A stretch of DNA of 64,000 nucleotides. Origin: Erythrobacter sp. Lineage in GTDB: Bacteria > Pseudomonadota > Alphaproteobacteria > Sphingomonadales > Sphingomonadaceae. The translations under genes and the position numbers were made by a program. Location of the stretch: the NCBI RefSeq assembly GCF_024305245.1, contig NZ_JAMWYX010000010.1:62001-126000 (forward strand), given 5' to 3'. Below are positions 1-64,000 of this stretch, in pieces. The notes under the pieces were generated by a model that was given only the letters and a program-made list of their open reading frames with translations, was not told where the DNA came from and did no database searches. Position 1 is the stretch's first letter, and the number at the start of each line of letters is the position of its first letter.

Positions 1-1593
1 GCCGCTCAATTCGGCGCGGGTGACGAAGGCAACGCTGGACGGATTGATCGCCCGCCCGCCGCGATACATTTCGTAATGCAGATGCGCGCCGGTCGACAGG
101 CCGGTCGATCCGACATAGCCGATCACCTGCCCGCGCCGCACCTGCTGGCCGCGGCTCACCGCCATGCGGCTCATGTGGCAATAGCGGGTGGACAGCCCGC
201 TGCCGTGTTCCAGCCGCACCGCTATGCCGCAGCCGCCGGCGCGCCCGGCGGAACTCACCCGGCCATCGCTGACCGCAACGATCGGCGTGCCGTGACGCGC
301 CCGGAAGTCCATCCCGGCGTGCAACCGGCGATACCCGAGGATCGGATGGCGGCGCATCCCGAAGCCCGATGTGATCGACCCCGGCACCGGCGCCAGCAGG
401 CCGTTGCGCTGCTCGCCCACGCCAGAAGCCTCGTAAAAGCGCCCCTCGCTGCCCCAGCGCATCAGCTGCGTCTTCGGCTCTCCGCCGCGCTCGATTCCGG
501 CATACAGCAGCTGCCCCGCCTGCCGTTCGCCGGTGGCAGCGCGGCGATAGGAAAGGATGATGTCGAATTCGTCGGTGGAGCGAACCTCGCGGTCCATGTC
601 GATCTGGGAATCGAGCGTCTTGAGATAATCCTGCACCGCGCTGGCCGGAACCCCTGCCCGCCGCATCGAGCGGTAGAGGCTGGAGCCGACCGTGCCGCGC
701 ACCCTGAGCGGGGTTTCGTCGACGCGGATGATGTTGCGTTTCAGCGCCAGCGGGCCGTTGGGAACGATGGGCGTGCCGTCTTCAGCAATCTCGCCCACCC
801 CCGGCCGGGTCAGTTCAAGCTCGAGATTGAACCGCGCGCGGAACGCGAGACTATCGAGCGGGCGCGGCTGGCCCGCTGCAATCCGGCGGCCGAGCAGCAC
901 GTCGATCTGCGTCCCCGGTGCGATATCGGCCAGCGGCACCGCCTGTTCGACCAGCGCGGCGGCGCGATCGATGTCCACTGCAGAAACTCCGGCGCGGCGA
1001 AGCATGGTGACGAAACTGTCCCCCGATGCCAGCGTGACGAGCATCTGGATCTGCGGGCGTTCGGGCGCGCTTTTCAGCGGGATCACCTGCCCCGTCGGCC
1101 CCATGCGGCGGCCCGAATCCGCGCCCAGCGCCAGCGGCAGGATCATCTGGCTGCGCAGCTCGCTGGTGACTGCCTTGTCCTGCGGCATCGCGGGCCGGGC
1201 TTCGAGCGGGGTGAGATCGGGCCAGAACGCCAGCGCCAGCGCGCCGAGGCCGACCATCGTGCCCAGCCCGCGGAACCAGCGGCGGCTGCCGATATTATCG
1301 GCCAGATCGGGAGCAAGATCGACGCCGTCGAACCAGCGCGAGGCGGCCAGCTTCCATTCGTCATAGCGTTCGCCCCAGCCATTGACCCGGACAACGACCT
1401 TGCGTTTTGCCGCTTGCGCCTTGGTCGGCGGGGCGAGCTTCTTGGAATTGCGCAGGTAGGGCAGCAGATCGCGCGCGGCCTCCGGGTCGAACGGGGCCGG
1501 ATCGGCCCGGACCAGTGCGCGCGGGTCTTCATCGGCGCAAGGTTCACCCTCTGCCTCGGGCAGATCGTTCATATTGCGCACGTGGTTCAACAT
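1..1593 (-). CDS. M23 family metallopeptidase (peptidoglycan hydrolase), 3' end beyond the window
   Basis: Reading leftwards from ATG 1593, 531 codons are present and the frame is still open at base 1. The first ~90 residues are cytoplasmic and polar. A membrane segment follows (GLGALALAFW, about residues 100-118). Near the C-terminus is a LytM/M23 domain with the zinc-ligand motifs HAGMD and HLHYEM and the usual YCHM between them. The family cleaves peptide cross-bridges of peptidoglycan in the periplasm, or acts as an amidase activator when degenerate. Here the visible zinc ligands are intact. An alternative start is ATG 1572. The gene is divergent from the helicase at 1791; the 197 bp between them hold no clear promoter that I can call. 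Confidence 0.9.
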   Translation of the reverse strand, partial: MLNHVRNMNDLPEAEGEPCADEDPRALVRADPAPFDPEAARDLLPYLRNSKKLAPPTKAQAAKRKVVVRVNGWGERYDEWKLAASRWFDGVDLAPDLADNIGSRRWFRGLGTMVGLGALALAFWPDLTPLEARPAMPQDKAVTSELRSQMILPLALGADSGRRMGPTGQVIPLKSAPERPQIQMLVTLASGDSFVTMLRRAGVSAVDIDRAAALVEQAVPLADIAPGTQIDVLLGRRIAAGQPRPLDSLAFRARFNLELELTRPGVGEIAEDGTPIVPNGPLALKRNIIRVDETPLRVRGTVGSSLYRSMRRAGVPASAVQDYLKTLDSQIDMDREVRSTDEFDIILSYRRAATGERQAGQLLYAGIERGGEPKTQLMRWGSEGRFYEASGVGEQRNGLLAPVPGSITSGFGMRRHPILGYRRLHAGMDFRARHGTPIVAVSDGRVSSAGRAGGCGIAVRLEHGSGLSTRYCHMSRMAVSRGQQVRRGQVIGYVGSTGLSTGAHLHYEMYRGGRAINPSSVAFVTRAELSG

Positions 1594-1790
1594 CAGTGCC
1601 CCGATAGCCGCGCCCCTTGCGGGCAAGACCGATTGCCGCCTTGACGCAATTTCCTGCCCGATCAAAGTAAAGGCTGCATTAACCAGCGATCAAATGCATC
1701 ACAGATGCGACAAGTTGTTGCCCCTGCGCCCCCACCTGCACGGAGCGCGGCCTTGCTCCGCCGCGCCAAGCCTGCGACAACCGCCGGGTC

Positions 1791-4619
1791 GTGACCTTTC
1801 CCCCCGGTGCCCGTGCCGTCGCCCTGCGCGACAAATCCTCCGCCCCGGACGAGCGTGTGCGCGCCGTGCTCGGCCCGACCAACACCGGCAAGACCCACCT
1901 CGCGATCGAACGGATGTGCGGCCATTCCAGCGGCATGATGGGCTTTCCGCTGCGGCTGCTGGCGCGCGAAGTGTATGATCGGGTGCGCAGCCTCAAGGGC
2001 GACAAGCAGGTGGCGCTCATCACCGGCGAGGAACGGATCGAGCCGCCCGAGGCGCGCTATTTCCTGTGCACCGCCGAAGCCATGCCGAGGACGATGGGCG
2101 AACACGCCTTTGTCGCGATTGACGAGGCGCAACTGGGTGCCGATCCCGAACGCGGGCATATTTTCACCGACCGCCTGCTGCATGCACGCGGGCGGGAAGA
2201 GACGATGATCCTCGGCAGCGCCACGCTGGAGCCGATGGTGAAGGCGCTGATCCCCAAGGCCGAGATCACCACCCGCCCACGGTTCTCCACCCTGTCCCAC
2301 GCGGGCATCTGCAAATTGTCGCGCCTGCCCAAACGCTCGGCCGTGGTCGCGTTCTCGATCGAGCAGGTCTACGCCATGGCCGAGGCGTTGCGGCGGTTCC
2401 GCGGCGGCGCGGCGGTGGTGATGGGTGCGCTCTCGCCCGAAACCCGCAACAAACAGGTCGAATTGTTCCAGTCGGGCGAGGTCGATTACATCGTCGCCAC
2501 CGACGCGATCGGCATGGGGCTGAACCTCGATCTCGACCACGTGGCGTTTGCTGCGCTTTCGAAGTTCGATGGACGGCGCAAACGTCGGCTGACCCCTTCG
2601 GAAATGGCGCAGATCGCCGGGCGCGCCGGGCGGCACCAGCGCGACGGCACCTTCGGCACGCTGTCGGGCATGAGCACCGCAAGCCAGCAGGGCGAACCGC
2701 TCGCCTTCACCGATGAAGAAGTCTACGCGATCGAGGAACACAAGTTCGCGCCGCTGACGCATCTGTATTGGCGCGAGGCGGAACCCCGGTTCGATAGCCT
2801 GGGCACGCTGATCGCCGATCTCGAATCCCGCCCCGACCACGCGGTGCTGCGCGGCGCGCCCGAAGCGATCGATCTCGCCGTGCTGAAACGCCTCGCGGAC
2901 GATCCCGTTGCCACAGGCGTGCGCGGTGCGGGCAGTGTCCGGCGGTTCTGGGAGGCATGCTCGCTCCCCGATTTCCGCAATTTCGGGGTGGAGCAGCACG
3001 CGCGGTTCGTGGCGCGGCTCTGGCAGGACCTGGGCGAAGGGTATCTCGGCGCGGATTTCGTCGCCGCGCGCATCGCCGAGCTTGACCGGATGCAGGGCGA
3101 CATCGACACGCTGCAAGGGCGAATCGCGGCGATTCGCAGTTGGGCTTACATCTGCCAGCGGCCCGATTGGGTGCTGGCACGCGACGAGATGGCCGCGCGG
3201 GCTCGCGCGGTCGAGGCGAAGCTGTCGGATGCGCTGCATGCGCGGCTGACCGAAAGATTCGTGAACCGAAGGACGACACTCTTGATGAAATCGCTGGGGC
3301 AGGACGCAAGCGCGCTGCCCGTCACGCTAGAGCCCGATGGCCACCTGACCGTGGAGGGCGAACACATCGGACGGCTCGAGGGCTTCCGCTTCCATGTCGA
3401 TCCCTCGGCAGGCGTCGCTGACCGCCGGATGCTGCTGGCGGCGGGCGAAAAGGCGCTGCCCGCGCTGCTGGCGGGGCGCGCCGAATGGCTGCTGACACAG
3501 GGCTTGGGCGAGCTGGAAATTTCCGGCGGCGCAATCCGCTGGCCCGGTCAAGGTGGGGGCCGCGCCCTGGCCGACATCACTTTTCCGGGCCATCCTGGCG
3601 CAGACAATTTCGGCTCGCCCCGCCTCGTTCAGACCCGCGATCTGGCACTGCTGCCCGAAGCTGCGCGGGCGAGCCTTGAAGCGGGGTTGACGACATGGCT
3701 GGAGGCGCAGCTCGAACCGCTCGCCCCCTTGCGCAAGCTGGCCGATGCCGCGCGCGATCCCGAGGCCGGATCGCAGGCGCGGGCGCTGGTCATCACCCTG
3801 ATCGAAGCACGCGGCGTGATTTCGCGCGAGGAAGCGGGTCTGGAACACCTGCCCAAGGAAATGCGCCCCTATCTGCGCAAGCTGGGCGTAACCTTCGGCG
3901 CGCTCGACATCTTCGCCGCGCCCCTGCTCAAGCCTGCGCCGCGCCGGTTGTTGCACGCGCTAGGGCTGGACCCGCGCCCGCTGCAGGAGGCAATGTTGCC
4001 GGTGCTGGCGGAAGGTGCGTGGGCCAAGGGGCGGCTGCCGGCCGGATATCGCTTTGCGGGCACGCAGGCGATCCGGGTCGATCTTGCCGAGAAGATCCTG
4101 CGCGCCGCATTCGATGCGCGGGCGGTGACAACCGCTGCCCATCCGAAGGAACGCAACCGCGCGTTCCGGCTCGATCTGGCGCTCAGCGTGTCGATCGGGC
4201 TGGAAGCGGAGAACGCTCGCCGCCTGCTGGGCAGTGCGGGCTTCCGCTGTGATCGTGCGCGCGCCTTGCCCGAAGGCGCGCAGGGCGCGCCTGCGCCCGA
4301 CCGCTGGCACTGGCGCCCGCGCCGCCCCGGCGAGCAGGTGCGCGAACGTGACGAAAAGCGCAGCGAGCGGCCACGTCATCCGCGCCTCAAGCCCGCACAG
4401 GCGCGCGCGCCTCAAGACAAGGATCAGGCTGAAGGCACCGCACCCGCCAAAGGCAAGGCCCGTTCTGATAATCGCTCAGACAATCGGCCCGGCAAACGCC
4501 CGGAAAGGGGTGACCGCCGCCCCGACCGGCCACCCCGTCCTGCGCCGCCCAAACCCGATACCGGCCCGGCCCGCGCGAGCGGCGCCTTCGACAAGCTGGC
4601 GGACCTGCTCAAGGGATGA
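1791..4619 (+). CDS. SUV3-like DEAD/DEAH-box RNA helicase
   Basis: 942 residues from a GTG start. The N-terminal helicase core is clear: Walker A GPTNTGKT near residue 28, DEAQ near 105, SAT near 140, then a second RecA domain ending in the motif VI stretch QIAGRAGR near 285. The closeness of motif I to the N-terminus and the sequence GPTNTGKT are typical of the mitochondrial SUV3 family of ATP-dependent RNA helicases. The C-terminal ~100 residues are low-complexity, rich in Arg, Pro and Lys, probably an RNA-binding tail. The stop overlaps the next ATG (ATGA at 4616), so the S4 protein is translationally coupled. The run helicase-S4-fdxA-carD is common in alphaproteobacteria, and a role in RNA turnover or ribosome assembly is inferred. 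Confidence 0.9.
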   Translation: MTFPPGARAVALRDKSSAPDERVRAVLGPTNTGKTHLAIERMCGHSSGMMGFPLRLLAREVYDRVRSLKGDKQVALITGEERIEPPEARYFLCTAEAMPRTMGEHAFVAIDEAQLGADPERGHIFTDRLLHARGREETMILGSATLEPMVKALIPKAEITTRPRFSTLSHAGICKLSRLPKRSAVVAFSIEQVYAMAEALRRFRGGAAVVMGALSPETRNKQVELFQSGEVDYIVATDAIGMGLNLDLDHVAFAALSKFDGRRKRRLTPSEMAQIAGRAGRHQRDGTFGTLSGMSTASQQGEPLAFTDEEVYAIEEHKFAPLTHLYWREAEPRFDSLGTLIADLESRPDHAVLRGAPEAIDLAVLKRLADDPVATGVRGAGSVRRFWEACSLPDFRNFGVEQHARFVARLWQDLGEGYLGADFVAARIAELDRMQGDIDTLQGRIAAIRSWAYICQRPDWVLARDEMAARARAVEAKLSDALHARLTERFVNRRTTLLMKSLGQDASALPVTLEPDGHLTVEGEHIGRLEGFRFHVDPSAGVADRRMLLAAGEKALPALLAGRAEWLLTQGLGELEISGGAIRWPGQGGGRALADITFPGHPGADNFGSPRLVQTRDLALLPEAARASLEAGLTTWLEAQLEPLAPLRKLADAARDPEAGSQARALVITLIEARGVISREEAGLEHLPKEMRPYLRKLGVTFGALDIFAAPLLKPAPRRLLHALGLDPRPLQEAMLPVLAEGAWAKGRLPAGYRFAGTQAIRVDLAEKILRAAFDARAVTTAAHPKERNRAFRLDLALSVSIGLEAENARRLLGSAGFRCDRARALPEGAQGAPAPDRWHWRPRRPGEQVRERDEKRSERPRHPRLKPAQARAPQDKDQAEGTAPAKGKARSDNRSDNRPGKRPERGDRRPDRPPRPAPPKPDTGPARASGAFDKLADLLKG

Positions 4620-5005
4620 AGTCTTTGGGCGCGGAGGTAGACAGAACGGGGTCGATCCGGATCGACCGCCTGCTGGTCTATCTCCGCTTCGCCCGCACGC
4701 GCTCCGCCGCGCAGGCGCTGATCGACAATCACGCTTTGCGCCGCAACAGAAAACATGTGCTGCGCGGGGCCGAACAGGCGCGTATCGGCGACGTGCTGAC
4801 CATCGCGCTGGGCGAGCGGATGCGGGTGATCGAACTCACCGCCCTGCCCGACCGGCGCGGCCCACCCGGACACGCACGGTCGCATTACCGCGACCTTGTG
4901 GTTTTTGACGAGGTTGACCCAGACAGTCTTGACCCTCAGGGGCAAATCGCCATAGCAACCTCGCCTCTCACGGCAGTCCGTCCGCCCGATGATCCCGAAG
5001 ATTGA
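4616..5005 (+). CDS. S4 domain RNA-binding protein (Hsp15-like)
   Basis: 129 residues. The S4 fold is seen at about residues 16-65 ([20 protein letters not shown], then [12 protein letters not shown]), the small RNA-binding module found in ribosomal S4, pseudouridine synthases and Hsp15. Hsp15 relatives bind stalled 50S subunits carrying nascent tRNA. The C-terminal half is acidic and Pro-rich with no recognised domain. It starts inside the stop of the helicase gene, suggesting that the two act on the same RNA substrate. Function is by family only. Confidence 0.85.
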
Positions 5006-5022
5006 TATCTGAAAGAGCCGCA

Positions 5023-5361
5023 ATGACTTACGTCGTCACCGAAGACTGCATCAAGTGCAAATACACCGATTGCGTGGAAGTGTGCCCGGTCGATTGCTTC
5101 TACGAAGGCGAGAACATGCTGGTGATCAATCCCAGCGAATGCATCGATTGCGGCGTGTGCGAACCCGAATGCCCGGCCGAGGCGATCCTGCCCGATACCG
5201 AGGACGGGCTGGAAAAGTGGCTTGAGCTGAACACCAAGTTTTCGGCGCAGTGGCCCAATATCACCAGCCAGAAATCCCCGCCCGACGATGCCGACGAGTT
5301 CAAGGGCGAGAAGGACAAGTTCGAGAAATATTTCAGCACCGAACCGGGCGAAGGCGACTGA
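5023..5361 (+). CDS. fdxA: Ferredoxin FdxA, 7Fe/8Fe type
   Basis: 112 residues from ATG 5023, preceded by GAAAGAG; an upstream in-frame ATG at 5002 would add seven unconserved residues. Cysteine pattern [17 protein letters not shown] near the N-terminus and [12 protein letters not shown] in the middle gives the [3Fe-4S]/[4Fe-4S] arrangement of FdII-type ferredoxins, in which the first motif is altered so that one cluster has three irons. About 50 C-terminal residues are acidic and Lys-rich, typical of this family. It is a soluble low-potential electron carrier. Its conserved place next to carD in alphaproteobacteria has no explained role. Confidence 0.95.
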
Positions 5362-5419
5362 TCGCCCCCTGAACGGGACAAATCATGGAACGCGCCGGAC
5401 GCCGTCCGGTTGATGGTTC

Positions 5420-6217
5420 ATGCATCCCATTCTCCCCTCGCTTCGCGCAGGCTGGTCGCAGGCCAGCGACGGCCATGTCGGCATCATTGCCGCCGGGGTC
5501 GCCTATTACGGCTTCCTCGCACTGGTCCCCTTACTCGCCGCCGCCATCCTGACTTACGGGCTGGTGGTCGACCCTGCCACCATCGCTGCTCATGGCGAGA
5601 CGCTGGCGCGCAACCTGCCGGGTTCCGCAGGCGAGCTGGTGGCCGAACAGATGCGCGATGTCGCCGATACACGCGGCGGGGCGCAGGGCTTGGGGCTGGT
5701 GATTGCGCTCGGCCTGTCGCTCATCAGCGCGCGGGCGGCGGCGGGCGCGCTGATCACCGCGCTCAACATCGCGTTCGAGGTCGAGGAGGAACGCGGCTTT
5801 ATCGCGGCCAACCTGCTGGCGCTGGCGATCACGCTGGGTGCGGTGCTGGCGCTCGGCCTGATGGTCGGCGTGACAACGCTGGTCTCGACCGTGTTCACAG
5901 GGCTTGCGGGCGCCTTGGCAAGCTACGTTGTTGTGGGTCTGGCCGGGCTCGGCGGGGCGATGCTGGCCTACCGGGTGGTACCGCATGACGCTGCGGTCGG
6001 GCGCGGCCCTGCCCTGCGCGGCGGCGCACTGTTCGCGGTCGGCTGGCTGGCAGCGAGTGCGGGTTTTGGTTTTTATGCAAGCAATTTCGGCAATTACGGC
6101 ACCACTTACGGATCGCTCGGCGCGGTGGTGGTGTTCCTGACATGGCTGTGGCTCAGCGCCTGGCTGCTGCTGCTCGGCGCGCATTTTGCTGCCGCGAGTT
6201 CGGACGGGCATGGCTGA
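5420..6217 (+). CDS. YihY/BrkB family inner-membrane protein
   Basis: 265 residues with about six hydrophobic segments: AAGVAYYGFLALVPLLAAAI near residue 25, LVIALGLSLISA near 95, LLALAITLGAVLALGLMVG near 135, VVVGLAGLGGAMLA near 170, GALFAVGWLAASAGFGFY near 200 and VVVFLTWLWLSAWLLLLGAHF near 235. The AYYxFLAxxPLL sequence is the hallmark of the family once misnamed RNase BN. The family is integral to the inner membrane and has no agreed function. Here it is shorter than many members and lacks their cytoplasmic tail. Confidence 0.9.
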   Translation: MHPILPSLRAGWSQASDGHVGIIAAGVAYYGFLALVPLLAAAILTYGLVVDPATIAAHGETLARNLPGSAGELVAEQMRDVADTRGGAQGLGLVIALGLSLISARAAAGALITALNIAFEVEEERGFIAANLLALAITLGAVLALGLMVGVTTLVSTVFTGLAGALASYVVVGLAGLGGAMLAYRVVPHDAAVGRGPALRGGALFAVGWLAASAGFGFYASNFGNYGTTYGSLGAVVVFLTWLWLSAWLLLLGAHFAAASSDGHG

Positions 6218-6446
6218 CAGGTTGGACTCGCAATTTTGTTGCCAACGTGCTATATAATAGGCGAGCGCGTTGGCCCTGATCGGTAATCGGGGCCTGCCGC
6301 ACGCGTCGAAACCAGGAAGGCCACACACCAGCAACCCCCCCTCCGGACAATCCGCTCCCGGTGCTTTCCCTCTAACGGGGTGGGTCGCGCCGCCGGGATG
6401 ATTCTCCCCCCCCCTGTTGCCGGTTGGCCCACAGAAAGGAACTTGC

Positions 6447-6980
6447 ATGGCAAGCACCGCAAACGCATTCACCGTTGGCGATTATGTTGTCTACCCGAAG
6501 CACGGCGTCGGCCGCGTGATCGAATTGCAGAGCGAGGAAATCGCCGGAATGCAGCTCGAACTTTACGTGCTGCGCTTCGAAAAGGAGCGGATGACGCTCC
6601 GCGTGCCGGTGGGCAAGGTCGAATCGATCGGGATGCGCAAGCTGTCGTCCGACAAGACGCTGAAGCAGGCGATGGAAACCCTCAAGGGCAAGCCCAAGGT
6701 GAAGCGCACCATGTGGTCGCGCCGTGCGCAGGAATACGAAGCGAAGATCAATTCCGGCGACCTCGTGTCGATCGCCGAAGTGACGCGCGATCTGTTCCGC
6801 CCCGAAGACCAGCCCGAACAGTCCTATTCGGAACGCCAGATCTTCGAAGCGGCCTCCAGCCGCCTCGCCCGCGAACTCGCGGCGATGGAAGAGACGGATG
6901 AGCCAACCGCGCTGAACAAGATCCTCGACGTTCTGCGCGAACACGCACCGCAATATTACGACAGCGCCGAAGAAGCCTGA
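6447..6980 (+). CDS. carD: CarD family transcription regulator
   Basis: 177 residues, starting at ATG 6447 behind the ribosome-binding site AGAAAGGA. The N-terminal RNA polymerase interaction (Tudor-like) domain reads FTVGDYVVYPKHGVGRV, and a helical C-terminal DNA-contacting domain follows. In Caulobacter and mycobacteria CarD stabilises RNA polymerase-promoter open complexes, especially at rRNA and growth genes. The 229-bp leader upstream contains TATATAAT at 6251-6258, a good -10 box without a convincing -35. If that box is used, the transcript would have an untranslated leader of about 180 nt. A strong terminator follows the gene. Confidence 0.93.
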   Translation: MASTANAFTVGDYVVYPKHGVGRVIELQSEEIAGMQLELYVLRFEKERMTLRVPVGKVESIGMRKLSSDKTLKQAMETLKGKPKVKRTMWSRRAQEYEAKINSGDLVSIAEVTRDLFRPEDQPEQSYSERQIFEAASSRLARELAAMEETDEPTALNKILDVLREHAPQYYDSAEEA

Positions 6981-7008
6981 GGGCTTCAAGCGCCGGTCGC
7001 AGCAACAA

Positions 7009-7035
7009 GGGCTGTCCTTCGGGACGGCCCTTTTT
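7009..7035 (+). terminator. Rho-independent terminator of carD
   Basis: Nine-base-pair stem GGGCTGTCC / GGACGGCCC (one G-U pair) closed by the stable tetraloop TTCG and followed by TTTTTGTTT. It sits 28 bp after the carD stop and would end the transcript before the GIN-domain gene. Confidence 0.9.
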
Positions 7036-7128
7036 GTTTGTGCGGATCACACAGATACGCGCGCTTGCTTCCGGCGGCTTGGTGTATTATGTCGGCAACA
7101 CGCTGAACACATCCCGGAGGGAGAAAGC

Positions 7129-7899
7129 ATGATAAACCAGTTCTTCAGGCGCATGGCCCCGGTCGCCGCGCTCGCGCTCGGCACCGCACTTTCGGGCTGC
7201 AATGGTGCGGATATCAGCATCAACGGCGAAAAGGGCGTGCCGCTGGCCGAACTCGACATGAGCGGCCCGGCGCCCAACGAACTGGTGCTGTCATCGGGCG
7301 ACACCGTGATCCTGACCGAAGGCGAGACGTTCGATCTCACCGTCGAAGGTGCAGGCAGCGATGCCTTGCGCTTCGTGCGCGACAACGAAGTGATCGGGAT
7401 CACCCGTGAAAACAGCCGGGACGGCAACGGCAAGGCGACGATCCGCATCACCATGCCCCCGCCGTCCGAAGTGGTGATCGCGGGCAGCGGCAGTGTGAAG
7501 GCGCAATCGCTCGCCAGCACCAGCTCGGTCAATATCGGCGGATCGGGCGATGTCGAATTCACCACCGTCGCGGCCGAGAGCTTCGAGGTGAATATCGGTG
7601 GCAGCGGCCGGATCAAGGGCGCGGGCACGGCCAAGCGGCTCGAAATCAATATCGGCGGGTCGGGCGATGTCGACCTCGCCGCGCTCAAGGCCGACCGCGC
7701 TGACGTGAATATTGGCGGGTCGGGCGATGTCGCCTTTGCCTCGGACGGCACGGTCGAAGCCACGATTGCCGGCGCAGGCGATGTTCGTGTGAACGGCAGC
7801 GCCAAGTGCACGGTCAAGGCGTTCGGTTCGGGCACGCTGACCTGCAATTCGGCAGCGGCCACGGCAACGGATGCTCCTGCGACCGAACCCGCAGAATAG
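7129..7899 (+). CDS. Lipoprotein with head GIN domain (DUF2807)
   Basis: 256 residues. A lipoprotein signal peptide ends in the lipobox LSGC (Cys about residue 24). The remainder is a DUF2807/GIN domain, a right-handed beta-helix-like fold. The sequence NIGGSGDV or a close variant recurs four times between about residues 138 and 205 at ~20-residue spacing, one rung per repeat. GAGGAGAAAG-like sequence (gggagaaagc) precedes the ATG. The family is described as putative auto-transporter adhesin or sugar-binding, but no function is proven. A Thr/Ala/Pro-rich tail follows the helix. Confidence 0.85.
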   Translation: MINQFFRRMAPVAALALGTALSGCNGADISINGEKGVPLAELDMSGPAPNELVLSSGDTVILTEGETFDLTVEGAGSDALRFVRDNEVIGITRENSRDGNGKATIRITMPPPSEVVIAGSGSVKAQSLASTSSVNIGGSGDVEFTTVAAESFEVNIGGSGRIKGAGTAKRLEINIGGSGDVDLAALKADRADVNIGGSGDVAFASDGTVEATIAGAGDVRVNGSAKCTVKAFGSGTLTCNSAAATATDAPATEPAE

Positions 7900-7938
7900 G
7901 TTTGCTTTTCGGGCAGGAGCGCGCGAAATAATCCGATC

Positions 7939-8271
7939 ATGCGCGCTCCCCAGCTTGTGGCCCTCGGCCTCGCCTCGCTTGCCCTGCAGGGCTGTCTCGC
8001 CCGTGCGGCGGTCGATGTCGTCACGCTGCCGGTCAGGGCGGTGAGCAAGGGCGTCGATCTCGCCACCACCAGCCAGTCCGAAGCCGACGAGAATCGCGGC
8101 CGCGAAATCCGCAAGCGCGAGGAACAACTCGGCAAGCTCGAACGCGATTACGACAAGGCGATGGAACGCTGCGGCGATGGCGACGATGCCGCGTGCGACC
8201 GCGCGCAGGCGATCCGCGCCGAACAGCGCGCGCTGATGCAGGGCGTGCCGGTCGAGCCGGAAGCGGACTAG
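7939..8271 (+). CDS. Small lipoprotein of unknown function
   Basis: 110 residues with a signal peptide ending in the lipobox LQGC (Cys about residue 19). The mature part starts ARAAVDVVTLPVRAVSKGVD, which may be amphipathic, and continues as a charged helix (about 55-100) containing two cysteines that could pair in the periplasm. I do not recognise a named family. It is 39 bp after the GIN-domain lipoprotein, so a shared envelope role is possible. Its stop overlaps the stop of tsaC on the other strand by four bases. Confidence 0.75.
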   Translation: MRAPQLVALGLASLALQGCLARAAVDVVTLPVRAVSKGVDLATTSQSEADENRGREIRKREEQLGKLERDYDKAMERCGDGDDAACDRAQAIRAEQRALMQGVPVEPEAD

Positions 8272-9218
8272 GCTGGCGGCGTCGCTGCCCGCCGCAAACG
8301 GTCGTTGATCGCGCGGCCCACGCCGTTGTCCGGCACCTGGGCGATAGCAATGCGGGGCTGCGGCGCACGCGCGGCTTCGTGAAGGCAGGCATAGAGCCGC
8401 GCCGCTGCCTCGTTGACGTCGCCACTCGCCGACAGCGTGCAGTCACCTTGCACTGCGCCGAAGCCGATCCAGAATTCGTCAGGCTCGGCGCTGGTCGCTT
8501 CCAGCCGCACCGGCTTGCCCGGCGCATAGTGGCTGGCAAGCTGGCCCGGAGCCTGAATGCGCGCCTCTAAACGCGCTCCCGTCTCTCCTCCCGCAGTCCG
8601 GTGCCCGATCTGGAGCGGCCCGGGGCGCAGTTCGTCAATGCTGCCGTCTGCCCGTACCGCCAGAATGGTCGACTCCACCCCCGCCGTCGTCGGCCCGCCG
8701 TCGAGCACCAGATCGATCCGCCCGTCGAGCGAGGCGAGCACATGGGCGGCGCAGGTAGGGCTGATGAACCCGCTCCGATTGGCCGAAGGCGCGGCGAGCG
8801 GAAAGTCGACCTGCTCCAGCAGTGCCGACATTACCGGATGCGCAGGCGCACGCAGGGCGACAGTCGGCAGGCCCGCTGTCACCGCGTCGGCCAGTCCGGC
8901 ATCTGCGCGGCGCGGCACCACCAGCGTCAACGGACCGGGCCAGTATTGCTGCGCCAGCGCCGCCGCCTCGGGCGAGAAACTGCCGTAGCGCGCAGCCTGC
9001 TCTGCATCCCGCACATGGACGATCAGCGGGTTGAAATCGGGCCGCCCTTTCGCGGCGTAAATCTTCGCCGCAGCCTCGGCACTATCGGCCCTCGCGGCAA
9101 GGCCATAGACCGTCTCGGTCGGCACCGCGACCAGCCCGCCCGATTCGAGGATTCGCGCCGCGCGCGCTATTCCTGCGGCGTCCGCAAGCACCATGTCCGT
9201 AACGTTCTTGCCGCTCAT
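8268..9218 (-). CDS. tsaC: L-threonylcarbamoyladenylate synthase (Sua5/TsaC)
   Basis: 316 residues from ATG 9218; an upstream in-frame start at 9281 adds an unconserved leader. The YrdC domain spans about residues 10-205 with VPTETVYGLAARA, the KGRP loop and SANRSG, which bind ATP, threonine and bicarbonate to make the precursor of t6A37 in tRNA. A C-terminal Sua5 domain follows (about 210-316), joined by a linker with the HYAPGKP motif, so this is the long Sua5 type rather than the short YrdC type. Cytoplasmic and normally essential. It stands alone, convergent with the lipoprotein gene. Confidence 0.95.
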   Translation of the reverse strand: MSGKNVTDMVLADAAGIARAARILESGGLVAVPTETVYGLAARADSAEAAAKIYAAKGRPDFNPLIVHVRDAEQAARYGSFSPEAAALAQQYWPGPLTLVVPRRADAGLADAVTAGLPTVALRAPAHPVMSALLEQVDFPLAAPSANRSGFISPTCAAHVLASLDGRIDLVLDGGPTTAGVESTILAVRADGSIDELRPGPLQIGHRTAGGETGARLEARIQAPGQLASHYAPGKPVRLEATSAEPDEFWIGFGAVQGDCTLSASGDVNEAAARLYACLHEAARAPQPRIAIAQVPDNGVGRAINDRLRRAATPPA

Positions 9219-9306
9219 GCCCCTCGCGCTATAGACTGCCGCGTGCTCTGCCAAGTGCAGGGCGCCCGCCGCCTCCCTCACGCCAGCTTCACAGGACGCC
9301 CCTAAC

Positions 9307-11049
9307 GTGACCCCCTATACCCCGCCGACCGCCGACCAGCTGCTCGCCATCCGCGTCAATGCCGGGATCGAGGAACTGGCGCAAAGCGAACGCTTCGCCC
9401 ATGCCGAGCCCGATCTGGTCGAAGCCATCGTCGAAGGCGTCGGCGCGTTCGCCGCCGGGGAATTCGCACCGCTCAACCGCGTGGGCGATCTCGAAGGCGC
9501 GCGCCTCGAAAACGGCGTGGTGCGCCTGCCGGACGGGTTCCGGGAAGCCTACCACGCCTATGTCGAGCAGGGCTGGAACGCGATTGCCTCGCCCGAAGCA
9601 TTCGGCGGACAGGGCCTGCCCTTCACGCTGTCGTGCAATGTGCTGGAAAACCTCGGCGCGGCCAATATGGCCTTCACGCTGCTGCCCATGCTGTCGGTTG
9701 GCGCGATCGAAGCGCTGGAGCATCACGGGTCGAAGGATCAGCAGGCGAAATACCTCCCCGACCTGGTCAGCGGGCGCTGGTCGGGCACGATGAATCTGAC
9801 CGAGCCGGGCGCAGGCAGCGATGTCGGCGCGCTGCGCACCACCGCCGAACCGATCACGCAAGGGCCGCACGCGGGCCAGTACCGGATCACCGGGCAGAAG
9901 ATCTACATCACCTGGGGCGAGCATGATCTGGCCGACAACATCGTCCATCTGGTGCTGGCGCGGCTACCCGGCGCGCCCGAGGGGTCGCGCGGGATCAGCC
10001 TGTTCCTCGTGCCGAAATATCATGTGAACGACGACGGATCGCTTGGGACGCATAATGACCTGCGCTGTGTCAGCATCGAACACAAGCTGGGCATCAACGC
10101 CTCGCCCACCTGCGTCATGAGCTACGGCGACAACGGCGAGTGTATCGGCGAGCTGGTCGGTCACGAGAACAAGGGGTTGGCGGCGATGTTCACGATGATG
10201 AACAACGCGCGCATTAATGTCGGCAACCAGGGCGTGCAGATCGGTGAGCGCGCCACGCAGCAGGCGCTCGCCTACGCCCGCGACCGGGTGCAATCGGCGC
10301 GCGCCGGCTCGCCCGACAAGACCGCCGTGGCAATCATCGAGCATCCCGACGTGCGCCGCATGATCCTGCGGATGAAGGCGCTGACCGAGGGCAGCCGCGC
10401 GCTGCTGTACTACTGCGCAGGACAGGTCGATCGTGGCAATCTGGGCGATGCGGCGGCGAAGAACCGCGCCGAAATCGTCGTGCCGCTGATCAAGGCGTGG
10501 GGCACCGACATCGGCGTGGAGGTGGCAAGCCTCGGCATCCAGATCCACGGCGGGATGGGCTTTGTCGAGGAAACCGGCGCGGCGCAACACTGGCGCGATT
10601 CGCGCATCGCGCCGATCTACGAAGGCACCAACGGCATTCAGGCCGCCGACCTCGTCACCCGCAAGCTGGGCCTCGACGGGGGTGAGGCGATGGTGGCGCT
10701 GTTCGAAACCATCGCCCGCGAAGCCGCCGGTGAAGCGAACCTCGCTGCTCTGGCGCAGGACTGCGCCGCCATCGCGCGCTGGATGCAGAGCGAAGCGAGC
10801 CTCGACGATCGCCTTGCGGGCAGCGTGCCGTTCTGCACCATGGCCGCGGTTACGGTCGCAGGCTGGCAGCTGATGAAGCAGGCCGCAGCGGTGGCGGCGG
10901 GCGCAGCGCCGGCTCTGGCAGCGAGCAAGCCGGTAACGGTGCGGTTCTTCCTCGACCGGATCGTGCCCGAAGCGGCGGGTCTGAAGGCAGGCGCAACCGC
11001 CGGGGCCGATGGTCTTTATGCTCTCCCTGCCGAAGCGCTGGTCGGCTGA
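9307..11049 (+). CDS. Acyl-CoA dehydrogenase, long C-terminal-domain type
   Basis: 580 residues from GTG 9307. The order is that of the family: an N-terminal helical domain, the FAD/substrate motif MNLTEPGAGSDV (~160), a beta domain with ITGQKIYITWGEHD, and a C-terminal helical domain with IHGGMGFVEETGAAQHWRD and IYEGTNGIQ near residue 437, where the Glu is the expected catalytic base. A further ~120 residues make the extra C-terminal domain seen in large acyl-CoA dehydrogenases, including the DmdC (methylmercaptopropionyl-CoA) group. It oxidises an acyl-CoA to the enoyl-CoA with electrons passing to ETF. Substrate cannot be fixed from sequence alone. Confidence 0.9.
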   Translation: MTPYTPPTADQLLAIRVNAGIEELAQSERFAHAEPDLVEAIVEGVGAFAAGEFAPLNRVGDLEGARLENGVVRLPDGFREAYHAYVEQGWNAIASPEAFGGQGLPFTLSCNVLENLGAANMAFTLLPMLSVGAIEALEHHGSKDQQAKYLPDLVSGRWSGTMNLTEPGAGSDVGALRTTAEPITQGPHAGQYRITGQKIYITWGEHDLADNIVHLVLARLPGAPEGSRGISLFLVPKYHVNDDGSLGTHNDLRCVSIEHKLGINASPTCVMSYGDNGECIGELVGHENKGLAAMFTMMNNARINVGNQGVQIGERATQQALAYARDRVQSARAGSPDKTAVAIIEHPDVRRMILRMKALTEGSRALLYYCAGQVDRGNLGDAAAKNRAEIVVPLIKAWGTDIGVEVASLGIQIHGGMGFVEETGAAQHWRDSRIAPIYEGTNGIQAADLVTRKLGLDGGEAMVALFETIAREAAGEANLAALAQDCAAIARWMQSEASLDDRLAGSVPFCTMAAVTVAGWQLMKQAAAVAAGAAPALAASKPVTVRFFLDRIVPEAAGLKAGATAGADGLYALPAEALVG

Positions 11050-11050
11050 G

Positions 11051-11872
11051 ATGACCCAAGGGGGCGAGGCCTGGGAGCGGATCGCCGCCGCGCTGGAGCG
11101 GATGGCACCCCCGCCTGCGCCACCGACCGATTGGCTCGCGCACCCCGCCTATGTGTGGGACGGCCAAAGCGCGCGCAGTATCGCGGAGTTGGACGCGCTG
11201 CCGTTGGAGCGGCTCCACGGGATCGACACGCAAAAGCAAGCGCTGCGCGACTTGTGCGGACGTCTCGCGAGCGGCGCGGCGGCGCATGACGTGCTGCTAT
11301 GGGGCGCGCGCGGGATGGGCAAGTCGGCGCTGGTGCGCGCCGCTGTGGCCGATGTGCAGTCGGACAGCCCGCAGGCATTGGCGCTGGTGCAACTTGCCCC
11401 CGGCGCGCTGCCCGGTTTCCCGGCGCTGATCGCCGAACTGGCGCAGCAACCCCGCGCCTTTCTGCTGTTCATCGACGATCTCGGCTTCGGCGATGATGGA
11501 CGGGCCGAAATGCTCGCGCTGCGCGGTCTGCTCGACGGCGGCGTCGCCCCGCGTCCGGCGCATATCCGGATTGCGGTGACCGCCAACCGCCGCGCGATCA
11601 CCATGCGTGAGGATACGTCCGCCGCGCTGCACGAACGCGACGAGCGTGACGATGCGCTGGCGCTGGCTGACCGGTTCGGGCTGACGCTGGGATTCCATCC
11701 CGCCAGCCGCGAGACTTTTCTGGCGATGGTCGAAAGCTACACCGCGCCGCTCGGTCTGAGCGTCGATGCGGAGGAGGCGCTGGCCTTTGCGATCCAGCGC
11801 GGCAACCGATCAGGCCGCACCGCGCTGCAATTCGCCACGGAGCTTGCGGGGCGGGCAGGAAAACGCCTCTAG
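11051..11872 (+). CDS. DUF815 AAA-type ATP-binding protein
   Basis: 273 residues from ATG 11051, immediately after the acyl-CoA dehydrogenase stop. Walker A is GARGMGKSAL near residue 84, with a Walker B-like LFIDDLGF near 140 and an arginine-rich RKAI-type loop further on (VTANRRAITMRE). The pattern fits DUF815, a DnaC/IstB-like AAA ATPase family of unknown function. The N-terminal ~60 residues carry the short WDG/IAELD segment typical of the family. Coupling with the preceding dehydrogenase is positional only. Confidence 0.88.
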   Translation: MTQGGEAWERIAAALERMAPPPAPPTDWLAHPAYVWDGQSARSIAELDALPLERLHGIDTQKQALRDLCGRLASGAAAHDVLLWGARGMGKSALVRAAVADVQSDSPQALALVQLAPGALPGFPALIAELAQQPRAFLLFIDDLGFGDDGRAEMLALRGLLDGGVAPRPAHIRIAVTANRRAITMREDTSAALHERDERDDALALADRFGLTLGFHPASRETFLAMVESYTAPLGLSVDAEEALAFAIQRGNRSGRTALQFATELAGRAGKRL

Positions 11873-13350
11873 TTCGTCTGCTGGCCGGCCTGCTCGCGCA
11901 GATAATCCTCCTCGAACACCGCGCGCGGATCGCGCAGCTCGCTCTGCGGACGCAGCGGATCGCTCTGCAACCGGGCAATCGCGGGCGCTGGCGAGGCCGA
12001 GGGCGAACGCACCCGCCAGATGACGCCCGCCGTATCGTCGGACACCAGCAGCGCGCCATCTTGCGCCCATTCGACCCAGGTCGGCCGTCCGCGGGTGGTG
12101 CCTTCGCCGGTCAGGAACCCGGTCAGCACCGGCTGCGGCTTACCCACCGGATTGCCGCGCGCATCGAACTCCACATAGACCACATCATAGCCCGAGGGCG
12201 GCTTGCGGTTCCACGAGCCGTGCCGCGCCACGAAGGCACCGCTGGCGAAACGATCGCCCATCACGTGGCCTTCGCTGCTGAACACGAAGCCCAGCGCCGC
12301 GACATGCGGTCCCAGCGCGTATTCAGGGTTGCGGGTATATTCCATCAGGAATTGCGGCATCGGCGCTTCGACCCGGCGATCGATGTTGGTCTTGTAGTAG
12401 ATCCACGGCCAGCCATATTGCGCGCCCACCGGGACATTGGTGAGGTAATCGGGCACCAGATCCGACCCGAGCATGTCGCGCTCGTTCACTGTGACCCACA
12501 GCTCGCCGGTCCAGGGGCTGAAATCCATGCCGTTGGGATTGCGCAGGCCGACAGCGAACTGGCGCTGGCGACCGGCCTCGAGATCATATTCCCAGATCAT
12601 CGCCCGGCCCGCTTCGAAATCCATCCCCTGATCGCCGATATTGCTGACCGATCCGACCGCGACATACAGGCTGTTGCCATCGGGCGAGAGCTCGAGATTG
12701 CGCATCCAGTGGCCGCCGCCGCCGGGCAGATCCATCAGTTTGCGCGGGGTGCTGGTGACCTGGTCGGTCCCGAGCGTGTAGGGGAACGCCAGCACAGCGT
12801 TGTGATTGGCGACATACAGCGTGCCGTCCTGGTAGGCCATGCCCGAAGGCGAGTCGAGCCCTTCTTCGAGCAAGACCTGCTGCGTTTCGGCGGCGCCATC
12901 GCCATCAGTATCGCGAAGCATGATGATCTGGTTGGCGGATTCGCCCGCCGATCCGGCCTTGGCGAACAGGATGCCTTCGATCCAGCCGCGGACCGTCGCC
13001 ATGATCCCGCTCGCCTCGTTCTCCTTCGCCGGAGCGCGGGTCAGCGTGACCAGCACATCGCCATTGGGCAGCGTGTAGAGCACGCGCGGATGATCCAGCC
13101 CCTCGGCAAAACGCATCACCTCGAGCCCGGCGGCGGCTTCCGGCTTTTCGTCCGCAGCCCAGCCCACCGGCTCGGCAATCTTGACGGTCGGGAAGCTTTC
13201 GGCGGCAGGTTCCTGCAACACCGGATCGGTGCCGGCAACCGCCTCTACCGAAAGTTCGGCGGTGTCGCCGCGTGAGAGCCAGAACAGCACCGCGACGACC
13301 AGCAGGACGACGACGAGGACAGCGATTGCGATTTTGCGGGAGAATGCCAT
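11869..13350 (-). CDS. PQQ-dependent sugar (sorbosone) dehydrogenase-like protein
   Basis: 493 residues from ATG 13350. A signal anchor (IAIAVLVVVLLVVAVLFWL) is followed by a six-bladed beta-propeller of the soluble glucose/sorbosone dehydrogenase type, with motifs such as GLDSPSGMAY, LRNPNGMDFSPWTGELWVTV, VPVGAQYGWPW and HGSWNR. Family members oxidise aldoses with PQQ in the periplasm, but many have no proven substrate. The first blade holds about 60 residues of linker. The gene ends four bases inside the convergent DUF815 gene. Confidence 0.85.
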   Translation of the reverse strand: MAFSRKIAIAVLVVVLLVVAVLFWLSRGDTAELSVEAVAGTDPVLQEPAAESFPTVKIAEPVGWAADEKPEAAAGLEVMRFAEGLDHPRVLYTLPNGDVLVTLTRAPAKENEASGIMATVRGWIEGILFAKAGSAGESANQIIMLRDTDGDGAAETQQVLLEEGLDSPSGMAYQDGTLYVANHNAVLAFPYTLGTDQVTSTPRKLMDLPGGGGHWMRNLELSPDGNSLYVAVGSVSNIGDQGMDFEAGRAMIWEYDLEAGRQRQFAVGLRNPNGMDFSPWTGELWVTVNERDMLGSDLVPDYLTNVPVGAQYGWPWIYYKTNIDRRVEAPMPQFLMEYTRNPEYALGPHVAALGFVFSSEGHVMGDRFASGAFVARHGSWNRKPPSGYDVVYVEFDARGNPVGKPQPVLTGFLTGEGTTRGRPTWVEWAQDGALLVSDDTAGVIWRVRSPSASPAPAIARLQSDPLRPQSELRDPRAVFEEDYLREQAGQQTN

Positions 13351-13415
13351 GTGGGGGGAGATAGAGCCGCCGCGCCCCGGCGGCAACTGGCAAGCGACGC
13401 AAAGGCCCGATCCCG

Positions 13416-13916
13416 ATGTATGATTTCAAGCCCGATACCGCACTCGACCCGGTCGAGGTCCACCGCGAACTGCTCGGTGCCGCCGATGCGCTGACCGCAG
13501 GCGAGCCGGACGGTACCGCCAACATGGCCAATATCGCGGCGCTGCTGTGGGAATTCCTGCCCGATCTCAACTGGGCCGGGTTCTACCGCACCGCACCGAC
13601 CAAAGACGGCGCGGGCAGCGAGTTGGTGCTTGGCCCGTTCGTGGGCCGCCCCGCCTGCATCCGCATCCCGTTCGGCGCAGGCGTTTGCGGCGCGGCCGCG
13701 GAAAGTCGCGCCACGCAACTTGTCGCGGATGTCCATGCCTTCCCCGGCCACATCGCCTGCGACGCGGCGAGCCGTTCGGAACTGGTCGTGCCGGTGCTCC
13801 GCGATGGCGCGGTGATCGCGGTGATCGACCTCGATAGCCCCTCGCCCGCCCGCTTCGGCGCTGCCGATGCCGAAGGGATCGAGGCGCTGGCGGCGCTGCT
13901 GTCCGACCGTATCTGA
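13416..13916 (+). CDS. msrC: Free methionine-(R)-sulfoxide reductase, GAF domain
   Basis: 166 residues, a single GAF domain of the YebR/fRMsr family. It has NWAGFYR near residue 47, then GRPACIRIPFGAGVCGAAAE and HIACDAASRSELVVPV. These carry the three cysteines (about 87, 97 and 121) that correspond to the resolving and catalytic cysteines of the E. coli enzyme. It reduces free Met-R-sulfoxide with thioredoxin in the cytoplasm. It is divergent from the sugar dehydrogenase at 65 bp distance. Confidence 0.93.
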   Translation: MYDFKPDTALDPVEVHRELLGAADALTAGEPDGTANMANIAALLWEFLPDLNWAGFYRTAPTKDGAGSELVLGPFVGRPACIRIPFGAGVCGAAAESRATQLVADVHAFPGHIACDAASRSELVVPVLRDGAVIAVIDLDSPSPARFGAADAEGIEALAALLSDRI

Positions 13917-14059
13917 CAGAATTCCCGCCACTAGCGGCCCGAAACGGGACAGCGCCCTCAGCACTGCTTGGGGACGGGCGCGAGTCGATGGTAAGGTTTT
14001 GCTAACCATCGGTTTGCGCGCCATATCCCGCGCGCGGCTGCTTCAGGGGGAATCTGCCA

Positions 14060-14698
14060 ATGCCCACGCGCCTGCCCACCCGTTCGCTCACCGCGCTTAC
14101 GCTCACCATGCCTGCGCTTGCGCTGTCCACCGCCGCGATTGCACAGGATTACAGCGACTTGCCGCCGCTCAGCCCGATGAGCGAGGCGGAAGTGCGGACG
14201 TTGCCCGCCGAGTATCGCACCGCGCCGGTGATGACCGCCACGGCCGACACGCAGACCATCATCGGTGACGACGGGGTGGAGACGATCACCCGCACCCGCC
14301 GGATCGAATCGCCGCGCCCGCTCCCCGCTGCCCCGCAAGGTCACGCGATGCAGGGCTACACGCAGTCCTATGCTCCCGCGCAGGCCTATGCGCCCGCGGT
14401 GTTCGAGCGTGACCAGTGGATCGCGGAATGCCACCGCCGCACGGCGGGGCGGAACCGCGACGATACCGGACTTATCATCGGCGGGCTGCTCGGCGCGGTT
14501 GCGGGCGGCGTTGCCGGCTACGAGATCGCCGGCGGGGGTGATCGCGTGCTCGGCACCGTGCTCGGCGTGGGCGGCGGCGGGCTGATCGGCGGATTGCTCG
14601 GGAGCCTGTTCGGCGGGGACAAGGACAAGAACCGCTATGATTGCGAAGCCGCGCTCGACAGCTACCTGTCGCAATATGGCGCGCCGGGCACGGTGTAA
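14060..14698 (+). CDS. Glycine-zipper envelope protein, 3' end replaced by an inverted duplication
   Basis: 212 residues as the frame now reads. A Sec signal peptide (cleavage near AIAQ-DY, residue 29) leads to a Pro-rich region and a double glycine zipper (GLIIGGLLGAVAGGVAGYEI and GTVLGVGGGGLIGGLLGSLF, about 135-185), the 2TM glycine-zipper pattern of outer-membrane-associated proteins. The last six codons (APGTV and the stop) lie in the left arm of a 94-bp inverted repeat starting at 14681. Removing 14681-14773 rejoins the frame to codons up to 14950 (Gln/Pro-rich tail ending KMIKADR), giving about 265 residues. The gene therefore looks truncated by a recent rearrangement. RBS is AGGGGGA before the ATG. 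Confidence 0.8.
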   Translation: MPTRLPTRSLTALTLTMPALALSTAAIAQDYSDLPPLSPMSEAEVRTLPAEYRTAPVMTATADTQTIIGDDGVETITRTRRIESPRPLPAAPQGHAMQGYTQSYAPAQAYAPAVFERDQWIAECHRRTAGRNRDDTGLIIGGLLGAVAGGVAGYEIAGGGDRVLGTVLGVGGGGLIGGLLGSLFGGDKDKNRYDCEAALDSYLSQYGAPGTV

Positions 14699-14892
14699 TT
14701 TTCGTAACGCACCGTCTCGCGCACCACCACCTGCTGCTGCTGTTCGCTGCGCACCGGGACCATCACCATCTGCTACGGCTATTCCTATGCCCCGCCGCAG
14801 CAGATGGTGATGGTCCCGGTGCGCAGCGAACAGCAGCAGCAGGTGGTGGTGCGCGAGACGGTGCGTTACGAAAATTACACCGTGCCCGGCGC
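14681..14892. repeat. Perfect 94-bp inverted repeat with 24-bp loop
   Basis: Left arm 14681-14774 and right arm 14799-14892 are exact reverse complements over all 94 bases, separated by 24 bases (14775-14798). The right arm is good coding sequence for the original tail of the glycine-zipper gene; the left arm is its inverted copy and brings in-frame stops. Neither arm resembles a transposon end, and no transposase is near. The arrangement fits a template-switch (fold-back) duplication, or possibly an assembly or library artefact. Confidence 0.95.
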
Positions 14893-14950
14893 TGTGCGCG
14901 AAATCCCCGCAGCGCGCCCCTCGCCCAAGATGATCAAGGCCGACCGCTAG
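14771..14950 (+). pseudogene. Detached 3' part of the glycine-zipper gene
   Basis: In the same frame as the gene starting at 14060, these codons read CYGYSYAPPQQMVMVPVRSE, then a run of four Gln, VVVRETVRYENYTVPG and end in KMIKADR before TAG 14948-14950. Gln-, Val- and Tyr-rich tails of this style follow the glycine zipper in related envelope proteins, from memory of the family. No start codon or ribosome-binding site serves it, so it is probably not expressed separately. Confidence 0.7.
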
Positions 14951-14981
14951 AGCCTTTCCTCTGCCTTGATGGCAGGCACAG

Positions 14982-15023
14982 AAAGCCCCGGAAGTTGCAT
15001 GGCGCGACTTTCCGGGGCTTTTG
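14982..15023. terminator. Bidirectional terminator between the glycine-zipper gene and parB
   Basis: Arms AAAGCCCCGGAAGT and ACTTTCCGGGGCTTTT enclose a short loop, with a T run on the plus side and matching A/T on the minus side. The hairpin lies between two convergent genes and can end both transcripts. Confidence 0.8.
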
Positions 15024-15050
15024 ATTCGGTGAAACGCGGGGTGGGTGTTC

Positions 15051-16016
15051 TCAGAATTCGCCGCCGGTGAGGCGCTGGCACACCAGATCGAGCTGATCCA
15101 GCGTGGTGTAGCGGATCGTAATCGTGCCCTTGCGCGGATCGACTTCGGGCTTGATCCGGACGCCAAGCCCCAGAAATTCCTCGAGATGATGCTGCACGGC
15201 GAGAATATCGGCGTTTTCCGCCGGTTCGGCGCGGTGGCCAGCGTTGCGGGCAGCGCCGTCCTTGCCAGCCTTGCGGGTCAACCCCTCCATGTCGCGCACC
15301 GACAGCCCATCGGCCACCGCGATTTCCGCCAGATGCGCGGCATCGGGCCGCCCGATCAGCGCGCGGACATGACCGGTGCTGAGCTTGCCCTGCTCGACCA
15401 GATCCAGCACCCTGTCGGGCAGCGTCATCAGCCGCATCATGTTCGCGACATGGCTGCGCGACTTTTCGACCATCTTGGCGATGTCGACCTGGATCATGCC
15501 CTCGTCTTCGGAGAGCCGGTGATAGGCGCGCGCTTCCTCGACCGGGTTCAGATCTTCGCGCTGCAGGTTCTCGATCAGTGCGAGCGCCATCACTTCGCGG
15601 TCTGTCAGGGTGCGGACCAGCGCCGGGATCTCGTGCAGACGCGCCTTCTGCGCCGCACGCCAGCGCCGCTCGCCTGCAACCAGCTGATAACCGGTGCCTT
15701 CGGGATGGGGCCGAACGATAATCGGCTGGATCACTCCGCGCGTGGCGATCGAGGCCGCCAGTTCATCCAGCGCCGCTTCGTCGAAATGCTTGCGGGGGTT
15801 GCCCGGCAGCGGCTTGATCGTGGCGAGCGCCAACATCCGCAGGGCCGCGCCGCCGGGTGTCGGTGCATCGACAGGCTCTTCGCGCCGGACCAATGGCTCC
15901 TCGCGCCGGGTCTCGCCCAGCAGCGCGCCCAGACCCTTGCCCAACCGCCGCGGCTTTTCCGCAGCCGCGCGCATTGTTGGAGCAGTATCAACGGCTTGAT
16001 CGGTATCTTCGCTCAT
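15051..16016 (-). CDS. parB: ParB chromosome-partitioning protein
   Basis: 321 residues from ATG 16016, overlapping the parA stop (ATGA). Order: N-terminal RLGKGLGALLGE (ParA-stimulating Arg/Lys peptide), ParB/Srx CTPase domain with NPRKHFDEAALDELAASI and the CTP-binding GERRWRA box (about 130), a helix-turn-helix (DIAKMVEKSRSHVANMMRL) that reads parS, and a C-terminal dimer domain. ParB loads at parS, spreads as a CTP-dependent clamp and recruits ParA and, in alphaproteobacteria, PopZ. Seven parS sites lie just upstream of this gene, and a PopZ homologue is at 38.0 kb. Confidence 0.97.
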   Translation of the reverse strand: MSEDTDQAVDTAPTMRAAAEKPRRLGKGLGALLGETRREEPLVRREEPVDAPTPGGAALRMLALATIKPLPGNPRKHFDEAALDELAASIATRGVIQPIIVRPHPEGTGYQLVAGERRWRAAQKARLHEIPALVRTLTDREVMALALIENLQREDLNPVEEARAYHRLSEDEGMIQVDIAKMVEKSRSHVANMMRLMTLPDRVLDLVEQGKLSTGHVRALIGRPDAAHLAEIAVADGLSVRDMEGLTRKAGKDGAARNAGHRAEPAENADILAVQHHLEEFLGLGVRIKPEVDPRKGTITIRYTTLDQLDLVCQRLTGGEF

Positions 16017-16789
16017 GCGGCTTGCCTTTCTGCGGGGAAGCGCCCGATCAATTCGCGCGCCAGGGCCATATAGGCGCGGCTGCCGGTGCAATGCTGGTCA
16101 TAGATCAGCGCGGGCAGCCCGTGGCTCGGCGCTTCGGACAGGCGCACGTTTCGGGGAATGACGGTTTCGAACACCAGCTTGCCGAGGCAATCGCGGACAT
16201 CGTCGGACACCTGATCGGTCAGCCGGTTGCGGCGATCAAACATCGTCAGCGCCACGCCGATGATGCCAAGCCGCGGATTGAAGCGCTGCTGCACCTGATC
16301 GACCGTCTGGAGAAGCTGGCTCAGCCCTTCGAGCGCGAAGAATTCGCACTGCAGCGGCACCAGCAGCGTATCGGCGGCGCACAGCGCGTTCAGCGTCAGC
16401 AGCCCCAAGGACGGCGGACAATCGATAAACGCAATATCGTGGCTGGTATGATTCGCCAGCGCATCGCGCAACCGCGAGGTGCGATCCTCGACCGAAACCA
16501 GCTCGATCTCGGCCCCGCTGAGATCGACCGTTGCTGGTACGATATCCAACCGCGGGATACTGGTCGGCACGATGGCGTCTTCCAGCGCGACTTCGTCGAC
16601 CAGCAGATCGTAGCTCGAGACTTCGCGCGATGCGGCCTGCACGCCAAGCCCGGTCGAGGCGTTGCCCTGCGGATCGAGGTCGATCAGCAGCGTGCGCCAT
16701 CCGGTCGCGGCCATCGCGGTGGCAATGTTGATCGCGGTCGTGGTTTTACCCACCCCGCCCTTCTGGTTGGCAATCGCGATGGTCAGCAT
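16013..16789 (-). CDS. parA: ParA chromosome-partitioning ATPase
   Basis: 258 residues. Deviant Walker A KGGVGKTTT at residues 10-18, the switch region DLDPQGNAS near 38, and FIDCPPS near 121 mark the ParA/Soj family. It is of chromosomal type without an N-terminal DNA-binding domain. It forms ATP-dependent dimers on nucleoid DNA and moves the ParB-parS complex after origin duplication. Translationally coupled to parB by a 4-base overlap. Confidence 0.97.
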   Translation of the reverse strand: MLTIAIANQKGGVGKTTTAINIATAMAATGWRTLLIDLDPQGNASTGLGVQAASREVSSYDLLVDEVALEDAIVPTSIPRLDIVPATVDLSGAEIELVSVEDRTSRLRDALANHTSHDIAFIDCPPSLGLLTLNALCAADTLLVPLQCEFFALEGLSQLLQTVDQVQQRFNPRLGIIGVALTMFDRRNRLTDQVSDDVRDCLGKLVFETVIPRNVRLSEAPSHGLPALIYDQHCTGSRAYMALARELIGRFPAERQAA

Positions 16790-16855
16790 GGCGTATCCCG
16801 TCCTTCCCGCAGCCGAAATTGCCTGAATCGCGGCGTTCCGGGGGTGTGTCGCGTG

Positions 16856-17482
16856 TCAGGCCTTCACAATGATTCCCGCATCGGGATCGGTCAAGGAATG
16901 TTTCACGTGAAACATTGCTCGAATCGAAGGTTTCAACGCCTCCAACTCCTGCGCCGCCGAGCGGCCCTTGGGCAAGACATAGGCAGTCGCCGCTGTGGAG
17001 AAGGGTGCGGACAAGCTCAGGAGCTTCGGCAAGGGCGCAAACGCACGGGCGGAAATGGCGCGGGCGGCGAAGGGGGTAACCCGCTCCAACCGCTGCCCTT
17101 CGACCCGGCATTTCCGCAGATCGAGCGCCGCAATGCATCTTTCGAGAAATTCCACCCGGCGCGCCCGGGATTCGACCAGCACCATCGGCATGTTGGGGCA
17201 CAGCGCCGCTATTACCAACCCCGGAAATCCCGGCCCACTCCCGAGATCGAGCCAAGGGCCGATCGCATTCGGCCCCAATGTTTCTCGTGAAACATTTTCG
17301 ATGAGTTGCGCCGAATCGGCAATGTGGCGCTGCCAGATATGCGGCTCGGTCGCCTTGGCGATCAGATTCTGGCGCTGATTCTCCTCCAGCACCAGCGCGG
17401 CGAATGTCGCCATCCGCGCCATTGCGTCCGCATCGGCGAGGGTCGCGACATAGGCGCGGGCCTCCTCTTCAGTCCTGATCAC
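16856..17482 (-). CDS. rsmG: 16S rRNA (guanine-527-N7)-methyltransferase RsmG (GidB)
   Basis: 208 residues from GTG 17482, which overlaps the mnmG stop (GTGA). The SAM-binding motif [14 protein letters not shown] is at about 78-91. RsmG makes m7G527 in 16S rRNA; its loss gives low-level streptomycin resistance. Two parS sequences are inside the gene: one encodes NVSRET at residues 63-68, the other encodes MFHVKH at about 190-195 near the C-terminus. The peptides appear to be dictated by the DNA site rather than by the enzyme fold. Confidence 0.95.
16899..16914. promoter_or_regulatory. parS site 1 (perfect)
   Basis: TGTTTCACGTGAAACA, the exact palindromic ParB-binding sequence. It lies in the 3' part of rsmG. 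Confidence 0.95.
17279..17294. promoter_or_regulatory. parS site 2 (one mismatch)
   Basis: TGTTTCTCGTGAAACA, one base different from the consensus in the left half. It lies in the 5' part of rsmG, where it encodes NVSRET. Confidence 0.85.
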
Positions 17483-19344
17483 GCTGCACGCTGCCCGTCA
17501 GCCAGCCGGCGGCGGGCGTGGACCAGCAGCGCCGACAGTGCAGCGGGCGTCACCCCCGCCACCCGGCCCGCCGCCGCGAGCGTTCCCGGCGCGGCCTTGG
17601 TCAACCGCTCGACCATTTCGTTCGAGAGACCGGGAACCTCCGCAAAGGGGAAATCCGCCGCCAGCGTCAGCGCCTCGCTCGCGCGCAGATCACGCAATTC
17701 GGCATCCTGCCGCGCGAGGTAAGGCGCGTAGGCCGCATCCTCTGCCATCTCCTCGGCCAGCAGCGGGTCCAACGCAGCCACGTCGCCAAGCCATGGGGCG
17801 AGCGCATCATGCGTGATCCCGTCATAGCGGAGCCATTCGGCAATCGGTTTTACACCATGATCGCGCCGTACCGGCAATCCAGCATCGGCCAAGTCGCGGG
17901 AGTGGAGGCACTGCGAATGTTTCACGTGAAACATTTCGCGCAAATTTTCGCGCCGTTCCCACCATGACCTGCGTTCTTCACTCACGCATCCCGCCGCGAT
18001 CCCCAACCCGGTAAGCCGCGTCGCCGCATTATTGGCGCGGAGCCGGAGCCGGTATTCAGCGCGGGAGGTGAGCATCCGATAAGGTTCGGACACGCCCTGC
18101 AAAGTCAGGTCATCCACCATCACCGCGATATAGGAATTGGCGCGATCAAGCGCGGGCGCAGCCCTGCCCAGCACCGCAGCCGCCGCCTCCAACCCGGCGA
18201 CCAGGCCCTGTGCGGCAGCTTCCTCATAGCCAGTGGTGCCGTTGATCTGTCCGGCACAATAGAGACCTGGGATCACCCTCACCTGCAAATCCGGCGTCAA
18301 TGCACGCGGATCGATATGATCATATTCGACCGCATAGCCCGGCTGCACGATTTCGACCCGCGCGCAGCCCGGCATCGTGCGGACAATAAGCTCCTGAACA
18401 TCGACCGGCAGCGAGGTGCTGATCCCGTTGGGATAGACCATGTGGGTATCCAGCCCCTCCGGCTCCAGGAACACCTGATGGCCCTCCCGGTCCCCGAAGC
18501 GGTGGATCTTGTCCTCGATCGAGGGGCAATAGCGCGGCCCGGCCGCACCAATCGCACCTGAAAACAAAGGGGACCGGTGGAGATTCGCGCGTATCGCATC
18601 ATGACCCGCCTGCGTGGTCCGGGTGATCGCGCAGAACACCTGAGGGTTAAGCCGCCGCGGGGTGAGCGGAGACATAGTCCAACTCTCGTCATCCGAAGGC
18701 TGTTCTTCCAGCGCGGCCCAATCAATGGTGCGCCCGTCGAGCCGCGGCGGTGTGCCGGTCTTCAGCCGCGCCATCGGCAGATCGGCAGCGCGCAGCTGCT
18801 GGGCGAGACGCTTTGCGGCGTTCTCACCGATGCGCCCGCCTTCGAACCGCTCCTCGCCGCGAAACAGCACGCCGCCGAGGAACGTGCCGGTGCACAGGAT
18901 CACGCGCGGGGCGTTGAGGATTGTTCCGTCCGCGAGTTCCAGTCCGGCGACCACCCCGCTTTTCAGCACCAGCGCAGCCGCTTCGCCCTGCACCAACATC
19001 AGGTTCTCTTGCGTGCGCACGATTCTCTGCACTGCCGCCTTGAACCGCACCCGGTCGGCCTGCACACGCGGGCCCCAGACGGCGCTGCCCTTGGAACGAT
19101 TGAGCATCCGGTAATGAATCGCGCCGGCATCCGCCGCGCGCCCGATCACCCCGTCGAGCGCGTCGACTTCGCGCACCAGATGCCCCTTGCCGAGACCACC
19201 GATGGCGGGGTTGCAGCTCATCGCTCCGATGGCCTGGAGATCGAAGCTGACCAATGCCGTGCGCGCACCCATCCGCGCCGCCGCGCAGGCAGCTTCGACT
19301 CCGGCGTGACCGCCGCCGATTACGAGGACATCGAAGGAATGCAT
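17479..19344 (-). CDS. mnmG: tRNA uridine-5-carboxymethylaminomethyl(34) synthesis enzyme MnmG (GidA)
   Basis: 621 residues. FAD-binding motif [19 protein letters not shown] at the N-terminus, [20 protein letters not shown] near 50 and [16 protein letters not shown] near 370. With MnmE it modifies U34 of several tRNAs, using glycine or ammonium, FAD and methylene-THF. A perfect parS lies inside the gene and reads MFHVKH near residue 471. The genes mnmE, mnmG, rsmG, parA and parB all run the same way with short or overlapping junctions, as in many bacteria near the origin. Confidence 0.97.
17918..17933. promoter_or_regulatory. parS site 3 (perfect)
   Basis: TGTTTCACGTGAAACA inside mnmG, encoding MFHVKH on the gene strand. 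Confidence 0.95.
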
Positions 19345-19399
19345 GCGGCGCAGATAGGGCTTGGCGCAGGGATCGTCAAAGCCGTTTCATCAGGCAAAA

Positions 19400-19415
19400 T
19401 GTTTCACGTGAAACA
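19400..19415. promoter_or_regulatory. parS site 4 (perfect)
   Basis: TGTTTCACGTGAAACA in the 121-bp gap between mnmG and mnmE, one of a pair whose starts are 39 bp apart. Confidence 0.95.
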
Positions 19416-19438
19416 TTGGCCGCAAGAAATGCCGAAAA

Positions 19439-19454
19439 TGTTTCACGTGAAACA
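19439..19454. promoter_or_regulatory. parS site 5 (perfect)
   Basis: TGTTTCACGTGAAACA in the mnmG-mnmE gap, second of the pair, 12 bp before the mnmE stop codon. Confidence 0.95.
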
Positions 19455-19465
19455 TTGTGCACGCT

Positions 19466-20752
19466 TCACTTGCCGATGCAGAACCGCCCGAACAGCGTGT
19501 CGAGCATATCCTCGGTGGTCGCGCGCCCGATCAGCCGGTCGAATTCGTGCCGCGCACGGCGCAGTTCTTCCGCGATCAGCAGCGGGTCGCTGAGCATCTC
19601 TGCCGCTGCCAAAGCCTCTGCCGCTTCGGCAAGCCGGGCATGTTGACGGGCATTGAGCGCGGCCTCCCCCGGCTTCGGCAGTGTGCCGCGCGCCACTTCG
19701 GCCAACGCGGATTTCAGCGCGCCAAGCCCCTCGCCGGTCGTTGCCGACAAGGTGAACCGCGCCGAAGGTTTGGCTGTGAAGTCGCCGCGATCCGCCTGCG
19801 CCGCAATTTCCCACGCGCCCTGCGGACCCTCGCCTTCCGGTCCGAGCCACAGTACGAGATCGGCGCGCGCCAACTCGCCCCGCGCGCGGTCGATGCCGAT
19901 CGCCTCGATGGCTTCCGCGTGCGCGCCGTCGCGCAGCCCTGCAGTGTCGACAAAGGTAAACGGAACGCCTGCGATACCCACAGACCGCTCGATCACATCG
20001 CGCGTCGTCCCGGCAATGGGCGAGGTGATCGCTGCCTCGCTTTCGATCAAAGCGTTGAAAAGCGTTGATTTGCCCGCATTCGGCGGCCCGGCGAGCACCA
20101 CCCGGTACCCCTCCCCCAACCGCTCCGAGCGCGGACGCGACAGCCAGACGCGCAGTTCGCCCGCCAGCGCGGCAATGTTCCACGTGAAACATTCTGGGAG
20201 GTCGGACGCGTCCTCATCGTCGGAGAAGTCCAGCGCAGCCTCGATCTCGGCCGAGAGTGCGAGTGCACGTTCGCGCCAATCCACCACCTGGCGCGACAAG
20301 GCACCGCCCGCGTTCGCCAACGCGGCGGCGCGCTGCAATTCGGTCTCGGCGGTGAGCAGATCGGCCAGCCCCTCGGCCTCGGCGAGATCGATGCGGCCAT
20401 TGGCGAAGGCACGTCGGGTGAATTCGCCCGGTTCGGCACGGCGCAGGCCGGGGAGTGCCGCCAGCGCCGCCTCTACCGCGGCGATCACCGCGCGCCCACC
20501 GTGGCAGTGCAATTCCGCGAGATCCTCGCCCGTCGCGGTGTTCGGTCCCGGAAACCACAGCGCCAAGGCTTCATCGAGCATTGCCCCGTCCGTATCGCGC
20601 AACTTGACCAGCGCAGCGCGGCGCGGCTCCGGCATCCGCCCGGCCAGCGCAGCCAGCGCGGCTCCCGCCTGCGGCCCGGAAATGCGGATCACACCGATAG
20701 CCGAAGGCGGCGCGCCGCTCGAAAGCGCGAAGATCGTCGGATTCTGGCTCAT
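19466..20752 (-). CDS. mnmE: tRNA uridine-5-carboxymethylaminomethyl(34) synthesis GTPase MnmE (TrmE)
   Basis: 428 residues. N-terminal tetrahydrofolate-binding domain, then a helical domain carrying an inserted G domain with GPPNAGKST near 222, the K-loop/switch I TTRD near 248 and DTAGLRD near 267. The C-terminus is FCIGK, the conserved catalytic Cys motif of the family. It is slightly shorter than the E. coli protein. A one-mismatch parS falls near residue 188 and reads CFTWNI. It partners MnmG, encoded just downstream. Confidence 0.96.
   Translation of the reverse strand: MSQNPTIFALSSGAPPSAIGVIRISGPQAGAALAALAGRMPEPRRAALVKLRDTDGAMLDEALALWFPGPNTATGEDLAELHCHGGRAVIAAVEAALAALPGLRRAEPGEFTRRAFANGRIDLAEAEGLADLLTAETELQRAAALANAGGALSRQVVDWRERALALSAEIEAALDFSDDEDASDLPECFTWNIAALAGELRVWLSRPRSERLGEGYRVVLAGPPNAGKSTLFNALIESEAAITSPIAGTTRDVIERSVGIAGVPFTFVDTAGLRDGAHAEAIEAIGIDRARGELARADLVLWLGPEGEGPQGAWEIAAQADRGDFTAKPSARFTLSATTGEGLGALKSALAEVARGTLPKPGEAALNARQHARLAEAAEALAAAEMLSDPLLIAEELRRARHEFDRLIGRATTEDMLDTLFGRFCIGK
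20176..20191. promoter_or_regulatory. parS site 6 (one mismatch)
   Basis: TGTTCCACGTGAAACA inside mnmE, with one change in the left half-site. Confidence 0.85.
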
Positions 20753-20762
20753 CGCAGCGGAA

Positions 20763-21038
20763 CTATTCGGAGCCCTTCGGCCCTTCGCCGGCCCGCCCGG
20801 TGGAGCCGGACGCCGCCTTCATCCCGCTTTCGACGAAGCTCTGGAACATCTTCAGCCCTACCTGCCCCATCGGCGCCAGGGCCTGCGCATATTGCTGCAA
20901 CTGATCGGGGTTTGAGACGCCCTGCATCGCCTTGGTGATGTTCTCGACATAGACATTATTGGCTGCGCTGACATCGGGCAGGCCCATGAAACTGCGGGCT
21001 TCCTCTGGCGTGCAGTCGATTTCGATGGTGATCTTCAT
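20763..21038 (-). CDS. DUF6489 family small protein
   Basis: 91 residues from ATG 21038 behind a strong AGGAGGA site. It begins MKITIEIDCTPEEARSFMGLPDV and continues as predicted amphipathic helices with a Gln/Met-rich centre. I match this to the DUF6489 family of sphingomonads, which has no known function. A poly(3-hydroxyalkanoate) or phasin-like role is sometimes suspected for such small helical proteins, but nothing here shows it. It lies 10 bp upstream of mnmE on the same strand and may be co-transcribed with it. Confidence 0.82.
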   Translation of the reverse strand: MKITIEIDCTPEEARSFMGLPDVSAANNVYVENITKAMQGVSNPDQLQQYAQALAPMGQVGLKMFQSFVESGMKAASGSTGRAGEGPKGSE

Positions 21039-21140
21039 GGCGCATCCTCCTGTCTGTCCATCCATTTGGGCTTGGCAGCCGAGCAAGGCAAGCGATAGGG
21101 TTCGCCCCGCACCCCTTCCCCCGCAAGCGAGAGAGACATC

Positions 21141-21854
21141 ATGAGCCTCAACGAAACCATCCCCACCCTTGACGGCGCCAATGAAGCTGGCGGGTCCAGC
21201 TTCGGTGCCTATGTCGCCAAGCCCGAAGGCACACCCAAGGCCGCCATCATCGTTATTCAGGAGATTTTCGGTGTGAACCCCGGCATCCGCAGCAAATGCG
21301 ACAAGCTGGCAGCGGACGGATATCTCGCGGTCGCCCCCGATCTGTTCTGGCGGCTTGAACCCGGCGTCGAATTCGATCCCGATGTCGAGGCCGAGTTCCA
21401 GACCGCGCTCGACATGATGGGCAAGTTCAACCAGGACGCCGGCATCCGCGATATCGAGGCGACGATCCACCACATCCGCCGCTCGCTGGGCGTCGCGAAG
21501 GTCGGCTGCGTCGGATACTGCCTTGGCGGGCGGCTCGCTTACATGACCGCAGCGCGCACCGATATCGATGCGAGCGTCGGCTATTACGGCGTCGGGATCG
21601 ACGGATTGCTGGGCGAGAAGCACGCGATCTCCAACCCTCTGATGCTCCACATCCCGACCGAGGACGGCTTTGTTTCACGTGAAACACAGGCAGCGATGCA
21701 CGAAGGGCTGGACGATCACCCGCGCGTGACGCTGCACGACTACGAAGGGCTGGATCACGGCTTCGCCACCGAAACCGGCAAACGCCGCGACGAAGAAGCC
21801 GCGACCCTCGCCGACAGCCGGACTGCCGCCTTTTTCGCCGAACATCTGGGGTGA
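21141..21854 (+). CDS. Dienelactone hydrolase family protein
   Basis: 237 residues. Alpha/beta-hydrolase with the nucleophile elbow GYCLGG near residue 130 (Cys nucleophile, as in dienelactone hydrolase) and the histidine in DHGFA near 215; the early Glu sits in IVIQEIFGVN. Members open lactones or cleave esters in the cytoplasm. A perfect parS (21671-21686) is embedded and encodes FVSRET at about residues 177-182. RBS GAGAGA lies before the ATG. The stop overlaps the GTG of the next gene. Confidence 0.9.
   Translation: MSLNETIPTLDGANEAGGSSFGAYVAKPEGTPKAAIIVIQEIFGVNPGIRSKCDKLAADGYLAVAPDLFWRLEPGVEFDPDVEAEFQTALDMMGKFNQDAGIRDIEATIHHIRRSLGVAKVGCVGYCLGGRLAYMTAARTDIDASVGYYGVGIDGLLGEKHAISNPLMLHIPTEDGFVSRETQAAMHEGLDDHPRVTLHDYEGLDHGFATETGKRRDEEAATLADSRTAAFFAEHLG
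21671..21686. promoter_or_regulatory. parS site 7 (perfect)
   Basis: TGTTTCACGTGAAACA inside the dienelactone hydrolase gene. It is the site nearest to the putative origin, about 4.5 kb away. Confidence 0.95.
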
Positions 21855-22267
21855 GCGCGGGCGCCGAAAACCACACGGGCCTCGCCCGCTGGCACGCCTA
21901 TATGGAGGGCGGGAGCGATCCTGCCCTCCTGTCGGCGCTATTAGCGGATGATGCTGTGTTCCACTCTCCGGTGGTGCACACCCCGCAGATCGGCAGGCCG
22001 GTGGTGCTGGCCTACCTTGTTGCCGCTGCGCAGGTGCTGGGGAACGATGCTTTCCGCTATACCCGCGAGCTGGTCGACGGGAACGAGGTGATGCTCGAAT
22101 TCGTCACGGCGATCGACGGCATAGCGATCAACGGGGTCGACATCATCCGTTTCGACGAAGCAGGAAATATCAGCGATTTCAAGGTTATGGTGCGTCCGCT
22201 GAAGGCGATCAACAAGGTCTGGGAAGTGATGGCAGCGCAACTCGAAACAGCGAAGGGTCAATCCTGA
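21851..22267 (+). CDS. NTF2-like (SnoaL-type) protein
   Basis: 138 residues from GTG 21851 inside the stop of the hydrolase gene (GTGA). The pattern WHAYMEGGSDPALLSALLADDAVFHSPVVHTPQIG and DIIRFDEAGNISDFKVMVRP is typical of the cone-shaped NTF2/SnoaL fold, used as small-molecule isomerases or ligand-binding domains. Substrate is unknown. Coupling to the hydrolase suggests that the two share a pathway. The 3' end overlaps the convergent BLUF gene by 10 bp. Confidence 0.85.
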   Translation: MSAGAENHTGLARWHAYMEGGSDPALLSALLADDAVFHSPVVHTPQIGRPVVLAYLVAAAQVLGNDAFRYTRELVDGNEVMLEFVTAIDGIAINGVDIIRFDEAGNISDFKVMVRPLKAINKVWEVMAAQLETAKGQS

Positions 22268-22656
22268 CGCACGGCGAGGTATTGCTCCACCTTGCGAACG
22301 GCGTCTTCGGGAATGCCCAAGGTACGCAACTGCGCGATGAAGTCGGCCGATTGCGTAATGGGCTGTGACAGATGGATCCGCTTCATCTTCCACGCCGGAA
22401 AAGCACGCTTATCAGCGGCCCAGCGCCCGAGGATCGTGATCGAATGATGTCTTGGGTCGTGGGCCAGATCGCCAAGCAGTTTGTCCAGCGCAGACGTATC
22501 GCCTTCGATATACTGGAAGAACAGACCGCCCACGACACACAGAAACCCGGTGATCCCGCGATCGGGATTGCGCAGGGACGACTTCTGAATAATGTCGAAC
22601 ACGTCACCACCCGCAAGCGAGGGGATTGCAGTGCTGACGTAGATTAGCCGTTCCAT
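22258..22656 (-). CDS. BLUF domain blue-light sensor 1
   Basis: 132 residues, a stand-alone FAD-binding BLUF domain with a short helical cap. The light-sensing residues are all present: Tyr6, Asn30, Gln48, Trp89 and Met91. Their spacing is identical to AppA Tyr21/Asn45/Gln63/Trp104/Met106 (constant offset 15). Short BLUF proteins relay blue light by protein-protein contact to a separate effector. Its ribosome-binding site GGAGGGG lies in the 3' arm of a GC hairpin just before the ATG. The second BLUF gene lies 105 bp upstream on the same strand. Confidence 0.95.
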   Translation of the reverse strand: MERLIYVSTAIPSLAGGDVFDIIQKSSLRNPDRGITGFLCVVGGLFFQYIEGDTSALDKLLGDLAHDPRHHSITILGRWAADKRAFPAWKMKRIHLSQPITQSADFIAQLRTLGIPEDAVRKVEQYLAVRQD

Positions 22657-22660
22657 AACA

Positions 22661-22681
22661 CCCCTCCTGCACTTGGAGGGG
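22661..22681 (-). promoter_or_regulatory. Hairpin masking the ribosome-binding site of BLUF gene 1
   Basis: On the minus strand CCCCTCC and GGAGGGG form a perfect 7-bp all-GC stem around a 7-nt loop (AAGTGCA). The right arm is the Shine-Dalgarno sequence, six bases from the ATG at 22656. Such a structure would block ribosome entry unless opened by heat, a protein or a translating ribosome. It has no T run, so it is not a terminator. Confidence 0.7.
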
Positions 22682-22761
22682 GTTACGCGAAAAGGTGTGA
22701 AAACAATCCTACCGGCACATTAAGATTTAGAACTGATCTATCGTGACCGGCGCACTTCCAA

Positions 22762-23154
22762 TCAATTCAGCACCGCGAAGTTCATGATCATCTTGCGCAC
22801 TTCGGGGTCGAGGCCTTTGGGCAGCTCGCCTTCGAGCATCTCCTGGCGACTTTCGATGCTCTCGGCGATCATTACCCGCTTCATCGCCCAATCGGGGCAG
22901 GTGCGTTGGGCGATCCCGCGCCGGTCGAGCACCGAGACACCGCTGTGGCGCGGATCGGCAAAGATCGTTTCCATTAGCGCATTGACCTCGCCCTCTGCCC
23001 CTTCGAGCAGCTGGAGAAAATTGCGGCCGTTGAACAGCAGCAACCCGGTTATCCCGCGCGCCGGATTATTCCGCTCGCTGGTGGCGAGAATCGCGTCGAC
23101 TTCTTCGCGCAGCAAAGTCGGCGCGGTGCTGATATAGAGATATTGGCTGAGCAC
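22762..23154 (-). CDS. BLUF domain blue-light sensor 2
   Basis: 130 residues from GTG 23154; no ATG is available nearby. BLUF residues Tyr7, Asn30, Gln48, Trp89 and Met91 are present, with a one-residue difference in the first loop compared with its neighbour. The motifs NPARGITGLLLFNGRNFLQLLEG and DPRHSGVSVLDRR match the family. The C-terminal cap differs clearly from BLUF 1, so the two probably have different partners and are not a recent duplicate. It lies 55 bp after rho on the same strand. Confidence 0.93.
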   Translation of the reverse strand: MLSQYLYISTAPTLLREEVDAILATSERNNPARGITGLLLFNGRNFLQLLEGAEGEVNALMETIFADPRHSGVSVLDRRGIAQRTCPDWAMKRVMIAESIESRQEMLEGELPKGLDPEVRKMIMNFAVLN

Positions 23155-23209
23155 TTTTTTCGACCCGTCCGTTGTCGTCCCGATGGCACGCCCCCCGGCG
23201 CGCCCTTGC

Positions 23210-24475
<1,266 letters not shown>

Positions 24476-24677
24476 TGTCGTTATTTTCCGAAAACAGGAG
24501 TGGCCGGATGGTCAGTACCTCTTTGAGAAAGAGGCGCCCCGTGTGGCGGGGCCGGGCTTGGAGAAAGCAGACCTGAAGAAGCGCGTGGAACGCTTCCGAA
24601 ACCGGATGAACTCACGCGGGATAGAACTGCCGCGCGGTCCGGTCAATCGCGGAAATGCAGGGCCGGTGCGGCCTGCC

Positions 24678-25121
24678 TCAGAACGGCTTCAGATAGACCA
24701 GCGCGACGATGAACAGGAGCAGCACGCCGGGCACTTCGCCGATCATCCGCAGACGGGCTTCGGTCAGCGGCCGCTCGCTGCGCGCCATCTTCTTGGTCTG
24801 CCCTACCAGCCAGCCATGATAACCGGTCAGGATGAGCACCAGCGTCAGCTTGGCATGCAGCCAGCCGTCGCTGAAAAAGCCCATCGCGATTGCCATCGCC
24901 AGACCCAGCACCCAGACGATGATCAGGCTGGGGGTGAGGATGATTTTGCGCAGCTTCCCCATCCGGGTCGCCCACTTGGCCTCACCTTCGGAACCAGGCG
25001 CATGATCGAGCATGTAGATGCACTGGCGCGGCAGCATGAACAGGCCCGCCAGCCAGAACACCATGAAGATGACATGGCCGATCTTGAGGAACGGGTAGAT
25101 GGTGAGGAGGACGGATTGCAT
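24678..25121 (-). CDS. hemJ: Protoporphyrinogen oxidase HemJ
   Basis: 147 residues with four membrane helices. The first has FLKIGHVIFMVFWLAGLFMLPRQCIYML, carrying the conserved His, Leu-Pro-Arg and later residues of the HemJ (UPF0093) family; GYHGWLVGQTKKM in the third segment is also conserved. It oxidises protoporphyrinogen IX in the penultimate step of heme synthesis, in the inner membrane, and binds heme itself. It is six bases after hemE, so the two heme enzymes are co-expressed. Confidence 0.92.
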   Translation of the reverse strand: MQSVLLTIYPFLKIGHVIFMVFWLAGLFMLPRQCIYMLDHAPGSEGEAKWATRMGKLRKIILTPSLIIVWVLGLAMAIAMGFFSDGWLHAKLTLVLILTGYHGWLVGQTKKMARSERPLTEARLRMIGEVPGVLLLFIVALVYLKPF

Positions 25122-25127
25122 GACCTC

Positions 25128-26156
25128 TCAACCCCTAGCCGGGTTTCTGAGGGCCGCAAGCAGTTCCTCGACATGCGGGATCGGGGTGAATTGTCCGATT
25201 CCGTGGCCGAGGTTGAACACATGCGGGCGATCCTCGAACGCGTCGATGATCGTCCGAACCCGCTCGGCCATGGCCGGACCGCCGGCTTCGAGCAGCAACG
25301 GATCGAAATTGCCCTGCACCGGCATGCCCGCAGGCAGGCTGGCATGCGCCCAGGCCGGATCGAGCGTTTCGTCCAGCCCGACCGCATCCACCCCGGTTTC
25401 GCGCGCATAGGACGGCAGTTTTGCGCCCGCGCCCTTGGGAAAGCCGATCACCGGGGTGTCGGGATGCGAAGCCTTGAGCTGCGCGGTGATCGCCGCATTG
25501 GGGGCGACCACCCACTTTTCGAACTGGTCGGGGGCAAGGCTGCCCGCCCAGCTGTCGAACAACTGCACCGCCTCGGCACCCGCATCGATCTGACCGCGCA
25601 GGTAGGTGACCGAAACTTCGATGATCGCATCCACGATTGCCTGCATGTGCGCCGGATCGCGGTACGCCAGCAGCCGCGCCGGGCCCTGATCCTTCGAGCC
25701 CTGACCTGCGATCATGTAGGTCGCGACCGTCCAGGGGCTCCCCGCAAAGCCGAGCATCGTCACTTCCGGCCCGATCAGCGCGCGGGTGCGGCGCACGGTC
25801 TCGTAGACCGGTTCGAACCGCTCGAACGCAGGTGTGAAGCTGTCGAGCCCGGTTTCCAGCAGCGTCGGCGACAGGTGCGGCCCTTCACCAGCCTGAAACG
25901 TCAGCCCCTGCCCCATCGCATGCGGCACGATCAGGATATCGGAAAACAGGATTGCCCCGTCGAACCCGAACCGCCGGATTGGCTGCACGGTGATCTCGGC
26001 TGCGGCCTCGCTGTCGTAAACCAGTTCGAGGAACCCGCCCTTTTCGGCCCGGAGTTCCCTGTATTCAGGCAGATAGCGCCCGGCTTGGCGCATCAGCCAG
26101 ACGGGGGCAACGTCCTGACGGACACCATTGAGCGTATCGAGAAGCGGACCGGGCAT
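25128..26156 (-). CDS. hemE: Uroporphyrinogen decarboxylase HemE
   Basis: 342 residues. Motifs PVWLMRQAGRYLPEYRE near 18, SDILIVPHAMG near 77, GFAGSPWTVATYMI near 135 and FNLGHGIGQFTPIPHV near the end match the family. It decarboxylates the four acetates of uroporphyrinogen III. RBS AAAGGA precedes ATG 26156. It forms the left flank of the putative replication origin, as in Caulobacter and Rickettsia. Confidence 0.97.
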   Translation of the reverse strand: MPGPLLDTLNGVRQDVAPVWLMRQAGRYLPEYRELRAEKGGFLELVYDSEAAAEITVQPIRRFGFDGAILFSDILIVPHAMGQGLTFQAGEGPHLSPTLLETGLDSFTPAFERFEPVYETVRRTRALIGPEVTMLGFAGSPWTVATYMIAGQGSKDQGPARLLAYRDPAHMQAIVDAIIEVSVTYLRGQIDAGAEAVQLFDSWAGSLAPDQFEKWVVAPNAAITAQLKASHPDTPVIGFPKGAGAKLPSYARETGVDAVGLDETLDPAWAHASLPAGMPVQGNFDPLLLEAGGPAMAERVRTIIDAFEDRPHVFNLGHGIGQFTPIPHVEELLAALRNPARG

Positions 26157-26503
26157 AGGGTTCCTTTAAACAAAACTAATCTAATTATAAAAGGATTGAT
26201 GGAGTCTGTTGGCCCTGTGGATAGCGGGAATTACCGGCGCTTGCCGGATTATGCCCAAGCTGAACAGGACCGAATGCCCCCACCGAATCCGCAAGGGACC
26301 GAGGTCAAGCAAGCTTTATCCCCACTCTTCCCAGCCTGTCGACAAGACTTGTCCCGTGTGCGCAAATACCCCCCACCGAATGCCTGTCAGCGGGGACTTA
26401 AATCGCTCCCCTGCTTGTTAGCCCCGCTGTCCCGTGGTTTATGCGGGGTTCTGTCCACAGCCTCCACCCCCTGGCCCGAATCCGGACCGCGAGCGCTCAA
26501 CTC
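26157..26503. other. Putative chromosomal replication origin oriC
   Basis: A 347-bp gene-free gap between divergent hemE and PPSR, the conserved position of the origin in Caulobacter and Rickettsia. Seen in it: an AT-rich block at 26161-26200 (32 of 40 A/T), candidate DnaA boxes CTATCCACA (26216-26224, minus strand, one mismatch to TTATCCACA), TTATCCCCA (26316-26324, one mismatch) and CTGTCCACA (26451-26459, two mismatches), and GANTC methylation sites at 26285 and 26478. Seven parS sites lie 4.5-9.5 kb to the left. No ORF with coding character fills it. The promoters of hemE and PPSR must also lie here. Confidence 0.75.
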
Positions 26504-27349
26504 ATGAACCGACTCAATCTGCATCTGGTATCGGATTCGACCGGCGAGACGCTGGAAATGATCGCGAAAGCCGCGCTGGCGCAGTTCGACGATCCCGATG
26601 TCAGCCGCCATTTCTGGCCGATGGTCCGCTCGCTTCAGCATCTCGACCGGATCGTGCCCGATCTCGCCGCGCATCCGGGGCTGGTGCTGTACACGCTGGT
26701 CAATCCCGAAACCCGCAAGCGGCTGGAGGAGCATTGCCGCCATCTCGGCCTGCCAGCGGTCGCGGTGCTCGATCAGGTGACCGCCGCACTGGAAGCGCAG
26801 CTGGGGCAGGAGGCGCATGGCCGTCCGGGCCGTCAGCACATGATGGACGAAAGCTATTTCAAGCGCGTCGATGCGATCCAGTACACCATCGCCCATGATG
26901 ACGGGATCGGATACGAGGAGTGGGAAGAGGCCGATATCATGCTGGTGGGCGTGTCGCGGTCTTCCAAGACCCCGACCAGCATCTACCTCGCCAATCGCGG
27001 CTTCAAGGTCGCCAATATTCCGCTGGTGGTCGAAAGCCCGCCGCCACCTGCCTTGTATGGGCTCAGGCACCCGCTGGTGGTCGGCCTCACCACCTCGCCC
27101 GAACGGCTGGTGCAGATCCGCCGCAACCGGCTGCTGTCGCTGAACGAGGCGACCGAGACCGCCTATGTCGACAATGACCGGGTGAAGGCCGAATTGCAGT
27201 TCGCGCGGCGGATGTTCGCCGATCATGGCTGGCCGGTGATCGATGTCACCCGCCGCTCGATCGAGGAGACGGCCGCCGCGATCATCCGCCTGGCACAGGA
27301 ACGCCACCGCCGCCCGCCGAGCGAGGGCGGCGTGGGGAAACCGATATGA
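26504..27349 (+). CDS. Pyruvate, phosphate dikinase/PEP synthase regulatory protein (PPSR, DUF299)
   Basis: 281 residues from ATG 26504 (MNRLNLHLVSDSTGET). An in-frame ATG at 26441 would run back into the presumed origin. The P-loop-like GVSRSSKTPTSIYLANRG near residue 148 and the N-terminal SDSTGET are family marks. The enzyme is a bifunctional ADP-dependent kinase / Pi-dependent pyrophosphorylase that switches PEP synthase or PPDK off and on. In alphaproteobacteria it is the first gene right of the origin (RP001 type). It overlaps maf by ATGA. Confidence 0.94.
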   Translation: MNRLNLHLVSDSTGETLEMIAKAALAQFDDPDVSRHFWPMVRSLQHLDRIVPDLAAHPGLVLYTLVNPETRKRLEEHCRHLGLPAVAVLDQVTAALEAQLGQEAHGRPGRQHMMDESYFKRVDAIQYTIAHDDGIGYEEWEEADIMLVGVSRSSKTPTSIYLANRGFKVANIPLVVESPPPPALYGLRHPLVVGLTTSPERLVQIRRNRLLSLNEATETAYVDNDRVKAELQFARRMFADHGWPVIDVTRRSIEETAAAIIRLAQERHRRPPSEGGVGKPI

Positions 27350-27951
27350 CCGCCGCGCACGCGCCGCGCCTGATCCTCGCCAGCAAATCGGCTTCGCGCC
27401 GGGCGATGCTGGATGCCGCCGGGGTGGCGTACGAAGCGGTGCCTGCCGATATGGACGAGCGTGCGGTGGAGGCAGGGCTGGCGGGCGCGGCCCCCGGCGA
27501 GGTGGCCGAGGCGCTGGCGGTCGCCAAGGCGGCGGCGGTGGCGGCGGCCCATCCGGGCGCGCTGGTGCTGGGTTCGGATTCGCTGGTGGTTGCAGGCGGG
27601 CGGCGGTTCGACAAGCCGGGTTCGGCCGAGGAAGCGGGCGAGCATCTGCGGTTCTTCTCGGGACGCATGATGGAACTGCATAGCGCCGCGGCTCTGGTGC
27701 GAGACGGTGGATGCGAGTGGAGCCATGCCAGCATTGCCCGCCTGCACGTGCGCGATCTGTCGGATGATTTCATCGCGCACTACCTGAGCCTCGAATGGCC
27801 CGAAATCGGCCACACCGTCGGCGCATTCCGGATCGAGGGGCCGGGGGTGCAGCTGTTCGATCATATCGAAGGCGACCAGTTCACCGTGCTGGGCATGCCG
27901 TTGCTGCCGCTACTGGGCGCGCTGCGCGAGGCCGGGGTGCTGCTGGCATGA
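27346..27951 (+). CDS. maf: Maf family nucleoside triphosphate pyrophosphatase
   Basis: 201 residues. The N-terminal LILASKSASRRAMLDAAGV and the central GSDSLVV (with the catalytic Asp) and ARLHVRDLS blocks are Maf. The enzyme hydrolyses dTTP/UTP or modified pyrimidine nucleotides as housecleaning, and in some bacteria it restrains septation. The N-terminal loop differs slightly from the usual SxSPRR. Overlaps both neighbours by ATGA, in the operon PPSR-maf-aroE-coaE. Confidence 0.92.
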   Translation: MTAAHAPRLILASKSASRRAMLDAAGVAYEAVPADMDERAVEAGLAGAAPGEVAEALAVAKAAAVAAAHPGALVLGSDSLVVAGGRRFDKPGSAEEAGEHLRFFSGRMMELHSAAALVRDGGCEWSHASIARLHVRDLSDDFIAHYLSLEWPEIGHTVGAFRIEGPGVQLFDHIEGDQFTVLGMPLLPLLGALREAGVLLA

Positions 27952-28802
27952 CCAAGCCCTATGCAGAAGTCATCGGCGATCCGATTGCGCAGTCCAAATC
28001 GCCCGCGATCCATAATTTCTGGCTGGGCAAGCTGGGGTTGGAAGCGGAATATCGCGCAGCCCATGTGCGGGCGGACGGATTGGCGGATTACCTCGCCGCC
28101 CGCCGCGCCGACCCCGACTGGCGCGGGTGCAACGTCACCATGCCGCACAAGCAGGCAGTGATGGGATTGCTCGACCGGATCGACCCGCCCGCCGATGCGA
28201 TCGGTGCGGTCAACACGATCTTCCCGACCGCCGGAGCGCTGGCGGGCACCAACACTGACGCGGCGGGCTTCCTCGAACCGCTGGGTGAAACGCTGGCGCA
28301 GACGCATTATTTCCGCATGGCGCGGATTCTCGGCACAGGCGGCGCGGCGCGGGCGATCATTACCGCGCTGGCAGGCCACGGCTTCACGCTGGTGGTGGCA
28401 GGCCGCAATCCGGCCAAGGCGCGCGCGCTGCTCGACGAACTTGGTGGAAAGGGCGAGCATCATGCAATCGACCTCGCCCATTTCGCCGATCCCACCGATT
28501 TCCCCTTCGACGACCGCGAAGCGTGCTGCGATCTCGTCATCAACGCCTCTTCGCTGGGGATGCAGGGGCAGCCGGCGCTCGCCTTCGACTGGAGCCACGC
28601 CCCGCCCGGCAGCATCGCCTATGATGTCGTCACCGCGCCGCTGGATACCGCGTTCCTGCAAGGCGCGCGGGCGAAGGGCCACCGCACCATCGACGGGCTT
28701 TCGATGCTGATCGGGCAGGCGGCGGCGGCGTTCGAGAAATTCTTCGGCCACCCCGCTCCGCGTGCACATGATGCCGAATTGCGCGAGATCCTGACCCGAT
28801 GA
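27948..28802 (+). CDS. aroE: Shikimate dehydrogenase (NADP+)
   Basis: 284 residues from ATG 27948 within the maf stop. VIGDPIAQSKSPAIHNFWL is the shikimate-binding N-terminus; the catalytic Lys and Asp occur in NVTMPHKQAV (~65) and NTDAAGF (~105); the NADP fold has ILGTGGAARAI near 125. Reduces 3-dehydroshikimate in the aromatic amino acid pathway. Confidence 0.96.
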   Translation: MTKPYAEVIGDPIAQSKSPAIHNFWLGKLGLEAEYRAAHVRADGLADYLAARRADPDWRGCNVTMPHKQAVMGLLDRIDPPADAIGAVNTIFPTAGALAGTNTDAAGFLEPLGETLAQTHYFRMARILGTGGAARAIITALAGHGFTLVVAGRNPAKARALLDELGGKGEHHAIDLAHFADPTDFPFDDREACCDLVINASSLGMQGQPALAFDWSHAPPGSIAYDVVTAPLDTAFLQGARAKGHRTIDGLSMLIGQAAAAFEKFFGHPAPRAHDAELREILTR

Positions 28803-29383
28803 CCCGCCCCACCATCATCGGCCTCACCGGCTCTATCGGCATGGGCAAGTCGACTGTCGCGGCAATGTTCGCCGAGGCGGGGATCCCCGTGTTCGATGCC
28901 GATGCCGAAGTGCGCGCGATGCAGGGGCCGGGCGGCGAACTTGTCTCCGCCATCGAAGCCGCTTTCCCCGGCTCGACCGGCGAGGCTGGCGTCGACCGTG
29001 ACCGGCTTGGCCAGCATGTCTTCGCCAATCCGAAAGCGCTCGCCCGCTTGGAAGCCATCGTCCACCCGGCGGTGGCGGCCAGGCGCACCGCGTTCCTCGC
29101 CGCGCATCAAGACAAACGCGCGGTGGTGTTCGATATCCCGCTATTGTTCGAACGCGGCGGGCACGAAAGCGTCGACATGATCGTCGTCGTCTCGGCCCCG
29201 GCTGACGTGCAGCGCGCCCGCGTGCTCGCCCGCCCCGGCATGACCCCGCAGAAGTTCGAGCATATTCTCGGCCTGCAGCTCCCCGATGCCGACAAGCGCG
29301 CGCGCGCCGATCATGTGATCGACACCGGCACCAGCCTCGATGAAACCCGCAGCGCGGTCGCTGCACTGATTGCTTCACTTTGA
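28799..29383 (+). CDS. coaE: Dephospho-CoA kinase CoaE
   Basis: 194 residues. P-loop GLTGSIGMGKST at residues 8-19, the DADAEVRAM segment that binds substrate, and the LID region ARPGMTPQKFEHIL. Catalyses the last step of CoA synthesis. Starts in the aroE stop (ATGA). Confidence 0.96.
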   Translation: MTRPTIIGLTGSIGMGKSTVAAMFAEAGIPVFDADAEVRAMQGPGGELVSAIEAAFPGSTGEAGVDRDRLGQHVFANPKALARLEAIVHPAVAARRTAFLAAHQDKRAVVFDIPLLFERGGHESVDMIVVVSAPADVQRARVLARPGMTPQKFEHILGLQLPDADKRARADHVIDTGTSLDETRSAVAALIASL

Positions 29384-29432
29384 TGGCTTGCGGCACTTGC
29401 CAGCAGCAAAGCTTGGGCAGATAGTACCGCCA

Positions 29433-30128
29433 ATGCGCGAGATAATTTTCGATACCGAAACCACCGGATTGGATCCCAAGAGCGGGGATCGCATGGTGGA
29501 AATCGGCTGCATCGAGATGGTCGGTCGGGTCGAGACGGGCCGCACCTTCCACGCCTATTACAATCCCGAACGCGATATGCCGATGGAAGCCGAACGGGTG
29601 CACGGCCTCAGCGCCGCCTTCCTCGCCACCAAGCCGCGCTTTGCCGAAAGCGTTGACGAACTGCTCGAATTTCTGGGCGATTCCCCGCTGGTGGCGCATA
29701 ATGCCGGCTTCGACTTCGGGTTCCTCAACAACGAGCTGGAACGGATCGGCCGCGCGGCGATCAGCCTCGAACGAATGGTCGATACCGTCGCGCTTGCCCG
29801 CAAGAAGCATCCGGGCGCGAAGAACTCGCTCGATGCGCTGTGCACGCGGTACGGGATCGATCGCTCGCACCGGGTCAAGCACGGCGCGCTGCTCGATGCC
29901 GAATTGCTGGCGCAGGTCTATGTCGAACTGACCGGCGGACGGCAGATCGGGCTGGAACTGGCGGCGGTGCACAGTGTCACCGTGGCTGCGGCGGTGGTGA
30001 GCGTCGCCGGAACGCCTGCCCCCGCCCGTCCGGTGCGTCCACCGCGCCCGCACACCGCTTCGCCGGAAGAACTGGCGCGGCACAAGGAATTCATCGCCGG
30101 AATCGATAACGCGATCTGGGCGCGCTGA
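29433..30128 (+). CDS. dnaQ: DNA polymerase III epsilon subunit (3'-5' proofreading exonuclease)
   Basis: 231 residues from ATG 29433 (MREIIFDTETTGLD). ExoI motif DTETTG, ExoII HNAGFDFGFLNNEL near 90 and ExoIII HGALLDAELLAQVY near 150 give the full DEDDh set. The C-terminal ~50 residues, Pro-rich then helical, are the usual linker and alpha-subunit-binding segment. It follows coaE at 49 bp in the same origin-flanking gene order as Caulobacter. Confidence 0.96.
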   Translation: MREIIFDTETTGLDPKSGDRMVEIGCIEMVGRVETGRTFHAYYNPERDMPMEAERVHGLSAAFLATKPRFAESVDELLEFLGDSPLVAHNAGFDFGFLNNELERIGRAAISLERMVDTVALARKKHPGAKNSLDALCTRYGIDRSHRVKHGALLDAELLAQVYVELTGGRQIGLELAAVHSVTVAAAVVSVAGTPAPARPVRPPRPHTASPEELARHKEFIAGIDNAIWAR

Positions 30129-30183
30129 AGCCTGGGCGCGCGTCAGGATCGCCAGGATCCTCAACCCATAAGGAGGACAATGC

Positions 30184-30756
30184 ATGGATATTCGGATTTC
30201 GGGCCACCAGATGGACACCGGCAGCGCCTTGCAGGAACACGCGGCTGACCGGCTTGGCGTGATCGTCGACAAGTATTTCGACAAGGCGCTGTCCAGCCAC
30301 GTCACCTTCGGCAAGGCGCCCGCCGGGGCGTTCACCTGCGACATCGTCACCCACGTGATGCAGGGCCTGATCCTCAAGGCCCAGGGCTCCGCGCCCGATG
30401 CGCATATCGCGCTCGACGATGCGGTGGCCAAGATCGACAAGCAGCTGCGCCGCTACAAGCGCCGCCTGAATGATCGCCACGAACAGACCAACCATTCGCG
30501 CGCCGAGGAAGAAGCCGCCTACACCATCTTCGCGGTGGCCGAGCAGGACGAGGAAGAGGCGGATACCGCCTCCGACGCCCCGCTGGTGATTGCCGAAACG
30601 CGGGTGGATATCCCGACCGCCAGCGTGGCCGACGCGGTGATGATGATGGACCTGCGGCACACCCCTGCCCTGTTTTTCAAAAACGCTGGCACCGGCAGAC
30701 ATAATATGGTTTATCGCCGTGCCGATGGTTCGATCGGTTGGGTCGAACCGAAATAG
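30184..30756 (+). CDS. hpf: Ribosome hibernation-promoting factor, long form
   Basis: 190 residues behind AAGGAGG. The N-terminal ~100 residues are the S30AE/YfiA domain that sits in the mRNA channel of the 30S (MDIRISGHQMDTG through RRYKRRLND). An acidic linker (about 115-135) leads to a C-terminal dimerisation domain of ~55 residues (MMDLRHTPALFFKN...GWVEPK), characteristic of long HPF that forms 100S dimers by itself. Confidence 0.95.
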   Translation: MDIRISGHQMDTGSALQEHAADRLGVIVDKYFDKALSSHVTFGKAPAGAFTCDIVTHVMQGLILKAQGSAPDAHIALDDAVAKIDKQLRRYKRRLNDRHEQTNHSRAEEEAAYTIFAVAEQDEEEADTASDAPLVIAETRVDIPTASVADAVMMMDLRHTPALFFKNAGTGRHNMVYRRADGSIGWVEPK

Positions 30757-30910
30757 AGTTCAAGCCTGGCCGTCGGGAACGGTAAAATGATCAGGCAGGA
30801 CGTATGCGGCAGCAGCAGGAGGGGCATCGCCCCGGTCCGGCACGAGCCTTGCTCAGCTGTCTGACCGGATATTGTCTGCGCACGCATTTCATTTCGGGAT
30901 TCGCACCATA

Positions 30911-31372
30911 ATGGACGTCAACCTTGCCCTCTCGCCGCAGGCCATTGCGTTCGAGCACATCGACAGCAAAGCAAAGGCGCTCGACGCGATCGCGCACTTG
31001 CTGGCCGATACCTACGGGCTGGACGCAAACGAGGTGCTGGAAAACCTCGAAACGCGCGAGGCGCTGGGCAGCACCGGCTTCGGACGCGGGGTGGCGATCC
31101 CGCATTGCCGCAGCAAGGATGTGCGCAAGCCCAGCCTCGCGCTGATCCGGCTCGAACAGCAGCTCGATTTCGCCGCTGCCGACGCGCAGCCTGTCACGCT
31201 GATCTGCGGGCTGGTTTCGCCCGAGAACGCCGGGGCAACCCACCTGCACGCGCTCGCCGCGATTTCGCGCCTTGCCCGCGACGAGGCGAAGTTGCAGATG
31301 CTGGCCGACGCCCCCGATGCCGAGGCGGTCTATGCCCTCCTCACCAACCAGTTCGAGCGTAATGCTGCCTAA
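30911..31372 (+). CDS. ptsN: PTS IIA-like nitrogen regulatory protein PtsN
   Basis: 153 residues. PTS EIIA type 2 domain with the phosphorylated histidine in GRGVAIPHCRSKDV near residue 68. In the nitrogen-PTS (PtsP-NPr-PtsN) of alphaproteobacteria it regulates potassium uptake, carbon storage or (p)ppGpp enzymes rather than transporting sugar. ATG 30911 is preferred; a TTG 13 codons upstream is possible. Its place after hpf mirrors the rpoN-hpf-ptsN order known elsewhere, although rpoN is not here. Confidence 0.9.
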   Translation: MDVNLALSPQAIAFEHIDSKAKALDAIAHLLADTYGLDANEVLENLETREALGSTGFGRGVAIPHCRSKDVRKPSLALIRLEQQLDFAAADAQPVTLICGLVSPENAGATHLHALAAISRLARDEAKLQMLADAPDAEAVYALLTNQFERNAA

Positions 31373-31390
31373 AGCGCACCGCCTGAGATC

Positions 31391-31867
31391 ATGACCGCAG
31401 ACGAGCACGATTCCCCCGCCACCGGGGCCGACGGACATTACCGCGCGCTGGAGCGGCTCTATGCCTCCGCGCCGGTGAACCACAAGTTTGCCTCGACGCT
31501 TCACATTCCGGGCGAAGGGCGATCGCGCCTGACTTTTACTGTGACCGAAGCGGATTATCACGCAGCGGGCGCGGCGCACGGGACGATCTATTTCAAGATG
31601 CTCGACGATGCGGCGTTCTATGCCGCGAACACGATGGCGACCGATCGTTTCCTGCTCACCACCAGTTTCAACCTGCACTTCACCAAGCCGGTACGCGCCG
31701 GAACCGTGATTGCCGAAGGGCGCTGGGTTTCGGGCCGACGGCGCGTGTTCGTCGCCGAAGCGCGGCTGGTTGACGAGGAGGGCGAGGAGATCGGGCGCGG
31801 CACCGGCACCTTCATGCGCTCGCACATCGCGCTGTCGGGCCTGCCGGGCTATACGGCCGGGCCGTGA
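31391..31867 (+). CDS. PaaI-type thioesterase (hotdog fold)
   Basis: 158 residues. The hotdog signature is the stretch from HAAGAAHGTIYFKMLDDAAFYAANT with the substrate-side Asp near residue 76, then SFNLHFTKPVRAGTVIAEGR. Members hydrolyse acyl-CoA thioesters, with unknown specificity here. Overlaps the next GTG by four bases (GTGA). Confidence 0.87.
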   Translation: MTADEHDSPATGADGHYRALERLYASAPVNHKFASTLHIPGEGRSRLTFTVTEADYHAAGAAHGTIYFKMLDDAAFYAANTMATDRFLLTTSFNLHFTKPVRAGTVIAEGRWVSGRRRVFVAEARLVDEEGEEIGRGTGTFMRSHIALSGLPGYTAGP

Positions 31868-32205
31868 GCGCACGCCTGCCCGCGCATCTGGAGGCCGGGG
31901 CGATCATGCGGCTGGCGGAAACCCAAGGCGGCTTTGCAACGGTGCTGGCCAAGGGCGAGCGCGATGCCGGGACTGTGCTGATCGTAACGACCTATCGCGG
32001 CGAGCCTTCGGTTCTTTACGAAAGAATGCCCGCGCTCGATGGTTCGCGCAGCTTTGTTGCTTCAAAGCGCGAAGATCCTGAAAACAGACAAGAATTTGCC
32101 GAATATCTGGCGCGGCGGCGGCGGCAGGACCCGGATATCTGGCTGATCGAGGTGGATATCGCTGATGCGGAACGCTTCATCGCCCAATTGTCGGGTTTTG
32201 CTTGA
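31864..32205 (+). CDS. DUF1491 family protein
   Basis: 113 residues from GTG 31864. Starts SARLPAHLEAGAIMRLAETQGGFATVL and ends with DPDIWLIEVDIADAERFIAQ, the pattern that I recall for DUF1491. No catalytic motif is evident. Translationally coupled to the thioesterase. Confidence 0.82.
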   Translation: MSARLPAHLEAGAIMRLAETQGGFATVLAKGERDAGTVLIVTTYRGEPSVLYERMPALDGSRSFVASKREDPENRQEFAEYLARRRRQDPDIWLIEVDIADAERFIAQLSGFA

Positions 32206-32397
32206 CCCTGATCCGCGCGTAGCTATTTGCCCGCCCACTTCCTGGCGCAGGCTGACGGAGCGGCAATTCGGTCGTTCGATCAGCACGCAGACGGGGAGCG
32301 GCCGGCAGGCTTTTTGAACCCCCTCTTTTTTCAGCGAATAATCGCACAGGGATTCCGCCTGCGTCGGAGCACGCTCACCGCTTGAATAGTAGATTAA

Positions 32398-33054
32398 ATG
32401 GGTCGTAAGACTTTTTCTGTCGTCGCACTGGCCGCTGTGGCCGCCGCGACGGTGACTTTGCCCGGCCTTGACAGTGCTGCGGCGCTGGCTCAAGCAGCCG
32501 ATGACACGCTTTCGCTTTCCGGTGCGGCCGATCCGGCCCCGGCTGCGGAACTGGTTCCAGAACCCACCGTGTTCATCTCGGAAGAAGTGGTGCAGCCGCT
32601 TCCCGAACAGCCCGAAGCGCCGGTTCTGACCGAAGCCGGTTCGCTCCGCGAACTCGTCGGCATGGTCGATACCTCCGCCCCGATGAACGAAGATCTGCGC
32701 TGCCTTGCCGGTGCGGTCTATTTCGAAGCCCGCGGCGAGCCGCTGGCAGGCCAGCTGGCGGTGGCGCAGGTGATCATCAACCGCAGCGAGGATAATCGCT
32801 TCCCCGGCACCTATTGCAGCGTCGTGGCGCAGAAGGGGCAGTTCTCGTTCATGCGCGGCAGCCGCATGCCTGCTGTCCGCACGGGCACAGCCGCCTGGAG
32901 CCGCGCCGTGGCGATCGCGCAGATCGCCCATCAGGGCATGTGGCAGTCCGAAGCGGGCGACGCGGTGTTCTTCCACGCCAATTACGTCCGCCCCGGCTGG
33001 AGCCAGCGCAAGACGAAGCTGGCGCAGATCGACACGCATATCTTTTACCGCTGA
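32398..33054 (+). CDS. SleB-type cell wall hydrolase
   Basis: 218 residues. A signal peptide (AALAQAA cleavage near 33) and an acidic Pro-rich linker precede the SleB/CwlJ domain (about 95-218), with CLAGAVYFEARGE holding the family's catalytic Glu, then VAQVIINRSEDNRFPGTYCSVVAQ and FSFMRGSR. SleB enzymes are lytic transglycosylases acting on peptidoglycan; in non-sporulating alphaproteobacteria they act in wall remodelling. No good ribosome-binding site is seen before ATG 32398. The 192 bp upstream contain no clear element. Confidence 0.92.
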   Translation: MGRKTFSVVALAAVAAATVTLPGLDSAAALAQAADDTLSLSGAADPAPAAELVPEPTVFISEEVVQPLPEQPEAPVLTEAGSLRELVGMVDTSAPMNEDLRCLAGAVYFEARGEPLAGQLAVAQVIINRSEDNRFPGTYCSVVAQKGQFSFMRGSRMPAVRTGTAAWSRAVAIAQIAHQGMWQSEAGDAVFFHANYVRPGWSQRKTKLAQIDTHIFYR

Positions 33055-33221
33055 TCCTCGCCGCTGTTTCGCGCGTGCCGCGCGTGCCGCGCGAGCGGCT
33101 GCGGGCGCCCGGTTGGGCTTGCGGCGCTTCGCGCCGATCAGAGACAGCCAACGGGAGTAGCGCCGCAAGGGCAATCGCCCTCAAGGAGCGCAGCGATAGG
33201 GCGACAAAGACTCGGCGAGGA

Positions 33222-34016
33222 TTACGCCTTCAGGCGTACCCAAACCGGCGCATGATCGCTGGCCTTCTCGCGCCCGCGATGATCCTTGTCGACACCGCAA
33301 GCTTCCAGCCGGTCGGCGCATTCGGGTGACAGCAGGATGTGGTCGATGCGGAAGCCGTGGTCGCGCTGCCATGCGCCTGCCTGATAGTCCCAGTAGGTCC
33401 ACACCCCGCCGCGCGGATTGTGGGTGCGTAGCGCGTCGGTCCAGCCATCGGCCAGCATCCGGGCATAGGCGGCGCGGGATTCGGGCTGCATCAGCGCATC
33501 GTCCCGCATCGCCTTTACCGACCACGTATCGTCATCTTCGGGGATCACGTTGAAATCGCCGAGCACCACGGCGGGCACTTCTGCGGCCCAGATGTCCGCC
33601 ATGCGCGCGCGCAAGGCTTCCATCCACGCCAGCTTGTAGGTGAATTTCGGCCCCGGATGCGGGTTGCCGTTGGGCAGGTACAGGCAGGCGATCCGCACGC
33701 CGCTGACGTCCGCCTCAAGGTAGCGCGCCTGTTCGGCGTCGCCTTCATTCGGACCGGGAATGCCAAGGCCGCGCTGGACCTCGGTGAGGGTGTATCCGGC
33801 AGCGTTGTCGACCAGAATCGCGACGCCGTTGAAGCTTTTCTGCCCGTGCCAGATCGCGCTGTATCCCAGCGCCTCGATGTCGGCGGCGGGGAAGCCTTCG
33901 TCCTGCGATTTGATTTCCTGGAGGCAGGCGACGCTGGGCCGCGTTTCGGCGAGCCATTCGAGCAGGCGCGGCAGGCGCGCCTTGATCCCGTTGATGTTGA
34001 ATGTGGCGATTTTCAT
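33222..34016 (-). CDS. xth: Exodeoxyribonuclease III (AP endonuclease)
   Basis: 264 residues. MKIATFNINGIKARL, LQEIKSQDEGFP (catalytic Glu), YLPNGNP, LGDFNVIPEDDD, RIDHILLSP and SDHAPVW together give the complete EEP-nuclease active site. It cleaves abasic DNA and removes 3' blocking groups. Convergent with the SleB gene over a 167-bp gap that holds GC-rich short repeats (cgcgcgtgc) and no terminator that I can define. Confidence 0.96.
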   Translation of the reverse strand: MKIATFNINGIKARLPRLLEWLAETRPSVACLQEIKSQDEGFPAADIEALGYSAIWHGQKSFNGVAILVDNAAGYTLTEVQRGLGIPGPNEGDAEQARYLEADVSGVRIACLYLPNGNPHPGPKFTYKLAWMEALRARMADIWAAEVPAVVLGDFNVIPEDDDTWSVKAMRDDALMQPESRAAYARMLADGWTDALRTHNPRGGVWTYWDYQAGAWQRDHGFRIDHILLSPECADRLEACGVDKDHRGREKASDHAPVWVRLKA

Positions 34017-34030
34017 GGGATTCGCCTTAC

Positions 34031-34121
34031 CCGTTCGCCCTGAGCCTGTCGAAGGGCTGTACTTTCTTTTTCCGCGTGGAGTTCAAGAAGTGCAGGGCTT
34101 CGACGAGCTCAGCCCGAACGG
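34031..34121. repeat. REP-like inverted repeat of sphingomonad type
   Basis: CCGTTCGCCCTGAGCCTGTC continuing GAAGGGC at 34031-34056 faces CAGGGCTTCGACGAGCTC continuing AGCCCGAACGG at 34093-34121, an imperfect inverted pair with ~36 bp between. The word GTTCG...CTGAGC...GTCGAAG is, from memory, a very common interspersed palindrome in sphingomonad genomes. It lies between xth and erpA and may act as a 3' mRNA end or a RAYT-mobilised element. Confidence 0.75.
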
Positions 34122-34130
34122 TAGGTGTGC

Positions 34131-34463
34131 TTAAATCCCGAAGCTCGACCCGCAGCCGCAGCCGGCCGCCGCATTGGGGTTTTCGACCTTGAACGCCGCC
34201 CCGCCGAGCGATTCGACGAAATCGACCACGCTGCCGCCGACCAGTTCGAGGCTCATCGGGTCGACCACCAGCTGCACGCCATCGGTTTCGCTGACCATGT
34301 CTTCGCCATCGGGCGCTTCGGCGAGGTCGAACTTGTACTGGAAGCCCGAACAGCCCCCGCCTTCGACCGAAAGGCGCAGGATCGGCGGGCGTGCCTGCTT
34401 TTCGGCGATCAGTGCGATCCGCTTGGCAGCCGAAGGGGTCAAAGTCATGGTCTGTGCGGTCAT
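34131..34463 (-). CDS. erpA: Iron-sulfur cluster insertion protein ErpA/HesB type
   Basis: 110 residues from ATG 34463; an in-frame ATG at 34481 would add six residues. The three ligand cysteines are present in GGGCSGF near 42 and the C-terminal GCGCGSSF. A-type carriers deliver [4Fe-4S] or [2Fe-2S] clusters to apo-proteins. ErpA versus IscA cannot be fully separated from the sequence; no isc or suf genes are in the window. Confidence 0.9.
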   Translation of the reverse strand: MTAQTMTLTPSAAKRIALIAEKQARPPILRLSVEGGGCSGFQYKFDLAEAPDGEDMVSETDGVQLVVDPMSLELVGGSVVDFVESLGGAAFKVENPNAAAGCGCGSSFGI

Positions 34464-34503
34464 GAGTTTAAAATAGGCCACCCGCAGGACAACCTCAAGG
34501 CTT

Positions 34504-34935
34504 TCACACCGCCTGGATATAATTGCGCAGCGCCTCGGCCTCGTGCTGCACTTCGTCGATCTTGCGCTTCACCAGATCGCCGATCGAGATGAAGGCGACC
34601 AGCGTGCCATCCTCGACCACCGGAAAATGCCGGAACCGGCGGCGGGTCATCATGGCCAGCGCCTCGTCGATCGAGGTTGCAGGTTCGACCGTGACGGCGG
34701 GCGAGGTCATGATCTGTTCGACCGGCAGATCGAGGCACGCGGCCCCCTTGTCGCCGAGGCAATAGATCACGTCGCGTTCCGAAATGATGCCGACTACTGC
34801 GCCATCGCGCAGCACCGGCAGCGCGCCGATGCGCCGGGCAGCGAGGATGCGGACGGCCTCGGCCACCGGGGTCGAAACGTCGCAGGCGATGATGTCGGAC
34901 GCGCCGCGCTGGGCGATGATGCTGGCGATGTTCAT
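34504..34935 (-). CDS. CBS domain pair protein
   Basis: 143 residues from ATG 34935 behind GAAGGGAG. Two CBS motifs fill the protein: VSTPVAEAVRILAARRIGALPVLRDGAVVGIISERDV (about 18-55) and MTSPAVTVEPATSIDEALAMM... VAFISIGDLV (about 75-120). Such stand-alone CBS pairs bind adenine nucleotides or SAM. The final IDEVQHEAEALRNYIQ is typical of this short family. Its partner is unknown. Confidence 0.9.
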   Translation of the reverse strand: MNIASIIAQRGASDIIACDVSTPVAEAVRILAARRIGALPVLRDGAVVGIISERDVIYCLGDKGAACLDLPVEQIMTSPAVTVEPATSIDEALAMMTRRRFRHFPVVEDGTLVAFISIGDLVKRKIDEVQHEAEALRNYIQAV

Positions 34936-35080
34936 GGCCGACTCCCTTCTCTCAGGGTGCGAAGGTGCCATGTCTGCGGTCAAAAAGCGAATCCGCCCGT
35001 CGCACGACTTGCATCGCATGCGGGCAACCTTGCGGCTTTTGCGCGTTGCATTGCCTCCGGCTGCGCGCCATCTGTGCGGC

Positions 35081-35392
35081 ATGACTCGCAAATCCCCGCT
35101 CGACGATCCCAAGAACGCGGCCCACGCCTGGGCGCGTTATCGCCAGATCATGAAGCTGCTGCTGGCGGTGACCGCGCTGGTGGTGGCTGTGGCGATGGGG
35201 CTGCTGTTCGCGTCCAACGGCACGGTGTCGGTGCATTTCTACATCGCGGTTGCGCTCGGCATCAGCTTTACGATGCTACTGGGCGGCGGACTGATGGGCC
35301 TCGCCTTCCTGTCCAACGGGACGGGGCACGACGAATCGGTCGACAACCGCCTTCCGGGCCGCGACGAGTTCTGGTCGCCGAAGGATGATTAA
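35081..35392 (+). CDS. Small two-helix membrane protein (LapA/DUF1049-like)
   Basis: 103 residues. A cytoplasmic N-terminus rich in charge, then two membrane segments ([20 protein letters not shown] near 30 and [24 protein letters not shown] near 60) and a polar tail. The topology and sequence style fit lipopolysaccharide-assembly protein A-like DUF1049 members, but similarity is weak to the eye. Convergent with the ferredoxin, overlapping by four bases. Confidence 0.75.
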
Positions 35393-35802
35393 GCGGGCGG
35401 TTTGAGCTGGTAATCCTCCACCGGCACGCCGCCGACCAGATGTTCCTCGATAATGCGGTCAAGCACTTGCGGGCTGCACGAATGATACCACACCCCGTCC
35501 GGCCACACGACCGCGATCGGCCCCGCCGCGCAAATCTGCAGGCAATCGGCCTTGCTGCGCTGGATCCCGCCGCCCGGCCCGCGCTTGCTGTCTTCCCCGC
35601 GCTGCGGACCGACCAGTCCGCGTTCTTTCAGCCGCGTCTTGAGGAATTTCCACGCCTCCTCGCCTTCCTCGCGCGAGCAGCATTTCTGCTTGTCCGAGAC
35701 CGAACACAGCATGATGTGGCGCTGGATTGCGGTGCCCTTGTCCGGGTCGCCGAAATGCTTGCCGAGCGAGGTCTGGGCGGACAGCAGTTCCTTGCGGCTC
35801 AT
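35389..35802 (-). CDS. Thioredoxin-like [2Fe-2S] ferredoxin
   Basis: 137 residues. Cluster cysteines in [14 protein letters not shown] near 35 and [22 protein letters not shown] near 90 follow the CX(n)C...CX3C pattern of thioredoxin-fold ferredoxins such as those of the NuoE or CooF type. It ends with the usual helical cap ([18 protein letters not shown]). Overlaps the stop-start of the S9 peptidase gene (ATGA). Confidence 0.9.
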
Positions 35803-37988
35803 TGCGCGCCCTCCTCGTCCTTCAGCCAGCGATCCAGCCAGGCGAACACCGTGTCATGCCATTGCAGCGAGTTCTTCGGGCTCAGCACCCAGTGGTTTTC
35901 ATCGGGAAACACCAGCAATTGCGAGGGAATGTCGCGTTCCTGCAGTGCGGTGAAGCTTTGCAGGCCCTGGGTGTAGGGCACCCGGAAATCCTGCTCGCCG
36001 GTCACGACCAGCATCGGCGTCTGCCAATTGTCGACGTAATTGGCCGGATTCCAGCGTTCGTAGGTGTCGCGTGCCTCGGTGTAGGAGCCGCCGAAATCCC
36101 AGCGTGGGAACCACAATTCTTCCGTCGAATAGTAGAAGCTGCGCAGGTCGAACAACCCGTCATGCTGGACAAGGCAATCGAACCGTTCGGGCCAGCGCCC
36201 TGCGATCCAGTTGATCATGTAGCCGCCATAGCTCGCCCCCATCGCGCAGGCGCGGTCCCCGTCGATCTGTGTGTCGAGTGTGAGCGCCGCGGCGAGGCCT
36301 TTTTGCAGGTCTTCCAGCGGCTTTCCGCCCCAGTCGTTGCGGATCGCATCGGTGAAGGCCTGCCCGTATCCGGTGCTGCCGTGGAAATCGACCGAGATCA
36401 CCGCATAGCCCTGGCTGGCGACGACGCGCGGGTTCCAACGGCTTGACCAGCCATCGTTGAAACTGCCCTGCGGCCCGCCGTGGATATACAGCACCGCCGG
36501 GATCGGCCCTTCCTGATCGGCTAGCCGGGTGATCTGGCCCCACACCGTGTCCCCATCCGCCCCGGCAAAGCTGAAGCGGCGGGTGATGATATTGGCCATC
36601 TGCCCCATTCGGGTGGTGGCCACATCGGTCAGCGGCCGCCCCTGCTGGCCCGCATCGGCAAGATACAACTCCGCCGGATTGCCCAGCGAATCGCGGGTGA
36701 ACAGCAGTCGCCCACCTGGCAGCGCGGCGAGGCCGGCAATATGCGCCTCGTTCCCCGCCATCAGATCGAGCCGGGTGACTTTGCCGCTGGCCGGATCGAT
36801 GCGGAAGGCAGGGGTATCCAGCACCTCCTGCGCGGTGGCGATCAGGCTTTGGCCATCGGCGCTCCATGCCAGACTGCCGAAGCTGAGATCGGTATCGGCG
36901 GTCAGCGCGCGGGTGGTTCCGGTCGCCAGATCACGCAATTGCACCATCAGCCGATCGGCTTCGTAGGTCGGGCGCTCCATCGCCAACCATGCAAGATAGC
37001 GGCCATCGGGCGACACGGCGGGCGCAGTGTCGGTGGCGGCATTGTTCGCGGTGAGATTGGTGGGCGCGCCGCCCGAAAGGTCGGAAACGTAAACATCGAG
37101 ATTGGTCGAGGTCGGCTCCTCGCCGTCAGCTTTGCGCGCGACGAAGTAGACCTGCTGGCCATCGGGCGACCAGACGATGTCCTCTCCCCCGCCGAACGGC
37201 ATGGTCGGGGTGTCGCCGGTCAGCCCGGTGGCGGGATCGGTGCCGTCGACCGGCACGCCCTCGCCCACCGCTTGCCCGTCTTCGATCGGGAACACGAACA
37301 CGCGGTTATAGGTGCCGGGCGTTTCCCACTGGTCCCAGTGACGGTAGAACCCGTCCGCGCCGTCATACAGCCGCCCGGTGCCCGGCCCCGGCAGGTGTGC
37401 AGGGGTGGCATCGGGGCACGCGAATTGCGGGCAATCGCGCGGGGCAGCGCCCCATAGCGCGATGGCATTGCCGGTCGGTGCCAGTTTGAACCCGTCGATG
37501 CCGGTGCCGGGGGTGTCGGCCACCAGTTCGGGCGTTCCGACCCGTCCATTGCTGCCGAGGCTTACCCGCCAAACGCGGCTGCGCGCTTCGGCATCGGCAG
37601 CGGGATGGTCGCTGCTGAGGAAATAGAGCGCTCCGCCGGCGCCGAAGGCGACCGCAGAAGCCTTCAGCCCGAAATCGAGCGCCACCGGCGCTGCACCGGG
37701 CTGTGTCAGGTCGAGCAGGTAATGCGCGGTGCTGCGCACCAGCGTGTCCGGATCGGTGGTGGTCACGCTGTAAACCGCCAGCGTGCCCGCGCCGTTCACC
37801 GCCGGCGCGCCGAGGCGCGGCATGGTGACAAGATCGCGCGCGGTCATCGCCGGGGTGGCAAGGCCGGGAATGGTCGCGGTTGCGGTCGCCGCGCTTTCCG
37901 GCGGTTCCTGTGCGGCGAGCGGGGCGGAGAAAAGGGCGGCGGCGAGTGTGACCGGAATCAGGGCGCCGAAAGCTGTAACATTACGCAT
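35799..37988 (-). CDS. S9 family prolyl-oligopeptidase-like peptidase, secreted
   Basis: 729 residues. A signal peptide ([10 protein letters not shown] cleavage near 27), a beta-propeller with Tol-type [15 protein letters not shown] repeats (about 40-460), then an alpha/beta-hydrolase with the nucleophile [12 protein letters not shown] near 585, the acid in [10 protein letters not shown] near 670 and His in ENHWV near 705. The family cleaves short peptides, often dipeptidyl- or acylaminoacyl-peptidase. Upstream on the strand lies popZ, 39 bp away. Confidence 0.93.
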
Positions 37989-38027
37989 GGCTGCAAGAGT
38001 AGCCTGCCGCGCGGATGTGCGCCAGTG

Positions 38028-38555
38028 TTACGGCCGCTTGCCGACGATCCGGGCGATTTCCGCCTGCACCAGCTTTTCGACCATCGCGGGCAGCTTTGCC
38101 TCCAGCCATTCGGCCAGCATCGGGCGCAGCAATTCGCGGGTCAGCCCTTCGAGCGAGGTTTCGCCCGAGCGGACGATCTGCGGTTTCACGCCCGGTTCGG
38201 CCAGCATCGCCAGCGCGGCGAGATTATCCTGCATCGCGCTGCGCACGGCATCGGCGATCAACGGGGTATCGTCCGATGCTGGCGCGCCAATGCCCAGCGG
38301 CAGCGCGCTGTTTTCGCCTTCGGGCAGGCATTCCATGTCGGCCAGATCGAGCACTTCGTCCCCGACCATGTCCGCGTCGCGCACCTGATGCTGGTTCGGC
38401 GCCTCGGACTGCGGTGTCGCCGCGCTCTCGGCATCATCCGAGGCGGTTTCGCGGCGGCGACGCTGTTCCATGGCCACGGCGCGATTATCGCGCGCGATGA
38501 CTTTCTTGATCGATTCGAGGATTTCCTCGACCGACGCTTCGCTGTCGTGCCCCAT
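38028..38555 (-). CDS. popZ: PopZ family polar organising protein (DUF2497)
   Basis: 175 residues. The N-terminal conserved helix MGHDSEASVEEILESIKKVI and the C-terminal LEGLTRELLRPMLAEWLEAKLPAMVEKLVQAEIARI match the two conserved ends of Caulobacter PopZ. Between them is a disordered, acidic region of about 80 residues, also typical. PopZ self-assembles at the pole by its C-terminal helices and holds ParB-parS with its N-terminus. It is in the order tolC-popZ-(valS in relatives). Confidence 0.88.
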   Translation of the reverse strand: MGHDSEASVEEILESIKKVIARDNRAVAMEQRRRRETASDDAESAATPQSEAPNQHQVRDADMVGDEVLDLADMECLPEGENSALPLGIGAPASDDTPLIADAVRSAMQDNLAALAMLAEPGVKPQIVRSGETSLEGLTRELLRPMLAEWLEAKLPAMVEKLVQAEIARIVGKRP

Positions 38556-38602
38556 GTCCTGCCCTTGTTACGCTACCCGACCGTTCCCGAATCGGGACAG
38601 AT

Positions 38603-40075
38603 TCATTCGCCCGGAAGCAATTGCGGCCCGATTGTTGCGTCAGGGGCGGGAATGTCAACGGTGCTGGTCGATTTCGCTGCGGCCGCGGGGTCGCGATCCC
38701 AGTCCCAGATCCTGTCGCGCACCCGTTCGTAATTGATCGTCGGATCATATAACGGGCCGCCGGTGTCGAGATCGAGGTCGCGCGCCTCGGCCTTGCCCAT
38801 CAGCGCCAGCAGGTTGAACCCGGCGACATAGGCGTTGCGGCGCGCCGTCACCAATTGCGCGCGCGCGTTGACCAGTTCCTGTTCGGCATTGAGCACGTCG
38901 AGGATCTGGCGGTTCCCGATCGAATTTTCGGCCCGCACGCCTTCAAGGCTGAGTTCGGCGGCTTCGACGGCGGCCTGCGTGCTGCGGATGACCGCATTGG
39001 CCGCCTGCCAGTTGGAATAGGTCGAGCGGGTTTCGGCGATCACCTGACGTTCGGCGGCGATCACGTCTTCGAGCGCCGCGCTTTCACGCGCACCGGCCTG
39101 CCGCTGGCGGGCGGCGGGCAGGCCACCCTGAAAAATGGGGATGGTAAGGCGGACACCGGCGTTTCCTGTCACCTCGGCCTGGACAAGGCCTTGCCCAAAC
39201 CCGCCGAGCGTGCCGAAAAAGTTGCTGTAGTCGGCGTTCGTGAAGGCGGAGAGCTGAGGCAACCGGCCGGCTCCCGCAACCTTGGTGTCGAAGCCCGCTG
39301 CATCGGCGCGTTCCTTGGCGGCGATCAGGTTGGGGTTGTTTTCCAGCGCGGTAACGATCGCGGTGCCGACCGTATCGGGCAGGCCGGGAAGCGGCGGCGG
39401 CGGCGCGAGTTCGCCCGGCGCGTTGCCGACCAGCCGGATATAGGTCTCGCGCGCGGCGATCAGGGTCGCCATCGCCTGTTGCTGATCGCCTTCGGCCACC
39501 GCGAGTCGCGAGCGTGACTGGGCGACATCGGTGATGGTAAGGTCGCCGATCTGGAACCGGTCGCTGGTGGCCTCCAGATTGGTGCGCAGCACGGCGACGT
39601 TGTTATCCGCCAGCGCCACCAGCGCCTCGGTGCGCAGCACGTCCATATAGGCGGCGACGACCTGGCTGAAGAGCGCGCTTTCGGTGTTGCGCAGGTCGGC
39701 CTGTCCGGCGGCGACCCGTTCCTTGGCGGCGCGGATGGAATTGCGGACGGCACCGCCCGAATAGATCGGCACCAGGAATTGCGTGGCGACGCCGAGGTTG
39801 CGTTCCGGGGCGGTAAAAGCATTGGCCGATTGCCGAACGAACTCGATGTAGGTTGCGGTCGTATTGAGGCTGGGCAAGCCCGGCGCCCGCTGGATCGCCA
39901 CGTTCTCGTCGGTCGCGCGCTGGTTGGCGCGCGCGGCTTCGAGCGAGGGGTTTTCGACATAGGCCGCCGCCAGCGCCTCGCGCAGCGTATCCGCCTGCGC
40001 CGGAGCGGCGAGCGCAGTCAGCGTCAGCAGGCTGGCCGAACCGGCCAACCGCAGCAGGGCGGGAATGCGCGTCAC
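38603..40075 (-). CDS. tolC: TolC family outer-membrane channel protein
   Basis: 490 residues from GTG 40075, overlapping pcm (GTGA). Signal peptide to about 28 (APAQA-DT). Two repeats of the OEP/TolC fold: DTLREALAAAYVENPSLEAARANQRATDENV at 30 and the matching TAIVTALENNPNLIAAKERADAAGF near 245, with coiled alpha-barrel helices between them. The last ~60 residues are an acidic, Pro-rich periplasmic tail. TolC trimers carry out multidrug efflux and type I secretion; no partner pump is in the window. Confidence 0.94.
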   Translation of the reverse strand: MTRIPALLRLAGSASLLTLTALAAPAQADTLREALAAAYVENPSLEAARANQRATDENVAIQRAPGLPSLNTTATYIEFVRQSANAFTAPERNLGVATQFLVPIYSGGAVRNSIRAAKERVAAGQADLRNTESALFSQVVAAYMDVLRTEALVALADNNVAVLRTNLEATSDRFQIGDLTITDVAQSRSRLAVAEGDQQQAMATLIAARETYIRLVGNAPGELAPPPPLPGLPDTVGTAIVTALENNPNLIAAKERADAAGFDTKVAGAGRLPQLSAFTNADYSNFFGTLGGFGQGLVQAEVTGNAGVRLTIPIFQGGLPAARQRQAGARESAALEDVIAAERQVIAETRSTYSNWQAANAVIRSTQAAVEAAELSLEGVRAENSIGNRQILDVLNAEQELVNARAQLVTARRNAYVAGFNLLALMGKAEARDLDLDTGGPLYDPTINYERVRDRIWDWDRDPAAAAKSTSTVDIPAPDATIGPQLLPGE

Positions 40076-40683
40076 CCGAACGTCCAGCCCTTGGGCGCGT
40101 CGAAGGCGTGGAGCACCGGGATGCCCATATCCTCGAGCGGTTGCAGCGCGACCTTGCCCACAACCTTGCGGCCCGAAGCCAGCCGCGTCACCTGCCGCAG
40201 CACGAGGCCCGCAACGACCCGGCCGTTATCTGCCAGCCGTGCGACCAGCGCTTCGGGCAGCTGCTCGATCGCGCCATCGATCATGATCAGCGAATATTCC
40301 GCATCACCTGCGCCTGTAACCGCATCGGCCGCGCTGACAGTGGTCAGGTCGGCCACCAGCGGGCGCAGCAATTCGGCGAGGTAGCCGGTGCCGCCTTCGA
40401 CCACCAGCACACGGTCGGTGCGCGCGGGCGCGGCTTCCATCAGCAGCTTGCCGTAGAACAGCGGCGCGGCGAGGTGGCCGTTTGCGCCGAGCGAAACCGC
40501 CCGGTCGATATAGGCGAGCGACGCCTTTTCGGCCGGCAGGAAATCCTCGCGCGGGACGGCGATCATGCGCGCCAGCACATATTCCTCGTTCACGCCGCTG
40601 GTGCGCAGCTGGCTGTCGATCATGGCCCGGCGCGCGGGCTGCGTGTCATTGCGGGGTTCACTGGTCATGGTCAGATCGGTCAT
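40072..40683 (-). CDS. Degenerate protein-L-isoaspartate O-methyltransferase (Pcm-like)
   Basis: 203 residues. The N-terminal PARRAMIDSQLRTSGVNEEYVLARMIAVPREDFLP clearly belongs to the Pcm family. The SAM-binding motif, normally VLEIGTGSGYQ, reads VLVVEGGTGYLAELL, the DG..GW acceptor loop is shortened, and the later VTAA-type motif reads LIMIDGA. The protein may therefore bind SAM poorly or not at all. ATG 40683 has GGAG five bases upstream. It leads the tolC gene (overlap GTGA) under a promoter covered by a palindrome. Confidence 0.82.
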   Translation of the reverse strand: MTDLTMTSEPRNDTQPARRAMIDSQLRTSGVNEEYVLARMIAVPREDFLPAEKASLAYIDRAVSLGANGHLAAPLFYGKLLMEAAPARTDRVLVVEGGTGYLAELLRPLVADLTTVSAADAVTGAGDAEYSLIMIDGAIEQLPEALVARLADNGRVVAGLVLRQVTRLASGRKVVGKVALQPLEDMGIPVLHAFDAPKGWTFG

Positions 40684-40697
40684 GCTTGCTCCGGACG

Positions 40698-40727
40698 CTG
40701 TATTAGAGGAGTAATACAGTTAGTCAA
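40698..40727 (-). promoter_or_regulatory. pcm-tolC promoter overlapped by an 8-bp palindromic operator
   Basis: Minus-strand -35 TTGACT (40722-40727) and -10 TAATAC (40700-40705) are 16 bp apart. A perfect inverted repeat CTGTATTA-N6-TAATACAG spans 40698-40719, covering the -10 box and spacer. The arrangement fits a TetR-like repressor site blocking RNA polymerase, and the expected start of transcription is about 10 nt before ATG 40683. No regulator gene is adjacent. Confidence 0.75.
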
Positions 40728-40889
40728 ACCTTCCTTAGACGTGCGTGAAGCGGGTTCCAAGGCCTTTGCGCCCTTTGCGACCGACTGTTGGCGGCGTTCG
40801 ATTTCGGGCTTTGACCTCATGGCTCACCGGTGCTTAGGGGAGCGCGCAATCAAGCGACATTGTATTCGACTTATGCAGGGATGGCTTCG

Positions 40890-42305
40890 ATGAGTGACAT
40901 GACGACCAATGGCGACAACGTGCGGATCGAAACGGATTCGCTGGGCGAAGTGGCGGTTCCCGCGCATGTTCATTGGGGCGCGCAGACGCAGCGCAGCATC
41001 GTCAACTTCCCCATCGGCGGCGAGAAAATGCCGCCTGCGCTGGTGCGCGCGCTGGGTATCCAGAAGCTGTCCGCCGCCAAGGCCAACATGAAGCTGGGTG
41101 TGCTCGATGCCAAGCTGGGCGAAGCGATCGTGCAGGCCGCGCGCGAAGTGATCGACGGAAGCCTTGCGGACCAGTTCCCGCTGGTGGTGTGGCAGACGGG
41201 TTCCGGCACCCAGTCGAACATGAACGCCAATGAAGTGATCGCCAGCCGCGCCAACGAGATTCTCACCGGCAACAAAGGCGGCAAGGATCCGGTTCATCCC
41301 AACGATCATTGCAACATGGGGCAATCGTCGAACGACACCTTCCCCACCGGAATGCACATCGCCGCCGCGCATGAGGCGATTGCCAATCTGATTCCCGCGC
41401 TGACAAAGCTGCACGGCGCGCTCGATGCCAAGGCGCAGGAATTCGGTGCAATCGTCAAGATCGGCCGCACCCACTTGCAGGACGCTACCCCGATGACCTT
41501 GGGGCAGGAATTCTCCGGCTATGCCAAGCAGATCGAATACGGCATCGCCCGCGTCGAAGCGACGCTGCCGCGCGTCCTCGAGCTGGCGCAGGGCGGTACT
41601 GCCGTGGGCACCGGGATCAATTCCAAGGTCGGATTTGCAGAAGAATTCGCCGCGCAAGTGGCTGCCGAAACCGGCCACGCCTTCGTCACCGCGCCCAACA
41701 AGTTCGAAGCCCTCGCCGCGCATGATGCGATGGTGGAGATCTCGGGCGCATTGAACGTGCTCGCGGTCAGCCTGATGAAGATCGCCAATGATATCCGCCT
41801 GCTCGGCTCCGGCCCCCGCAGCGGGCTGGGCGAACTCAGCCTGCCCGCCAACGAGCCCGGCTCCTCGATCATGCCGGGCAAGGTCAACCCGACCCAGTGC
41901 GAAGCGATGACGATGGTCTGCGCGCAGGTGATCGGCAATCACATGACGGTGACGGTTGCGGGCACGCACGGGCATCTTGAGCTCAACGTGTTCAAGCCGG
42001 TGATGATCTACAACGTGCTGCAGTCGATCAAGCTGATCGGCGATGCGAGCCATGCCTTCACCGATAATTGTGTGGTCGGGATCGAAGCCAACGAAGGCCG
42101 GATCAACCAGCTGCTCAACGAAAGCCTGATGCTGGTGACCGCGCTCAATCCGCATATCGGGTACGACAACGCCGCCAAGATCGCCAAGAAGGCGCATGCC
42201 GAAGGGATGACCCTGAAGGAAGCCGCGCTGGAACTCGGCCTGCTGACCGAGGAACAATTCGCGCAGTGGGTGGTGCCCGCCGACATGATCAAGCCCCGAG
42301 CATAA
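40890..42305 (+). CDS. fumC: Class II fumarate hydratase FumC
   Basis: 471 residues from ATG 40890 with AGGG upstream (ATG 40881 and 40899 are alternatives). The family marks are all present: [14 protein letters not shown] near 113, [18 protein letters not shown] near 140, [10 protein letters not shown] with the catalytic His near 195, and the fumarase signature [13 protein letters not shown] near 323. It interconverts fumarate and malate in the TCA cycle. The upstream 206 bp are shared with the divergent pcm-tolC promoter. Confidence 0.96.
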
Positions 42306-42327
42306 GGCTGCGCGTAAGGCTGCGCGT
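42304..42327. repeat. Two 12-bp tandem units after fumC
   Basis: AAGGCTGCGCGT occurs at 42304-42315 and again at 42316-42327, followed by a partial copy. The first two bases of the first unit complete the fumC stop codon TAA. Confidence 0.8.
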
Positions 42328-42390
42328 AAGGCGCGCGCCTGAACAGCCGTTCATCTTTCGACCAAGGCCCCACCCTGCCCGACGACAAGC

Positions 42391-42422
42391 GCCCTGCCCG
42401 CTAGGATTCGTGCGGGCAGGGC
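42391..42422. terminator. GC-rich hairpin between fumC and the histidine kinase gene
   Basis: GCCCTGCCCGC and GCGGGCAGGGC form an 11-bp perfect stem with a loop of ten. It is followed by GTTATCG instead of a T run, so termination would be weak; it may protect the 3' end of fumC mRNA. Confidence 0.5.
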
Positions 42423-42441
42423 GTTATCGCTGACGCGCAAC

Positions 42442-43719
42442 ATGGCGAATGATCGAAAAACCGAGGTGCCCACGTCCGGGGCTGATGTGACTGTGCCGTT
42501 CCGCACGGTGCTGGTTTCCATGCTGGTGCTGTGGGCGACCTATTTCGCGCTCACCACGCTGCGCAGCATGGTGATGGAATTCGATCTCCAGTTCGAACTG
42601 GCCTGGCGCCGCCTTGCGGTGACGGCGATGGGCGTCACGATGACGATCGTGTTGTGGCTGCTGCTGCGCCTGTTCGATGCCAAATCGCTGTGGATCAAGA
42701 TTTCCGCCTCGTGCCTGCTTGCGCTGCCCGTGGCGCTTGCGATCGGACAGGTAAATTACCTTGTCTTCAAGGACATGGAGGCCGCCTACCAGCAGGCCTA
42801 TGCCGAGAAATACAACCTCAACCTGCGCCGCGACGAAGCGGGCAATCTGCTGGTCGACGTGCCGGTGCGGCGGGTCGGCCCGGCGGTTCCGGGCGTGCCC
42901 GGCGGCGCTGTCGACGACGATGACGATGTGGTCGGGTCCGAAAGCGTGATCATCGCCGGCGCGGAAACCTATGCCGATTTCTGGCGCAAGCTGCTCGACG
43001 TGGCGCTGGGGCGCTATTTCCTGCTGCTCGCCTGGGCATCGACCTATTTCGCGCTGCTGGCAGGCGTGCAGGCGCGCGCCTCACAGCGCCGCGAGGAACA
43101 GTTCCGCTCTGCCGCCAAGGCCGCCGAATTGCGATCCCTGCGCTATCAGGTGAACCCGCATTTCCTGTTCAACACGCTGAATTCGCTCTCTGCCCTGGTG
43201 ATGACTGGCAAGGCCGACCGGACCGAGAAGATGATCCAGACGATGAGCCGGTTCTATCGTCACAGCCTAGCGAACGAACCCACCGCCGATGTCGCGCTGA
43301 AAGACGAATTCGACCTGCAAAAGCTGTATCTCGATATCGAGGCGGTGCGCTTTCCCAAGCGGCTGGTCTGCGTGTTCGATCTTCCGGAAGATCTCGAGGA
43401 AGCGCGGGTGCCGGGCATGATCCTGCAGCCGCTGGTCGAAAATTCGGTCAAATACGCGATCTCGCCCGTCGCACGCACAGTGACCGTGACGCTCGCCGCG
43501 CGCGAGGAATTCGATCGGCTGGTATTGACCGTCAGTGATGATGGCCCCGGCGTGCCGCAGGGCGCCAGCCACGGCTTCGGCATTGGCCTCGCCAATGTGC
43601 GTGACCGGCTGGAGGCGCGCTTCGGCCCCGATATCGGCTTTACCTCCGCCCCTGTTCCGGGCGGATATCGCACCGAAATCCGTATCCCCCTGACCCGGTT
43701 TGCGACCCGCCATGACTGA
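42442..43719 (+). CDS. LytS/YehU-type sensor histidine kinase
   Basis: 425 residues. About four membrane helices (near 22-42, 58-78, 87-106 and 190-208), with an ~80-residue extracytoplasmic loop between the third and fourth that contains an Asp-rich stretch (DDDDD). The His_kinase domain has its phospho-acceptor in LRYQVNPHFLFNTLNSLSAL near 240 and the ATPase part has LVENSVKYA near 335 and DDGPG near 375. LytS kinases sense cell-wall or nutrient signals. Its partner regulator starts eight bases before its stop. Confidence 0.94.
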   Translation: MANDRKTEVPTSGADVTVPFRTVLVSMLVLWATYFALTTLRSMVMEFDLQFELAWRRLAVTAMGVTMTIVLWLLLRLFDAKSLWIKISASCLLALPVALAIGQVNYLVFKDMEAAYQQAYAEKYNLNLRRDEAGNLLVDVPVRRVGPAVPGVPGGAVDDDDDVVGSESVIIAGAETYADFWRKLLDVALGRYFLLLAWASTYFALLAGVQARASQRREEQFRSAAKAAELRSLRYQVNPHFLFNTLNSLSALVMTGKADRTEKMIQTMSRFYRHSLANEPTADVALKDEFDLQKLYLDIEAVRFPKRLVCVFDLPEDLEEARVPGMILQPLVENSVKYAISPVARTVTVTLAAREEFDRLVLTVSDDGPGVPQGASHGFGIGLANVRDRLEARFGPDIGFTSAPVPGGYRTEIRIPLTRFATRHD

Positions 43720-44467
43720 TAACGACATCGAACCGACCGCCCTGCGCACCCTGATCGTCGATGACGAACCGCTCGCGGTGGAACGCGTGCAGGTGATCTG
43801 CGCCGAAATCCCCAATGTGCGGGTGATCGGCACGGCGAGCGACGGGGCCGCCGCACTGCGGCTGGCCGAAAAGCTCGAACCCGATCTGGTGCTGCTCGAC
43901 ATGACCATGCCCGAACTGGACGGGCTGGGCGTCGCGCGAAAGCTGGCCGAGCAGGAACAGGCACCGGTGGTGATCTTCGTCACCGCGCATGATCATTTCG
44001 CGGTCGAGGCGTTCGATTGCGATGCGGTCGATTATGTCCTGAAGCCGGTCGCTGCCGACCGGCTGGAACGCGCGATCGAACGTGCACTGGCGCGGCGCGG
44101 CCAGCGGCGCCAGAAAACCAGCCGCTATCTCGACGAATTGTGGGTGCCGCACCGGTCAGAACTGCTGCGCATCGCGGTGAGCGAAGTGCACCAGATCGAT
44201 GCCGAGCGCGATTACGTGCGGCTGCATGTCGGCGGGGCCGATGCGGAGCGATCATATCTGCTGCTGCAGACCATCGCCGGGCTGGAAGCGCGGCTCGATC
44301 CCGAACAGTTCATCCGCATTCACCGCTCCACCATCCTGCGGCGCGACAATATTCGCGGGCTGCGGCACGACGGCCTCGGCGTGTGGTCGGTGGAATTGCA
44401 GAACGGCGAGGCGCTGCGGATCGGGCGCACCTACCTCGCCCGGGTCAAGGCGATGGCCGGAAGGTAG
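43712..44467 (+). CDS. LytTR family response regulator
   Basis: 251 residues from ATG 43712. Receiver domain with acidic residues DDE near 17, phospho-Asp in LVLLDMTMPELDG near 61 and conserved Lys in VDYVLKPV near 110. The LytTR DNA-binding domain occupies about 145-250 (HRSELLRIAVSEVHQIDAERDYVRLHV... FIRIHRSTILRRDNIRGL). It overlaps the kinase gene, so the two form one two-component system. Target genes are not visible in the window. Confidence 0.95.
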   Translation: MTDNDIEPTALRTLIVDDEPLAVERVQVICAEIPNVRVIGTASDGAAALRLAEKLEPDLVLLDMTMPELDGLGVARKLAEQEQAPVVIFVTAHDHFAVEAFDCDAVDYVLKPVAADRLERAIERALARRGQRRQKTSRYLDELWVPHRSELLRIAVSEVHQIDAERDYVRLHVGGADAERSYLLLQTIAGLEARLDPEQFIRIHRSTILRRDNIRGLRHDGLGVWSVELQNGEALRIGRTYLARVKAMAGR

Positions 44468-44517
44468 TTTTTCGGGTTCGCTGATGCGAGCTGCGCCACA
44501 CAAATGCCCTGCCAACC

Positions 44518-44562
44518 AAAAAAAGCGACCCGAACCCCAGGGACTATGAGGGTTCGGGCCGC
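44518..44562 (-). terminator. Rho-independent terminator of the UrcA gene
   Basis: Read leftwards, GCGGCCCGAACCC pairs with GGGGTTCGGGTCGC (long stem with one bulge) and is followed by seven T. The A run on the plus strand precedes the stem, so it works for the minus-strand UrcA gene and not for the response regulator. Confidence 0.85.
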
Positions 44563-44603
44563 ATCGCTGCACTGCGGGGTGGGGCAGCGTCAGGCTGCGC
44601 GGT

Positions 44604-44924
44604 TCAGCCGCCGCGCTGGCGATTTTCCATGATGGTCGCGACCTGCTGGCGCGCATCGACGCGGGCCTTGGCCAGACAGGCGCGCGCTTCGCGGTTCATC
44701 ACGCGCGTGCCGGTCTTGAGATCGGTGGTGCGGCACACCGTGCGCGCGGCTTTCTCGATCCGCTGGTCGAGCAGCTTCTGACCGGACGGCGTGGCGAGAT
44801 TGATGTCGCTGGTTTCGATCGTCAGCGACATGGTGGTTGCGCCGCTGGCAAAGGCCGGGGCGGCGGTGCCGACGAGGCCCAAAGTGGCGGCTGCAATTGC
44901 GAATGTTTTCGTCAGGTTTTTCAT
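44604..44924 (-). CDS. UrcA family protein
   Basis: 106 residues from ATG 44924, six bases after GGAGG; the upstream ATG at 44930 abuts that site and is not usable. Signal peptide ends APAFA-SG near 27. The mature part has the UrcA features: LTIETSDINLATPSGQKLLDQRIEKAARTVC and a second Cys in ACLAKARVDA, likely one disulfide. A small periplasmic family of unknown role, common in Sphingomonadales and Caulobacterales. Confidence 0.9.
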   Translation of the reverse strand: MKNLTKTFAIAAATLGLVGTAAPAFASGATTMSLTIETSDINLATPSGQKLLDQRIEKAARTVCRTTDLKTGTRVMNREARACLAKARVDARQQVATIMENRQRGG

Positions 44925-45152
44925 AGTCATCCTCCAAAGGCAGCCAGCCTGTGATCGGACGGGGGTGCCGATCCGGGGGGTGCCAGGCCCTCTGCCGAAT
45001 TGAGGAATAGGCCGATTCGCCGCCGCCATCGCGCGAGACTCGATCAACCCGTTGCGTTTGCTCGACCGGCGCGGCGGTATCCGGATGGACGGTTCGCCAT
45101 CCCCGACAAATGGCGGTTTCCATCCGACCGGCGCATCTGCATAGTGGCGGGG

Positions 45153-45425
45153 ATGGGACTGGCGACAATCGTGATCTTTGTGCTGGGCGTCGCCAACTTC
45201 GCAATGAACCGGGCGGTGTTCGAAAGCGGCCATCCGCTGATGGCGCGCCTGCCGCGGTCGAGCCGCGAGCTGGGCCGCCGCGCTTCACTGGTCACCGAAT
45301 TCGCAGTGCTGTTCTTTGCGCTGCTGCTGTCGGTCAGGGGCTGGCCGGGATTTGCCTGGGCTTATGCAGGTTATACCGCGTTCAGCGCAGTGGCTGCATG
45401 GCTGATCCTCACGAGGCGGGTATAG
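45153..45425 (+). CDS. Small two- to three-helix membrane protein, unknown
   Basis: 90 residues from ATG 45153 with GGCGGGG upstream. Hydrophobic segments GLATIVIFVLGVANFAM at the start, LVTEFAVLFFALLLSV near 50 and FAWAYAGYTAFSAVAAWLIL at the end, with a basic loop of 20 residues between the first two. I do not recognise a family. Followed 33 bp later by the lipid kinase. Confidence 0.7.
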   Translation: MGLATIVIFVLGVANFAMNRAVFESGHPLMARLPRSSRELGRRASLVTEFAVLFFALLLSVRGWPGFAWAYAGYTAFSAVAAWLILTRRV

Positions 45426-45458
45426 TGCCGCGGAACGGTAGAGGAATTGGCGCTTCAC

Positions 45459-46319
45459 ATGAATCGGAAACCGGATTCGGCCTGCTGGCTCGTCGTCAAC
45501 CCGGCCAGCGGGAGCAACGAGGCGGCTTCGGCAGAGACGCTCGCCGCCGCGCTGCAAAAGCGCGGGTGGTCGGTCAGCCGCACGATCACTTTCCCCGATC
45601 AGCCCCTGCCGACCCCGGCGGCGCTGGATGCAGCCGCAATCGCGATGGTGGTCGTCTATGCGGGCGACGGCACGGTCAACGCCCTGATCAATGGGCTCGC
45701 CGGATGGGGCGGCGCGGTGCTGGTGCTGCCGGGCGGAACGATGAACCTGCTGGCGAAGCGACTGCACCGGTCGCTCGACATGGACGATATCTTCGACATC
45801 GTTGCGGGCGGCGGCGCGCGCAGATGTCGCCCCGCCTGTGTGCGCTGCGATGGCCGGCTGGCGCTGGCAGGATTGCTGGTGGGGCCGGGCACGCAGTGGA
45901 ACCGGGTGCGCGAATCGATGCGCGACTTCGCGCTGGCCGACATGGCGGCGGAAACGATCGAGGCGATCCGGCATACCGCCACGGCGCCTTATGTGCTCGT
46001 GCCCGAGAGCGGCATGGCACGCGAGGACGGCTATCCCCTGATCGAACTGACGCCGGGCGAACACGGCATCCAGATCGACGGCTATTATGCGGAGGACCCG
46101 CTCGATTACGCCGGGCAGGCTTGGGCATTGCTGCGGCGCAGGTTCCGCGAAGGCCCGCACGACCGGCTGGGGATGGTCGAAGCGCTGGTGCTGTCCAGCA
46201 TCGATGGCAGCCCGCTCGCCTGTCTGATCGACGGGGAGCCGGCCGAATGCCCCTCTCCGTTCCGCTTCACTGTCGAGCCGTGCGCGGTGGATCTGCTGGC
46301 GAGCGCGCATGACCTCTGA
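45459..46319 (+). CDS. Diacylglycerol kinase catalytic domain (YegS-like) protein
   Basis: 286 residues from ATG 45459; GAGGA lies 13 bases upstream, and a TTG at 45447 is an alternative. WLVVNPASGSNE near residue 12 and VVYAGDGTVNALINGLAG near 67 are the nucleotide-binding motifs of the DAGK fold, with Ala for the first Gly of GGDGT. LPGGTMNLLAKRL is also typical. The C-terminal sandwich is present. It likely phosphorylates a lipid or sphingoid base at the membrane, which would suit a sphingolipid-making host, but the substrate is not shown. Overlaps the next gene by 11 bp. Confidence 0.87.
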   Translation: MNRKPDSACWLVVNPASGSNEAASAETLAAALQKRGWSVSRTITFPDQPLPTPAALDAAAIAMVVVYAGDGTVNALINGLAGWGGAVLVLPGGTMNLLAKRLHRSLDMDDIFDIVAGGGARRCRPACVRCDGRLALAGLLVGPGTQWNRVRESMRDFALADMAAETIEAIRHTATAPYVLVPESGMAREDGYPLIELTPGEHGIQIDGYYAEDPLDYAGQAWALLRRRFREGPHDRLGMVEALVLSSIDGSPLACLIDGEPAECPSPFRFTVEPCAVDLLASAHDL

Positions 46320-47169
46320 CCGGCTCGTCCTGTTCCACCTCTCCGATATCCATTTCGGCCTGGAGGACCGCGAAGCGCTCGAATGGGTGCGGCGCGAAAT
46401 CGCCGCGCGGCGGCCCGATGCGGTGGTGATTACCGGCGATCACACGATGCGCGCGCGAACCCATGAATTCGCCGCCGCAACGCGCTGGATTACCGCGCTC
46501 GATGTGCCGGTGACGATCAGCATCGGCAATCACGACATGCCCTATTTCAACCTGATCGAGCGCTTCTTCGCGCCCTATCGCCGGTTCGAGGGGATGCAGG
46601 CGCTGATCGAGCGCGAGATCGATCTGCCGGGGCTGGCGATCGTTCCGCTCAAGACGGTGCGGCGCTGGCAGCCGCGCTTCAACTGGTCGAAAGGATGGGT
46701 GACGCAGCCCGCGCTCGATCGCTGCCTTGCTGCGCTCGACCGGCTTCCGCAAGGCACGCGCGCGCTGGTGGCGGTGCATCACCCGCTGCGCGAGGTCGGC
46801 ACGCAAGGTACCGCGCTGACCCGTCACGGTGAGCGCGCCTTGCGCGAACTGGCGCAGCGGCAGGTGCTGGGGGTGTTGTCGGGCCATGTCCACGACGCTT
46901 TCGATATCGCCGAGCCGACCGCCGAGGGGGCGGTGCGCATGATCGGCGCGGGTACGCTGTCGCAGCGCATCCGTTCGACCCCGCCGAGCTTCAACGAGTT
47001 GCGCTGGGACGGGACCCGGCTCGAGGTCGAGGCGCGCAACCTCGAACATCTGCCGACCCCTGACATGATGATCGCCGATGTGCCGGAGAACGCGCTTCCG
47101 CCGCGTGGTCCGGGCGATCCCGTCGCACCGGCCGGACGCGTTCCGCCGGTCGATCCGCCGGTGCACTGA
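46309..47169 (+). CDS. Calcineurin-like metallophosphoesterase
   Basis: 286 residues. All five metal motifs are present: HLSDIHFG near 10, ITGDHTM near 42 (GDx), IGNHDMPYF near 75, AVHHPL near 165 and GHVHDAF near 200. The catalytic His in GNHD is intact. Substrate may be a phosphodiester such as cyclic nucleotides or lipids; overlap with the lipid kinase supports a lipid head-group role. The last 30 residues are Pro-rich and disordered. Confidence 0.9.
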   Translation: MTSDRLVLFHLSDIHFGLEDREALEWVRREIAARRPDAVVITGDHTMRARTHEFAAATRWITALDVPVTISIGNHDMPYFNLIERFFAPYRRFEGMQALIEREIDLPGLAIVPLKTVRRWQPRFNWSKGWVTQPALDRCLAALDRLPQGTRALVAVHHPLREVGTQGTALTRHGERALRELAQRQVLGVLSGHVHDAFDIAEPTAEGAVRMIGAGTLSQRIRSTPPSFNELRWDGTRLEVEARNLEHLPTPDMMIADVPENALPPRGPGDPVAPAGRVPPVDPPVH

Positions 47170-47339
47170 CGCGCGCGCTTCGTAACCTGCGGCCCCCCCG
47201 GCTTAACCTTTTCCCGAGTATCGGCGTTAAGATTTTCTAAGTGAAACTGCGCAGGCAGACCGCGGAGTCGCGCGCAGGCGATCCGGCGGTGCTGCCTTGG
47301 TCTTACCCTTGCCGTTCTGGATTGTGCCGGAGGTTCGTG

Positions 47340-47537
47340 ATGGAGATGTTGAAGGCATTCATATTCGGTGCGCTGATGTCTGCGGCGATCGGATTGGTGA
47401 TCGGGTCGCAGGGCACCAGCGCCGGGCCGCTGGCCATCCACATGGTCGCGATAGCCGATGCCAAGGTCTACTGGTCGTGGCCGGTGTTCCTGTCGGGCAG
47501 CGGCCTTGCCTGGGGGCTGATGCTGCTGCAGCGCTGA
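47340..47537 (+). CDS. Short two-helix membrane protein, unknown
   Basis: 65 residues from ATG 47340, six bases after GGAGG. MLKAFIFGALMSAAIGLVIGS and YWSWPVFLSGSGLAWGLMLL form two membrane segments joined by 17 residues. No family recognised. It stands alone between the phosphoesterase and the convergent rpsI gene; the gap upstream (47170-47339) has no obvious site apart from its ribosome-binding site. Confidence 0.72.
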   Translation: MEMLKAFIFGALMSAAIGLVIGSQGTSAGPLAIHMVAIADAKVYWSWPVFLSGSGLAWGLMLLQR

Positions 47538-47558
47538 AATCTGGCGGCGCAGGACAAC

Positions 47559-47590
47559 AAAAAAGGCGGCACCCTTGCGGGGCCGCCCTT
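47559..47590. terminator. Terminator downstream of rpsI
   Basis: Stem GGGCGGCCCC / GGGTGCCGCC read on the minus strand with loop GCAA, then TTTTTT. It ends the rplM-rpsI operon; the plus side has only CTTTC. Confidence 0.85.
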
Positions 47591-47614
47591 TCGGTATCCG
47601 TAAAGGATCGAGTC

Positions 47615-48154
47615 TTAGCGCTTCGAGAACTGGAAGCTGCGGCGGGCCTTGGCCTTGCCGTACTTCTTGCGCTCGACCACGCGGCTGTCGCGGGTCAGGA
47701 AGCCTGCCGCCTTGACGGTGCTGCGCAGTTCCGGCTCGTACTTGCTCAGTGCCTGGGCAATGCCGTGCTTGATCGCGCCGGCCTGACCCGAAAGCCCGCC
47801 GCCGCGCACTGTGGCGACGACATCATACTGGCCGTTGCGATCGGTGATGGTGAAGGGCTGGTTGATGACCAGACGCAGGGTCGGGCGGGCAAGATAGGTT
47901 TCCTGGTCCCTGCCGTTGATGGTGATCTTGCCGGTGCCGGGCTTCACCCACACGCGGGCAACCGCATCCTTGCGGCGGCCGGTGGCATAGGCGCGGCCCT
48001 GCTTGTCCAGCTCCTGCTGGCGCAGCGGAGCGGAAACGCGGGCCATTTCGACGGCATCACCCTGCGGTGCATCGCCGGCGATGTCCTTGAGATCGGCGAG
48101 ATCGGTCACGGTGGTGGTTTCGCCAGTGTTCTCGCCAGTATTTTCCGGGGTCAT
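47615..48154 (-). CDS. rpsI: 30S ribosomal protein S9
   Basis: 179 residues. The S9 domain covers about 52-179 ([20 protein letters not shown] ... RRSFQFSKR) with the basic C-terminal tail ending SKR that reaches the P site. An acidic, Thr-rich N-terminal extension of ~50 residues is longer than in E. coli S9 (130 residues) but usual in sphingomonads. Its ATG overlaps the rplM stop (TAATG). Confidence 0.96.
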
Positions 48155-48633
48155 TATGCGGTGACCTTGTTCTTGCGGTTCATGGAAGCAACGTCGAGCA
48201 CCTGCGGCTGCTGGCCGTCATGCGGATGCTCGGTGCCGACGTAGAGGTGCAGCGCCTTCATCTGCTGGCGACCCAGCGGGCCGCGCGGAATCATGCGTTC
48301 CACGGCCTTTTCGAGCACGCGCTCGGGAAACTTGCCCGCCAGCACCTTGGCCGGGGTGGTTTCCTTGATGCCGCCGGGGTGGCCGGTGTGCTTGTAATAG
48401 ACCTTGTCGCCCATCTTCTTGCCGGTGAACTGCACCTTTTCGGCGTTGATGATGATGACATGATCGCCGCAATCAACATGCGGCGTGAAGCTCGGCTTGT
48501 GCTTGCCGCGCAGGATGCTGGCGACGATCGCGGCCAGACGGCCGACGACGAGGCCATCGGCATCGATGATGTGCCAGTTCTTTTCGACCTCGGCCGGTTT
48601 GATCGACCGGGTCTGCTTGCTGAGCGCCTTCAT
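48154..48633 (-). CDS. rplM: 50S ribosomal protein L13
   Basis: 159 residues from ATG 48633. [28 protein letters not shown], the [16 protein letters not shown] core and [20 protein letters not shown] are L13. First gene of the rplM-rpsI pair, translationally coupled to S9. Confidence 0.97.
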
Positions 48634-48801
48634 GGCTGTGTATCCTTGGTTCGAAACATTATCCGGCCGCCTGCCGGAGAATCGCCCCGCCAGCCAGTCG
48701 GCCAGAGGGCAAGTGAGCGCGCAATTGTCGTTTCGCCCCCCGAAAGTCAAGCAAAAGCGCGGGTCACACGAGAGGTAAAATAATACCGTATGCCAATCCG
48801 G

Positions 48802-49536
48802 TCAGGCGCGGCGCAACTTCCAAAGCTCGCGTGAGCGGCGTTCCAGCCCGTCGATCCGGGTGATGACCTGACGCTCGCCTTCGGCCAGCCAGCGCGCATC
48901 CGGCGCGGCGCGCGCCTCCCACAGCAGCGCGAATTCGCCCGCTATGCCATCGGGCAGCGCAATGGCCTCCACCTGCCGCACCGGCGTGGCAGCGGGGAAG
49001 AACAGATCTGCGGGCATTATCTCGAACTCGCTCGATCCGGCGCGGTGGACCTCCGCCAGATAGCGCATCAGGCTGTCGCGCCGCGGCCCGGACCGGGTCA
49101 GCCGTGCAATCACCGCCTCGGCAGAACGAAGAGCCGCCGAAAGGTCGGCCGGCGCGGTGGGGGCCGGGCCCGAGGCTAGGATCAGGCCCGTTTCCGACAG
49201 CAGGATCGGGAACATCCCTTGCGTGCTGCGCCGCTGTTCGATGGCGGCGAGTTGGGCAAGGTTCGGCGGTGCATCGACGCTGGCGGAAACCTGCGCGCCG
49301 GAAACGAGAATTCCGCGCGCTTGCCGGGCAAAGCCGATTTCCCATCCGCGCCGGACGGTAATCGCCGCGCCGTCCGACAATTCGCGCACCAATTCGCGTT
49401 CGAGCAGCATCGGCCCTTCGGACAGCGCCAGCGCGGTATCAGCCGCTACCAACGGGCGCGCGATAGCGGCAAGGCTGCCCGCCATGCCCGCCCCGATCAA
49501 GCCGGCCAACAGCGTTCGGCGGGTGCTCCCGGCCAT
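48802..49536 (-). CDS. Secreted protein of unknown function
   Basis: 244 residues from ATG 49536 behind GGGGGGAA. The N-terminus STRRTLLAGLIGAGMAGSLAAIARPLVAA has a twin Arg followed by a hydrophobic stretch, like a Tat or Sec signal with cleavage near 32. The mature protein has no recognised motif; it is a balanced alpha/beta sequence with LILASGPAPTAPADLSAAL in the middle. It is followed by no partner and lies just downstream of cutA (35 bp) on the same strand. Confidence 0.7.
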   Translation of the reverse strand: MAGSTRRTLLAGLIGAGMAGSLAAIARPLVAADTALALSEGPMLLERELVRELSDGAAITVRRGWEIGFARQARGILVSGAQVSASVDAPPNLAQLAAIEQRRSTQGMFPILLSETGLILASGPAPTAPADLSAALRSAEAVIARLTRSGPRRDSLMRYLAEVHRAGSSEFEIMPADLFFPAATPVRQVEAIALPDGIAGEFALLWEARAAPDARWLAEGERQVITRIDGLERRSRELWKLRRA

Positions 49537-49571
49537 TTGATATTCCCCCCGTTTACGACCTTGTCGCCGCT

Positions 49572-49922
49572 TCAGTCTTTCGCCTGCGCCCCGCCGCCAA
49601 GCGCAGCCGCCAGCCATGCCCCGGTCGCCGGATGTGCAGCGTCGCAGTGCCAACCGATGATAGCGGGTGTATCATAGGGGTGCAACTTGCCCAACTGCTC
49701 GACCGCGATTGTCAGGCGCGCGGCGGTGGTCTTGAACAATACGCCGGTTTCCGTGCCGGTCTCGCGTTCGCCTTGCCACAGAAACACGGATTCGATTGCG
49801 GCGATGATGTTCGCGCAGGCAATGTGGCCGTGGTCGAGCATCTGTCCGGCAACTGCGCGGGCGCTGTCGCGATCGGGGAAGGGGCACCAGATCAGCGCCG
49901 CACCATCCTCTGCGCGCGTCAT
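49572..49922 (-). CDS. cutA: Divalent cation tolerance protein CutA
   Basis: 116 residues from ATG 49922, overlapping the ctaA stop (TGATG). CutA marks: CPFPDRDSARAVAGQMLDHGHIACANIIAAIESVFLWQGE and LFKTT, LHPYDTPAIIGW. Trimeric, ferredoxin-like fold, associated with copper tolerance in E. coli, exact role unclear. Coupling with heme A synthase suggests a metal or cytochrome oxidase link, as inference. Confidence 0.92.
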   Translation of the reverse strand: MTRAEDGAALIWCPFPDRDSARAVAGQMLDHGHIACANIIAAIESVFLWQGERETGTETGVLFKTTAARLTIAVEQLGKLHPYDTPAIIGWHCDAAHPATGAWLAAALGGGAQAKD

Positions 49923-51007
49923 CAGTTCGCGGCCCGCGCGTTCTGGCGAATCACGCCGTCGCTGTGCATCGCCCATACTGTCGCCGCCACTGTCAGCGCG
50001 CCGACCAGCTGGTGCGCGGCGGCGATCCATAGCGACACTTCGCTCATCACCGTGGCAATGCCGAGCAGCACCATCGTGCCGAACGCGGTGTGCACCGCCA
50101 CCGAAGCAAAGCGATCGGCCTTGCGCACCCGCCGCGCCAGCCACACCAGCGCGGCGACCGCGATCCAGGCCCACCAGCGGTGCAGGAATTGCAGCAGGAA
50201 CGGATCATGGGTGAGCGTCCACAGCACGCCGCCAGACCAGTCCACCTGCGGAATCAGCTGTCCGTTCATCAGCGGCCAGTCATAGGCGGCGTGACCGGCA
50301 TTCAACCCCGCCACCCACGCGCCGAGCAGCAGCTGGATGAACAGCACCCCAGCGACCAGCGCCGAGCCAGCCGTCAGCGGCGCCGGGCGCGCAGCGGGAT
50401 CACGAGCGAGCCGCCCGAGATCGCGCGCCGTCCATACCAGACCGCCAAGCAGGAGCAGCGCTGTCAGCAGATGTGCCGACAGGCGGAAATGGCTGACATC
50501 GGTAAGATCGGTCTGCCCCACGCCGGAGGAAACCATGTACCAACCCAGCGCCCCCTGCCCGAGGATCAGCCCGAACATCGCCGCCAGCCGCCAGCCATAG
50601 CCCGCCGGAATCGCGCGGCGCACCGCGAACACGATCAACGGCAGCAGGAACGCGAGCCCGATCAACCGGCCCAGAATGCGATGAAACCATTCCCAGAAGA
50701 AGATGAACTTGAAGGCCGCCAGATCCATTCCCGCCGGGCCGCTTTCGAACCGGTACTCGGCGGTCGCGCGATACTTGGCGAATTCGGCAGCCCAGGCCGC
50801 TTCGGTCAATGGCGGCAGGATGCCGGTGACGACGTTCCATTCGGTGATCGACAGCCCGCTTTCGGTCAGCCGGGTGATCCCGCCCACCAGTACGATGACG
50901 ACCACCATCGCCGCGACGACCATGAGCCAACGGGCCAGCGCCAGCGGACGCGCCTTGCCGCGCGGGGCGACAGCGAAATGACTGGAGACTGAGGCGGACG
51001 TGGCCAT
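49922..51007 (-). CDS. ctaA: Heme A synthase (COX15/CtaA)
   Basis: 361 residues from ATG 51007 (an in-frame ATG at 51022 is possible). Eight membrane helices in the COX15 pattern with the four heme-ligand histidines in EWFHRILGRL near 110, SHFRLSAHLL near 180, FLHRWWAW near 280 and AAHQLVGAL near 340. It converts heme O to heme A for cytochrome aa3 oxidase. Type 2 (no extra disulfide pair). Confidence 0.94.
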   Translation of the reverse strand: MATSASVSSHFAVAPRGKARPLALARWLMVVAAMVVVIVLVGGITRLTESGLSITEWNVVTGILPPLTEAAWAAEFAKYRATAEYRFESGPAGMDLAAFKFIFFWEWFHRILGRLIGLAFLLPLIVFAVRRAIPAGYGWRLAAMFGLILGQGALGWYMVSSGVGQTDLTDVSHFRLSAHLLTALLLLGGLVWTARDLGRLARDPAARPAPLTAGSALVAGVLFIQLLLGAWVAGLNAGHAAYDWPLMNGQLIPQVDWSGGVLWTLTHDPFLLQFLHRWWAWIAVAALVWLARRVRKADRFASVAVHTAFGTMVLLGIATVMSEVSLWIAAAHQLVGALTVAATVWAMHSDGVIRQNARAAN

Positions 51008-51136
51008 GACGGCGCATTCCATGTGCCGGAGCGGCGGCGAGTGCAAGCCCGTTCGGCGCAAGCGCAAGTGCGATCGGCGCAATCCCGGCGGCCGCGCTTG
51101 CACAATGTAACAATATCACATAAAGGATGGATCGTG

Positions 51137-51538
51137 ATGACCCAGTCCCCCGTGCCTGCCGCGAATCAGACATCGCTGCGCCCCAGCCTGCGTCGGCGCC
51201 TAGATCACCTCGGGATCGGGTTGGCGGGTCTGTGCGCGCTGCATTGCATGGCCACGCTGCTGGTCGTTTCGGCGCTGGGGGTCGGCGGGCATTTCCTGCT
51301 GGAAGAGAACATCCACCGTATCGGCCTCGCGCTGGCGCTGGTCGTGGCCGCGGCAGCGATCGGCTGGGGGCTGGTGCGCCACCGCCGCGCGTTCCCTTTC
51401 GCCGTGGCGATGGCGGGGCTCGGCTTCATGTTCTGGGCGCTGATCGTGCCGCACGGAACCAACGAATTTGTGCTGACCTTGCTCGGGGTTACGCTGGTTT
51501 CTGCGGCGCACTACCTGAACCTGCGCGCCTTGCGCTGA
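51137..51538 (+). CDS. MerC domain protein
   Basis: 133 residues from ATG 51137 with AAAGGA nine bases upstream. Four membrane helices; the first contains [11 protein letters not shown], the CxxxC metal motif of MerC mercury transporters. Chromosomal MerC relatives without a mer operon are common in sphingomonads and may carry other metals. No mer genes are near. Confidence 0.87.
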
Positions 51539-51581
51539 AAGCCCCGTCATTCTGATGGTTGCACCCTCGCGGCGAGAGCCT

Positions 51582-52589
51582 ATGTCTCGCGCCATGAGCG
51601 ATCCCAAGACCATCACCCTCAACGGGGACACCCGCCGCACCCACGCCGCCACCATCGCCGATCTGGTGCGCGAGCTGGAACTTTCGCCCGAGAAAGTCGC
51701 GGTCGAGCGCAATGGCGAAATCGTGCCGCGCTCGACTCTGGGTGAAGCATCGCTGGCCGATGGCGACACGCTGGAGATCGTCCATTTTGTCGGCGGCGGC
51801 GATCATGGGGGCGATCATGCGGCGGACACCTGGACGGTCGCGGGCCGCACCTTCACTTCGCGGCTGATCGTCGGCACCGGCAAGTACAAGAACTTCGAAC
51901 AGAACGCGGCGGCCGTTGCGGCTTCGGGTGCGGAGATCGTTACCGTCGCGGTGCGCCGGGTGAACGTCAGCGATCCCAAGGCGCCGATGCTGACCGACTA
52001 TATCGACCCCAAAAAGATCACCTACCTGCCCAACACTGCGGGTTGCTTCACCGGCGAGGACGCGGTGCGCACGCTGCGGCTGGCGCGCGAGGCTGGCGGC
52101 TGGGATCTGGTCAAGCTGGAGGTGCTGGGCGAGGCGCGCACGCTGTACCCCGACATGCGCGAAACGCTGAAGGCGACCGAAGTGCTGGCCAAGGAAGGCT
52201 TCCTGCCGATGGTCTATTGCGCCGATGATCCGATTGCAGCCAAGCAGCTGGAAGACGCAGGCGCGGTCGCGATCATGCCGCTGGGCGCGCCGATCGGCTC
52301 CGGCCTCGGCATCCAGAACCGGGTGATGATCCGCCTGATCGTGGAAGGCGCGAAAGTGCCGGTGCTGGTCGATGCGGGCGTCGGCACTGCGTCCGATGCG
52401 GCGGTGGGCATGGAGCTGGGGTGTGATGGTATTCTGATGAACACCGCCATCGCCGAAGCGAAAGACCCGATCCGCATGGCCCGCGCCATGAAGCTGGCGG
52501 TCGAAGCCGGACGCGAGGCGTATCTGGCAGGCCGCATGGCGCGGCGGATGTATGCGGACCCCAGCAGTCCGCTGGCGGGATTGATCTAA
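51582..52589 (+). CDS. thiG: ThiS-ThiG fusion: sulfur carrier protein / thiazole synthase
   Basis: 335 residues from ATG 51582. The ThiS ubiquitin-like domain is at about 8-73 and ends in VHFVGGG, where free ThiS would carry its C-terminal Gly-Gly. A ten-residue HDxxGG-type linker follows, then ThiG from about 85 with [18 protein letters not shown], the Schiff-base Lys in [16 protein letters not shown] (about 178) and [19 protein letters not shown]. Makes the thiazole of thiamine with DXP, dehydroglycine and ThiS-thiocarboxylate. Fused forms are known, but the fused Gly-Gly cannot be adenylated directly without cleavage. No TPP riboswitch fits in the 43-bp gap upstream. Confidence 0.94.
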
Positions 52590-52679
52590 GCCCAACCGCG
52601 CGCGTGGCGGTGAAACGGCTCACGCAGTGAGCCGCAAGGCCGACCGGCCGCCCGCAGCGACCGGAGGGAGCGAGGATTT

Positions 52680-52699
52680 CGCAGCCCGGACGGGCTGCG
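52680..52699. other. Short GC hairpin between thiG and the next gene
   Basis: CGCAGCCC and GGGCTGCG with a four-base loop. No T run follows, so it is not a standard terminator. The rest of the 185-bp gap holds a GCAGCGACCGGAGG stretch and the ribosome-binding site GAAGGAGG of the following gene. Confidence 0.4.
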
Positions 52700-52774
52700 G
52701 ACAACAAGAAACCCCACCTAACGCTAAATTAACCATGCCGTGCGACACCTCTCCTTGTCCGAAGGAGGCACGCC

Positions 52775-53287
52775 ATGATGACGCCGATTGCCGAGATGCG
52801 CGAATTTGCAGGCTTCGCCCCGTGCGAACAGCGCTACATCAAGCGCAGCCTCGATATCGGCCTTGCCCGCACCGATGCGTTCCGGCGCTGGGGCCGCGGC
52901 GAGGCGGAGAACGTCGCGATCCGCCGCCAATATGTCGCCTATCAGGATTTGAAGGCGCTGCGCGCGCTGATCCCGGCCGAAGGCACCCCGAACGAAGTCG
53001 AACGCTTCCTCGGCAAGCTGGTGCGCATCGCCGCTTTCGATCTCGAACAGGAGCGGCTGGAGTGCTTTTCGGCGTTCCGCTTCCTGTATGAACGCCTGCT
53101 CGGCGCAGCGGCGCGGCCCTATCTGCCCGCCGCCTTCTGCGCCGCGAGCGCGCTCCCCGCCATCCGCCCCGAACGCCGCAAGCTGCTGCTGCAATCGCTG
53201 AGTGAAGCCGCCGCCACCGCGCCGGGCTGGTCGCAGCGCGAGCCGGGGTTCTATCCCGAGTATGTCGACGATTTCGAAGCGGCATGA
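52775..53287 (+). CDS. Helical protein of unknown function
   Basis: 170 residues behind the strong site GAAGGAGG. Mostly alpha-helical with high Arg, Glu and Ala: CEQRYIKRSLDIGLARTDAFRRWGRGE, then DLEQERLECFSAFRFLYERLLG. It has no signal peptide or membrane segment. I do not recognise a family. It ends 26 bp before the convergent HTH-DUF4019 gene. Confidence 0.72.
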   Translation: MMTPIAEMREFAGFAPCEQRYIKRSLDIGLARTDAFRRWGRGEAENVAIRRQYVAYQDLKALRALIPAEGTPNEVERFLGKLVRIAAFDLEQERLECFSAFRFLYERLLGAAARPYLPAAFCAASALPAIRPERRKLLLQSLSEAAATAPGWSQREPGFYPEYVDDFEAA

Positions 53288-53312
53288 GCGGGAGGGGCGC
53301 TCCGCCATGCCC

Positions 53313-54071
53313 CTAACCGATCACGATCCCGGCCACCTTCCACGCGCCGTCCTCCCACACCAGTGACAGGCTCTCGACCTGATTGGTCCCGCTGGCATAG
53401 CTGCTGGCGAACTTGACGAGGCGATACCCTTCCGGCGGTGCGGGGACGTACTCGTTGGCGACGAGGTTGCGGGTCATGAGCTTGCCGAGCGGCGCGCGCA
53501 CCTGTTCGGATATCTCCGCCCAGCTTTCCAGTGTGTTCACGCTGCGAAATTGCGTCCCGGTGGCGGAATAGGTTTCGGCCCAGCGGCTTTCGTCCCACAG
53601 GTTCAGAAAATCCTCGGCCGTGCGGGCGGCTTCGGCGGCAGAGGGTTCAGCGGCGGCAACGCTGCTCGTGGCCGCAGCAGGCACAACCGAAAGCGGCGAG
53701 GCGGGGAGGAACAGGGCAGCAAGGATCAGCGACATGGCAAGCACTCCGATGGACGCGAGGGCAAGGTCTGGCCGTGCCCACCGCCGGGTGGCGGATGCCG
53801 CCATTGGTGCATCGGGAGGGGCCGCCAAGGCATCCCCCAAAGCCTTGTCCCCCGGCAATTGGGGGTCATCGGCTTCCTCTGTCAAAAGCTTCCGCGCCGC
53901 CTCACGGCTGCTGGTCACCCCAAGCTTGCGCCGTGCATCGCGCAGCCGTTCGTTGACGGTATGGACCGAAAGCCCCAGTTCGCGTGCCGAGGATTTGGCA
54001 TCGTGCCCGCGCAGGAGCAGCCGCAACGTATCCTTTTCCTTGTCGGTCAGCGCGTCGAGGTCGGATGTCAT
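53313..54071 (-). CDS. Membrane-bound HTH protein with DUF4019 domain
   Basis: 252 residues. An N-terminal LuxR-type helix-turn-helix is at about 6-62 (LTDKEKDTLRLLLRGHDAKS, ARELGLSVHTVNERLRDARRKLGV). A Pro/Ala-rich linker leads to a single membrane helix (LALASIGVLAMSLILAALFL, about 105-125), and a C-terminal DUF4019 domain of ~105 residues is in the periplasm. The design resembles ToxR-type one-component sensors in which an outside domain controls DNA binding. The ligand is unknown. Confidence 0.88.
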   Translation of the reverse strand: MTSDLDALTDKEKDTLRLLLRGHDAKSSARELGLSVHTVNERLRDARRKLGVTSSREAARKLLTEEADDPQLPGDKALGDALAAPPDAPMAASATRRWARPDLALASIGVLAMSLILAALFLPASPLSVVPAAATSSVAAAEPSAAEAARTAEDFLNLWDESRWAETYSATGTQFRSVNTLESWAEISEQVRAPLGKLMTRNLVANEYVPAPPEGYRLVKFASSYASGTNQVESLSLVWEDGAWKVAGIVIG

Positions 54072-54176
54072 GGGCGTAGGTCTAGGATGCGCACCCGCAA
54101 GCGGCCACCCCGAATCTCTTGGGTCGTCGGAGCGTCAGTGACGAAGGATTAAGCCTCTGTCCTGTAGCCAGACCCG

Positions 54177-54722
54177 ATGTCTGTGCATTTCAATCTCAAG
54201 GAAGCCGGTTTCTTCTCGCTGGAGGACTGGCCGGTTACGGTCTGCGCGTGGCGGGGATGTTGCATCGAAGTGTTCGCGCAAGGTGAGCACGCGGTCGCGG
54301 ATTGCCTGAGCGCGCTGGAAAAAGCCGGGATCATGCTTCCCAAGGATGCGCGCAGCCCCATGCCGGTTACGCGCCTGCGGGGGCTGAAGGCCTGTATCGA
54401 GAGCCATGATTTCGGCAAGCACGGGGAACTGGCCCGGCAGCGGATCGATCATTGGGAAAATGTCTGCAAACAGCGCGCATCGCTTGCGCATGGCCGGATC
54501 AAGGCGACCGCCGACGGGGTCATCATCAGCCACCGCGTCTTTGACGGCAGTACCGAATGGCCGCAGCCTCCGGAGCGCCTCTCGCGCATGGATATGCTGG
54601 TGAGCCTGCAGGAAATCTCGCGCGCGCAGCAACTGCTTCATCAGCAGCTGCGGCAGATCGAGGCGTTGGCGGCCGATGCGGCATCCGCAACTTCGCGGTC
54701 GGACAAGAAACCGCCGCAGTGA
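54177..54722 (+). CDS. Conserved-looking cytoplasmic protein, unknown
   Basis: 181 residues from ATG 54177; a weak ribosome site GTAGCCAG is upstream. Alpha/beta start (VHFNLKEAGFFSLEDWPVTVCAWRGCCIEVFAQGEH), then LKACIESHDFGKHGELARQRIDHWENVCKQRASLAHGRIK, which has His and Cys residues, and a C-terminal coiled coil of Gln and Leu (about 145-170). Not recognised as a named family. Divergent from the HTH-DUF4019 gene at 105 bp, so it might be its target; this is only positional. Confidence 0.68.
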   Translation: MSVHFNLKEAGFFSLEDWPVTVCAWRGCCIEVFAQGEHAVADCLSALEKAGIMLPKDARSPMPVTRLRGLKACIESHDFGKHGELARQRIDHWENVCKQRASLAHGRIKATADGVIISHRVFDGSTEWPQPPERLSRMDMLVSLQEISRAQQLLHQQLRQIEALAADAASATSRSDKKPPQ

Positions 54723-54755
54723 GGCGTTAGGCTGCTCTGCAACAAGGAGACAGCC

Positions 54756-55346
54756 ATGACCGACCGCATTCTCGTATTCTACGGTTCCTACCGCCGCGAC
54801 CGGCAGGGCATCCGGCTCGCCGATTACTGCGTCCAGAAACTGGCCGAACGCGGGGCCGAGGTGGAGCTGATCGACGCGCAGGCGGTGGGCCTCCCGATGC
54901 TCGACCGGATGTACAAGGAATACCCCGAGGGCGAAGCGCCCGAGGCGCTGGAAACGTTGGCGGGCAAGATTCGCGGCGCCGATGCGTTCGTGTTCGTCGT
55001 CGGCGAATATAACTGGAGCGTGCAGCCGGGGCTGAAGAACCTCACCGACCACTTCCTCGAAGAATGGTTCTGGCGCCCCGCCGCCATCGCCAGCTACTCC
55101 GCCGGGCGAACCGCGGGCGTCCGTGCGGCACTGGCCTGGCGCGACATTCTGGGCGAGATGGGCATGGCGGTGGTGTCGAGCACCATCGCGGTCGGTCAGA
55201 TCGGCAATACGCTCGACGAGCAGGCCCAGCCGCAGGGCGAAGGCGGCAAAGCGCTCGAACGCCAGTTCCCGCGCTTTGCCGACGATCTGGCGTGGTGGAC
55301 CGAAGCGGCGCGGGCGCAGCGGGAGAAGGTGGCGGTGCCTTATTGA
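54756..55346 (+). CDS. NADPH-dependent FMN reductase family protein
   Basis: 196 residues with AAGGAG upstream. Flavodoxin-like fold with the FMN phosphate loop GSYRRDRQGIRLADY at the start, GEYNWSVQPGLKNLTDHF near 83 and the SYSAGRTAGVRA loop near 108. Such enzymes reduce flavins, quinones, azo compounds or chromate. Substrate not defined. Confidence 0.88.
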   Translation: MTDRILVFYGSYRRDRQGIRLADYCVQKLAERGAEVELIDAQAVGLPMLDRMYKEYPEGEAPEALETLAGKIRGADAFVFVVGEYNWSVQPGLKNLTDHFLEEWFWRPAAIASYSAGRTAGVRAALAWRDILGEMGMAVVSSTIAVGQIGNTLDEQAQPQGEGGKALERQFPRFADDLAWWTEAARAQREKVAVPY

Positions 55347-55416
55347 TGTGCCATGGAGGCAGCGACCCCAAAGCTGCTACATATCAACTCCTTGTTTATG
55401 GGCGACTTACCGTTAA

Positions 55417-56100
55417 ATGCAGGGTATGTGGCTGAAGGAACCTCAGGCGATAATCTTCGATTGCGACGGGGTTCTAGTAGACTCTGAAATCATTCACATA
55501 GCTGCGGAGATTGAACTGCTGGCGAAGTTTGGTTTGGTTTATGCGCGCGAAGCATACTTGACCCGTTTTGTCGGACTGTCGAACGCTGATTTCCAAACTG
55601 AGTTGGCGGCCGATTACGCAAAGCTTACCGGTGATGAATTCCCTTCAGACTTCGGCTCACAGCTTGATGAAATAGTCTGGCCTCGGATTGAGGCCGAGCT
55701 TAGAGCAATCGATGGCGTTGCTGAGCTCGTCCAATCATTCTGTGGCAAGGTCGCGGTCGGATCATCTTCCCCCCTCGAAAAGCTGCTAAAGAAGCTTGAG
55801 ATAACAGGGCTACAATCGCTGTTTGCGCCCCACATTTACTCTGCCGACCATGTCGAGACTGGGAAACCAGCCCCCGACCTGTTCTTGCATTCCGCTGCGC
55901 AGATCGAGGTTGATCCGATCCGTTGCCTTGTCATCGAAGACAGCGTTCACGGAGTTTTAGCTGCGAAGGCGGCGGGTATGACCCCCATCGGCTTCGTCGG
56001 AGGCGGTCACTGCGATAAGCGGCTTGAACAAAGGCTTTTGGCAAATGGTGCCGTGATGGTAGTTTCCCACCACTCGCAGATCCGCGCTTTGCTTTGCTGA
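55417..56100 (+). CDS. HAD-superfamily hydrolase (beta-phosphoglucomutase-like), atypical composition
   Basis: 227 residues. HAD motifs: nucleophile IIFDCDGVLVDSE near 13, Thr/Ser motif VGSSSPLEKLLKKL near 110, Lys in GKPAPDLFLHSAAQ near 142 and the acidic LVIEDSVHGVLAA near 170. A phosphatase or phosphomutase of the PGM-like subfamily. Codon use differs sharply from its neighbours (many codons ending in A or T such as TTT, GAT, CTT and GCA), and the G+C is visibly lower, suggesting recent transfer. No mobile element or tRNA lies beside it. The start is ATG 55417 or 55426. Confidence 0.88.
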   Translation: MQGMWLKEPQAIIFDCDGVLVDSEIIHIAAEIELLAKFGLVYAREAYLTRFVGLSNADFQTELAADYAKLTGDEFPSDFGSQLDEIVWPRIEAELRAIDGVAELVQSFCGKVAVGSSSPLEKLLKKLEITGLQSLFAPHIYSADHVETGKPAPDLFLHSAAQIEVDPIRCLVIEDSVHGVLAAKAAGMTPIGFVGGGHCDKRLEQRLLANGAVMVVSHHSQIRALLC

Positions 56101-56123
56101 GCAGCACTTCCTGCCGCTCGCAC

Positions 56124-58022
56124 CTACCCCCGATATAACCCGTCAATCCGCCCCTGATACCGCTCGCGGATCTTGTGGCGGCGGATCTTCATCGACGGCG
56201 TCATTTCTTCGTTCTCGATGCTGAACGCTTCGTCCGCGAAGGCGAACTGGCGGACCTTTTCGATCACTGACAGATCGGCATTGGTCCGGTCCAGCGCCGC
56301 GCGCACCGCGTTCCTGAAGGCGGGCAGGTCCTGCAGCGCGGTCAGATCGAACTTCTCGCCGTTCGCGCGCGCCCATTCGAGCGCCCATTCGGCATCGGGC
56401 ACGATCAGACCGACCACGTAAGGCCGCTTGTCACCGCTCACCATGGCCTGCGCGATTTCGGGCTGCAATGTCAGCATCCCTTCGACCTTCTGGGGCGCGA
56501 TATTGTCGCCCTTGTCGTTGACGATCATGTCCTTCTTGCGGTCGGTGATGACGATCCGGCCCTTGTGATCCAGATGCCCGATATCGCCGGTGTGGAGCCA
56601 CGGCCTGCCCGCCGGTTCGGCGGGATCGGCCTGCAGCGTGCGCGCGGTTTCGGCATCGTTGCGCCAGTATCCGTGCATCACCAATTCGCCGCGCACGAGG
56701 ATTTCACCATCGTCGGCAATCCGAACCTCGACCCCGCGCAAGGGCGGGCCGACCGTGTCCATCCGCAGGCCGACCTTGGGGCGGTTGCAGCTGATCACCG
56801 GCCCGGCCTCGGTCTGGCCGTACCCCTGCAGCATCGTCAGCCCGAGCGCATCGAAGAAATTGCCGACTTCGGGGTTGAGCGGCGCGCCGCCCGATACCAT
56901 CGCCTTGATCCGCCCGCCGAACTTGTCGCGAATCTTGGGGCGCAGCGTCTTGCCGACGATATAATCGAGCGGCCGGTCGCGCAGGCGTTTCTTGCCGTCC
57001 TTGCTGTGCTCGGAGATTTTCATCGCCGCATCCAGCATGAAACCGGCGACTTTGCCCTGCTTTTCGATCTGCTTCATGATGCGCGCGCGCAGCACTTCGA
57101 ACAGGCGCGGGACCACCACCATCAGCGTCGGGCGCGTTTCCTCGATATTGGAGGCGAGCTTTTCGAGGCCTTCGGAATAGAAGATTTCCGCCCCTACTCC
57201 GATCGGCAGAAACTGCCCGCCGGAATGTTCATAGGCGTGGGATAGCGGCAGGAAGGACAGGAAGCGTTCGTCGTCGAGCCCGAAATCGTTGATCAGCACC
57301 TCTGCCGCGCCCGCCGCGTTGCACAGAATCGCGCCGTGGTGCTGCATCACCCCGCGCGGCGCACCGCCGGTGCCGCTGGTATAGATCAGGCACGCGGTGG
57401 CCGACCGTTCGATCTGCGCGATGCGTTCATCGACCGCAGCCCGCGCCGCAGCGGCATCGCCGGCGATCAGCGCGCTCCATGCGTGATATTCGAAGCTGCC
57501 CGATTGCTGGCGCTTGAGATCCTCGATCCCGATAACGTGTTCGATCAGCCCGGTCTGGCCGATCGCGCCGACCAGCGGGGCAAGCAGTTTACTGTTTGAC
57601 ACGAACACCGCGCGCGCGCCCGAATTGTCGAGGATGTGCGCGTGATCGCGGCGGGTGTTGGTGGTGTAGGTCGGCACGGTGATGCACCCGGCGGCCATGA
57701 TCGCCAGATCGGCGATGCACCATTCGGGGCGGTTTTCCGATACCAGCGCCACGCGGTCGCCGTCTTCCAGCCCCATGCGGCGCAAGGCTTCGGCCAGCAG
57801 GCAGACGTGCTCGGCGGCGGAACGCCAGCTTTGCGTCACCCATTTCCCGTCGGCCTTGTGCCCCAGGAAAGGCGCGTCACCCTTTTCATCGGCACGCTTG
57901 AGGAACAGTTCGACGAGGTTTCGCGCGCCGTCGATGTCCTGCAGCAGCGGATCGTCCGCCGGGTTGATTGTCGCGCGGACATTGTTGCCTGCCCCCTTGG
58001 GCGGCAATGTGGGGGAATGCAC
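56124..58022 (-). CDS. Long-chain fatty acid-CoA ligase (AMP-binding)
   Basis: 632 residues from GTG 58022, nine bases after AGGAG; a TTG at 58028 is the alternative. P-loop ACLIYTSGTGGAPRGVM near 214, adenylate motif MLQGYGQTEAGPVIS near 400 and WLHTGDIGHLD near 480 with the hinge Asp and the late Lys in KIRRHKIRERY. Activates a long-chain fatty acid to acyl-CoA via acyl-AMP. It could feed the acyl-CoA dehydrogenase at 9.3 kb, but the genes are far apart. Confidence 0.94.
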   Translation of the reverse strand: MHSPTLPPKGAGNNVRATINPADDPLLQDIDGARNLVELFLKRADEKGDAPFLGHKADGKWVTQSWRSAAEHVCLLAEALRRMGLEDGDRVALVSENRPEWCIADLAIMAAGCITVPTYTTNTRRDHAHILDNSGARAVFVSNSKLLAPLVGAIGQTGLIEHVIGIEDLKRQQSGSFEYHAWSALIAGDAAAARAAVDERIAQIERSATACLIYTSGTGGAPRGVMQHHGAILCNAAGAAEVLINDFGLDDERFLSFLPLSHAYEHSGGQFLPIGVGAEIFYSEGLEKLASNIEETRPTLMVVVPRLFEVLRARIMKQIEKQGKVAGFMLDAAMKISEHSKDGKKRLRDRPLDYIVGKTLRPKIRDKFGGRIKAMVSGGAPLNPEVGNFFDALGLTMLQGYGQTEAGPVISCNRPKVGLRMDTVGPPLRGVEVRIADDGEILVRGELVMHGYWRNDAETARTLQADPAEPAGRPWLHTGDIGHLDHKGRIVITDRKKDMIVNDKGDNIAPQKVEGMLTLQPEIAQAMVSGDKRPYVVGLIVPDAEWALEWARANGEKFDLTALQDLPAFRNAVRAALDRTNADLSVIEKVRQFAFADEAFSIENEEMTPSMKIRRHKIRERYQGRIDGLYRG

Positions 58023-58125
58023 TGGCAAAGGCTCCTGATCCCTTCGAGCATGTTGCCGGGGCTCTGATGCGGCCCCGTTGAATTTCAGGTTAGTGCCTCA
58101 TCGCCGGAGCGGCAAGCCGCGAGCA

Positions 58126-59847
58126 TCACTCGTAATCGAGCTTGCCCTTGAGCCGCGGATCGACTGCGGCTTCCCACCCGCCACCCGGCAGGCGCCGCAG
58201 GGCATTGGCCTTGAGCGGCGCGCCCGATGTGCGGATATTGCCATGGCCGAGCGCCTTGAGATCATTCTCCATCGCTTCGAGCAGACCTTCTTCTATCACA
58301 ACCACATCGCCGAAGCTCATGATGAACGGCAGGCCCAGCGCGGCTTCGGCGGTGAGGCCGAAATCGACCACGCCGATGATCGCGCGGGCGACCTGCACCG
58401 GGATCGTTGGCCCGCCCGCCGCGCCGATCACCAGCACGACCCGGCCATCGGCATCATAGACGATGGTCGGCGCCATCGAGGAACGCGGACGCTTGCCGCC
58501 CTCCACCCGGTTGGCGACGGGCTTGTCATCGGCCTCGGGGGTCAGAGTGAAATCGGTGAGTTCGTTGTTGAGATAGAACCCGTTCCAGTACAGCCCCGAT
58601 CCGAATGCGCCCTCTACGGTCGAGGTGTAGCTGACGGCGTTGCCCTCGGCATCGGCGACCGCGAAATGGGTGGTGCCGTTTTCCGGCTCTTCCGGCCCGT
58701 CCCCGCGCGCGAGCGGCGCGCCCGGCGGTGTGCCCGCTTCGACCTTGGCGAGTGCGGAAGTGGAGGAGATCAGCGCCGACCGGGAGGCCATGTAAGCGGG
58801 ATCGACCAGTCCGGCGACGGGCACTTCGACGAAATCGGCGTCTGCAAGATACAGCTCGCGGTCGGCATAGGCGAGGCGCTGGCTTTCGACGAACAGGTGC
58901 CAGAAACGCGGGCTGTCCGGGCCAAGCGCGGCGAGATCGAAGCGTTCGAGCTGGCCGAGCATCTGCCCCACCGCCACCCCGCCCGAAGACGGCGGCCCCA
59001 TGCCGCATACGCGGTACACGCGGTAGCGCACGCAGACGGGTTTGCGCAGCTTGGCATCATACGCCGTCACATCGGCCGCCGTCATCGCGCCGTCCTGCGG
59101 GGTTTCGCCTGCGACATAGGCGGCGAGGCCAGCGGCGGCATCCGCCCCGTACATTGCCTGAGGTCCGGCGGCGGCGAGGGCTGCGAAGGTGTCCGCGAGC
59201 GCGGGGACGGTCAAGGTCGCGCCGATCGGCAGCGGCTCGCCATCCGCGCCGAAGAATGTGGCGCGTGCAGCTTCGGTCTTGTCGGCGCGGCCCTTGTTGG
59301 CGGCCAGCGATTCGTGAAGGCGGCGGTTCATGACGAAACCGTCGCGGGCTAGCGCGATGGCGGGTTCGAACAGCGCCGCCCAGGGCAGCTTGCCGAACTT
59401 TTCATGGGTTTCGGCGGCGAGCGCGATATTGCCCGGTACCCCGACGCTGAGGCCGGAGAACACGCGGGTCTCGCGCGGCAGAACCTTGCCCTCGGCATCG
59501 AGAAAACGGGTCGCCGTGGCGGCGGCGGGGGCGGTTTCGCGCCCGTCGATGGTGACGATATCATCGCTATCCCCGTCGGCGCGCAGCATGAACCCGCCGC
59601 CGCCGATGCCGGAGCTTTGCGGTTCGACCACGGTCAGCGCCAGCATCACCGCAATCGCAGCATCGGTGGCCGATCCGCCCTGCGCCAGAATCGCCTCCCC
59701 GGCGGCAGTTGCGCGCGGATCGGCGCTGCTGACCGCGCCCTGCGCGCGCGTCGGCGACGGCGCGGCGGCAGTTTCGGGCGGGAGAGTGGCGGCGCAGCCG
59801 GTGAGGGCGAGCGCCAGCGGGGCGAACAGGGGGACGAGAAAACGCAT
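58126..59847 (-). CDS. ggt: Gamma-glutamyltransferase, lipoprotein form
   Basis: 573 residues. Signal peptide with lipobox ALTGC (Cys about 18), so the enzyme is probably tethered to the outer or inner membrane. The precursor is split at the catalytic Thr of ENGTTHFAV near residue 390. Substrate-binding residues include GRETAPAAATATRF near 100 and SSMAPTIVY with GAAGGPTIPVQV near 470. It transfers or hydrolyses the gamma-glutamyl group of glutathione in the periplasm. Confidence 0.94.
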   Translation of the reverse strand: MRFLVPLFAPLALALTGCAATLPPETAAAPSPTRAQGAVSSADPRATAAGEAILAQGGSATDAAIAVMLALTVVEPQSSGIGGGGFMLRADGDSDDIVTIDGRETAPAAATATRFLDAEGKVLPRETRVFSGLSVGVPGNIALAAETHEKFGKLPWAALFEPAIALARDGFVMNRRLHESLAANKGRADKTEAARATFFGADGEPLPIGATLTVPALADTFAALAAAGPQAMYGADAAAGLAAYVAGETPQDGAMTAADVTAYDAKLRKPVCVRYRVYRVCGMGPPSSGGVAVGQMLGQLERFDLAALGPDSPRFWHLFVESQRLAYADRELYLADADFVEVPVAGLVDPAYMASRSALISSTSALAKVEAGTPPGAPLARGDGPEEPENGTTHFAVADAEGNAVSYTSTVEGAFGSGLYWNGFYLNNELTDFTLTPEADDKPVANRVEGGKRPRSSMAPTIVYDADGRVVLVIGAAGGPTIPVQVARAIIGVVDFGLTAEAALGLPFIMSFGDVVVIEEGLLEAMENDLKALGHGNIRTSGAPLKANALRRLPGGGWEAAVDPRLKGKLDYE

Positions 59848-59858
59848 CGGCAGCCTCG

Positions 59859-60905
59859 CTATTCGGTTCCGACCGCTTCGGCAATGCTGGCAAAGCCATC
59901 GCGCCGCATCAGCCGCTCTAGCCCCTTGACGATCCGCGCGCCGAGGCCCGGTCCTTCATAGACCATCGCGGAATACAGCTGCACCAGCGAAGCCCCGGCG
60001 CGGACGCGTTCCCACGCGTGTTCGGCCGTGGCGATGCCGCCGACACCGACCAGCGGGATCGCCCCGCCGGTGGCCTTGCGGAAATCGCGCAGGCGCTGCT
60101 GCGCCAGATCGCGCAAAGGCGCGCCCGACAGCCCGCCGGTCTCGCCCGCATGGTGCGAACGCAGGGCAGGGCGCGAGATCGTGGTGTTGGACACCACCAG
60201 CGCGCCCAACCGCCTGTCCAGCGCGATGCGGGCAATGGCGTCGATATCGGCGGGTTCGAGATCGGGCGCGACCTTGAGGAAGATCGGCGGGGGCGAATCG
60301 CCCTCCGAAACCTCGTCGCGCGCTGCAATCACCGCATCGATCAGACCTGCCAGCGCGCCTTCATCCTGCAAGGCGCGCAGGCCGGGCGTGTTGGGCGAGG
60401 ACACGTTGACGCACAGATAGCTCGAAAATGGAGCCATCAGCCGCGCCATCACGGCATAATCGGCGATGCGATCGTCCGAATCCTTGTTCGCGCCGATATT
60501 GACGCCGACAATGCCCGGTCGGCCCGCGCGTGCGCGCAGCCGGTTCAGCGCGGCTTCGGCCCCCGAATTGTTGAACCCCATGCGGTTGATCACCGCGCCA
60601 TCCTCCACCAGCCGGAACAGGCGTGGCTGCGGATTGCCCGCCTGCGGCAGCGGGGTGATCGATCCGACCTCGGTGAAGCCGAAGCCCAGACCGAGCAGCG
60701 CGTCGGGCACCTCGGCATCCTTGTCGAACCCGGCGGCGACACCGACCGGATTGGGGAAGGACAGCCCCGCCACCTCCACGCCCAGCGCGCCCGGCACCGG
60801 CATCGGCCCGCGCAGCGGCAGCGCCTTCAGCCCCTTGATGGCAAGACGGTGTCCGGTTTCGGAATCGAGCGCGAACAGGGCGGGCTTGAGCAGGCGGAAC
60901 AGCAT
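59859..60905 (-). CDS. pyrD: Dihydroorotate dehydrogenase (quinone), class 2
   Basis: 348 residues from ATG 60905. The N-terminal amphipathic helices (LLKPALFALDSETGHRLAIKGL) attach it to the membrane. FMN and substrate motifs: NPVGVAAGFDKDAEVPDAL near 50, NRMGFNNSG near 110, NVSSPNTPGL with the catalytic Ser near 175, and VGVGGI near 285. Oxidises dihydroorotate with ubiquinone in pyrimidine synthesis. Eleven bases separate it from the ggt gene. Confidence 0.96.
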   Translation of the reverse strand: MLFRLLKPALFALDSETGHRLAIKGLKALPLRGPMPVPGALGVEVAGLSFPNPVGVAAGFDKDAEVPDALLGLGFGFTEVGSITPLPQAGNPQPRLFRLVEDGAVINRMGFNNSGAEAALNRLRARAGRPGIVGVNIGANKDSDDRIADYAVMARLMAPFSSYLCVNVSSPNTPGLRALQDEGALAGLIDAVIAARDEVSEGDSPPPIFLKVAPDLEPADIDAIARIALDRRLGALVVSNTTISRPALRSHHAGETGGLSGAPLRDLAQQRLRDFRKATGGAIPLVGVGGIATAEHAWERVRAGASLVQLYSAMVYEGPGLGARIVKGLERLMRRDGFASIAEAVGTE

Positions 60906-61083
60906 GGAAATTGCGCCTATGGCAGGCCGCGCGCGCTGTCGAGCATGCAAGTGCGCAGCGGGCCTGCGCGCGCATAATCGATCAGGCGTGGCAGCACCTT
61001 GGCAGCCGCAATCCTTCAGTTACGGGACACTGCTTGTCGCTTGCATACAATCAATCCGGCGATTCGCTCTTTATAGGCCGCAC

Positions 61084-61173
61084 TGCGACCCGAAGGGCTC
61101 GGAGCAGCAATGCAAAGAGTTCCTCAACTTTGAAGGGGCGGCGTTCCACGACGGAGCGCCGCCCCCTTTTTTT
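61084..61173 (+). ncRNA. Candidate small RNA ending in a strong terminator
   Basis: The 322-bp gap between divergent pyrD and the AraC-type gene has a perfect 9-bp GC stem (61135-61143 with 61157-61165) and seven T (61167-61173), on the plus strand, with no gene upstream on that strand to end. A TATAGG -10-like box lies at 61072. In between are a CCC-GAA-GGG hairpin and a second small hairpin (CAAAG/CTTTG) whose loop contains TTCCTC, able to pair with Shine-Dalgarno sequences. The exact 5' end is a guess. No known RNA family was recognised. Confidence 0.45.
61135..61173 (+). terminator. Rho-independent terminator before the AraC-type gene
   Basis: GGGGCGGCG / CGCCGCCCC perfect stem, 13-base loop, then C and TTTTTTT. 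Confidence 0.92.
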
Positions 61174-61186
61174 GGTGCCATCGGTT

Positions 61187-61214
61187 TTGACAGGGCGACA
61201 CGGCGGCTGATAAT
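61187..61214 (+). promoter_or_regulatory. Sigma-70-type promoter of the AraC-type gene
   Basis: TTGACA (61187-61192) and GATAAT (61209-61214, preceded by T) are 16 bp apart. Expected transcription start is about 61221, only about seven bases before ATG 61228, so the mRNA would be almost leaderless. Confidence 0.8.
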
Positions 61215-61227
61215 GTTACGCTGTTGT

Positions 61228-62151
61228 ATGAGCGTCGAAACCTACCTCGCCCCGAACGTGCCGAATGGCTCTGCCGCAGCGCAATCGGTTTTGACCCCGG
61301 CAGCGCTGATCAGCATCGATTATATCGATCCGCCCGAACAGATCGCTCCGCTGGTCACCACGCTGTATCACTTTCGCTGCGACGAGCCGGTAATCCGCGA
61401 CATCCAGCCCGCCGCCATCGGGCAGGTCTGCCTGTTCCCCTATGGCACGGGCGAGATTCAGTTCGCCGATGGGCGGCGCGATCCGAACCATGCCGTCGGG
61501 CTGCTAACCCCGCTGTCGCGCGCCACGCCGATTGTGGTCGACGGGCCGTTCCATGCCTTTGGGGCGGCGCTGACTCCGTTCGGCTGGGCCGCCTTGACCG
61601 GGCTTCATGCCGGGCAGCATCGCGACCGGCTGTTGCCGGCAGCATCGGTGCTGGGCGAAGCTTTCGGCGCGTTCGGAGAGGCGCTGCTGCAGGCCTATCG
61701 CAGCGGCACGACAAGTGGGCCGGATTGCGCGCGCTCGGTGGGTGATTTCATCGCCCGCAACGCCCGCCCGGTGAACCCGCGCCATGTCGAACTGATCATC
61801 GCCGTGGGGCGCTGGCTGGGTGCGTCGTTCAATCCCGACATTGCCGATCTGAGCGGGGCCGCAGGCTATTCCGCCCGGCAGGTGCAGCGTCTGGTCGAGC
61901 GCTATTTCGGCCTGCCGCCGCGCGGGTTGGCGCGCAAATATCGCGCGTTGCGCGCCGCTGCCCTGCTGTCCGCCCCGCACCTCGCCCCCGAAGACGAATC
62001 CGCCATTTCCGAGGCCTTTTTCGATCAACCCCACATGATTCGCGAGATTGCGCATTTTGTCGGGCGCACCCCGGCGCGGCTGAGCGATCCGTCGCTGCCC
62101 TATCTTGCCGAGATGATCGATTCGCGGAACCTGCGCGAACTGCGCAGCTGA
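61228..62151 (+). CDS. AraC family transcription regulator
   Basis: 307 residues from ATG 61228 (MSVETYLAP). The N-terminal ~180 residues hold a cupin-like sensor (IGQVCLFPYGTGEIQFADGRR...PFHAFGAALTPFGWAALTG). The C-terminal AraC double helix-turn-helix is at about 190-300 with IADLSGAAGYSARQVQRLVERYFGLPPRGLARKYRALRAA. The sensor resembles the DUF6597-type N-terminus. No ribosome-binding site precedes the ATG, in line with the leaderless promoter. Target unknown. Confidence 0.9.
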   Translation: MSVETYLAPNVPNGSAAAQSVLTPAALISIDYIDPPEQIAPLVTTLYHFRCDEPVIRDIQPAAIGQVCLFPYGTGEIQFADGRRDPNHAVGLLTPLSRATPIVVDGPFHAFGAALTPFGWAALTGLHAGQHRDRLLPAASVLGEAFGAFGEALLQAYRSGTTSGPDCARSVGDFIARNARPVNPRHVELIIAVGRWLGASFNPDIADLSGAAGYSARQVQRLVERYFGLPPRGLARKYRALRAAALLSAPHLAPEDESAISEAFFDQPHMIREIAHFVGRTPARLSDPSLPYLAEMIDSRNLRELRS

Positions 62152-62255
62152 GCGGCCTTGCCCGGGATTCTCGCCTGCGGTTGTCAGGGCGGGGTAGGCA
62201 GGGCTACAGCCTGTCGCATATTTGCCATACCTGCGAAGAAACCCGAGGATCCCCG

Positions 62256-64000
62256 ATGATGATTGCCCGCCTGTTCGCCGCCCCCGTTTCCATGCTCGCC
62301 ATCGCTGCTGCACTCGGCGCTGCCGCGCTGCCCGCGACGCTGGCAGCCCAAGGCGGCGAGGCCGCACCCGTAACCGCGTCCGCCGATCTTCCGGTAACGG
62401 CCAGCATCGACGAATTCTTCGCCGCCTATGATGCAACCCAGCTGGCCATGTCGCCGCAGAGCAAGGCCTATCGCGGCATTCGTGATGAGGATTACGGCAA
62501 GTGGGACGATCCCTCGGACGCTGCCGAACTGCGCGAATATGCGCTGTTGCAGCAGACCCTGGCGGCGATGCGCGCGCGGTACGATCCGGCAACGCTCACC
62601 GAGCAGCAGGCGCTGTCGTTCCGGCTGTTCGAAGCGATGGCCGCGCGCCGCGCCGCACTTTGGCCCTATCGCGACAATGACTACATCTTCGACCAGATGA
62701 ACGGCGCGCAGAGCCGGATGCCCGCCTTCCTGATCAACATCCACCGGGTCGCGTCGGGCGACGATGCGCAGGCCTATGTCGAGCGGATTGCCGGAATGGG
62801 GCCGCAGCTCGATGCGCTCACCGCCGAATCGCGCGAGCGGGCCGCAAACGGCGTGATGCCGCCCAAATGGGTGTACCCATATGTCATTTCCGACATCCGC
62901 AACCTGCTCGAAGCGGGCGATGACAACGCGGTGCTGGAGGATTTCGAAGCCAAGCTCGGCAAGCTCGAACTGGATGCCGACACCAGCGCCGATCTGTATA
63001 GCGCAGCCCTGACCGGGTGGCGCGAAAGCGCAGTCCCCGCCTATCAGCGTCTGCTTGCCGAGATGGAGCGTCAGCAGGCGATCGCACCGACCGATGACGG
63101 CGTGTGGCGTCTGCCCGAAGGCGCAGATTACTACACCGCGCTGCTCGCCAACTACACCACCACCGATCTGACCGCCGACGAAATCCACGCCATCGGCCTG
63201 CGCGAAGTGGAGCGTATCCATAACGAAATGCGCGCCATCATGGCCAAGGTCGGCTTCGAGGGCACCCTGCAGGAATTCTTCGCCTACACCCGCGACGATC
63301 CGCGCTTCTTCCACACCAGCCGCGCGGATTATCTGGCCGAGGCCGAGGCGCATATTGCCCGGATGAACGAAAAGCTGCCGGAATTCTTCACGACGCTGCC
63401 CAAGGATCCGCTGGTGATCAAGCCGGTCGAGGCGTTCCGCGAAAAGAGCGCGGGCAAAGCCTTCTACCAGAGCCCAGCGCCCGATGGTTCGCGCCCCGGC
63501 ACCTATTACGTGAACCTCTATAATCTCAACGACATGAGCAAGAACGAGCTGGAGGCGCTGGCCTATCACGAAGGGGTGCCGGGCCACCATCTGCAACGCT
63601 CGATCCAGACCGGGCTGGGCAACCTGCCCGCGTTCCGCCGGTTCGGCGGGGTGACCGCCTATTCCGAAGGCTGGGGCCTCTATACCGAGGAACTGGGCAA
63701 GGACATGGGCTTCTACACCGATCCCTATTCCGATTTCGGGCGGCTCGGCATGGAGTTGTGGCGCGCGGGGCGGCTGGTGGTCGACACCGGCATCCACGAC
63801 AAGCGCTGGAGCCGCGAGGACGCAATCGCGTGGCTGGCCGAGAACACCCCCAACCCGGCGGGCGATATCGAGAAGGCGATCGAGCGCTACGTTGTCTATC
63901 CGGGGCAGGCGACCGCCTACATGATCGGCAAGCTGAAGATCATGGAACTGCGCGAACAGGCCCGGACGGAGCTGGGCGAGGACTTCGATATTCGCGCGTT
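62256..64000 (+). CDS. DUF885 family metallopeptidase, 3' end beyond the window
   Basis: ATG 62256 six bases after GAGGA; 581 codons are read and the frame is open at the right edge. Signal peptide to about residue 32 (TLAAQ-GG). The zinc motif YHEGVPGHHLQRSIQ near 438 (HExxPxHH type) with a second part SEGWGLYTEELG near 470 marks the DUF885 family, related to M32 carboxypeptidases. Secreted or periplasmic peptidase of unknown target. Confidence 0.93.
   Translation, partial: MMIARLFAAPVSMLAIAAALGAAALPATLAAQGGEAAPVTASADLPVTASIDEFFAAYDATQLAMSPQSKAYRGIRDEDYGKWDDPSDAAELREYALLQQTLAAMRARYDPATLTEQQALSFRLFEAMAARRAALWPYRDNDYIFDQMNGAQSRMPAFLINIHRVASGDDAQAYVERIAGMGPQLDALTAESRERAANGVMPPKWVYPYVISDIRNLLEAGDDNAVLEDFEAKLGKLELDADTSADLYSAALTGWRESAVPAYQRLLAEMERQQAIAPTDDGVWRLPEGADYYTALLANYTTTDLTADEIHAIGLREVERIHNEMRAIMAKVGFEGTLQEFFAYTRDDPRFFHTSRADYLAEAEAHIARMNEKLPEFFTTLPKDPLVIKPVEAFREKSAGKAFYQSPAPDGSRPGTYYVNLYNLNDMSKNELEALAYHEGVPGHHLQRSIQTGLGNLPAFRRFGGVTAYSEGWGLYTEELGKDMGFYTDPYSDFGRLGMELWRAGRLVVDTGIHDKRWSREDAIAWLAENTPNPAGDIEKAIERYVVYPGQATAYMIGKLKIMELREQARTELGEDFDIRA

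Follow-up and report, generated by a model that had tools for sequence, protein, structure and literature searches.

The window analysed here, a stretch of 64,000 nucleotides, is part of a 138-kb contig in a 3.5 Mb genome assembled in 24 contigs. Within it, hemE (25128..26156, minus strand) and the gene for a pyruvate, phosphate dikinase/PEP synthase regulator (PPSR, COG1806; 26504..27349, plus strand) diverge from a 347 bp intergenic gap (26157..26503), which gene context, composition, conservation and skew mark as the proposed oriC. NCBIfam gene calls agree with the flanks given in an earlier sequence-only reading, namely hemE on one side and PPSR-maf-aroE-coaE-dnaQ on the other. The nearest named relatives of the PPSR protein belong to Erythrobacter and Porphyrobacter, with 95% identity to that of Erythrobacter sanguineus. 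Of 80 named loci, 77 have the divergent hemE-PPSR pair, with a gap of 301–437 bp; the remaining three have the PPSR start 32–374 bp from a contig end, and hemE was not found in them. An Rfam search of region 25500–27500 gave zero matches at the gathering score.

Immediately 5' of the hemE start codon, the gap opens with a candidate DNA unwinding element (DUE) at 26161..26200. This AT-rich block had been described as 80% AT over 40 bp and is indeed the most AT-rich 40-mer in the window; nowhere else is 0.8 reached. Across 55 genus gaps, the 45 bp following the hemE start average 72% AT versus 44% in the rest of the gap. Across the 64 kb, four sites match the DnaA box TTATCCACA with at most one mismatch, where shuffles predict 3.05, and two of these lie in the gap, at 26216 on the minus strand and 26316 on the plus strand. 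At up to two mismatches the gap holds five of the window's 68 sites, none of them perfect, a density reached by 0.16% of 347-bp windows across the 64 kb and exceeded by none. The cluster noted earlier stands, with five sites instead of three DnaA-box-like 9-mers. The count of GANTC sites likewise rises from the two first reported to three (26202, 26285 and 26478).

These elements fall into conserved blocks. The first GANTC, GAGTC at 26202..26206, is a CcrM-type site by sequence, and 37 of the 55 gaps have TGTTGG no more than three bases after it. It adjoins the block TGTTGGCCCTGTGGATAG (26207..26224, minus strand), which includes the DnaA-box-like CTATCCACA (left box, 26216–26224, minus strand) and recurs as GTTGG.CCTGTGGA in 51/55 gaps. 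The second GANTC site (CGAATCCGC, 26284..26292) reads by eye as GAATC or GACTC in all 27 rows of an alignment drawn from 27 of the first 30 genus genomes. A central block (26304..26345, plus strand), in which TATCC[CT]C and CTGTCGA lie 12 bp apart in 33 of the 34 gaps with both, contains TTATCCCCA at 26316 (plus strand), a W-like site with the Caulobacter W-box word TCCCCA, and the weak DnaA-like TGTCGACAA at 26337 (minus strand). Finally, the block TCCCGTGGTTTATGC (26430..26444, plus strand) precedes the DnaA-box-like CTGTCCACAG (right box, 26451..26460, plus strand), where GTTTAT and TCCACA are 11 bp apart in 47 of the 50 gaps with both.

For the comparison, 61 genus genomes including our own yielded 58 loci (without G005, G036 and G056) and 55 gaps, since the loci of G034, G035 and G053 end before hemE. 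The single-contig record of G053 (C1) stops 25 bp past the start of PPSR, which means that its zero point was probably set in the hemE-PPSR gap. Among the 55 gaps, GTCAA occurs in 53, TATCC[CT]C in 43, CAG.CTGTCGA in 39, T[GAT]TCCACA in 44 and CCGTGGTTTAT, the relaxed form of the TCCCGTGGTTTATGC block, in 54. GANTC is present one to six times in every gap (55/55; 1.3 expected from composition). The distance from CTGTCGA to GTTTAT is 92–94 bp in 39 of the 41 gaps with both, and that from the left box to the W-like site is 94–96 bp in 36 of 42. Between the blocks the sequence drifts, while most of the 55 gaps keep both blocks and spacings; because spacing is near-fixed while sequence drifts, the arrangement suggests a single cooperative protein array.

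Consensus sites are scarce in the same gaps. The exact TTATCCACA box is present in one of 55, and 16 of 55 hold no box at up to one mismatch. Full CtrA sites (TTAA-N7-TTAA) were found in none of the 55 genus gaps and none of 77 named gaps, and the IHF consensus in none (strict) or one (loose) of the 55, a search that degenerate sites could escape. Exact boxes per gap in the named set, with groups assigned here from record titles and some broadly titled MAGs included, average 0.02 in 51 Erythrobacter/Porphyrobacter-like gaps, 0.10 in 10 from other Erythrobacteraceae or of unclear placement, 0 in 11 Novosphingobium-like gaps, 1.0 in three from Sphingomonas and 2.5 in two from Sphingobium. The exact TCCCGTGGTTTAT word occurs once, and never twice, in each of 62 of 197 Sphingomonadales genomes, against 11 matches for a reversed-pattern control in the same genomes. 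It is found in 12 of the 15 genus genomes of that draw (G015, G017 and G057 are without the exact form), and the six of the 62 matches that could be placed from a known PPSR coordinate (G000, our own genome, and G002, G022, G038, G041 and G055) all lie in the gap just upstream of PPSR. The TCCCGTGGTTTATGC block may represent either a DnaA site that has diverged or part of a promoter.

The main alternative is that the gap is a shared hemE/PPSR promoter region and nothing more, its blocks serving as promoter or regulator sites and the origin lying elsewhere within ~100 kb. Divergent genes do require two promoters, TTGTTA-17-TTTATG from 26415 could, judged by eye, be a weak sigma-70 promoter, and nearby origin places are compatible with the resolution of the skew data given below, but a promoter region sits poorly with long-range spacings such as CTGTCGA-92..94-GTTTAT in 39/41 gaps, and with the presence, in gene surroundings like those of the Caulobacter origin, of both the AT maximum of the window and its densest group of DnaA-like sites. 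We regard this alternative as improbable, and allow that part of the gap conservation could reflect the hemE and PPSR promoters.

Because our own genome is in contigs, evidence from GC skew was transferred from two complete congeners, G018 and G025, each sampled in 20 stretches of 20 kb and analysed with a two-breakpoint fit and 40 shuffles. In both, skew is by and large negative before PPSR and positive after it, and reverts on roughly the other side of the chromosome, apart from some exceptions. The best-fit origin is at 320–400 kb in G018 (gap at 414 kb; mean signed skew 0.0141, shuffle maximum 0.0110) and at 500–550 kb in G025 (gap at 491 kb; 0.0171, shuffle maximum 0.0119), and each best fit exceeds all 40 of its shuffles. 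When the fit is constrained to an origin at the gap and a terminus opposite it, mean signed skew comes to 0.0124 in G018, where 32 of 40 pieces show the expected sign, and to 0.0115 in G025, where 29 of 40 do; the G025 value is just under the largest optimised shuffle fit of 0.0119. Neither best-fit range strictly contains the gap; the unsampled intervals limit resolution to ~100 kb. A skew minimum far away had been named as the finding that would speak against an origin here; in G018 and G025 the sign switch lies within ~100 kb of the gap. Inside the window itself the cumulative minimum is broad and lowest at 34–36 kb. An E. coli-type dif consensus at up to three mismatches was found in none of 11 genomes, so the terminus was not placed by this route.

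The dnaA gene lies ~412 kb from PPSR in G018, ~490 kb in G025 and ~451 kb in G003, and is therefore no marker of this place; the distance exceeds 400 kb in G017 as well. An origin at dnaA, as in many bacteria, is highly improbable: the records of complete congeners G017, G018 and G025 start within 0.5 kb of dnaA, but in G018 and G025 no less than 300 kb separates the gene from the fitted skew switch, the only dnaA match of our own genome is on contig C19 and not on the window's contig, and the parABS cluster lies by hemE.

Taken together, the skew, the conserved blocks with near-fixed spacing, the gene order, the adjacent parABS and the distant dnaA support the earlier interpretation of the hemE-PPSR gap, and we put the probability that 26157–26503 is the chromosomal origin at roughly 0.93. 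Counting against this reading are the lack of an exact DnaA box in 54 of 55 gaps and of a strict IHF consensus in all 55, the coarse skew resolution and the broad minimum inside the window. The figure draws on sequence anatomy, conservation, spacing and congener skew, and the binding and firing steps are predictions from them. DnaA-ATP would assemble cooperatively on phased weak sites, namely the left box at 26216, the W-like site at 26316, TGTCGACAA at 26337 and the right box at 26451; the complex would then open the AT-rich block beside hemE, from which replisomes would depart both ways. Low-affinity boxes would tie initiation to the DnaA level in a Caulobacter-like manner, without CtrA gating through consensus sites, and the GANTC sites may let CcrM methylation signal replication state. 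New origins would be segregated by the parABS cluster 4.5–9.2 kb to the left.

This cluster consists of parB (15051..16016, minus strand; NCBIfam profile match), parA (16013..16789, minus strand; AAA_31, a ParA/MinD-type ATPase by profile match) and seven parS sites located by motif search at 16899, 17279, 17918, 19400, 19439, 20176 and 21671 (16899..21686). Five of the seven are exact copies of TGTTTCACGTGAAACA and two have one mismatch, where shuffles give 0.08 sites at up to three mismatches. They measure 4,471–9,243 bp from the gap, in line with the 4.5–9.5 kb first estimated. With parA, parB and a parS cluster near the proposed oriC, the system is of the chromosomal ParABS kind.

Copies of parS are also found far from this cluster. 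The exact form TGTTYCACGTGRAACA occurs 14 times in our own genome, six times in the ori cluster and eight times on other contigs (C1, C5, C12, C18, C19, C21 and C22). Among 88 genus genomes including our own, exact parS number 1–5 in 51 and 10–69 in 37, with none between; of 247 genomes examined across the order, 23 are of the genus and the other 224 have 0–7. On a PPSR tree of 55 genomes (23 high and 32 low; those of the 58 rows with a parS count), the many/few label needs two changes compared with ~18 when shuffled, and a single many-parS clade is not rejected (p-AU 0.32). The odd one in the FastTree topology is G030, with three sites and low support. The complete genome of G018 has 47 of its 55 parS outside the ori cluster; counted by successive quarters of the way from origin to terminus, these number 16, 10, 11 and 10. 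For G003, where the count took in 45 of 46 dispersed sites (TTC/GAA form), the corresponding numbers are 16, 10, 13 and 6. Neither distribution can be distinguished from uniform, so a Noc-like site-free terminus is unsupported. Titles and abstract openings in the open-licence literature yielded no prior report of dispersed chromosomal parS in Erythrobacter or its relatives.

The placement of dispersed sites was examined in detail for all eight in our own genome, 20 of 46 in G003 and 28 of 47 in G018. Only six of these 56 sites lie inside genes (1/8, 3/20 and 2/28, respectively), against 77–81% coding in the flanks by a simple codon-based gene finder. Both neighbours were called for 49 intergenic sites, and 30 of these are at convergent gene ends (p about 1e-10 at 19%, with the baseline taken from two genomes, in which convergent gaps make up 19% of intergenic bases in G018 stretches and 17% in G025 stretches). 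Outside the ori stretch, the sampled parts of G018 and G025 hold four and five exact copies of their own form, two and two with one mismatch, none with two, and two and none with three; the reversed control at three mismatches gave two and none. Since near-matches are scarce and at control level by three mismatches, the dispersed parS represent a sharp motif and not a decaying repeat. Binding of half-parS by ParB is described in Pseudomonas aeruginosa (PMC10419367).

Ten pairs of sites have neighbourhoods that can be aligned between genomes. As read from the coordinates, the two sites of eight pairs sit in equivalent intergenic positions that agree to within tens of bases, and in the other two pairs, L041/L245 and L222/L046, the positions differ by about 130 and 430 bp; the immediate flanks of orthologous sites have mostly diverged. 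In five G003/G018 pairs, four of them in the same place, G003 has TGTTTCACGTGAAACA and G018 has TGTTCCACGTGGAACA, both half-sites having changed together. The symmetry is seen in orthologous G018 and G003 sites such as L047/L229 and L053/L231, which pair TTTC/GAAA with TTCC/GGAA. The CC/GG form of G018 is present at 52 of its 55 sites, including seven of eight in the ori cluster, and because the symmetric change is common to the ori cluster, ParB is the probable reader of the dispersed sites. In addition, CCCCTTAG/CTAAGGGG-like words, perhaps a gene-end motif, lie by eye ~10–30 bp from many intergenic G018 sites (e.g. L046–L052 and L232–L247).

Three other explanations were discarded. Loss of SMC does not explain tolerance of many parS, as SMC scored over its cut-off in 12 of 12 genomes, six from each group. 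A mobile repeat is likewise rejected: blastn of the 56 3-kb flanks (E <= 1e-20, >= 200 bp) gave 10 pairs, all between genomes, with shorter shared flanks checked by eye. A general terminator was also dismissed; in sampled stretches including ori-proximal sequence, parS is the commonest perfect 16-bp palindrome (11 of 30 in G018, 10 of 17 in G025). Several dispersed sites sit within longer palindromes, and at some convergent ends the sites may additionally serve as terminators.

The ParB of our own genome has nucleoid_noc as its best NCBIfam match by E-value, at 194.5 bits and below the cut-off of 315 for that model, and scores 187.8 bits against parB_part, over the cut-off of 58.45. Inspection by eye shows that it keeps the ParB-type residues equivalent to R173 and G201 (following the logic described in PMC7383237), and no Noc-like N-terminal helix is evident by eye in its ordinary-looking N-terminus. 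ParB comparisons covered 10 of 12 proteins in the alignment and all 12 in the helix-turn-helix segment, which reads AN[MV][MH]RLM in six of six many-site ParBs and AN[LI]QRLL in six of six few-site ParBs, a difference that could be plain ancestry. In G003 and G010, with 54 parS sites each, the ori-linked ParB is the sole TIGR00180 match and no Noc paralogue was found besides it (one ParB-like match each). Other genomes, our own included, carry weaker extra ParB-like genes; G018 has two pairs of such matches below the family cut-off (C1, 1130351–1131837 and 1819984–1821322).

On these sequence comparisons we lean, somewhat beyond even odds, towards a reading in which 10–69 dispersed parS are kept by selection in one clade and read by the ori-linked ParB, which would act chromosome-wide besides segregating the origin. 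ParB binding and function at these sites we infer; by analogy, we propose Noc-like timing of division or SMC loading at many points as the chromosome-wide role. If true, a chromosome-wide ParB/parS system would be an exception to the rule that parS sites stay close to oriC. Comparison with the congeners that have 1–5 sites offers a direct test of how many centromeres are tolerated or used. The dispersed parS are the novel part of this work and matter more than the origin, which is itself of an already known type.

In line with this, a hemE-region origin has precedents in Caulobacter, where it was identified experimentally, and Rickettsia (PMC1914354). An oriC near hemE is reported for Sphingopyxis granuli TFA, and DoriC predicts the same for most Sphingomonadaceae it contains (PMC4741004), so the earlier statement that sphingomonad genomes usually leave their origins unannotated was only partly right; Novosphingobium PP1Y also has an oriC predicted near hemE (PMC4059872). 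It follows from these sphingomonad and Caulobacter precedents that the origin described here is an ordinary, well-supported case, and it provides a defined locus for replication work in Erythrobacter and Porphyrobacter. Like the Caulobacter crescentus Cori, with its weak DnaA boxes and defined G- and W-boxes (PMC4468827, PMC4285127), it has the same flanking genes, an AT-rich stretch of ~40 bp and parS within about 10 kb (PMC1914354, PMC5815017, PMC4285127), as well as multiple weak DnaA sites, one of them with the W-box word TCCCCA (PMC4285127). Unlike Cori, the Erythrobacter gaps are without TTAA-N7-TTAA CtrA sites (0/55) and strict IHF consensus (0/55), and in our sequence the left box reads CTATCCACA and the right box CTGTCCACA, in place of the G-box TGATCCACA (PMC4285127, PMC4468827). 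The proposed oriC thus suggests an origin of the hemE type that operates through weak DnaA sites and has no CtrA consensus sites. The predicted oriCs of Sphingopyxis granuli TFA and Novosphingobium PP1Y share the hemE-proximal position and DnaA boxes, with a putative DUE in Sphingopyxis, whereas the passages describing them do not mention a phased block set, the TCCCGTGGTTTAT block or a near-absence of exact boxes. As for the dispersed sites, an extra mid-arm parS cluster is described as harming Caulobacter cells (PMC5815017), yet genomes of the clade carry tens of single parS on both arms. Noc of Bacillus subtilis similarly has tens of palindromic sites, about 70 NBS, around most of the chromosome (PMC4331003), whereas the sites here are parS itself.
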